41,386 nucleotides of DNA, taken from assembly GCA_018398765.1 (NCBI GenBank), contig JAHBMJ010005259.1, positions 8,605 through 49,990 on the forward strand, read 5' to 3'. Below are positions 1 through 41,386 of this stretch, piece after piece (position 1 is the stretch's first letter; every line of letters starts with the position of its first letter). Made by a program: the position numbers and the translations under genes. The notes beneath the pieces are model-generated. The model was not told the origin of the DNA. It did not search any database and saw only the letters and a list, made by a program, of their open reading frames with translations. Source of the stretch: Chromera velia (Eukaryota; Sar; Chromeraceae).

Positions 1-73
1 TTGACGTCGATCAACTCAGGTGTATAGATTTCTGGCTGGACAAGGTCACCTGTCACGAAAGGAAGCCAGTGCA

Positions 74-1357
74 ATGATGAGTCTGAGCAAAAGCAGATCA
101 GTCCTTCTGTTTCTTCTTTGTGTCCTCTGTTGCTGCTGCAACCCCCAGCTTCCTGTCTTGGTCTCTGGAGCAGAGGACACTTATCTGCCATCCGCCTTCC
201 TCAACTCGCTGCAATCTCCCCTCAAGTCCTCTCCCTCTTCCAGGAAAAGGACAAAAAGTTCACCCAGCACAGAGACGGCATTTGTTGTTCCCTCTCCTGC
301 CTCTCTTGTTTCTTCAAATGAAGTGATCAGCCGCAGAAGGAGCACGCTCCTCTCAGCAGAAGCAGTAGAGGGAACTGCACCCTCACCAGCAGCCAACCTA
401 TTTAAGCTGTACGAGAAGGTCACGTCAATACTGACCACCCTCTTTCCGCTCTGGACCATCATCTTTTCCGTTATCGCTCTCAAATCCCCCCAAAGCTTCG
501 CATGGTTCAACACGACCTATTTCACCACCGCCCTTGCCGCCTTGATGCTCTCCATGGGCATCACCCTCACCCCTCAGGACTTCATTGACTGTGCGAAACG
601 CCCCAAAGCTATCGGAGTGGGCTTCGTTGGCTGCTACGGTATGATGCCGTTGCTGGCCCTGGTGCTTGCCAAGATGGCGCGTTTGCCTGCTGAATTGACT
701 GCAGGGTTGGTGCTGGTGGGGTCGATCAACGGGGGGCAGGCATCAAATTTGTGTGCGTATATTGCAAGGGGGGATGTTGCATTGTCGGTTCTGATGACTA
801 CAGCAACAACAATCGGGGCCATCTTCATGACCCCCCTCTTGTGCCAAAACCTCCTGGGTGCCAAAGTAGCACTCGATGCGGCAGGAATTGTTCGGTCGAC
901 CATTCAGGTCGTCCTAGGACCTCTGGCCGTGGGTATGACGATGAATAAATTCTGCCCGCAGATCGTTGAAGCGATTACCCCCCTTACACCGATAGTGGGT
1001 GTCCTTTCCACCTGTCTGTTGGTTGCGTCGTCGGTGGCACAGGTGGCCGAACCGATCCTGAATGCTGGGATGCAGTTGCAGACACCCATCATTCTTTTGC
1101 ATCTTGTGGGGGGCATAGTCGGGTACTCAGTGCCTAAATTGATGGGCATGACGGAGACGACGTGTCGAACCATTGCGATCGAGACTTCCATGAAGAGTTC
1201 GGCGTTTGGGTTTCTTTTGGCGTCCTTGCACTTTGCAGACTTTGCGGTCAGGGTGGCACCTGCAGTGTCGGTGGTGTGGATGGCCATCACGGGGGCAACG
1301 TTGGCAGTGATTTGGAGATTCATTCCCGTCAAGGAGGAGACAGGGAAGACGGATTGA
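74..1357 (+). CDS. BASS-family (bile acid:Na+ symporter-like) transporter, probably plastid-targeted
   Basis: A 427-residue membrane protein of the bile acid:sodium symporter superfamily, which in plastids includes carriers of pyruvate and other organic acids. From ATG 74, residues 1-34 form a signal peptide (Leu/Cys-rich core, likely cut near VSG-AED). A Ser/Thr/Lys/Arg-rich, acid-poor stretch of about 70 residues follows, like a bipartite leader for a complex plastid. After it come about nine to ten hydrophobic helices. The BASS signature GSINGGQASN begins at residue 216, followed by ARGDVALSV, which matches the ion-binding crossover region of the family. The reading frame stays open upstream to base 20, directly after a possible acceptor (CAACTCAG), so an upstream exon is possible. 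ATG 74 is chosen because it gives a clean signal peptide. The substrate cannot be told from sequence. The stop is TGA. Confidence 0.9.
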   Translation: MMSLSKSRSVLLFLLCVLCCCCNPQLPVLVSGAEDTYLPSAFLNSLQSPLKSSPSSRKRTKSSPSTETAFVVPSPASLVSSNEVISRRRSTLLSAEAVEGTAPSPAANLFKLYEKVTSILTTLFPLWTIIFSVIALKSPQSFAWFNTTYFTTALAALMLSMGITLTPQDFIDCAKRPKAIGVGFVGCYGMMPLLALVLAKMARLPAELTAGLVLVGSINGGQASNLCAYIARGDVALSVLMTTATTIGAIFMTPLLCQNLLGAKVALDAAGIVRSTIQVVLGPLAVGMTMNKFCPQIVEAITPLTPIVGVLSTCLLVASSVAQVAEPILNAGMQLQTPIILLHLVGGIVGYSVPKLMGMTETTCRTIAIETSMKSSAFGFLLASLHFADFAVRVAPAVSVVWMAITGATLAVIWRFIPVKEETGKTD

Positions 1358-4081
1358 TTGAAGGGGAAGGGGAGGATTTGTTTTTTGCTTTGGAACCCAG
1401 GAAAAGCAACTAGAATGCTTGCTTGAAGGGGTTTCTCCCTCAATTTGTCTGAGTGCCACTGCTGTTCTCTTTCTCTTGTTCAAAGCTCTGGAAGAACACA
1501 GACGGAAGGAGAAGGAGGGGGGGGCAAAGGGATTGACAGATGAATTCAACAAATGTGGGAGGGAGTTGTTTTACTCGATGCGCGCACTTTCTTACGTCTT
1601 TTTGTCCTTTCTTTCTTCACTCCCCGTTTTTGTTTAAATCCTTTTTGCGTTTTATTAGCTGTCAGCCTGGTAGCAGGGTGATGTGCAGTCCTGTCCCTTT
1701 TCGTTTTTGGTGCAGTTCCTTCACCTCTCCCGCTTCCGTCCCTTTCTTTCGTCCTTTCCTTCTGAAGTTCTTCCTTGCTTTCCCCTCCAGTTTTCTTCTT
1801 CTGCTGAAGTGCCAACTGTCTAGCTGTTGTTGGCTTCGTTTTGCTCTTTCTGTCTGTCTTTCTGTCTCTGAGTCTGGGAAAAGAGAAAGGCGTGTCGCCT
1901 GTCGTTAGCCTCGTTTTGTAAGATAAGAGAAGAGTCACACTGACGGGATGCTAGGATGAGAGGGAGGTATGCAGTGTAAGCAGCAAGAGCTCTGCAGTCC
2001 GGCAATTTGTTTCCTTCCATGTCCGTCTTGCTCTGTCTGTGGAGCATTGACGACTGACTGAATGAATGCATGGATCAATGACTGAATGAATGAATGAGTC
2101 AATCGAACTTCCAAAGCAGTTGTTCGATTCATGTAGCACGGGAGGGAGCTCCCTTAGAACCATTCAGCAAACATCACTCTCGCAGTCACTCATTCACTCA
2201 TTTCAAGCTTGTGTGCGTGCTTACTTGTCCTTGCGTGCTTGGAAGGACCGGGATTCAACAGAATTCAAAAACTCTGGAACAGGGAATGAATGAATGGAGA
2301 AAGAATAAAATGGTTGATAAAAGGGGTTGCACGAGAGCACGAGAGAAGAATTTCAGTGGAAAGCAGCAGCACATGCAGTGAGAGAGATGGACTTGTTGTT
2401 GGTGACTGCATGGACGGACGATCGACTGACTGATCGAGTTGGGTCGTTCAACGGCCTGATGGACTTCTTTGTGCACGGGCGGGTTTGCAGTCAACGAGCG
2501 AAGTTAAGACAAGACAATCGGTCAAGAGGAGAAAAGAGAGAACCTCTTTAAGAGAATTCAGTGATTGTCCGTCTGCCTCTATCTGCCTCCCTTCATAAAT
2601 GCATAGAGAGGGAGAGACACAGAGAAACAGAGAGGGAGGAAGGGCCTCATGGAGGAATTCACTTTGGTTTCGTTCAGTCGGTAATGTATTGATCGGATCA
2701 TGACGCCGATGATGACGGCATTAATTCTGCACATTCTTTTTTGTAGATGCAGTTTGGAGTGCACGTGACTGCCAGACCTGAATTTCTTCCGAGCTTCCCC
2801 CTCCCGGCCGTCAGTTTTGCTGAGCAGAAACTTGCGTTGCACGTTTCTTTTGATCAATTCGCATTGAATTAAGTGATTGAAGTATCAGACCGAGTGGCCG
2901 GGTTCTTGAACTGGAATTCGTTCTTCAAACCGACATTGAGCGGACTGTATGGTACAGCTTTGCATGCTCGAAGCCATGCATATGATCTTATTAATTATAC
3001 ATGCATTGTCATTGAATTTATACCAATGTAGCTGTTGGCTTTTGTCCTGTGCAGTGCCGTCGGACATAGATGGTCAATAGATGTTGGACTACGTTGGACC
3101 TGGAGGTCTGTATAGATTTTGTAATGCCTGCTGTTTGCTGATGTTTATTATGTATAAACATATTTATTAAAGTTAGATAATTTGTTTTTAATGGATGTCC
3201 GTTGTATTATTTATTTATACATAGGTGAGTGGTTCGTTATTAAAGTAAAGAACGCGGTTGAAGAGATCATCTCAATCAGGGATGTATATGTGTTAATTCT
3301 CCACGGCAGGCCTTTTTTTTTGTTCTATATCTAGAGTAATCTGGGTATCTCCTTGGAAGGCCATATACAGAAGGTAAAGTAAAGTTACTTAGTAAACGAC
3401 CTTAAACAGTATAAGAGGTGCGTCACCGTGTCTGTCTCTATTTAATGCATTCGGTTTAGTCTAAAAGTTTAGTTTCTCTCTCTATTTCAGATAAAACAAC
3501 TAAAAACAAATTAACATTTTTTCTGCCAGAACTAGCCGGAATGCGTAGGGGGTCTGAACTAGACAAATACCACCTGTCCCGGGAAAGCTCCGCATGTAGA
3601 CACGTACGCTTCAAGCCACGCTCCGCCCTCCGGGGCCATGCATCATTCATATGCACCTCGACATCGCGTCAGTCTGCATGATCGACTGCATGGATCGACT
3701 GTTTCGAGCATCTATGGGCTGGGGAACAAAAAATGCCTGGGGGGGGGGAACAAGCGCGCCCGAAGCACGCGCTTGCAATCTATACTAGATGTTATAGCAC
3801 AAGGCTTGCACAGCACACAACAAGTCAATCCTAGCATCATTCAACATTGTTGAAGTCTAAATATTAAAAAGTAACGTATTCTGTTTAAAAAAATAATTTA
3901 GTAAATCAACAAATCAAATTATGTTTGAATAACTTCAGTTGATAGATTCCATTTAAACTTAGCTTTTTTAAAAAAATCCAGATGTAACACTTCTTCATTG
4001 CATTTATAATAGTTTATTTTTAAAAATCGTACATAAAATAATTTTACCATGCATATTTTAAAAATTAATTTAACACACTGT
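1358..4081. other. Gene-poor spacer with simple sequence
   Basis: No convincing gene was seen. The first half is pyrimidine-rich on the + strand and contains degenerate TGAATGAA runs (about 2055-2100) and scattered ATTCATTCA motifs. Bases 3100-4080 are strongly AT-rich with runs of A and T. A G-run of ten lies at about 3740-3749 beside a GC-rich patch (GCGCGCCCGAAGCACGCGC). Short ORFs here have low-complexity translations on both strands and no recognisable motif. Confidence 0.5.
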
Positions 4082-6762
4082 TTAGCTCAGGTTTCTTTTT
4101 GCTTCTCGCCCTTTCATACAAGCAACACGTGCACGCCTTTTCTTTTGAAACCACTCATCATACCTACCATGCTTTAATGGACAAAACACAACGTCTGGCC
4201 GGGGAAATCGATGGCCTGGGGCCTCGTTGTACAACTTTTTGCATGCCGGACATCGTTTTTTTTCAACCTTGGTTTCTTTTTTCATATTGTTCACCTCTTT
4301 CAAATCAGGAAGAGAAGCCAGAAAGGCTTCTTTTGTGCTCCACACCTCCAAACACTAATAATACCCACCCTCAACTCTCTTATGAAACGGCTTACCAACA
4401 TCTTTCCCACATTTTTTGCACTTCTTTTTTTGTTTGTCTTCCATTGCATTTTGCTCTCCCCCCACCTCCCTAACTTCAGCACTAGATGAGGCTGGTGCAT
4501 GAGAAAGTAACAACTGTGACAGGGGTACAGCTTCTTCCTCCCCCCCCTGGCCATTCTCCCCCCTAGCTTCCCCACCAGCAGATGCAACCGCTGCAACTCC
4601 TGCAAAAGAGAGAGGGAGATCTTCTTCCTCATCGCCCATGTTCCTTCCCCCCCCACTTTCAGAAACTTCGACCGGCACACTGGGAAAGACGGCGTTGACT
4701 ACCTCTCTGCGGTTTGCATAAGGCACTTGAACAGTAAACGATGATCGATTTTGTGTAAGGCCAACATGTGCTTGTGCAGACAAATTGTCCATACATTCTT
4801 GTACAGCCGCTGCATTCTTATCTTTTATTAAAAATGTTTGAATTAAAGAGGGAGTTGTTGCAGGGAGAGAGAGGGGGGCATATCGTTCTAGAAATTTAGA
4901 GCAACAGACCCCATCAGCATATGTGCAATCACAATGGAAATCTCGTTGACAATAGATGCATATTGATGAGCTCCCCCTTTGCCTCCCTTCAAAGGAGACA
5001 TCTGCAAATGGTTAAATAACAAAATTTTCCTAAAATGCCCACCCAGACATGCACCGTAAATCGGTTCGCTCTTCTTAAAGTTCGAAACAAACCACCCCCG
5101 AATCGTGCTCTCATCAGGAAAGGTGCTATGAAACCACTCTGTGAAGGAATAGAATGGTGCACAAGAGGCGGGGGCTATCTGGGAACGGCCATCTCCCACA
5201 TGGAAGAAACCATTCTTCTTCTGAAACACACGGACGACTGCTGCGTAATGGAGAAAAGAACGAAGGTAGTTGTTGTAAGAGATTTCAAGCAGGCCTTCAT
5301 GGATGATTCTTGTGCTCCCCCCCCTTGAAACTGCCAACTGTCCGATCTCAGACAGAAACTCAGAGTCGACAATTCCGTAAACTCCCGGTTTCATAGCTCC
5401 TGGGAACCAGGCAAGCGCTGACTCTCCTATTTGCTTCAGAAAACGGTGATCAGAAGAAAGGAAAGCAGTCTTGTTGTGATGGCACGTGAAGCTGTTACAC
5501 CTCAGTTGGACTGGAAAGAGATACCAGGGGTCTCTGGCTAGGGTCTCTGGCGGGAATGAAAAGTGGGCCTTCGCAACGGGTGCCCTTTACCGTCACAGTC
5601 GACCTGCAACCCTCTCCTACACACTGAAGCTTGCCAACACTCGCAACGATAGGGTGGATCATAGGATTCTAAAAGAACACCCGCTTCAGACAGAATCAGG
5701 CAGGCAATAGGGTATGCTTTGCAGAGTGATCGATGTTCACAGGATCGATCCATCCCATCATTTTTGACAGATTCCCCCCTCTTGCCACCACAGTGACTTC
5801 CTCTAAAATCCATCCTTCTTATGCCTCTGGAATATGGGGCTATTTGTGGGGAAGGGAGTCTTGAGGGGGTGGAGAGGGAACAGTAGCAGTTGCAGCTGCA
5901 GACAAAGATGAGGGCACTGCAGCAGGCGCGGCAGCTGCTACAGCAACGCTAACGACAGGGATATTAGAGCGGCTATGAAGAGACTCTGTAGGGGGATCCA
6001 CGTTCGGAGACTCCTGTACTTCAGGAGCAGCATCCGCAGAGGGTTCAGTAGCAGCGCTCCTGTCACTCTCCTGTGTTTCCAAAACAGGAACTACAAGACA
6101 GCAAAGCAAAACAGAGGGTGACAGAGGGAAAGTGAATATGCATGGGAGAGAGTCCGAGAGTGATGGCAAGTAAAGTACAGCCCAATGTAAAAACAAGCAG
6201 CCCGACGGGGAGCAAGGAAGAAAATGGAGGGAGGAAGCTAAGCGGAGACCACCGTACGGGAAGCACTACAAGTAACCAACCTGGGGCACGGGGGATAACG
6301 GAGGAAGCCCCTTGATCATCACTGGCTTGCTGTAGACCTCCTTTGAAGGCTGCAAAGAACAAAGCAGGGTAAAATTAACAGTGTAGACAGGTAGACGCGT
6401 GAGGGCTATACATGGAGAGCAACACGGAGACCACCAGCAGAGTCAAAAAATGAAGCAGGCCATCACAGACCTTGCAAGATAGTTGGTTGACTTTTACTTG
6501 CGGGTACTACCTGAGGCTACTAATGCTGTCGTGAGGACTACAGTCGGTTGGACCAGTCATGGTCGTGCCCACATACATATCTCGATAACGAGTTAGTCCG
6601 TGCAGGACAGTCCTTGACCTTCTCATACTTGCTCTTCCACGGTTTGCTCTTGGGATGGGACTTCCCAGGGTGCTCACCCTTTGCAAGAACATCGATTCAA
6701 TCCTCCCAATATGTACCTCCCTTGGCTTTCTTCAGCATGCGAAAGTAGCGTAGGCTCTGTAG
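4082..6762 (-). pseudogene. Decayed transposase-like gene with Cys/His zinc-binding modules
   Basis: Read on the minus strand, fragments in changing frames line up as one protein. From the N-terminus there is a Lys-rich piece (KSHPKSKPWKSKYEKVK, about 6625-6675), a 69-bp exon (6281-6349), then an Ala/Pro-rich linker from an exon starting at 6090. The 190-nt intron between them is phase-matched, with donor GTTGGT and acceptor TTGTAG. Next is a module with YRCECWQ, CDGKGHPLRR and LRCNSFTCHHNKTAFLSSDH, followed by FPGAMKPGVYG. This resembles the zinc-binding region (DUF6729-like, from memory) that precedes some eukaryotic transposase cores. YASIVNEISIV and FLIKDKN follow like core strands. Two C-terminal Cys/His clusters end it (CKKCGK...H; CPACKK...FCP). 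Breaks: TGA at 6697-6699 where Trp fits, frame changes near 5850, 5575 and 4915, and an in-frame TAG at 4355-4357. The family assignment is tentative; that it is a coding relic is fairly sure. Confidence 0.6.
6091..6280 (-). other. Intron inside the decayed transposase-like gene
   Basis: On the minus strand the 69-bp exon (6349-6281) ends CCCCAG before GTTGGT. The next exon starts at 6090 after the pyrimidine tract CTTTGCTGTCTTGTAG. The upstream exon ends one base into a codon and the downstream exon supplies the other two (G|TT, Val), so the frame is kept. The 69-bp exon is itself preceded by a good acceptor (TGTTCTTTGCAG). Confidence 0.6.
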
Positions 6763-6784
6763 GCGAGACAGCCAACTACTATTA

Positions 6785-7699
6785 CAAACCACCACCAACG
6801 TCCAAAATAAAAAAATGAGAGACCAGAGCCTCATCACGAATAATGACAGCTTCCAACACTTTTAATGTTCTAAGAGAATCATATTGATGGGAAAAACACG
6901 TTTCAAAACGGATTATGTGTATAAAGAGAACAAGAACTATAAGGCTGTCAGTGGTCATCGGTGGTCTCCGCGGTGGAGACGGAGACTACAGGGCTGGTCT
7001 CTGTCCGAGGGTGTATCTAGCGGAGGCCAGAGAGTGACTAGAATCCCATACACTCCAGCCAGGTCATGCTTGGGTGCACGACATGCAGTGACCTTAAAGC
7101 AGCTGCATGCATGGTAAGCCATATGCATGGTGAACCGTGAACTTCGTCAACCGGCTCGACTCTATTTGAAAAATGTTGATAAGTCAAAGAGGGTGACTGT
7201 AGGTGACTAAAAGGGTGATTAAAGGTAACAAGCTCTGACTTGTACAGCAAAAAACTTATCGATAAAATTTAACGTAACCAGGAAATATTAAGAGTCACAG
7301 AGAAGTATATATATTATATAGAAAAAATTAGAAAAACAAACACAGCTAGGCAAAATCCATCCATTGTATATGAGAACGCGGCATGCATAACGAACCCTCT
7401 ATTATCAAACCAAACTCAATCACAAAACTCTTTTACATACATTGTCACTGTCATACAACGATGCAGTGATCTTCTTAATGAGACAGACGTGCACTCTGAG
7501 CCACTCTCAGAGAAAACAGGCTAAAATGATGAATAACTATGAATGAGTTTTTAAAAAACCCTAAATAGTATAAAGGAGAAGTAGCAAATAAATAAATTTT
7601 CTAGTAAATTTCTAGAATATGTTTTATTTTTTAATGAAACATACTGTCTAATATAGGTAAGACTGATAATATATGATGATTAAGGGTTTTTTCATGTAT
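6785..7699. other. AT-rich spacer, no gene seen
   Basis: No supported ORF. It holds a TGCATGCA motif at 7104-7111 and a TATATATTATATAG stretch near 7308. It separates the decayed transposase-like gene from the hAT element. Confidence 0.5.
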
Positions 7700-7707
7700 G
7701 CTACATC
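7700..7707 (+). repeat. Left target-site duplication of hAT element (GCTACATC)
   Basis: Eight bases directly outside the left terminal inverted repeat. They match the right-hand copy at 9391-9398 (GCCACATC) at seven of eight positions. Eight-base duplications are the hallmark of hAT insertion. Confidence 0.8.
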
Positions 7708-9390
7708 TAGTGACCATGTTTGATTTGATTTGATTTGATTTGATTTGAGCTTCAACCTCAAATATTTGATATTTGAGGTAAGATTTGAGGTTAACCTCTT
7801 AGGGTTCCTCACTAAGTCACTGACTTACTGTCACTCTGATCATTTTTCTCATGACAATAGTTATCAGAACATTTCTGATGTGTGTTTCAAAAATTTAAAA
7901 AAATATATATAAAATTATAACTTATCAGTTCCGTAAAAAAAATATGCCTGTATGGCAGTGTATATACACTAGTCACTGAGACTCACTCTAGTACTAATAG
8001 AGATTAAGAACATAAAATTGATAGATTTGAAATTGCATATAACTTTTTGTTGATACGATAAAGTTAGAGCACGTACTAAAATTGAGGTGACAATCACTCA
8101 GCTTTATGGCACTTCCTTTTCCTCTTCTTCATGATCACTTTCTTCAATGTGAATCGAATCGATCGGTGGTGGAAGCTGCTGAGAGCTTTTTTTCTAGCTT
8201 TTCGGCTTTTCAGGAGTGGGTGCTCCTCGGCTTTTATTTGGTTGCGGAGAGATGACAACGGGGTGAGACGGAGAACCACGCACACGTTTGCTATTGCTGT
8301 TGGTGTTGGAACCGTCGATCGCCAGGAACCCTGACTTTCCTGAATGCGACCACATGTTGAGGGTGATCGACACTCGTTGGGTCGCTGCTTTTCTCAACCT
8401 GTCTTTGATTGACAGAATAATCTTGTTCTTCAGTGTTGGGAGCAGAAGTCTCTGCACCTTCCCCACAGATGGGAGATCGTAGCAGGGGTCCAGTGCCTTG
8501 ACCAGCTTTCGCTAGAGCTTTTGCAATGCCTCATTTTCTGTGAGATGAGGACAGCCAGCACTGGCTAGAAAGTCAGTGGTCAGCATATTGCACTTGATTC
8601 TCTTCTCATGCATCTCTGCATATCGTGCGACCACGGCTTCTACTTCATCTTTGGTAGGGAAAAACGTTCGCACGTCAGGCTGCTTCGTCTCCCCCACCCC
8701 CTCCGACCGCTTTTCCTGTCTTTCTTGGAGCAGCTGCACATGTTTATCAGACGTGATCATCAAGCCATGCTGATTGATGAGGTGGGTTTGAAAAGAACTC
8801 GTTGCCGCTGCTGCATACTCACAGCTACAAATAGTTTCTCCTTCCCCCTCGGCTCCTTGTATTTTCACCTGACACTGAATTATATTTGCCCCCTTTTGCA
8901 CGGACCATATTTTTTTTGCGTACCCGGCTCTAAAAATAAATGCCTCCTTCTTCCCGTTCGACCTTGTCGGATTATGTGACATGTCTTTACAGGGTGTAAA
9001 ATGTTTGCAGACGTTCAAAAAGGGGGCCGTAAAAGATGTTCCAGCACCAGAAAAGTCAATACAGCTGTTCGGGAAAACGTTCAGCTGATCGGTTTACCTC
9101 TACATGAAGTAAAAGGGGGTGAAACGTCAATTTCAGTGCAGCTCAAAACTTTTTTTTTTGAGAGTAAACCATCAAGATTTAGGTTTTTTCATTTGAATCA
9201 GCATGCATGACGAATCGGTACTTACAAAATTTTTTTTGGGACTTTCATATTTGAGGTTGAAAGTCATATTGATCAAATATTTGATCGTATTTGATAGGTC
9301 TTTAAACACTAGGTCCTACCTGACTGGATATTTGATTTAAGCTTAAGCCCTACCTCAAATCAAATCAAATCAAATCAAACATGGTCACTA
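7708..9390. mobile_element. hAT-superfamily DNA transposon, internally deleted
   Basis: A 1,683-bp element with matching ends. The left end reads TAGTGACCATG followed by six TTTGA units (7708-7749). The right end, reverse complemented, reads TAGTGACCATG followed by five TTTGA units (9354-9390). That gives perfect 37-bp inverted repeats apart from one extra unit. Subterminal copies of AAATATTTGA lie inside both ends, as in many hAT elements. It is flanked by an 8-bp target duplication with one mismatch. Its minus strand carries an N-terminal BED-finger/hAT transposase with an internal stop and no catalytic C-terminal half, so it should be non-autonomous. Confidence 0.88.
8194..8982 (-). pseudogene. 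hAT transposase N-terminal half, stop-interrupted
   Basis: From ATG 8982 the protein runs 156 residues. It has a BED-like zinc finger (ICSCEYAAAATSSFQTHLINQHG, with C-x-C then H-x4-H). A Glu/Lys-rich linker and the family's entry segment (FLASAGCPHLTENEALQKL) follow. A TAG at 8512-8514 interrupts it. The same frame then continues to 8194 with RKLVKALDPCYDLPSVGKV and RVSITLNMWSHSGKSGFLAI. This matches the hAT segment leading to the first catalytic Asp, where the usual Asp before the W reads Asn-Met (LNMW). Everything after this (the remaining catalytic residues and the hATC dimerisation domain) is missing. After the 8194 stop the frame runs on to an acidic tail ending near 8104. The TTG-initiated extension to 9018 is not needed, because ATG 8982 is the first Met codon. 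Confidence 0.8.
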
Positions 9391-9398
9391 GCCACATC
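9391..9398 (+). repeat. Right target-site duplication of hAT element (GCCACATC)
   Basis: Eight bases directly after the right inverted repeat end (GGTCACTA). They match the left copy except for one T/C difference, which suggests the insertion is not very recent. Confidence 0.8.
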
Positions 9399-9994
9399 CC
9401 CATATATGAAAGGCGGATCTAACCTAGTTTGTCGATTTGTTCCGTCCTACGACTACCAGCGATGAAATAATATATTAAAGATGATGTCTCTTTCAAACTT
9501 TAGTCATAGCTTTAGCCTACCAAAGCAATTAACTAAATGAAAGTCTGAAATTATATGGGATTGATCAATCAATCGATATATTTAGACTAACAAAATTAGA
9601 TGTCTCTATATAGATATGTACATTCCTACAAGTTAACAGAAATCAATCAATCAGAGCAAAAATGAGTGATTATTTTAGAAGCTAGGGTTTGATTTCCATA
9701 TATGCAAGTACCTTAGGCTAGGCAAGTACAAAGAAGCTTTGGTGCCAATTGCTGAGAAATTCAGCCAGAGTCGCTGCCAGATTCAGATCGCGATTGATGA
9801 GCAAAACTTAGTTGGAAGTAAACTTTTTGAGGCAAAATAAAAGGGATGGGGGAATGCCTGAAGAAATGTCGGGCTTCTTTTCTCCTTGCATGATTGCATG
9901 CTGATGTCCTTACTCTGTCTGGCCCGGTGGTACGTATGTGAACTCAAGTCTTTTTGGGTGGGGGCAGTATGATTGGATTGATATGATAGGTCAA
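9399..9994. other. AT-rich spacer, no gene seen
   Basis: No supported gene. It lies downstream of the phosphoesterase and probably includes its 3' untranslated region. It contains several TGATCAATCAATCAATCGAT-like simple runs. Confidence 0.4.
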
Positions 9995-11632
9995 CTAATA
10001 CTTTGTGACGATCTTGTTTACCTCGGTTACCCCGTCGACTCCGTCTGTCGCTTCGACCCCGTACTGATCTCTGACGAGCCATGTTGTCAGGCTGGGTCTC
10101 CCATCTTGGGGCAGGGTGTAGTGGATCATTCGGACCTGGTGCTCTAGTTTCTCTGACGGGTGCCTCGGACCGAACTCTAGTGAGTCCCCGTATGTCGCGG
10201 CAGTGTACCCTGCGGTACCCCCGTAGCAGAAGAGAATTTCGTTTGTGTCGGGGGATTTGGCGCAATAGTCGTTGTCGTGATGGTGGCCTGAGATGAGGGC
10301 AGCAATTTTGCCTGAGGAGGAGGCTGCCTGCATAAGGGTTTCGGAATTTTGCGCTGTGGGACCGTCAAAGAAAGCCATTTCGGCCCCATTGGGACATTCT
10401 CCGAGGCAAACTTTGTCTTTGTCTGCAGTGTCAGCGCAGACCTTTTCCTCCACCATCAACTTCCAATTTTCTTTCGGGTCTGCGGACCAGCTGATGCCTC
10501 GAATGGCAGGGATCAGTGTTTGCTCTTCTCTTCCTGTGCAGGTGAACGTCTGGGGTTCAAACTTTCCTCCCTTCTCACCCTGATCTGGCTTCCCATGGTT
10601 TCTGCTGCCTACCCACATGTTACCTGAGAGTTTCACCAGGTTATCTTCGAGGGCGAATGAGTCAGCGAATGTATTTACGGGCTCGGTGGTCATGGCAGGG
10701 GGGTGATGCGTGAATATGATTCCTTTCGCATTGGCGGTGGCGATTTTGGATTTCATCCACTGGATCTGGGAAGGACGCACCCAGTCGTACAGGGCTTCTG
10801 AGTCTACTGCGTCCTTGTAGGGCTGCTTATTTCTCTGAAGCCCGGTGCCGCTGTCAAGGAAGACAAGGGGGACCTTGTGTGTTCCTATGAGGGCGGTGGC
10901 ATAGGAATTTCCCGCACCGTGCACTTTATCGGGTGCTGATGTGCAGATGCTCTTTCTTTTTGTGTTGAACTTTCTTTGCACACTCGCCCACCTCTGTTCT
11001 CTCATTGTCTGATCGACAGTGATGTCATCCTTCGAAACATCACATTCAAGAACAGACGGCCCCTTACCGTCGCTATCCAGACCCTTTGAGTTCACACACG
11101 ACATGGCTGGGGAGTCGTGATTGCCCAGGGTGACCATGACAGGGACGTTGAGGTCATGGGCCCTCTCAGCGAAGTTCTTGAGGTACCCAGGTTCTTCAAA
11201 GAGGAACTTGGAGAGATCAGACTCCCCAAAGCCCACACCGTTGAAGTTGATCAGATCACCGTTGATGACCACCAAGTCGACCTGCTCGATGTACTTCTTA
11301 GTGACCTTGTCGATGAAATCCATCGTGGCCTTGGAACAGGCACCTGTGGGTGCACCGTCTTTGACAGAATTCACGACCAGACTGTCAGGGACGTTCTCCT
11401 TCTTGCACGAGTCCTTCTCCTTGGGGAGAAAGTGGAAGTCGGACATGGCAAGGATGCGCAACGTGTCTCCTGCCACAGAGAAGGTCAAGTCTTCGCAACC
11501 TCCTTCGGGGCCTGCCCCCAGCTTCTTTCCCATGGCCAGCTCTACCTTCTGCATGAATCCCGCCTTTCTAAGGGCAAAGGATTGCAGAGCAGAGGAGAGG
11601 AGAACGAGCAACGAGAGACGAAAACAGGACAT
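9995..11632 (-). CDS. Secreted calcineurin-like metallophosphoesterase (DCR2/PAP29-like)
   Basis: A single-exon, 545-residue enzyme that should hydrolyse phosphate esters at a dinuclear metal centre. Residues 1-20 are a typical signal peptide (LSLLVLLSSALQSFA), pointing to the secretory pathway or cell surface. All metallophosphoesterase motifs are present in order: SDFHF (D65, H67), NGDLINFN (D126), GNHD (170-173), THHPPA (H309/H310) and GHHHDNDYC (449-457). The last motif, followed by the CYGGTAGY block, is characteristic of the DCR2/PPA29 branch of purple acid phosphatase-like enzymes, from family knowledge. The region 345-435 has several Cys (TCTG, VCA, VCLGEC) that could form disulfides. 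ATG 11632 is the first Met codon and is followed at once by the signal peptide. It is divergently placed from the GST gene. Its physiological substrate is unknown. Confidence 0.93.
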   Translation of the reverse strand: MSCFRLSLLVLLSSALQSFALRKAGFMQKVELAMGKKLGAGPEGGCEDLTFSVAGDTLRILAMSDFHFLPKEKDSCKKENVPDSLVVNSVKDGAPTGACSKATMDFIDKVTKKYIEQVDLVVINGDLINFNGVGFGESDLSKFLFEEPGYLKNFAERAHDLNVPVMVTLGNHDSPAMSCVNSKGLDSDGKGPSVLECDVSKDDITVDQTMREQRWASVQRKFNTKRKSICTSAPDKVHGAGNSYATALIGTHKVPLVFLDSGTGLQRNKQPYKDAVDSEALYDWVRPSQIQWMKSKIATANAKGIIFTHHPPAMTTEPVNTFADSFALEDNLVKLSGNMWVGSRNHGKPDQGEKGGKFEPQTFTCTGREEQTLIPAIRGISWSADPKENWKLMVEEKVCADTADKDKVCLGECPNGAEMAFFDGPTAQNSETLMQAASSSGKIAALISGHHHDNDYCAKSPDTNEILFCYGGTAGYTAATYGDSLEFGPRHPSEKLEHQVRMIHYTLPQDGRPSLTTWLVRDQYGVEATDGVDGVTEVNKIVTKY

Positions 11633-12574
11633 CGTTTTTTTTCTTCTTCAACCGATACAGTTCAAATCAATTCTGGGAACTGAACTTTCGCTGCCGATCG
11701 ATGCTTTCTTTGGTCTCCGCTTTCTTTGTCGGATGTGGGCTCGATGTGACTGATCGGACTCGGCAGATTCGGTTGCGCTTCACTTCCTGTGTGTGAAGGT
11801 CACAGCTGGAGACGGACCGATAGAAGCTTAAATAAGGCAAGAGGGTATATAAGTACCGCAGCACCCAGCCTCACTTTTCCGTTCCGGAAGGGAGAGACGA
11901 TTCTTAGAACTTTACAATTGAGAGACCGACTTTCTACTGCAGAGGCACAGCGATCATTCTTCGTTCGTCGAGACTTGATTCGGATCTATCGATAGAATTA
12001 ATTAGACTTCGAAATTGATAGAATTATTAATTCATGCATCCATGCATGCCAAAAAAGAAATTAAAACCGTCGAATGCATGCATGCATGCGCATGCATGAA
12101 ATTGCATGCATGTAAAAGGAGAAATTTAAAATCACGAAAAATCGCGCGACTTCTTTTTCGCGCGCGCCTACTTTGCGCACGCGTCCGACGCCCAAAGCAA
12201 TATGATTTGTCGCGCGGCGTGTAGCTGTCGACCGAGTTGCCGTCTCCAAGCTAGATCTTGAAGCCGTCTCCTACCGTTTTCCAACTTCCAAGCCACAAGT
12301 CTGCTCAAGTCCGTGACTGAATGCTTGCTATGCGTGTTACTAAACGTGACGCTTAAGTGACGCTTGAGGCAACACTAAACTTCAGATCTTACGAATCTGT
12401 GTTTTGGTGCAGATTTCGCACTCTGTCACTTGATTGATTGGTTAATTGAGACTTCTCCGACACGGATCGAGAGGGTGACTTGACCGCAGAGGCTCCCGTG
12501 CTGCCGATCGCATGATATTCCCACCTGCCTTTCTCTCCGTTCTTCTCCCCGCATATCTCGTTTTGTTCACTGCA
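11633..12574. promoter_or_regulatory. Divergent upstream region of phosphoesterase and GST genes
   Basis: The shared intergenic region between a minus-strand and a plus-strand gene. It holds one clear TATA-like box and a cluster of GCATGC palindromes (12032-12115) with full TGCATGCA copies at 12075, 12079 and 12103. A GC-rich patch (GCGCGCGCC) follows at about 12160. No ORF of interest is seen. Promoter function is inferred from position only. Confidence 0.5.
11846..11853 (+). promoter_or_regulatory. TATA-like box (TATATAAG)
   Basis: TATATAAG stands in a GC-balanced context about 210 bp upstream of the phosphoesterase ATG on the opposite strand and about 720 bp upstream of the GST ATG. It reads as a good TATA box on the plus strand and also contains TATATA on the minus strand, so it could serve either gene. 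Confidence 0.35.
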
Positions 12575-14461
12575 ATGAAGGCCCCTCAGAAGGTGAAGCT
12601 GACCTACTTCAACATCGAGGGGGTGGCAGAGAAGGTGGGCCTATCCAGCTGTGTGCATGCCGTCTCCTGCAATTAGATTTGAAAAGAGAAATTCAAAATA
12701 AAGTCCCGCTTAGCTGTCTACTTTCTAGTGCGAAGTGGAAAAATCGAGAGGCAAAACTCTTAGCTTAGAAAGAAGTCCCTACATGAATCTGTGTGTGCAT
12801 GTGATGCAGGTGCGTCTGGCACTTGAATCTGTGTGTGCATGTGATGCAGGTGCGTCTGGCACTTGAATCTGTGTGTACATGTGATGCAGGTGCGTCTGGC
12901 ACTGCTCCTGACCGGCACCCCCTTCGAGGACGAGCGGATCGCCTTCCCCCAGTGGGCGGAGATGAAACCGAAAACACCCTACGGCCAGGTACTTTTTTTT
13001 TAAAAGTGTTTGGAGGCGAGTGCGGGGAGACAGGCGGGTATGCACGCTGACCAATATCAGAGGAAGAAGGGGGAGGGAAAGGAGACGGGAAGGACGGACG
13101 TCAGGAAAGAAGGAAAGAAGGGAAGGGGTGGATTTTCGGAGGGGAAATGAGGGCGAGGAAAAGACGGATAAAGACAAGCAGAAAGTGATAAGTAATTGAG
13201 ACGCTAGTTGAAAATACAGACGAGCATGAGAAGCGACAAGACGGGAAAAAATGTGCTTTGGAAAAGGAGGAAGTAGACATCTTCTTCAGCCACATTTCTC
13301 AAGATGCTTCTGTCTTGAGAGGGGGATATTTTTCCTTCCGCCCTCTCTCTTCTTTTCATGCAGATACAGCCGTTGTTTGGTTTTCTGCATCCTCTTTGTT
13401 CCATGGTGCCTGCATAATGCGTGGTGCAAATGAAGTAGAGCTTGGTTTTCTCTATGGGTTTCTGTGGATGCATGCAGCTGCCTGTGATGAAAATCGACGA
13501 CGGAGAGGAGTTCGCTCAGAGCGGTGCCATGCTCAGGTGGGCCGGACGTCTTGGGGACTCCTCCCTCTACCCGGTGGAGGACGCGAAGAAGGTGATGGAA
13601 ATCGAGGAGGTTCTCGGACTCTGTGGTCAGTCGGAGGATCGAATTAAGGGGAATGAAGAAGAAAATGAATGTGATTGCATAAGTGTGCACGGTCATTTCC
13701 TTCGTGGAGAACTGCGAGGAGGTCTGCGGACGCAGTAGGAGACTGTTGTTGGGTTTGTGTGCTCGCAGTTCATTCTGCTGCGTGCGCATCCGTCAGAGGA
13801 AAGATTGCAGCAATGCCCCGCTTTAGCGAATGTAGTGTTAAAACAAGAAATCGAAAATTTGCATGGTCATCCTTCTTATCCGTGATGCTTGCCAGACGTT
13901 TGTTTGTCCTGACTTTCTCTGTTGTCTCTTTGTTTGCTTTTTATTTTCCCTCGGGGGGACCTGGATGATTCATTGGCCCCCACTGTCGCACACCGCTGCC
14001 TCGCTGAAAAACAAAACCGACACACCCAAATGCATTTGTGGTTCGTCTTCCGACATTCGAGCCTTTCTCTCTTTGCAGACGACTTGTCAAAGGCCTGGGG
14101 TCCTGCCCTGTACATTTCCATGGCCCCCCAAAACTTCGGGTACCCCCCTGAATTCTCCAAGACGGACGAGGGGAAGGCGAAGGTGAAGGAGCTGAGGGAG
14201 AAATTTGTGGCAGAGAAGCTGCCGGATCTGATGAAATACTTCGGGAGCAAATTGAAGAAGCACGGGGGGGACAAGTTTCTGTGTGGGGACAAGCCGACGA
14301 TCGCAGACTTGACTGCCGTCCCCCTTTTCCGCAATTTCCAGAAAGGTCACATCGACTTTGTTCCGAAGGATTGTCTAGACAAGTATGAGGACATCTGCGC
14401 GTACATCAAGAGATTCATGGAGTTGCCGCCTGTGGCTGAATGGTACGCCTCAAAAGCATAA
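12575..14461 (+). CDS. Glutathione S-transferase (Sigma/Mu-like), four exons
   Basis: Exons 12575-12634, 12890-12988, 13478-13625 and 14079-14461 join in frame to 229 residues, the usual cytosolic GST length. It would conjugate glutathione to electrophiles or reduce peroxides. Residues 1 to about 85 form the thioredoxin fold. KLTYFNIEG carries the likely catalytic Tyr11, YGQLPVMKID has the cis-Pro glutathione-binding element, and EFAQSGAMLRWAGR is the Ser-containing glutathione-contact motif. The all-helical C-terminal domain contains LCGDKPTIADLTAVPLFRNF, the conserved N-capping/hydrophobic staple region. All introns are GT-AG (donors GTGGGC, GTACTT, GTCAGT; acceptors ATGCAG, ATGCAG, TTGCAG). 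The join between exons 3 and 4 splits an Asp codon (G|AC). The acceptor of exon 2 is triplicated (separate entry). There is no targeting leader, so the protein is probably cytosolic. Confidence 0.93.
12785..12903 (+). repeat. 40-bp tandem triplication spanning a 3' splice site
   Basis: Three near-identical 40-bp units start at 12785, 12825 and 12865. Each contains GAATCTGTGTG, ATGTGATGCAG and the first 15 bases of GST exon 2 (GTGCGTCTGGCACT). They differ by one base in the left half (TGCATG versus TACATG) and at the last base. Possible acceptors end at 12809, 12849 and 12889. Only the last keeps the GST frame, because 40 and 80 are not multiples of three. Confidence 0.9.
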
Positions 14462-15059
14462 AAGAGAGAAAGAGAGAGGAAAAAAGGAGCGGAAGAGGTA
14501 GAGGGAGGGCGAGCAAGCATCAGCGGGTTACGAGAGCAAGGGAGCCGGTGGACTCTTCATTCATCGTGCATCGGTTTGCCTCTTGCTCGGTGGTAGCTCT
14601 AGTACCTTGAGAGGAAATTAATTACAGAATGGAGCGGGTGTATGGAATTGACGGACAGTATGTGAGGGAACTGGGGAATGGAGGTTGTCTTTCACGAGCA
14701 TTGGGCATAAGCAGTCAATCAATCATCGATCTGCAGGCCTTGCCGCTAGCATTTTGTCCTAGCAGCTCTTTCGGTCATCTGCACAAACAAAGCTTGAAAA
14801 AAAGGCCCGAGATTACCCGGGATTGTTCTAGGGGCACATAGAACGGCACTCAGTGATGGAAGAAACTTATGATAACAGATCTTTACAAAAGCTAATAAAA
14901 GAGGTGTATTAATTATATTCCTGGTATATACGTAAAAGCTTTAATAGATTTTTTAATAAGCTTTAACTTGAATCTACAGGTAGTAATACGTAGCTAGGAT
15001 TTTAAAGGATTTAGGAGGATTTTAGGCTCGGACTTTAGCAGATTTTATTAGATTTTAGC
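14462..15059. other. Spacer downstream of GST
   Basis: It starts with a purine-rich stretch (AAAGAGAGAAAGAGAGAGG) that probably belongs to the GST 3' untranslated region, then becomes AT-rich. No supported gene was seen. Confidence 0.4.
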
Positions 15060-15067
15060 TAGAAATC
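15060..15067 (+). repeat. Left target-site duplication of MITE (TAGAAATC)
   Basis: Identical to the eight bases after the right end of the element at 15833-15840. Confidence 0.8.
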
Positions 15068-15832
15068 CTAGGGTTAGACACTAAAGTTTTAAAGTTTTTT
15101 TTTATTAAAGTTTTTTTTTGCCCTTTAGACTTTATTTTAAAAAAAGATTTTTCAATCAGTTTTTGAGTAGATTGTTAATTAAGTCAGTCATAAGTTAGAC
15201 TCATAACTAAACTAATCAACTAGCCTATATAGAAGATGGCACAAGCTTAGTCTCTTTAAGTTAAAATTTATGTTCACATTGAAAACAATCATCAGCGAGA
15301 TCGATCGGGTCTAGCATTGGAAGAAAAGTGATCGGATGACATCACGGATCAAAAGTTTGGATGTACTTACACTGGGAAGTAAACACTTGCAATCATTAGA
15401 ATCAATGGATTTCAGATCAGCTATGCAACGCAGGAATTCCCTTTCATCCAGCGACTTAACATAAGAACACGCCTAAGAACGCACATAAAGAAAGTCTATG
15501 TATGAAGCCATCAAGAGATTGAATTCAAGAATCATGTACACAGAGTTTGTGCTTGCGACATTCATCAAACACATGGCAAGGAGTCCAGCGATTGAGGAGT
15601 ACTACATAGATTTTCTGCATGCGATAGGCGATCAACTATAATTACTACATAGTAATTTATAAAGCATCAACTTTGTCTGCAATAATATAAATGAAACCAA
15701 CTTCTCTAGCAATGTCTTTTAAATAAGCTTTTGCATGTCTGGTTGCATGTTTACTTTTAAAGTTTTAAAGTTAAAGTTTAAAGTTTTGCAAGCAAACTAT
15801 ATTATAAAAAAAACTTTAGTGTCCAACCCTAG
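15068..15832. mobile_element. hAT-like non-autonomous element (MITE), 765 bp
   Basis: The left end reads CTAGGGTTAGACACTAAAG. The reverse complement of the right end reads CTAGGGTTGGACACTAAAG. The inverted repeats match for about 23 bp with one difference, then both run into T-rich and TTTAAAG-rich sequence. A perfect 8-bp duplication (TAGAAATC) flanks it. The interior is AT-rich and has no transposase-like ORF. The 8-bp duplication and the C/TAGGG-type terminus point to the hAT superfamily, though the ends differ from the hAT element at 7708. Confidence 0.82.
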
Positions 15833-15840
15833 TAGAAATC
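15833..15840 (+). repeat. Right target-site duplication of MITE (TAGAAATC)
   Basis: Perfect copy of 15060-15067. An undecayed duplication suggests a fairly recent insertion. Confidence 0.8.
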
Positions 15841-16272
15841 TGGCGGACTATTAGGCTAGGTAGTTTCAAGCCTGATTTCTGAAGTCGTTATTCAACTTGT
15901 GAATTTGCTAGGCCGGCCGTGCCGCCCATAAGTATCCATGAGCCGGGGCCCGACCTCAAAAATAGGGACCAGGACACTGTACGCCGGCCCACGCTGCATA
16001 TGTCAGAACATGCTTGCATCCATGCATGGAAGCTAGCTAAGGCCCCCGGCCACGCACACCGTCCGCCTGTATGTTACATGATGTTGCATGTATGTACAGC
16101 TAGATTGAAATGCATAAGTCAAATATATTTGGAGCCAGCAACACATTGAAAGTCAGATTCATTCACTCATATTCATTCTTGACTGAACACTCTAGAAGAG
16201 CAGCTTCAAGAGCTTTGGTCTTCTCGGAGTAAACTTCTCATGTGAAGTCTGTAGTCCGAAGTATGGAGGGCA
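15841..16272. other. Spacer, no gene seen
   Basis: Contains CATGCATGG-type palindromes near 16011-16030. A short open frame at 15919-16149 has no recognisable motif. Confidence 0.35.
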
Positions 16273-16633
16273 ATGGCAAGATCTGTCAACATCTGCTTAT
16301 ACAGGCTCTACTCCAACTTTGTGGAGTTCACAGGGGCTACGGTGTCGGTGCCTATCTCATACTTTCCGAAAAAGTTATATTCTAACAAGAAGGTGAAAGA
16401 TTTCGCAGTCGACAGAGAGTGTTTGCATCGTGAAGAACACCATACGGCAAGCAGGTGAGATAATGCAATACAAGTGGAGGTGTTGCTTAAATTTCCTCGT
16501 ACCTGCGTGTTTTTTACGTGGTCTAGTTCTTCCTTACTGCCAATGTGCTTACCTGTCTTGCTTGCAGGCTACAGCAGGCGAATCGGAGCACGTTGACTCC
16601 GGCGCGATACATGTTCACAAGCAACAAGTCTTA
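16273..16633 (+). CDS. Possible two-exon small protein, unrecognised
   Basis: An ORF from ATG 16273 runs to a good donor (GCAAGCAG|GTGAGATAAT, exon end about 16453). A strong acceptor (CTGTCTTGCTTGCAG) precedes GCTACAGCAGG at about 16568. Splicing keeps the frame (AG|G, Arg) and adds LQQANRSTLTPARYMFTSNK before TAG at about 16631-16633. The product would be about 80 residues, with a hydrophobic/aromatic first half (VPISYFPKKLY). No family is recognised. Evidence is limited to splice signals and frame continuity. It could equally be part of a longer gene reaching about 18053. Confidence 0.3.
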
Positions 16634-16866
16634 GAACTCCCCCCCCCCCCTTAGTCAGTTGTATCCATTTGTTTCCCCCTTCTTCTCTCTCTGATACAGA
16701 AGTGAACCTGCGTGCATCCCACCCTAGTTTACTTGTCTATGGTCTGTTCTCTCTTGAGGAAACCGTCCGCCCATAAAGGCACAGCAGCTATAAAATCTGT
16801 CCAGGGCTGTCAACCTGTCTGCGCGGTGCAGATAGTTTGTTCTCGTCCGTAAGTTGATAGACTAGT

Positions 16867-18053
16867 TGGCAGAGCTGCAGAAAACTCAGGCCAAATGCCG
16901 TGCGGCTCTACGAGTGTCTTCAGCCTGCCGCGTCTAGCCAGGTGTACGTGAGTATGCTCAAAGCTTACTCATGATGCGCTAATGCGCCAGCATCTTGTGC
17001 GCTCTTAAGGTTCAAGCGAACTTCCCTCACCGGAAGTATCCACGACCCCGGATCTACTGGTCACAGCTTTCATTCAACCAGATGTGCTCATGCACTCATA
17101 GAGTGCCCCGCATTTATATAAACATAATGCTTTTGTGTACCGCTTTCTGGACCTTCGGTGCGAATGGAAAGGCTCAAGAGTCTCCAAGAGTTCTTTGTCG
17201 TCTTCTAAAGTGGTCAGACTTATGTCCAGTGACATACTGAGGCATGGTCTGCCATTCCCGAGCGCCGTTGGATCAGCATTTCAGGACTGGAGGGGATTGA
17301 TCTGTCTTTTCTACTTGTCTCTCAAGGAATTCAGGAAGAGAAGCTACAGGAAACGGTCTTTCTCTCTGTGTGCTTCCCTCTGTATGTCTGTGTATATGCG
17401 TACGTGATTATGTGCTGATCAAATCTGTATGGCATGAACCGTTGCCCGATCCTTTGCTTTGTTGCCGTTCGAATGAAATACCTTCATGCCGGTTTTCTCT
17501 TTGCTTGTATGCTTGCCCATCTGTATGCCTTGTGCGTGTTAGTATGTGATTCAATCAGGCCTGCCTGCTTGCGTATGGGATGGGAGCGGGGCGCTTTTGG
17601 GACGTCTAAGTCACGTCTTCCCTGTCTTTGTTCTTCTGCTGCTTCTCTCTTTGCAGGATCCTCCCATGCCCGCCCCAGCATGATCACTTTATGGTTTCTG
17701 CAAGTTGACCGGCTACCGTCTACCAACAAGGACCGAGAAAGGTACGTGACAGGCGGTACTCTCCCTTGGATAGAAGGCAGAGAGAGAGAGCATGTGCTTG
17801 TGTAAAGAGATGCTCCGAGGTATGCAGCTAGATAAACCTGTCTTTCTTCTCTTTTTCTTTCATTCAGACGGATGGCCTTTTAGGATTTTTCGATGTGACC
17901 ACTTTCACGTCGACGCTTTTTTATTTCAACAACTGTCTGTTGAGATTTTTCTTGCAGAGCAAGCAAAAGAGATCTGTGCATGTGCCTATGATCCAGCTAG
18001 GTCCTCACATGCCTCCACGGGATGAGATGGGTCGATTGAATGTTGCTGAGAAT
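16867..18053 (+). other. Candidate exons of an unrecognised spliced gene
   Basis: Several stretches look exon-like. One ends at the strong donor GTGTAC|GTGAGTATG (about 16950); open frame reads LRPNAVRLYECLQPAASSQVY in part. Another lies at about 17658-17741, between CTCTTTGCAG and GTACGTGA, and is open as MITLWFLQVDRLPSTNKDRE. A third begins at about 17869 after TTTCTTTCATTCAG and is open as TDGLLGFFDVTTFTSTLFYF onward to TGA at about 18051-18053. The phase between the last two does not join in their best frames. The model is therefore incomplete and may be non-coding RNA or a decayed gene. Confidence 0.22.
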
Positions 18054-18060
18054 TCGTGAT

Positions 18061-18675
18061 TGGTCAACTCACTTTATGTTCGATCTGATTTGATCTCTGC
18101 AACCACTCTGACAAGGACAGACTCTTTCAAAGATCTACACTAGCTTACGCCGCCCGAAGGCAAAGTGACAACTCGATCGAAGCAATCTATACCATAAATC
18201 AGTACGTTACCAAGGGAAGGAGAAACCACAAGGGTTCAAGTTTATGCTTGCAATATGATCAACTGGTTTTTTTAAGGAAAAAATAAAGAGAGAAAGAAAT
18301 TTAATAAAGATAAACACCCGGTCAATCAAGTACATACACCCAAACATACATACAAATACTAAGAGGGTATCACCGGAAGCCCAATCGACCCTGCGGCCAT
18401 CTCACAAGGTACTTGCAGATCTTTTGATGTGCTCGGAAGACCGTGCTCTCCCATGACTTGGGAGTTCTGTCTCCACCTTCGACAATCAGACGAGTCATTC
18501 ATCCTCCTGGCCTGACGCTTGCACGAGCCATGCAGCCGTATTGATTTATCAGATAGTCCAGCTGCATGGCAACTGCCGTCTCTTGCACAAGAAGTGTCAC
18601 TGGGGAAAGAGAAGAGCTGTCTCTTATTAGGTTAAAAGAAGAAATGTCTTCTCCTTCGAAGGCTGGCCTCACAGG
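18061..18675. other. Spacer, no gene seen
   Basis: No supported ORF. It lies downstream of the repeat-rich ORF on the minus strand and probably includes its 3' untranslated region. Confidence 0.35.
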
Positions 18676-19611
18676 CTAGTTGTACAAGAAAACCACAGAA
18701 TTCTCACGACCAGCTTGCTCCCCCTTTGCCTTTTTCTTCTTCTTTATCTTCTCTGTTGTATAGCTCTTCCCCTCTAGCTTCCCCTCAGAGTCCTCTAAAC
18801 CTTCATCTTCCTTCTCTGATTTAACAATATTTTCATCTGGAAGTGAAGCGGTGTTTGGAGGGGGACGAGCTCTGTAAGCATCTAAGAGGGAAGGGGGGCT
18901 GGATTCTTTCAAAAGGGGACAACAGCCGCAAACGTCTGTAAGAGACGGCGAGGTGGAGTCATTCAGAGGGGGACGAGTGCCGTAAGCGTCTGCCGAAGCT
19001 ACAGAGGCTTGTACGGAGGTGAGAGAGGCTCTTGTTTGCGGGTACGGAGGTGGCAAGGCTTGTTCAGAAGTGGGAAAGACTCCAGGGGGACGGTCATCTA
19101 CTTGTGTACATAGAGTTAGAATGGCTTGTACGGAGGTAGGAGAAGCTTCTGCTTGCAGACACGGAGGCGGGATGGCTTGTGCGGAGGTGGGAGAGGCTTT
19201 TGCTTGCAGACACGGAGGCGGGATGGCTTGTGCGGAGGTGGAAGAGGCTTCTGCTTGCAGGCATGGAGGCGGGATGGCTTGTGTGGAGGTGTGAAAGGCT
19301 TCTGCTTGCAGGCACGGAGGCAGGATGGCTTGTACGGAGGTGTGAGAGGCTTCTGCTTGCAGGCACGGTGGCAGGGTGGCTTGTGCAGAGGTGGGAGAAG
19401 CTTTTACTTCTGGGCACGGAGGCGGGGTGGCTTGTACGGAGCTGGGGGAGGCTTTTGCTTGCAAACACGGTGGCGGGGTGGCTTGTGCAGTGGTGGGGGA
19501 CTCCAAGGCTTTTGTTTGCAAACATGGAAGCGGGGAGGCTAGTGCGGAGGTACGAGAGGCTTCTATATGCGGTGGGAAAGAGCGATTGCCTAGGCGATTG
19601 CTACCGGCCAA
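18676..19611 (-). CDS. Repeat-rich ORF (17-residue Pro/Ala/Ser/Cys repeats), unrecognised
   Basis: A 311-residue ORF from ATG 19611. Residues about 25-205 consist of imperfect 17-residue repeats of the form AQAIPPPCLQAEASPTS. A diverged Pro/Ser section follows, then an acidic stretch (KSEKEDEGLEDSEGKLEG) and a Lys-rich tail (IKKKKKAKGEQAG). No domain is recognised. The repeat unit is 51 bp, a multiple of three, and lacks stops, so plus-strand frames (19126-19542, 19179-19823) are also open. The minus strand is preferred because its ORF runs past the repeat into charged, non-repetitive sequence on both sides. It may be an exon or a chance ORF over a minisatellite. Confidence 0.4.
   Translation of the reverse strand: MAGSNRLGNRSFPPHIEASRTSALASPLPCLQTKALESPTTAQATPPPCLQAKASPSSVQATPPPCPEVKASPTSAQATLPPCLQAEASHTSVQAILPPCLQAEAFHTSTQAIPPPCLQAEASSTSAQAIPPPCLQAKASPTSAQAIPPPCLQAEASPTSVQAILTLCTQVDDRPPGVFPTSEQALPPPYPQTRASLTSVQASVASADAYGTRPPLNDSTSPSLTDVCGCCPLLKESSPPSLLDAYRARPPPNTASLPDENIVKSEKEDEGLEDSEGKLEGKSYTTEKIKKKKKAKGEQAGRENSVVFLYN
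19007..19580. repeat. 51-bp minisatellite, about eleven units
   Basis: Units beginning GCTTGTRCGGAGGT start at 19124, 19175, 19226, 19277, 19328, 19379, 19430 and 19481, exactly 51 bp apart. Diverged units lie at 19007, 19058 and 19538. The unit at 19481 carries a 6-bp insertion, and a 15-bp offset precedes 19124. All length changes seen are multiples of three, which keeps the minus-strand frame open. Confidence 0.88.
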
Positions 19612-20698
19612 AGCCGCGCTGTGCGGTAACTTTAACAGAGGGCTTCACTCGGGGTGGGTCATGGAGAAGAGAGATAGGAACTGAAGTAGCTATGTCTCGT
19701 TCTCATTCTTCTTTCAAAATTTTCTCCCATCGAAGTCTTGAGTGCCTTTTCTCTCTTCTTGCTCTTCATTTTCGCTTCTCCCCAGTCTTTGTGACGTTTT
19801 TCAGCCCATTCTGGTCCCCTTAGTTAACGTCCTTCCATGTGCAATAATTCTGTTCAAGAGGATAGAAACGCGATTCCCATTCTAAGATTTTCTCACTGAC
19901 AGCTTCGAATACGATCTGTTGGACGCAAAACTGTAGCTGTAGGGACAGAGAAACTGCGGTCTGAATACAATGCGATGCCCAAAGCGATTGCAGTAGAGAA
20001 ATTGCTTGGTGGGCTCCTTCAAAGAGGTTCAGAATCTATATCAATATGGAGAGACAGCAAATGAAAATTCAGTCTTTCATGGCCAAACCTTAACCATTTT
20101 TTCTTGCAACAAGATCAGAGAGCGTCTTTTGAGGTTCTGCTGCTCATTGTCATTATCAAAACGGGTATTGCTAGATTTTTTTTACGTATTTCTCTATATT
20201 AAGGAGAAAGAGAAAAGATAAAGGGAGAAAGAGAAGAACCAACACCACCAAAACTCTCATGTCGGGGCTGATCAAAAACTGGAATCTGTGCTACTCCTTA
20301 CAAAGAAAGGAAGCAGACCTGTGTGAATGCCCCCTCTACAGTTATTGGGAGCGTTGTGGGCCGCTCAGTTGAGAGAGGAAGGGGGCATGCAGAGGCCCTC
20401 ACGGGTGATATCTGTTGAGTAGTTAAATCATCTCTAAATTTAGATTGATATAGCATCGTACTATCTCCAGTAATCTTTAGCACTATTTAGTACTATCAAA
20501 CCCAGATCACACTAATAGTATTGTTAGATCATCATCATCATCATATTCCATCGCTATTGGCCTGTGTTCTATAAAACTTTAAAGTGAATTTAGGTTCTAA
20601 ATTATTCTAGATTTAGATCACTTTTTTTTAAAAAAAATATATAATGAAATACTTTTAAATTCTTATTAGTAATTAGTAAAATGAATTTTGCTAGTTTG

Positions 20699-20771
20699 GC
20701 GCCCCATAATAGCATATTGGTTAGGGTTTAGAATTAAAAATCAAAGAGTCACCGGTTCAAACCCCGATCAC
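20699..20771 (+). repeat. tRNA-derived SINE-like head
   Basis: TAGCATATTGG (20710-20720) fits the RNA polymerase III A box. GGTTCAAACCC (20754-20764) fits the B box perfectly, at tRNA-like spacing. The acceptor and T stems do not pair well, so this is a tRNA relic or SINE head rather than a working tRNA. An A/T-rich tail follows. Confidence 0.45.
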
Positions 20772-21194
20772 ATTATTTTTACAATTTTAAAGGAACAAGC
20801 ATGCATTAAAAGTTACCCCAGAAAGATTTATGTGAATCGACGCACACAAAGCCCGGTATGCGCGCGCTCATGGTCATGCACCGATGCACCATCCAGGCGT
20901 GCACACGCAACCGAGGCGGCCGGGCCATGGTCGGCCACGGTATTTGCACAACTTCTTGCGCATTTGGTTTAATTTCTGTTAGGTAGAAGAGGAATATGAA
21001 AAGAGGATCAACAGGTATGAGCAAGAGGGATGTGTTATGTTGTTTTAACCGTCGTGGAATATTATAGTTTTGAGCAAGCGGGACGTGTTATGTTGAATTG
21101 AGAATTAATTAAAAGTTATTAGAAGTCAATTAAATCAATAATCGTTAGAATTCCTACTCATGTTTGCTTTGCCTAAACAATGTGTAATGTCACC

Positions 21195-21267
21195 CTTTGT
21201 TCGTTTGATTTAGTGGTTAGTATGATTGACTTAAAAGCAAAAGGTTACGAGTTTAGTTCCTGGGCAA
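21195..21267 (+). repeat. Second tRNA-derived SINE-like head
   Basis: TTTAGTGGTTAGTATG (A-box region, 21209-21224) and AGTTTAGTTCC (21250-21260, degenerate B box) are spaced as in a tRNA. The AAAAGCAAAAGGTTACGAG middle resembles a tRNA variable/T arm. The T-rich tail resembles that of the 20699 copy. Confidence 0.4.
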
Positions 21268-22367
21268 TTCTTTTTTCAAATCTGTAAACAAAAGAAAGAA
21301 AAAGGCTCTCTAGGGTACTCTTTAATGGGTTACCCCGCTATACAGCGTCAGACAACGGGCTATCCTGCTAATTAAAACCATTTAATGGGGAACCCCGTTC
21401 TGATGAATGAACTCACAAGCAGTTGTCGGAAAAGTAAAATCGATCGAGAAAGTTAAAGTTGCGTGATGAAATTTAGTCGCATCTTGGACGGTCATTCAGA
21501 TTGTCTTTGAACTCTTGACTTGGAACTGCATTCCTGGAAACGGCTAACTACTAACACTGTCAACAGAAATCGATCACTGCCAGTGATACTTACCCTCTAG
21601 TTGACTGCTGTCTAGCTTCTGACGTTCCGTATCATCACCAACCTGACGAGCAGATTCTCAAGTCTGTTCCTCTTTGACACGAAGTCAAATGAGGTCAACA
21701 GATCAGAATTACAAATATATGTTTTATCTCTAGTTTTATCTTTAGTTTGATATTTTACATATAGTTTCCAGATAGGCTTGGTCCGACGATTGGTGACATT
21801 ATCAGTCTAATCTAGGGTCTGATTCGGTTATACTTCTGATAGGAATCTTTAAATTTCAAATTCAAAAAATATGAATTCACTTATATCAAGACCTGCATTT
21901 TAGAAACATTCTCAGGCTCCCTAGAACTTCTGATCAATACATGATTGAAACCGCTAGCTAATAATATAACTTACTAATTTGATTGTGTAAATTAATGTGC
22001 AGTTTTTGTTAGTACAGTCTGTCAAAGCATTATAGAAAGTTCCGTTTAGAGTTTCACTCATACATTGTTTCACTCCGAGTTGAAGTCGTTTTTTGTTTCG
22101 CTTTGTGAAAAAGATTGCGCCAGCCAATTGCACAGCGCCACCAAGGCTGAGGATCAAAAGAGGAAGATAGAGGAAGGCGAAGACGACGGGGACGCCTCGT
22201 TTGGTCGCAGTGTCGGCGTCCCTCCGACAGAGGAAGAAGAAGGAGACTGAGACTGAGACTGAGAGTGAGTCTCCTCAGGAGAAAACTTTGCCCCCCTTCG
22301 CAGACGCTCGTCTGCTTTCTCTGTCTGTCCCATCTCCCGCGCTTGGAATGAACAACGGGCTTAGAAT

Positions 22368-24590
22368 TTATAAATTTGAATTCATTCCCCTCTTAGTGCC
22401 GTGTCCTGCTGCGGCGTCTTCTCGACGGTTGACTTCCCACCCCCTCTCTAAAAGGGCCGTCAGACCCTCTTTCCATCTGACTGTCAATGCAGATGCCAAA
22501 GGAGCAGGATCAGACTTCCCATCCCCTTCCTTGTCTCTGTCTTTCTCTTTTTGCCTCTCTTGGAGCTCTGCCAAGGGGAGTGTCTCGATGATTCGCAGCA
22601 GGAGAGGAGGGCCTCTGGTGTCCTTAGACAAAGCGATCAGACGGGAAATCGGGGAGGAGACAGTCACCCCCAAAGGCATCTCGGGAGAGCAATTGGGAGG
22701 GGAGTTCTGTGGATGATCATTCTGGAGGATCAAATCGGGTCTTGCTCCTAGACTTACAAGGGTCTTTACAAGCCCCCACTGCACGGAAATTGAGTCTTCA
22801 CCTCTCTTGTACGACTTTGCATCTCCCCCAAAATCAGAGAGAACAAATTCTAAGGGTGTCCCCTTCCAAATTTGATTCAAACACGAGGAGGGAATGTCGG
22901 AACATAAAATCTTCACTTTCCCCACACCATTAGGGTCTGCGTGTGCCTTTTCACAGAGGAAAGAAGCAAGGGTGGAATCTCCAAGCAAGCATGCAAAGAG
23001 AAGGGGGGACTCAACAGGGGAGTCAGGAGGATCTGTGTCACAACGTCCTCCGGCATCGACCAGCAGATGCAACACAGACCAGAACTCATCCTCGAGTACA
23101 GCCGAACCCCGTGCCGCATACACCCGGATGGCAGTGGAGATGGGGGAGCTACCCGTGAGAGTAGCTCGCACTGCTTCTCTGTAGAAAGTGTCCTCGTCTC
23201 TTGGGGTATTGTAATTTTCATTCACGGAGACGCAAGCAAGGAGGTGGCACTCCGTTTCGTTTGGATCTGCCCGCATTTTCAGCAGAAGGGAAATCAGGGG
23301 AAGGTTCTTCATGCGAATCGCTTCTAAAAGAGGCACGGAGGACTTGTTCGATGGGCCTAATCTCCTGCAAGACGCCCCTCTTCGAATAAGGGCCTCTGCA
23401 GTCATGTCCAACCCCTTCTTGATGGCCACACACAAGGCGGCCTCCCCCCCCAATGTCCGAGCATCCAAATCGACCCCCCCATCTGCTAACACCTCCACTG
23501 CCGCTGCTATCGCGGCATCTCCACTCACATGCCGCCCTGGGCATCCTCTGCTGTCTGTACACACAGCGTTGGCAACCAGCTCGCTCCCCCACCTCCCTGA
23601 ATGCCTCTGATTGTACTCCCCGACTTCGAGTAAGATCTGGATGACTTCACGGTCTACAAGCACACACGCGAGACTTAACGGCGTGTGTTCATAGGCTCTC
23701 CCAAAATGCCACCAGTGGAGGTCACACCCTCCCGCCCCCCCTCCAAACAACCACTTGACACCCATCCAGTCCAACCCTATCCAGGTACTCCAATCCAAAC
23801 ACCCAGTTTCTTTTGCAGCTCTTGCTAGGGATCTGAGAAGACTTAGACCCTTCTTTCTTTCCTCTGCAGACAGGTTCTTCTGTACCCCCCGTGCTTCCTC
23901 CATCCCCCTCCACAACTTGCCTGCTCCCAATACTGCAACCAGAGTATGCAGGGGGGTGGGACCTGACAGGACTTCGGTTCTGGATATGCCTGATCGGTTT
24001 GCTTCAGCCCACTCACTCATGTCTACCCTTCCACCTGCATCCAAAAGTGCTTGGGCGCAATCAAAATCTCCGTATCCTATAAGTACACTGAGGAGTGGAA
24101 TGGAAAAGAGGCCGGGGGGAGAAAAAGGCCCCCCCGGCCCGTGCACCCACGAGTTTGTCTTCACCACCCCTCCCTCTAGTAAACCTTCCAAGGTGTCCCT
24201 CTTTCTCAACCTCGGTACGAGGGCCCACGGCACATCTGTACACAGGGACACAACCGGCCTCCCCGTCAGCAGCTGAAGGCAATTTTTTGCATTTGGCCAC
24301 CGTTCAATCAAAATGCGCAAAAGAAAGGGGAAGAGAGGCTCAACCCCTTCCAAGGCGAGGAACGTTCCCACCCTCTGCGCGTCGTCCCTTTTGAAGCACT
24401 CTTCGAAGAGGTCCCTCAGCGCCTCCTTCTCAGATACAAAGTCCCTCAAGCCCAGACAGGCACTCACCAGGCCAAGGCGAGAGGAGTCCCTCTTCAATGC
24501 GGCCAGAGCCCTCGAGAGAGAAGAGACTTTCCAGAAAAGTCGAAGTCCCAAAATTCCATTCGCGCAAAGGATACGCACAACGTCTCGCAT
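22368..24590 (-). CDS. Ankyrin-repeat protein
   Basis: A single-exon, 740-residue ORF from ATG 24590. Diverged ankyrin repeats are spread along it. Clear ones include LLSVLIGYGDFDCAQALLDA, TPLSLACVLVDREVIQILLE, AALCVAIKKGLDMTAEALIR with RRGAS, PLLEAIRMKNLPLISLLLKM with RADPN, and SPLLFACLLGDSTLASFLCE with AHADPN. The protein is therefore probably a binding scaffold. The N-terminal 120 residues are helical and Leu/Arg-rich without a clear motif, and there is no signal peptide or membrane segment. The C-terminal 25 residues look unstructured. Its partner is unknown. It is divergent from the dynamin-like gene, with 628 bp between the two ATGs. Many unrelated proteins share this architecture, so function cannot be named. 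Confidence 0.85.
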   Translation of the reverse strand: MRDVVRILCANGILGLRLFWKVSSLSRALAALKRDSSRLGLVSACLGLRDFVSEKEALRDLFEECFKRDDAQRVGTFLALEGVEPLFPFLLRILIERWPNAKNCLQLLTGRPVVSLCTDVPWALVPRLRKRDTLEGLLEGGVVKTNSWVHGPGGPFSPPGLFSIPLLSVLIGYGDFDCAQALLDAGGRVDMSEWAEANRSGISRTEVLSGPTPLHTLVAVLGAGKLWRGMEEARGVQKNLSAEERKKGLSLLRSLARAAKETGCLDWSTWIGLDWMGVKWLFGGGAGGCDLHWWHFGRAYEHTPLSLACVLVDREVIQILLEVGEYNQRHSGRWGSELVANAVCTDSRGCPGRHVSGDAAIAAAVEVLADGGVDLDARTLGGEAALCVAIKKGLDMTAEALIRRGASCRRLGPSNKSSVPLLEAIRMKNLPLISLLLKMRADPNETECHLLACVSVNENYNTPRDEDTFYREAVRATLTGSSPISTAIRVYAARGSAVLEDEFWSVLHLLVDAGGRCDTDPPDSPVESPLLFACLLGDSTLASFLCEKAHADPNGVGKVKILCSDIPSSCLNQIWKGTPLEFVLSDFGGDAKSYKRGEDSISVQWGLVKTLVSLGARPDLILQNDHPQNSPPNCSPEMPLGVTVSSPISRLIALSKDTRGPPLLLRIIETLPLAELQERQKEKDRDKEGDGKSDPAPLASALTVRWKEGLTALLERGWEVNRREDAAAGHGTKRGMNSNL

Positions 24591-25218
24591 CCTGACTGTT
24601 TACTTGGAGAAAGAGAGAAACCTACTGTACAGAAACCTGCACGACAGTCACTGTTTCCGGACTAGGGTCATATATATGAGAGCCACGCACGCAGGTCTTG
24701 ATCTGCATGTTGTATTAATAGAAGTGACAGTGAGATGACGGAAGGCATGGATTCCATGACTCGTCGTGCGGGACCGTTGTGAGTTGCACGTTGCGCCACT
24801 GGACTGGAAAAGGCGAAGAAGCAAGGCACCTTTACACCTCTACCCCGAATGCCAGGTCTGACAGCAAGCTGTATAGGCGTCGCGTAAAGCAGGCATGTCA
24901 GATTTTTGTCAGACAGTGTGCATTGAATTTTGTCTGACCTTCGCGCGGAATGAGGAGCAGTGAGGAGCATGCATGCATGTGACAAAACTTCGCGGAGGCC
25001 TTCAAGCGCGCATGCCGCGCGCAGCTTGCATGGAGACGGGATTCAAGCCGAAAAAGCGGCTGGCGATAGTTGGTGAGAAGTTGTGCACTGAGAACTCTAA
25101 CAGTGACTGCAGTGACGCAGTTTTACTTTGACTTCTCAAGGTCCAGCTGTATTTCACTCGTTACATATGTTTTTTCTGAGAGATTCCGCCTTTCTCGTTG
25201 CTCACGCTGTCACTGAGA
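24591..25218. promoter_or_regulatory. Divergent upstream region of ankyrin and dynamin-like genes
   Basis: The shared 5' region. It holds TATATATGA (24669-24678 on the plus strand; reads TCATATATA on the minus strand) about 80 bp upstream of the ankyrin ATG, and a TGCATGCA motif at 24970-24977. No gene is seen in it. Promoter roles are inferred. Confidence 0.45.
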
Positions 25219-27399
25219 ATGGAGAAGTTCCGCAAAGTTCCGGAAATTTTGGACAAGGTGGATGATGTCCGCCGTCTCCTTTCCAGGAGTCCCGATTTAG
25301 AGTCCGAAGTTCCGCAGTTCGTTGTCGTTGGGCTGCAGTCCTCTGGAAAGAGTTCTGTGTTTCAGAGGACTTGCAAGATCAGGCTTCCTAGGGATGCCAA
25401 TGTGTGTAGGCGGGTGCCAATTGAACTTTGCGTTCGGCGATCACCAGCCGGGTGCGAACCGAAAATCCGAGTTGGGAAGAAAGCCTTCGACTCTGCCGAC
25501 AGTGAGGCAGTGGAGAAGGAGATCAAGTCTCTCCAGGACGAAATTAGGGGAGACAAGGATTTCTCTGATCAAGTCGTGGCGGTGGAGGTGGAGAGCAGAG
25601 AGCTCCCCAACGTGACTCTTATCGACCTGCCAGGGTACTTTTTTGCCCGCAACACGAAGAGACGCGCCTGCAGGGACTGGTTGAAGAGCTCATCAACTCC
25701 CGCATCAAGAAGAAATCCGCTCTCATCCTCCACGTTGCCCCCCTGAACCAGGACGCAGGGACGATCAACACATGGGCCATTGTCAACGATGCAGATCCCG
25801 ACAAGCAGCGCACTGTCATTGTCCTCACCAAAGCCGACCTCATCCCCTCCAGTCAGGTTCTGGTGAGGCGTTTGAAGGACATTATGAAGGACGACAGCGA
25901 CAGCGAGGCCTGCAGGTACTTCATCGTTGACGGGAGGGCCGAGGAGGACGAGCAAGCGTCTCTCGCTGAAGTGCGAGAGTGGCTGAGTGAGTCTCCTCTC
26001 ATGGAGAAGGTGAAGATCGGCTTGCCCAATCTTCTGGGGAGTTTGGAGGACGTGCTTGTCCGTCACATTCTCCCCTCCCTGCCCAAACTGAAGGAGTCCC
26101 TGCAGACGCAGGAGAGGGCCTGCAGAAAAAAGCTCGAGGAGATCGGCACAGAACCTCCCAGGTCGACCACAGCGTTGATGGGCGGCTTCACTGCCTTTCA
26201 GACTGCGTTGGAGGACTCCCGAGGAGTGGAAAGCACATTTGGGGGTCTGCAGAAGAGAAATTGAAAAGATGGCCACTGATGTCCTCAGAGTGGACTTCAG
26301 GTCGCTTGGTGAGATGAACGCTGACCAGATTAGATCTGCGTACACCTTTCTCACTGAGAAGTGCGGATTTCCGTTTCCGCCTCCAAAGAAGGGCGACACA
26401 ACTTGGACCCCACCAGAGCTGCAACTTGCGCTCAACGTGCGGCGAGTGATGGAGGAGCACAGGGGCATCCGGAACGTTCAGTTTTCGGATTCCAGCACCC
26501 TGCTGCAGGCATGGATGCCCATTTTTGTGAAGAGTGTCAGTGGCATTCTGACGGGGTTTGTGAACACGGTTTTTTACATCCTCAAAAAGAAAATTGCCAG
26601 CCCCGGCCTCAGGGCTCTGTCTGCAAAATTCAACGGTATGCTGGCAGCAGCAGAGACCGGGGTTCTCCGTCCCAAAGTGTTGCAAGTGCTGTCTGAGTAT
26701 GAGCAGAGGGCAAAAGACTTCTGCGAGGACGTCCTCTCGTGGAATGTCGGGACCCTGCAGTTCACCTCAAACGAGCATTATTTGACAGAGAGTGGGGGGT
26801 TGACAAAGAGTGAGGAGGAGTGCCTGGAAAAGCAGTCCGACAAAGCCAGGTTCGAGCTTGAGCCTCTCTTGAATGAGGCAGGGCAAGTGCGAGGGTTTTG
26901 GAAAGTCCAGGCCAAGTTGCTGCCTGACGCTCTTCAGAATCAGGTCGTGATGATTGCAGAGAGGGCGGTGAAGGGGTTGAGGGGGGAGATAGACAAAGTG
27001 AGTGAGGAAGCTTTGAAGGTCGTTCAAGAGTCTGCACACATTGCCCAGGAGAGAGAGCGCCAGAGACAGCGCTTGGAGGACATCACGAGAGCTCTTGACA
27101 TCGTGATGAGCATAGAGACTCTCGATGTGCCATCTGCGGGAGGGCCCGCTCTTTCGTTCGGTGAAGAGGAAACGGACGAGTCTGCAGCAGCTGCAGACGA
27201 CGCTGAGGCTCCCGACCCGAGAGGGTCCAAACGTGCCCGGCAGTCTGAGGAGCGAAGTCAGAGCTCTGAAGTTGCAGGCGGGGGGAAGAAGCCGAAAACG
27301 AAGGAGGGCAAAGATAATGAGCAGCCTGGAAATGCTCAGAGCGAAGCGGCTAGGGACGAAGGGATGGGAGACGACGAAGGTGAGGGAGAAGGACTGTAA
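25219..27399 (+). CDS. Dynamin-superfamily GTPase, two apparent frameshifts
   Basis: Dynamin-type large GTPase, a family that remodels membranes by GTP-driven assembly. From ATG 25219: P-loop VVGLQSSGKSS (residues 36-46), then LPRDANVCRRVPIEL where the G2 Thr expected after Cys reads Arg64, and G3 DLPG (136-139). The frame then breaks at a run of six T (25639-25644). It continues one frame back with ALILHVAPLNQDAGTINTWA and G4 TKAD, and shifts again between about 26205 and 26235. The third frame carries the helical stalk, a GED-like helix (QVVMIAERAVKGLRGEID) and an acidic tail with a KKPKTK basic cluster. TAA at 27397-27399 ends this frame. A strong donor (GACGAAG|GTGAGG, exon end 27379) just before it suggests splicing into the MATH exons. 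The shifts may be assembly errors or real decay. Confidence 0.8.
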
Positions 27400-27604
27400 A
27401 TCACGTATGGCCTGAAGCAAGAACCTTACACGCAATGCAAATAATTCGTTTTTTTCTTCCAAAGTAACCGCTACTGCCTCTCATTGATTTGAAAATTCAT
27501 ATTGCCGTGCACTTTCACGTTGAGATCGTGTGGTGTGACTTTTGCGCCTTTTTTGCATGCAAGACGCGCATTTTTGTCTTCTGCCTCCTTCTTATCTGTT
27601 TCAG
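27380..27604 (+). other. Predicted intron joining dynamin-like and MATH parts
   Basis: 225 nt, GTGAGG donor and pyrimidine-rich TTTCAG acceptor, with phase 1 on both sides. If retained, translation ends at TAA 27397-27399, giving a short isoform that lacks the MATH domain. Confidence 0.6.
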
Positions 27605-28511
27605 ACACGCTAGAGTTGAATGTGCGTCTTCCGGACTTTGAGGCGAAGGCGACCAGGATGCAGAAAGATGGCTTTGTTGAGAGTCCTCCATTTGTCTTCC
27701 AGGTTGGTGAGACTGCTCCTAGGACTACTCTCATCTAGAGTTTGTCAAATCTCAGAAGGTCTCCTGTTCGTCCCTTTTCTTCCCCTTCATTTTCTTTCGC
27801 GTGAACTGAATCGGACCTCTCTCTCTTGATTGTGACAGTGACCTCTCCTTTGGCTCGTCTTCTCTCTTCCCCTTTGGCTCTCAATCGGTTTGTCTGTGTG
27901 TTGGTCAATTTAACCTTCAGTATTTTTCTCTCACTCCCCCGTCTTTATTTCCTGCCTTCGGAGAGATCCGATTCTTCTCCTACCTGAACCGAAAAAACCT
28001 CAGGGCACCTTCACTCCCCAGCAGCGGATTTCTAGCTCCCCCTTCTTGCTAGGTCTTTCAACTATATTTGAGACTGGGAACCCGCCTACTTACAAAGTTT
28101 GTTCTTATTTATGGCTAGTTGCTCTCCTCTTGTGCCCTCCTCTCGGCCCTGCCGTCTGTTTTTGAGCTCAAATCTAATCAGTACCCCGTATTGCCGTCGA
28201 CTTGTTTTCAGGACCATCGATTTTTTCTGGAGGTCTACCCACAGGGAGATTCCCACGCCCGCGATGGACAGGCCTCGGTGTATCTGTGTCGGAAGGATGA
28301 ATGCAAGGGCACGCTCCACTACAATGTAGAGCTGTGCAATGGAGAGAGCACAATGAGTGATACTTGGGACTTGGACGAGTCCTATGGTTGGGGGGAAGAG
28401 AACTTCTGCTCCTCAGAGGCTCTTATGTTTGCAGCAAGGGCAACAGAGCGGGGGGCTCTGGAGTTCCGTGTGAAGCTCTCGGCTCCGAAGTCGAACAGGG
28501 AGGGCAGCTAG
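27605..28511 (+). CDS. MATH (TRAF-homology) domain exons, probably 3' end of the dynamin-like gene
   Basis: Exons 27605-27702 and 28212-28511 join in phase (FVFQ|DHRF) across a 509-nt GT-AG intron (GTTGGT to TTTTCAG). The product is a compact beta-rich MATH domain: LPDFEAKATRMQKDGFVESPPF, then FFLEVYPQGDS, ASVYLCRKDECKGTLHYNVEL, GWGEENFCSSEAL and ALEFRVKL before TAG. MATH domains bind peptides and oligomerise with partners in TRAF and ubiquitin-ligase adaptors. Exon 27605 has no start codon of its own. A strong acceptor (TTCTTATCTGTTTCAG) precedes it and it opens with two bases of a codon, exactly what the donor at 27379 leaves (G|AC, Asp). It is therefore read here as the C-terminus of the dynamin-like protein. 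Confidence 0.72.
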
Positions 28512-30129
28512 AGCGTGAGTGATTGAGTCCGCATAAACGACCCCACATGCGATCGAGAACTACTTGCTGCTGCGCTCTGCGGCCAATCTGAAGAGAGGAT
28601 TTCTTTGGCAGAAGGGACGAAGCAAGGTCGAAGGGAGAGAAGGGAGAATCTGAATTGATTTTCTTGATTTCATGCAGAAAGCATTTTTGCATTGTCTGTG
28701 CATTCGTCTCTCCCCTGTTTTTCGTCAGACTTCTGTTCGCTCTCTCTCCCCCGTCCCTTTTGAATGCAAGTTCATCCTTGCCTTGCTTTGATGAAGTTTC
28801 TTTTGGTTGCGTGTAGAAGACCGGTGCATGACAGTCGGCGTGAACTCGTAAATGCCCTTTGGGCTCACAACACTGTGTGATGCGAGAGAGAAAAACCAAG
28901 GCACATCGCATCAGTTGAAACCGAAGAGTAGATCGGGTAGTATTGGAGTTCGGAAACTGATCGTGCCTATCCATCAGCATCTTTTGCGCTCTTTTTGCAC
29001 CATTCTGGGGGGGGTTCTCAAGTTGACACTCCCCGGTTGAGCCAGGATGCCATGCAGTTGACTTGGTTTTTTGCTTCCCACAGCTTGCTTGCAAGGTAGA
29101 GGGAGGGACCTGTGAGGGCTCTGTGACTTGCAGACTTCCATGAGGCGAATGGAGAAGTATTTTGACATGTCCTCTCCTTGGCTGATTGGCGATCTCGAAT
29201 TCGTGTTCAAAATAGTGGACCGCGGGGCAAACTGGAACATTAATCCTATCCGATCCTATATAAAATGCACTCTTTCGTCGATGTTTGTGCTGTGGCAGTC
29301 ATGTATGATCGTTTACTTGGATCGAAATGGAGTGACCAAGGTTTGTAATTCGGGGACCTGGTTTTGGTTGGCGACTGTCAGTGATTGATCGTCTTTGGGC
29401 TAGTCTTTAGGACTTTTTGTATGTGTTTTTTACTTTTTTTTCTGGGTCTTTTTTTTTTTAATCACAGCTATATTATGAGGGCACGTGTGTTTATTGGGCT
29501 TATGATTCTAGTTATGATTATTCTGGTTCAGGGTGATGATGATGATGATTGAGGGTTAAATCCTAGATTTAGCGACGCCAAATCCCAAGCCACTAACAAG
29601 GCTTTGAGGACAACCCAGAGCACACATTCATGGGGGGAGGGGTGGAGGAAGCCTGTATGCCAGTCGGATTGATTCGCCTCAACTTGCCTTATCAACAGAA
29701 TGGACCTTCTTGAGACAGTCGGCTATAGCTTTGGAACCGCTTTTAGGCAGGATTGTGCATAACAGCAATACTATTATTATTATTAATCGGTCTATTATTA
29801 ATCGGTCTATAGGCCATCATGCAGTGCATGAGTCTAGGACAATGCTTTATTGCCCCTTTGCCAGACCTGCATCATACAACGGGAGGGGGCTTCATTCTCG
29901 CAACTCTAAACACCCTGCATCTAGAAGATGCTTTCTAAATCGTTGATGTCGTTTCCCTTCTGTGGGAGGAGTGCGACAACTGCAATAGAGACTCTCAGGC
30001 AGTAGAGGCAGACAGGAAGACCGGTGGAGAGGGGGGACGGGAGATGTACGTGGGAGATAGAAAAAGAACATTCAAAAGGTGAAACGGAAAGAGAGGTAAG
30101 TAACCATCATATGCATTGAATCGCAGGCC
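28512..30129. other. Spacer, no gene seen
   Basis: It contains a TATA-like box TATATAAAAT at 29257-29266 with no recognisable gene after it, a GATGATGATGATGATTGA run near 29535, and ATTATTATTATTAATCGG repeats near 29774-29810. An open frame at 29128-29388 has no recognisable motif. Confidence 0.4.
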
Positions 30130-30483
30130 TTACGATGGAGGGCGCAGACAGATGTTTCGCAAGAGTCGGAGGGCCGGTATGGGTAAGTGTCTGAGTACCA
30201 GGGTGACCTTCATTCGTGCCAACAATTCGCTTTGCGTGGCGTGTTTTAGAGGGGTCAAGTCTTTTGATAGCAACCACTTTCTCCCTCTTTCTTGGGCTCT
30301 GTCTAATTTGGCTTCAATTTCGGTGACAATTGCATTCAAAGCCTCTCGATCTGCTCTTGTTTCTGTGCATTCAGTCAGTCGGTGCAGCAGATCGTCTGCT
30401 TTGCCCCTGCATGCAGGGCAAACCGCGTCTTCCAGCCCTCTGTACGGTGCATGGGCATGACTACCAAGCAATATATACAGCAA
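30130..30483 (-). pseudogene. C-terminal fragment of a non-LTR retrotransposon ORF
   Basis: The open frame has no ATG and contains VCPACRGKADDLLHRLTECTETRADREAL. This is a CxxC...HxxxxC cluster of the kind found at the C-terminus of LINE reverse transcriptase polyproteins. The rest is Leu/Arg-rich helix. It resembles but is not identical to the cluster at 30863-31276, so it is probably the 3' end of a second, related element. Confidence 0.5.
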
Positions 30484-30862
30484 GGCTGAAAAAGGGCCTG
30501 AGGACCAGATCGCAGCACGAGGGAGGGAAACGAAACGGGGGGATGAAGGGGGTGAAGGAAAAGTAGAGGAAAAGAAGAGGAGAGATGAACGTTGGGCAGT
30601 AGGATAAGACGTTTAGAACACATTCGGTCTGACGCCTCTGCCAAACTGCAAAACCGCCCCCCGTGAAGCGGCCCTTTCTAGATAGCCATCAATCCATTCA
30701 TCAACTTCCCAGTAAATCACTGCTCTTAAGAGAAGGAGATGGCCAACCTTGGTAGCTTTCTTCCTTCTTCTGATGGTTGGATCAACTCAGATTGGTAAGA
30801 GACTAGGTAAAGGCTAGGTAAGGCTCTAGCGTAAATTAAGAACTTGATCGGACATACGACTT

Positions 30863-31276
30863 TCATATAGAGAATCTTCGGAGATTATCGTCTATATCCT
30901 TCATTTTCTTCTTATTATCAGAAGTGCCCCTCCCGGTTATACCTGTAACGCGTTGTGCAATCTGTATTCTTATGTCAATGAGCGCTCTCTGCTTCGCAAT
31001 TTTGTACAGTTTTTTCAGCCTGTTCCGTTCCCTTTCTGTATCCTTACACTCCGTCAGGACATGAACCTCATCTTTGATCATACGCGAAGGGGACAAACAT
31101 TTATTGCACAGCCATTCTGGTTGGGTTCTATCTATATCCCCCCCTGTGAGAGCCCTGAAAAGCGTACAGAAACCTGCGGAGGACTGCAGCAGACTCTTTG
31201 GCAGAGGTTTAACACTGCACTCCATCATTTCACTTCTCGGACGCCATTTCCTTTCACACAGAAGGTGCATGGCCAA
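30863..31276 (-). pseudogene. LINE C-terminal Cys/His cluster
   Basis: RTQPEWLCNKCLSPSRMIKD then EVHVLTECKDTERERNRLKK gives CxxC...HxxxxC, the zinc-knuckle-like end of LINE polyproteins. It ends at a stop at 30863 and marks the 3' end of the coding part of the element. Confidence 0.7.
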
Positions 31277-31714
31277 ACGCTGTCTGGTTGGATTCTCTGA
31301 CTAGAAAGGGGAAAGATTTGCAAGGCGGGGGAAAATTCTGTTTCTGTCCCTAACGTTTCTAGTTTCTTCTTTCAACCAGTCGGACAGCCAGGCACCCTCC
31401 ACGCTCTTTTTCGCTGCCCTTTTCCTTCTGCCCTTGCCCTTCCTTTTAAACTTATCCCCCACCATGCTTGGCAATGGAGGCCATAAAAGGGAGCAATCTA
31501 ATGGAACAGCCAGCCATTTTACTGTCTTAACGAAGGGTTCGCACGAGCTAGCCAAGCACTCATTCTACACTGCCCGGGGTAGGGCACGGTTGATCGATTT
31601 GATGCATTGGATGAAGCCCCCACTCAACTTACCAAGTAGAGAACTGAATGGCTAAAGAGAGAGAGAGAGAAGGGAAGGCGAAACAAAGGAGTGATAAGAG
31701 AGACCAAAATAATA

Positions 31715-32935
31715 TCAAACAAAACGTAACTGTAAAGCATCGAGGCAGGCAACATCTGTCTTTCTCAGTGGGATTGTTTCCAGTCCATACAGCGCGACTG
31801 GCAGCCAGAAGGCCTTGAACAAAGTAATTTTAGAAAAGGAAGAAACAAAGCCTAAAGAAGAGAGAGTACCAAACACAGCCCTCAGTGCCTTCTCTGCCGC
31901 CTCAATGCGGGCTTTGACTGTCTTGCTAAGGTCCCCGCCCTCAAAAACCCAGTTCCCCAAATACTTATATTTACTCACCGCTTCTACTGGTCTGCCTTTA
32001 TAAAGAAAAGGGGTCCGGGGCACTAGGTCGGGGTGGGGGGAGGAGAGACGCATAACTTTTGTCTTTTTTAAATTTACCTTCAGGCCGTGCTCCTTACAAT
32101 AGCCCTCGAGGCGAGACAGACATTTCTGCAAGTCTGAAGCACTGTGGGCAAACAGAATAAGGTCGTCAGCGTACCCGATGCTTTTAATTAAAACGTCAGA
32201 CAGTCTGACAGGAGTCTCTCTATCAGTATCCCCAGCCGAGCTTTGATTCCTGTTTTTATTATCGGAGCTGACAGACTTATGCAGATTGTTGATGAAAAAA
32301 AGAAAGAGGAGAGGAGAGAGAAGATCGCTTTGTTTTACTCCTCCGCCTTCTGGAAAGCATTCTGTTGCCCCATCCACCCAAGCCTTCACTTGATTATACA
32401 TCAAATGAATCATCCAAACATCGGCTTAGCTTACTCCTTCCTCCCTGAGCCTCTCTAATATTTTGACCCAAGGAACTGTATCAAACGCCTTGCTGATTCA
32501 GAAATCAATAAACGTGGCAATCAGAGGGCTCTTCTTCTTTTTGGAGCTGAGAATTAAGGAAGACAGAGCAGCGAAGGCCTCCCTTATCCCTACCCCCTGT
32601 CTGAAACTGAGCTGCCTTTCGTCAATTTTCACCTCTTTCCTGATCTTTGAGTCCATCAATAAAGCAAAAATCTTACCCAGAAGCCCCATAATATGGATCG
32701 GGCGCCATTCGTTACAGTCGAGACTCGGCAGGCCTTTAGAGACGGGAGCAATGCGCAACACATTCCAGCGTTCAGGCCAAAAAGAAAAAAGGTGAAATAA
32801 ATTAAAAAAGATAAAGAGTAGCAAGCGGGAGAGAGGAGAAAAACTAAAACATAACGAGAGGTGACAGGAGCTAACCCCATCTAAACCCAACGCCTTCTTT
32901 GGGTCAATTCCTTTCAGTGTTTCCTCAATTATGTA
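31715..32935 (-). pseudogene. LINE reverse transcriptase domain, frameshifted
   Basis: Two open pieces cover the fingers/palm. The first has KALGLDGVSSCHL, ERWNVLRIAPVSKG, EWRPIHIMGLLGKIFALLMD, RQLSFRQGVGIREAF and LIATFIDF. After a break near 32490 the second has GGGVKQSDLLSPLLFLFFIN, IGYADDLILFAHS (the catalytic YADD box), LEGYCKEHGLKVNLKKTKVM and YKYLGNWV. The order and motifs match non-LTR reverse transcriptases. The break and neighbouring stops mark it as inactive. Confidence 0.85.
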
Positions 32936-33184
32936 TATAGAGAAGGCGGGCTGAGAAGGAGGGGGAAAGGCCAGACCAATAGGTGCAGGTGGAAGACCAG
33001 AACCGTCGAAGACCCCAGCCCAGAACTGAGTGAAAGAAGATGCAGCGGGTTTATTATCTCCTCCCCTCTGTGTTTTGATTTTCCTGTTCCATTGCTAAAC
33101 TTTCGAGGGGTTAACTGCTGCAGCTTCTCTAGCTAGTCTCTCTGCTGTCTGTTGCTCGAGCTTACTCCTTTTTACTGCAAACAG

Positions 33185-34555
33185 TCAAGCTCTTTCTCTT
33201 CTCAGTTTGACATATTCTTTTCGCAGAGGGTGAGAAGGGTTCAGGACATGTCTTGCCTTTTCCTCTACCTCCTTCACCTTCAAATGAATCAGGCGGCATT
33301 GTGGGTCCCACCAAGCCTGACGGGTGCTCTGCTTTCTCTCAGACTGTCTTCTCTTCTTGGATGCCTTTCCCCCATCTACTACTGCACCCACTTTGCTGTC
33401 TGCCAGCTTTTCTTCCCAGGAAAGACCCAATTGTTCCAATTGGTCAAGATAAGAAGCCTTGCTGAGAGAGTTGGGGGGGGGAGCATTCTGAGGGGGAGGT
33501 GGTTGTGGGGGAAGGGGTGGTGGGTCAGGGGAAGGTGGGATAGGGGGAATAACTTGACCTCTTTGACGCAGTTCGTTTACCCCTCTGTCGAACAGGCTGG
33601 GAAAAACCATCTCAGAAAATGGTAGGACCGCTCTGGTAAGAGGAATCATTTCGTCATCAGTCACCGGGGAAGTTCTATTAACAATGAGGAGAGGGGGGAG
33701 AAAAGAGAAATTCTTTTCATCCGTGGGGGCATGCAGAGGATCAGAAAACATAGGGGGAGGAGATGAATCAAGAAAAAAAGAAAGAGAAAGAACAACATGT
33801 TGAGGGGCAAAGTTAGCTTCCAGGTTTGAAGTGGTAGAAGACCAGGCTAGCAAAAGAAAAGGATCTACAAAAAAGTGATCAATCGCTGTTGTTTCTTCTT
33901 CTGCTTTAAAAAAGGTGTACGGGCCCGGAAAGGAGACATCAACACCCAGCCTCTCACATTTCAAGGACAGGCCGTGGAGAGGAATTAAGTTAGAGCGTTC
34001 ACAAAGATGGATCAGCCAATTCTCTTGCTTGTCAGGTTGACTGCCATGGCTACAGGCTGACAATCGAGAGGGCTTGCAAGCATCAACTTTGTTCTTTTCT
34101 CTGCTTTCATTAGTGGGACATAGCATTCTTTCCCAAGTCAGCCCTTCCGGCACCCGAGTCCCCAGCTTGCCGTTCATGTCCCCAACCAGGATACGCAAAT
34201 CCTCGAGAGGTACCTGACACAGTACATCGATCACGCCCTCTCTCTCTCTATCTCTTAGCTCCCTGTCTCTCTGTCTCAGGTCAGACCCTCTAGGTAGAAA
34301 GTACACACCGAAAACATGGAGGACTCTCGTGGCTGACTCCCCTCCTTCTGAGGGAGAAGGCACATTCACTGACAGACGGACCAGATTTTAACCTACCAGC
34401 TCCCATCTTGGCTGCAGTTCATGAACTAAAGAATTCCTGACTAGGATGCATACACCCCCTGTCCTTGCTTCCCCGATGGTTACGGCTTTCCTTCTTGACC
34501 CTTCCGCTTTGATTTTCCTTCTCAACCACTCAAAGTGATTGGGTAGGGAAAAAGG
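33185..34555 (-). pseudogene. LINE apurinic-like endonuclease domain and Pro-rich linker
   Basis: An upstream piece, RTGGVCILVRNSLVHELQPR, is followed by an in-frame TAA and then a long open stretch with ILVGDMNGKLG (the GDFN-type motif) and GPYTFF with TTAIDHFFVD (the ID-H/Y motif). The final motif, usually SDH, reads PQH (NFAPQHVVLSLSF), losing the catalytic Asp. After this comes a Pro-rich linker (PPIPPSPDPPPLPPQPPPP), then a Lys/Arg-rich helical segment with QAWWDPQC. In LINEs this leads into the reverse transcriptase. The domain is probably inactive. Confidence 0.8.
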
Positions 34556-35829
34556 TAGGTTATGGAGTTAGATTATAGGTTATTGACTTTCCAGTTATGA
34601 TAACCGGTCATAAATTAACCGGGTTAACCGGTAAGAGCTAATAAAAATAACATTATAGGTAGAAACAACTTCAAACAAGCAAAAAAATACCGAAAACATA
34701 ACAAAACGGTTACAAAATTTAGCTATGAGAACTGAAAAGATATGATTAATTAATTGATTGATTGATTAATTAATTGGTTCCGCGCTAGGTCTTCCTATGA
34801 TGTCAAGGTGTTGCCACCGCTAAAAGGGCCCAGGATATTATTTCAGACCCTCCCTCAAGGGCCTGCACACCAAATCTGATACACCGTAAACGCAGTGCAA
34901 AGGGTGTACCACAACTGTTTACGCTTCGTCAACCAAGTCCAGGTGTCGATCTGCCTACTTAACAAACAATCAAACACTCATAAAAACTCTGGTTTGCTTG
35001 TTTATCAATCAATCAATCGGGTATATGAATCAGTCTTAGACTGGCTCGAATAAAATATTTCATCCACAAAAACCGATATAATTCATCAAAAATGATCGAA
35101 AAAGAAGAAGAAAAGAAAGAACAAATGATTCAGAAAGAAAGAAAGAAAGATTGAAGAAAAAGAGATGGCTATAATCTCTTGTCCCATAGTTTCCTGCAAA
35201 AAATTGGGGTCGTTGCTATGCCTATTATAGTTGCTATGCCCTTTTTGTTTGAGAAGGTGTAAGAGAAAACCTTCTATATTGTTTGTTGGTTCTCTTCTTA
35301 TTCCTATTCTGCAGGTACATTTGAGACACTGTCAGTTAACACCCGCTTCAATCTAGCTCATAAACAAAAGAGAGAGAAAGATACAGAAAACGTCTGACAA
35401 AAAGAGAAGTCTGCAATATGTTGTCCTTTTTATTGAGGGCGAGAAAGGTGGAGCAAGAATGCCCCCTGCTTCCTGTTGGATCTCTTCTTTTCTCCTCTTT
35501 TTGGTGTAGACTTTGACTACAAAGCCAAATAATCTGAGATAGATAAACAAGGAAAGAAGGAATAAAAAACATGTTGTGTCATCAGTCTCTCTTCTCTTTT
35601 TGCAAGAGTCGGGTTAAACTTTATGCGTGTATCCATTCTCATGAGGGCGAAAATAGAGAGAAGTCCCCCTGCTTTTTGTTAGCTCACTCCTTCTCCCGCG
35701 TCCTTCTGTATACCTCCAAAGAGAGACAAACAAAAAGTGGGCTACAGACAGAGAGACTGTCACAGAGAGATAGAAAGACAGAGACAAGAAAGATTTTAAC
35801 AAAAAGAAACACTGTGACAGGAATGTTTT
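34556..35829. other. AT-rich spacer with simple repeats
   Basis: It holds AACCGG/GGTTAACCGG repeats (34604-34635), a TTAATTAATTGATTGATTGA run near 34748-34775 and AAAGAAAGAAAG near 35130-35150. Two diverged direct copies of a GAGGGCGARAA...CCCCCTGCTT segment lie near 35440-35500 and 35643-35700. No gene is supported. Confidence 0.4.
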
Positions 35830-36687
35830 TCACTTCGACTCAAAGGTATGTGTGCAGAAGACGTGTTCCCCTTTCCTGCTGCAATATTTCACGTGGAGAA
35901 CCTCCGCTCTAGTCTGGGTCTCTACCAGGAAGATGTCTGCAACTGGGGGCAATGTCAGACCCCTGATGATTGTCAAAAGGTCTGCATGCCCATTCGGGTC
36001 TTCTTCAGCCCTTTTTGCAAGCGCTCTCCCTATCCACTTTGCTGGAAGAGTCTCTATGAACTGTAGAGTTTCGTCTACCACCCGTCTACACATCTCTGCA
36101 ATCTCTATCTCCCTTGGTCTTACCTTCTCCTTCAACCACTTCTCTTTCATCCCACGTGCCAGCCCTATCGGATTCAAAAAATCCTCAAAGGTTTCTATCC
36201 CTTCCCTCATGATCTACGCTTTCCTGACTTCCACCTTCTGACTGCCTAGCCATGTGAGAAGGTCGAGTCCTTCTGCAGTAAGCTTGGGTGGTGGCAGTAA
36301 CTGTTCCGGTCTGCAGGTGCGTATTGGTTGAGACACACCTAGAAACACACTGCTACTAGGAGACGCGTCCTTCCCACTCTTCCCACCCTCTTCATTCTTC
36401 TCCTTCTCTGTGCCTTCCTTCTTGGAAGAAGGCTGAGGAAGTGGTGGTTGTTTTTTTCGCTGTACGGGGGTGGCAGAAGATGGGCTAAGGTAGGATCTAG
36501 ATGCAGACGTGACACTTTCAGTCGGATGTGAAAGGGATTGCTGGCCCCGGTCGGATATGACCTGGTGGTTTTGAACGGCATTGGAAGCTGAAAGACCTTG
36601 CTGCTGCTGGGAAGGCTGCACACTGAGCTGCTCATACGTCCTTATTGTTCCGAAGCCCCTCTGCTGTGATCTGAAGTGGGGTGGCAT
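35830..36687 (-). pseudogene. Unrecognised ORF interrupted by one in-frame TAG
   Basis: Two open pieces share one frame and are split only by TAG at 36214-36216. The first (157 residues) is Gln/Ser/Pro-rich with a KKEGTEKEKNEEGGKSGK stretch and ends in EGLDLLTWLGSQKVEVRKA. The second (126 residues) is helical and charged (EDFLNPIGLARGMKEKWLKE) and ends with PPVADIFLVETQTRAEVLHV followed by two Cys. The layout (low-complexity head, helical middle, compact end) resembles a retrotransposon ORF1, but no motif proves it. The LINE nearby on the same strand makes that plausible. Confidence 0.4.
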
Positions 36688-37665
36688 CCATTCCGGCGCT
36701 GCTGCTGAGAGGGTAGACTTGGAGACAATTCAGAGACGGCATGAGTCAGAAGCGACGTTCGCTGGTTCTTCGTTCCGATTTTGTTGGACATCCAATCTCT
36801 TTCTTTCCTATTGTGCTCTTGTACAACGTCTTAATCTCCTTGTGCGGCTTTTCTTCTTTTGGCTTGGTTCTTTTAAAACAGTCTGGGAGTAAACAGAAGA
36901 CTGTTCAGTCAATTTAGTCAGTCAACAAACTGAGAAGACGCTGCACTGCGAGGATGATTTCTAACGAGTGCTTCTCTACAAGTTGAAAGGTTGACAAATT
37001 AAGTGAATCGATGATTGTTTGCACTCCTTGTAGGATAGAAACCATTCTTTTGGGGATGTTCAAAAAGCAATCAGATTAGTTTTCTGAAAAGATGGCACAA
37101 AAAGAATCTGTTGCTTGAGTTTATCGATTTTTTATCTTTTCTTCTCGTAAAAGCGGCCACAAACTCCGTCTGGGTTCAACAGCACGCTCCAATAAGAAAC
37201 GAACACAAAAGGAAGAAACAAGCGCAAAGGTATGTAGACTATAAATATAATCAAACAAGTGGTATACGTTATATAAATTATAAAAATGGCTTTTCATCAT
37301 GTTTTGGTCGTTTTTCTTTCGTTTTCCATATGTGACACTAGATGTCATACCTTTAAAAATCATGTTTTCACAGTGAAAAGTTTTAAATTTAGTGAGAGAA
37401 GATGACCTCTAGACTACTCTAGACATAAAAAGGCTGGTAAAAAGGTTATATAACCGATAGGTTAACCGAACCGAAACGCTTTTTGACAGCAAAGTCGGTT
37501 CGGTTCAGTTAATAACCTATTTTCTATTCCTGTTCTAGTTATCTGTTTCGAACCTGCTTTGAAACAATATCCTGACCTAGCTCTTACCCTCAATCCTAGC
37601 TTTAATTCTAATCATTTCAAACCATTTTTAGCCCATCTCTAGGCTCGTCTTTGGTGTATATGTAT
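36688..37665. other. Spacer, no gene seen
   Basis: AT-rich. Near 37450-37530 an imperfect hairpin is formed by AGGTTAACCGAACCGAA and TTCGGTTCAGTTAATAACCT. Related AACCGG-rich sequence lies near 34600. Confidence 0.4.
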
Positions 37666-37675
37666 ACTGATTACT
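37666..37675 (+). repeat. Left target-site duplication (ACTGATTACT)
   Basis: Identical to 38206-38215 on the other side of the element. Confidence 0.8.
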
Positions 37676-38205
37676 ACACTGTGCTGTTAGGAGTAACTAC
37701 TGGCCCTTCTCAGAAAGCTTTTGGTTACTATCAAATTAGTAACCAAAACTTGGTAACTAGGGAGGTTTGAGGGGATTACTACTACCACGGTAATCTGGCT
37801 GTATCTGCCCACAAATGTACACAAATGTGTTGCATCGAGATCTAACATAGGAGAAACGCATCTTTAAAAACTGTGTACGAGTACAGTACGTACAACGTAA
37901 AAAAGATCATTTTAAAACTTTTTTTATCTAAGTTGTTTCTGTAATATCAAGAACTTGACTTTAACTTACACATACTTACACATATTTCTAGACATAAGAG
38001 AACTTTACAATAAATCTATCTTTGATACTCGATTTACCCACTAATTTGTTTTGCTTAAAAGAATGATTACCACTGTTTTGGTTACCGAAACAACGGTAAT
38101 CAATGTGACTCTGGAGGATTACCGTAACCATAAAAATGGTTACCGAGCGGCCTAATGGCCGCCTCGGTAACCAAACTAAGGTGGTTACTCCTAACAGCAC
38201 AGTGT
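37676..38205. mobile_element. Mutator-like MITE, 530 bp
   Basis: The left end ACACTGTGCTGTTAGGAGTA and the reverse complement of the right end are identical for 22 bases (continuing AC), then match imperfectly. A perfect 10-bp duplication (ACTGATTACT) flanks it; 9-11 bp is typical of Mutator-like elements. The interior has no ORF. It carries a strong hairpin near 38137-38172 (GGTTACCGAGCGGCC with GGCCGCCTCGGTAACC) and several GGTTACNNT/AGTAACC pairs, so the transcript would fold strongly. Confidence 0.82.
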
Positions 38206-38215
38206 ACTGATTACT
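38206..38215 (+). repeat. Right target-site duplication (ACTGATTACT)
   Basis: Perfect copy of 37666-37675. Confidence 0.8.
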
Positions 38216-39080
38216 CTACCGTGCTACTATAGCTACCGTACCGATCTCTAGCTAGATCTCTAGGCCGATCTAAGTGCCGATGCGCGGTTTTACCTGAGTT
38301 TTTACTCATTTTTATACAGATGCCAGTGCATTCAAGTTGAAAGGGGTTATTGATCATGTGCCTAGTCTTGCACTAGGTCTTGCAAGCCTTCAAATGCCCC
38401 ATGAAACCTAGGTTGCATAACAAATTTCTGTATGACATGCCAGGTTGGCCAAAGCCTAAGAGGTGGCTCACCAGCTTTAACCTAACTCACCATAATGATT
38501 ATTAAATCATTGATGATAACCAATCTAGTGACCAATACAATAACTAACTAATTTTTTAGCTGATTTTATAGTTCTGTTTCTAGTTTTGTGTTAACGGCTC
38601 TACTATACGGCGTAGTAGTATACGCTCTAATATCTAGTTCTAGCCTACTAGTAGTATAATCAGATGTCGGCTAGAAAGAAAAAAGAAAAAAAAATAAAAT
38701 AAACGATCTGATGAAATATTTTTTTTTTCTTTACTTTTTAACTTTTCTAATCTGAATAACACTTAACAACAGTTTTTGTCGATCAGTGTCTTGCAAATTT
38801 ACGTGCCATCTATACGTCCCTCCTCCCCCACCCTTTTCTCAAATGCCTTTCCAAAACTTCGACATCAGATCGACCGAGCGACCAGAGCGTTTTTCGAATT
38901 CAAAGAAGGAACAGTGGTGGAAAATAGATTCTATTGAGGCAAAAACCTCCGGATTGAAGACACAACCGAGCGACACAGAGAGGGGAACTGAAGACGATCA
39001 ACACCAGCGCCGTGTGGTTGGTTGTGGAAGAAAACAGGCCGAGATTTACTTTTGCCCCCAACCTTCCATTCATGCACACT
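38216..39080. other. AT-rich spacer, no gene seen
   Basis: It probably includes the 3' untranslated region of the Gln-rich gene at its right end. A/T runs lie near 38675-38730. No supported ORF. Confidence 0.4.
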
Positions 39081-40609
39081 TCACTGCCGGGGCCTTTCCA
39101 GTCCTGCGTTGGGAGTCCCCCCCTGCCAAGGACCCCCTGTGCCGCCTGGCCGTGCCATGCCGGGATACCGGGAGCCTCCAGACACCCCTTGTTGCCCTGC
39201 AGCCTGCTGCGGTTGCTGCTGTAGGCCCCACACTGGCACTGCGGCACCTGCAGAAACCGGCACAGGCATGCCGGGGCCCCCGTGCACTTGGAGGCCGCCC
39301 GTGTGGGGGGCAGAGAGACCAGGCAGCCCTGCGGGGTGTGCGTAGGCAGTAACAGCAGGTGCAGGGGAGGATGCGACGGTTAGAGGGGCCACGCGGTGAG
39401 TTGGAACGCCCACAGCCCCCCTCTGCTGCTGCTGTGGCTGCATATGGGCGGTGTGGGGATGCGCAAACGGTGGGGTGAGAGGGTGCTGCTGGCCAGGGTG
39501 CATCTGCACCACAGGCTGCTGTACGTTCGCATACCCTCCCTTCTGTAGCGCCTGATGCTGACTGTATGTATGCGCTGGTCTAGTTGCTGGCGTAGTTGCG
39601 TGAGCCTGCTGCTGTTGCTGCGAAGACGAAGTGGGAGTGGAAGGGTGCAGAGAGACGGCGGTTGTCTGTTTGACTGTGGTCACGCTGATGGGCACAGAGG
39701 GACCTATCTGTTCAGGCTGCTGCTGCTGGGCTTGGTTGGCGCCGCAGGTGCGTAGACGGTAAATGGCAGGCCCGCCGCCTTGCTGGACCTGCTGGGGCTG
39801 TTGTCGAAGTTGGATGTGCTGCTGTTGGTGTGCGTGTTGGGAAGCAGAGAGGGCGTTGGAGGAAGGTGCAGGAGAGGAAGTAGGCACAGTGGCGGGACAG
39901 GTCGCGGTGTCTGGTTGAAGCCCTGTGCCCATGTTCTGACCAATGGAAGCGGCCCCATATGCGGAAGTTCCCCTCAGCCCCCCCCCGTGCATTGCAGCCA
40001 CAACCCACACAGGCCCCCCCCCGGGTCTGTGGTCGGACCCCACAGAGGACCTTGATATGTGGCTGTCTGCCCTCACGTGTGTGTGGGTGTGAGTAAGGGC
40101 CTGTCCCTGCGTGTGTGCGTTGGGGTGCTGCTGCTGCTGGTGCACAGGGTAGGGCTGCTGCGTCCTCACGTTTCTCTGCTCAGGCTGGGCTGACACCGGC
40201 AGCATCCGGTTGTTCGGGTTTCTGCAGGGAGCGAGGGAGGGTGACAGGATGGGCTTGGACAGTCAAAAAGTGTTGCACAGACAATGAACCCAGCTCACAG
40301 TTCTACTTATATTTTATGTGACGCAAAAAAAAAAAAAACACAGAGGAGAACGGAGGAGGATGAGACCAGGAGAAGATACAGAGAGGCAAAATGAAGTGAG
40401 CGCTCTAGAGATCGTGTGCACATTTCGCATCTGCGATGAGGCGCCAAGGATTGTGTGGACAAAGACAAGAGGTGACATTTGCCAAAAGTAAGATATGTCT
40501 GTGTGTCCGTGCATGTCCACGCAAGGGTGTGACTTCCTGTCTGGCACAGTACGCGACGTCCTGAGTGTCTGCGTCTCACTTGAATTCGGCACGGGACTTT
40601 TCGAATTTT

Positions 40610-40645
<36 letters not shown>

Positions 40646-41351
40646 GTTTATGTGTATGTGTAGATGTAGATGGCCTGATCGAGTCGACGGACCTGTCCTG
40701 TGTTCCTGCTTGCTTCTGTGTGTCTCCCTTTGAAGACTCTGACGGCTGCTGCTGCTGCTGAGAGAGGATCTGGTGGAAGGCTGGGCCTCTGAGTGTAGCG
40801 TGCAACAGCTGTCCGTTCGCAGCGGCACAAATTGTGTGCCTCCCCGTGGCACCTGCCAGGAGACCCAACTGAGTCCGTGCGAGATCTATCCCGTTGGGGG
40901 GAGGCTGAGGCTGCTGGTGTTGGTGTTCGGCTGCAGCCGCCGAGGGATTCATCAGAGGGGAGAGGGACAGCTGGGGGGGCAGCAGGGGGGCATTGGAGGA
41001 GGAGGACGAGCCGGACAATCCACTCCCACCGAGACCCGAGTTACTCCCCGCCCGTCTTGGAGATGAGGTGAAGCTCGTGGCGGGGGGATTCAAGAGCTCG
41101 TGTTGCCCCCGAGTGCGCATTGGTACCGGCGTTGCGAAACCGGATCTCAGCTGCTGTGCCTGCTGGACAGTTGTTGAGAGCGTGTAGTGGGGACCAGCGG
41201 CAGGTTCTGCTTGTGTGACGAGAGGAAGAGGAAGGGCCTCAGGGAGAGTGGGGAGACGGGAAGCGAGGGAAACCGGGACTGCAGAAGGGGGGAGGGCGTA
41301 GTGGTAGTGTGGGTGCACTTGTTTCTGCTGTGGGGGGAGAGTTGTGTCCAC
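39081..41351 (-). CDS. Gln/Pro/His-rich low-complexity protein, 5' end outside the window
   Basis: Two exons on the minus strand, 41351-40693 and 40221-39081. They are joined by a 471-nt intron with donor GACAG|GTCCGT and acceptor CTCGCTCCCTGCAG. The join splits an Arg codon (AG|A) and keeps frame, giving about 600 residues before TGA. The first exon opens after CCACTCACCAG with GTG, not ATG, so it is an internal exon and the gene continues past the right edge. The sequence is almost entirely low complexity: Ser-rich (GLGGSGLSGSSSSS), Pro-rich, and many Gln/His tracts (QQQQQ, HQQQQHPN, QPQQVQQ). No folded domain is visible. Such regions are common in transcription or RNA-binding regulators, but no function is claimed. 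A further donor just before the stop is possible (CGGCA|GTGAAG). Confidence 0.65.
40610..40641 (+). repeat. (CT)n microsatellite in an intron
   Basis: About fifteen CT units, lying inside the predicted intron of the Gln-rich gene. On the minus (gene) strand it reads as a GA run. Confidence 0.9.
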
Positions 41352-41386
41352 CTGGTGAGTGGAGGGGTGGGCATGTGTGTCTGTCT

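Follow-up and report, generated by a model that had tools for sequence, protein, structure and literature searches.

Does a dynamin-like GTPase of the alga Chromera velia acquire, through splicing, a MATH domain at its C terminus, as an earlier note on this locus had proposed? The gene in question lies on the plus strand of a 41,386-nucleotide window, that is, the whole stretch of DNA that was analyzed (positions 8,605 to 49,990 of contig JAHBMJ010005259.1, assembly GCA_018398765.1). Judged from the sequence, there is a somewhat better than even chance (probability about 0.55) that a single spliced gene encodes a putative Mx-like protein of the dynamin superfamily, in which a BSE, a GTPase domain, a stalk and an acidic linker are followed by a C-terminal MATH domain. 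The proposal that splicing unites the GTPase and MATH parts thus survived as the best model, on the grounds of a strong donor, fitting phases, a MATH score that needs both downstream exons and the lack of a plausible separate start, but the GTPase frame on which it was built is not intact.

Gene model and splice sites

The predicted exons and introns are set out in Table 1. Splice sites were scored with generic weight matrices, rather than ones trained on this organism, and were ranked among the 2,292 GT and 2,958 AG sites of the plus strand of the window. The donor of intron 1 (AAG/GTGAGG, GT at 27380) was within the best 2 of the 2,292 GT sites and sits 17 bases before the stop codon of the GTPase frame at 27397-27399, or 20 if counted to the end of the stop; the acceptor TTTCAG ending at 27604 was in the top 0.7% of AG sites. 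The sites of intron 2 were weaker (donor 95th, acceptor in the top 3%). Phases are compatible at both joins, the first (27379/27605) giving G/AC and the second (27702/28212) being of phase 0, and T content is 34.7% and 36.3% in the two introns versus 20.0%, 26.5% and 21.3% in the three exons. The donor, the acceptor, the phase fit and the further phase-correct splice at 27702/28212, all of which had been read from the sequence in the earlier note, were therefore borne out, and the MATH_2 profile score rises on making the second join. If intron 1 were left unspliced, the frame would continue for seven codons before a stop, as in any unspliced message, and a short form without the MATH domain, produced by intron retention, is only a possibility. 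Directly after the MATH stop, at 28509-28523, is a donor-like AGC/GTGAGTG that resembles the donor beside the GTPase stop.

Table 1. Predicted structure of the GTPase-MATH gene (positions are those of the window)
Feature	Position	Strand	Content	Evidence
Exon 1, frame segment 1	25219..25643, end approximate	+	ATG, BSE-like helix, G1, G2 site, G3	Dynamin_N 62.1 bits; PDB Mx1 alignment
Exon 1, frame segment 2 (other frame)	25644..26219	+	Remaining GTPase domain with G4, stalk start	Dynamin_M 33.5 bits, Dynamin_N 23.8 bits; codon preference
Exon 1, frame segment 3 (first frame again)	26218..27379	+	Divergent distal stalk, marginal GED, acidic low-complexity linker	
Intron 1	27380..27604	+	GTGAGG...TTTCAG, 225 nt, phase 1	Splice scores, composition, sequence
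Exon 2	27605..27702	+	Start of MATH-like domain	MATH_2 profile from position 9 of 136 (joined exons)
Intron 2	27703..28211	+	GTTGGT...TTTCAG, 509 nt, phase 0	Join lifts MATH_2 from 17.6 to 31.4 bits
Exon 3	28212..28511	+	Rest of MATH-like domain, stop TAG	

Upstream, an ankyrin-repeat open reading frame (ORF) of 743 codons (22371-24599, minus strand) lies in head-to-head orientation to the GTPase gene, the ATG of which is about 620 bp away, and the two may possibly have a promoter region in common. Downstream, a LINE-like element with interrupted frames occupies 31715-34387 on the minus strand; RVT_1 was matched at 31718-32425 (E 1e-15), and the neighboring ORFs at 32501-33094 and 33188-34387 had no Pfam match. 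Elsewhere in the window, an SBF/bile-acid-symporter-like transporter (74-1354; Pfam E 4.7e-38) begins, on our reading of its sequence, with a hydrophobic leader ahead of a transit-like region, an arrangement known from algae with complex plastids. Together with the spliced genes and the LINE-like reverse transcriptase, it suggests that the DNA comes from a eukaryotic alga of this kind. Two tandem repeats were seen: a 40-bp unit in three copies (12784-12903) at the point where the first intron of a gene resembling glutathione S-transferase ends, which triplicates the acceptor because GATGCAG and the opening codons of the following exon lie within the unit, and a 51-bp unit in 8.6 copies (19121-19564) that is open in frame on both strands. 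Rfam gave no matches across the window.

An Mx-like GTPase with an altered G2 site

The pieces of the GTPase frame were joined with X for searches. The Pfam Dynamin_N model matched the full-length joined protein with 89.3 bits, above its cut-off, and 43 distinct PDB sequences matched the GTPase at E values up to 0.001. Mx1 was the best of these (E 1.6e-30, over residues 6-317 of the joined pieces), and Mx2 was second (1.8e-27); dynamin-1 (1.3e-24) and plant DRP1A (2.2e-19) were also matched. By this ranking of similarity among solved structures, which is not a tree, the predicted GTPase is Mx-like, so that the description of it as dynamin-like holds and can be made more precise. Over the GTPase domain, 64 of 200 aligned residues are identical to those of Mx1.

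Beyond the GTPase domain the resemblance fades. Dynamin_M was matched in the joined protein at 36.0 bits, above its cut-off, over positions 54-132 of 287, and the GED model reached 13.5 bits against a cut-off of 21.4; no PH domain was present among the eight Pfam matches at E values of 1 or less. No dynamin in the PDB was matched by the distal stalk. A PDB match of this region to initiation factor 6 (E 4e-4) was taken as chance, and NCBIfam matches to the YsxC GTPase and IF-6, both below cut-off, were not used. The AlphaFold model of the segment 26218-27159 had a pLDDT of 41.5, too low to serve for a fold search. The approximately 80 residues ahead of the MATH part form an acidic, low-complexity linker with two motifs that resemble nuclear localization signals, KRAR (27229-27240) and KKPK (27286-27297).

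Three of the four G motifs are intact, namely, G1 (GLQSSGKSS, 25330-25356), G3 (DLPG, 25624-25635) and G4 (TKAD, 25827-25838). At G2, Mx1 has IVTRCP and the C. velia protein VCRRVP; both ungapped phmmer alignments and MAFFT place an arginine (25408-25410) opposite the Mx1 threonine, and moving the alignment by one residue would substitute a cysteine, so neither candidate is threonine or serine and the G1-G4 set is incomplete at this site. In the portion of the literature consulted, the G2 threonine is described as permitting hydrolysis through magnesium coordination, the T65A substitution as inhibiting endocytosis, and conservation of the G motifs as absolute, save for G4 in guanylate-binding proteins (PMC8805674). 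Since the threonine is replaced, GTP hydrolysis is probably impaired, and the protein may bind GTP but hydrolyze it poorly, unless the change reflects decay or error; if real, it is a departure from motifs that the same source, as far as it was available, calls invariant (PMC8805674).

Two compensating frame changes

The earlier note treated the GTPase as one ORF, and this does not hold: the gene runs through three frames that overlap, the first from 25219 to about 25640, the second from about 25644 to 26219 and the third from 26218 to 27399 (from stop to stop, 25180-25746, 25569-26264 and 26179-27399), and homology switches frame near positions 25640 and 26218. A codon-preference model, for which four coding stretches from elsewhere in the window served as training set and which used no homology to the GTPase gene, favored the same three frames in the same order. 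Preference went to the first frame in all 5 windows with starts at 25219-25579, to the second in all 5 with starts at 25669-26029 (that at 26119 was undecided) and back to the first in all 11 with starts at 26209-27109; windows at 27199 and 27289, in the acidic linker and beyond, leaned slightly to a third frame, and the last (27379) was noncoding-like. The two changes cancel each other.

Introns are unlikely to account for either change, although this judgment is less strict for the second. At the first, 23 candidate introns of fitting length were listed, and the five with GT donors (the others have GC) would all delete G3; at the second, 7 of 18 listed candidates have GT donors, which ranked 790th, 1,297th or 1,858th of 2,292. 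Programmed frameshifting was considered, and nothing points to it. The frame changes therefore suggest either an assembly error or a young pseudogene.

A MATH-like domain across two exons

When exons 2 and 3 were joined, the Pfam MATH_2 model was matched from the start of exon 2 with 31.4 bits (E 2.5e-7), 0.6 bit below the curated cut-off of 32. Exon 3 alone scored 17.6 bits and, with a shuffled exon 2 placed before it, 18.1 to 18.9 bits in four of four shuffles, so the profile supports the join across intron 2; when exon 3 (two controls) or the whole (two controls) was shuffled, no MATH match was obtained. The local score against the MATH domain of SPOP was 51, compared with a shuffle mean of 27.3, and was reached by none of 1,000 shuffles; MAFFT identity to SPOP was 21% and the BLASTP E value 0.023. 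The other MATH model in Pfam gave no match, and phmmer against the PDB returned no MATH protein and a single match at E 0.19. We regard the domain as MATH-like on good but not formal support: the domain reported in the earlier note is favored by the E value and the shuffle controls and falls just short of the curated threshold. Of the two domains that the earlier note proposed to look for by profile search in the joined product, Dynamin_N was recognized, and MATH_2 scored 25.1 bits in the full-length protein, under its cut-off.

Weighing the alternatives

One spliced gene is the simplest reading of the GTPase and MATH parts, and the evidence that makes it the best model also bears on two alternatives to it. 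The parts might belong to separate genes or transcripts, with the GTPase ending at 27399 and the first exon of the MATH gene located elsewhere; the GTPase frame does have its own stop codon, and the parts are joined by prediction rather than by a transcript. We consider this improbable, given that the two are separated by merely 205 nt, that the phase of the strong donor ahead of the GTPase stop matches that of the MATH exon, and that the three ATGs of the gap (the region to which this count applies, as opposed to sequence further upstream) yield no plausible first exon, the sole in-phase donor scoring -10.2, in keeping with the earlier observation that the MATH exon lacks a start of its own. 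It is even less probable that the MATH call itself is wrong and that exons 2 and 3 encode some other small beta domain or are noncoding. Besides the subthreshold MATH_2 score, such a reading could draw on weak codon preference, in exon 2 (0.044, against 0.066 in one reverse frame, with 25% of 231 stop-free null stretches as high) and in exon 3 (0.083, the best of six frames, with 12% of 440 stop-free null stretches as high), and on an unreliable single-sequence AlphaFold model of exon 3 (pLDDT 40.0), which was folded alone without relatives; it sits poorly with the E value of the joined exons, with the lower or lost scores of the shuffled controls and with the SPOP score that no shuffle reached.

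A greater, though still minority, share of the probability falls to the reading that a dynamin-MATH (or dynamin) gene has recently become a pseudogene, with real frame changes, a protein that has ceased to be made and a loss at G2 that belongs to the decay. Two changes occur in 2,161 nt of this gene, against none in the 5,160 nt of three other long ORFs of the window (SBF transporter, metallophosphatase and ankyrin), a comparison that leans toward real changes but employs ORFs chosen for being open; with the same proviso, the chance of both changes hitting the GTPase gene, were they distributed uniformly, is about 0.09. The missing G2 threonine, in a motif set reported, in the part of the source consulted, to be absolutely conserved except for G4 of guanylate-binding proteins (PMC8805674), would also fit decay. 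Against this, no stop interrupts the 853 codons read, apart from the two frame changes, codon preference is kept in the correct frame on either side of them, G1, G3 and G4 are intact, and the two changes offset each other in frame.

Comparison with known proteins

If the single spliced gene is taken as the working model, its predicted product resembles Mx proteins in having a GTPase domain whose nearest solved structures are Mx1 and Mx2 and no PH domain detected by Pfam, and it differs from them in the added acidic linker and C-terminal MATH domain, in the lack of the G2 threonine and in a distal stalk and GED that are barely recognizable. With dynamin-1 and other dynamins it has in common the GTPase domain and the start of the stalk; unlike them, it has no detected PH domain, and a MATH domain stands at the tail, a position occupied in dynamin by a proline-rich segment. 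In TRAFs and SPOP, the MATH domain is part of a protein that oligomerizes. The C. velia sequence is likened to these by its MATH-like part, which is fused to a GTPase rather than to a RING or BTB part and has W-G-E where SPOP has W-G-F, the phenylalanine of which contacts the substrate in SPOP.

Database searches beyond eukaryotes yielded no confirmed relative of the MATH part or of the two-row alignment with Mx1 in viral or prokaryote contigs, nor of the first GTPase segment in viral contigs, sets in which a eukaryote gene is not expected, and PHROGs had no families for any of three proteins compared with it.

A 2025 survey of Mx-like proteins (Mx1/MxA, MxB, DRP4C, MxF and others) found them, according to the sections consulted, spread over most supergroups of eukaryotes, with alveolates, stramenopiles, haptophytes and other algae among the hosts; those researchers left open whether such proteins outside animals act in defense or against viruses, and a MATH tail is not named in the part of the main text covered here (PMC11789081). 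In the portions searched of the literature on dynamin with MATH, TRAF or meprin-TRAF homology, no dynamin-MATH fusion was found: none is described in the available text of PMC3947992 and PMC5758549, the word "dynamin" is absent from that of PMC8195603, and neither "dynamin" nor "MATH" occurs in the main text, as available, of the report on chromerid genomes (PMC4501334). If the gene is real, the pairing therefore appears to be new, within the parts of the literature searched.

Possible function and meaning

We suggest that the stalk would drive oligomerization, as it does in Mx proteins and dynamins, and that the resulting oligomers would display many MATH domains on flexible linkers, where, once clustered, they would bind short partner peptides by avidity; by analogy, the MATH domain might itself contribute both trimerization and partner binding. 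A GTPase without the G2 threonine would bind GTP and hydrolyze it poorly, and weak hydrolysis would favor a stable scaffold. Because the threonine is gone and hydrolysis is predicted to be poor, we propose a nucleotide-gated scaffold or adaptor more than a membrane-cutting motor, and its role could be in cell-autonomous defense, as for Mx. Taken as a whole, this would amount to a new Mx-like architecture in which a GTPase lacking the G2 threonine is combined with a C-terminal MATH domain, nucleotide-dependent assembly of the stalk clusters TRAF-type peptide-binding domains into a possible cell-autonomous immune scaffold of the alga, and splicing decides whether the MATH domain is included. We advance this tentatively, as a rather doubtful extension of the gene model.

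Were it true, two families known from animal immunity would be brought together in one protist protein by the joining of an Mx-like GTPase and a TRAF-type MATH domain, and the MATH tail would offer a defined part whose partners could reveal what such proteins bind.
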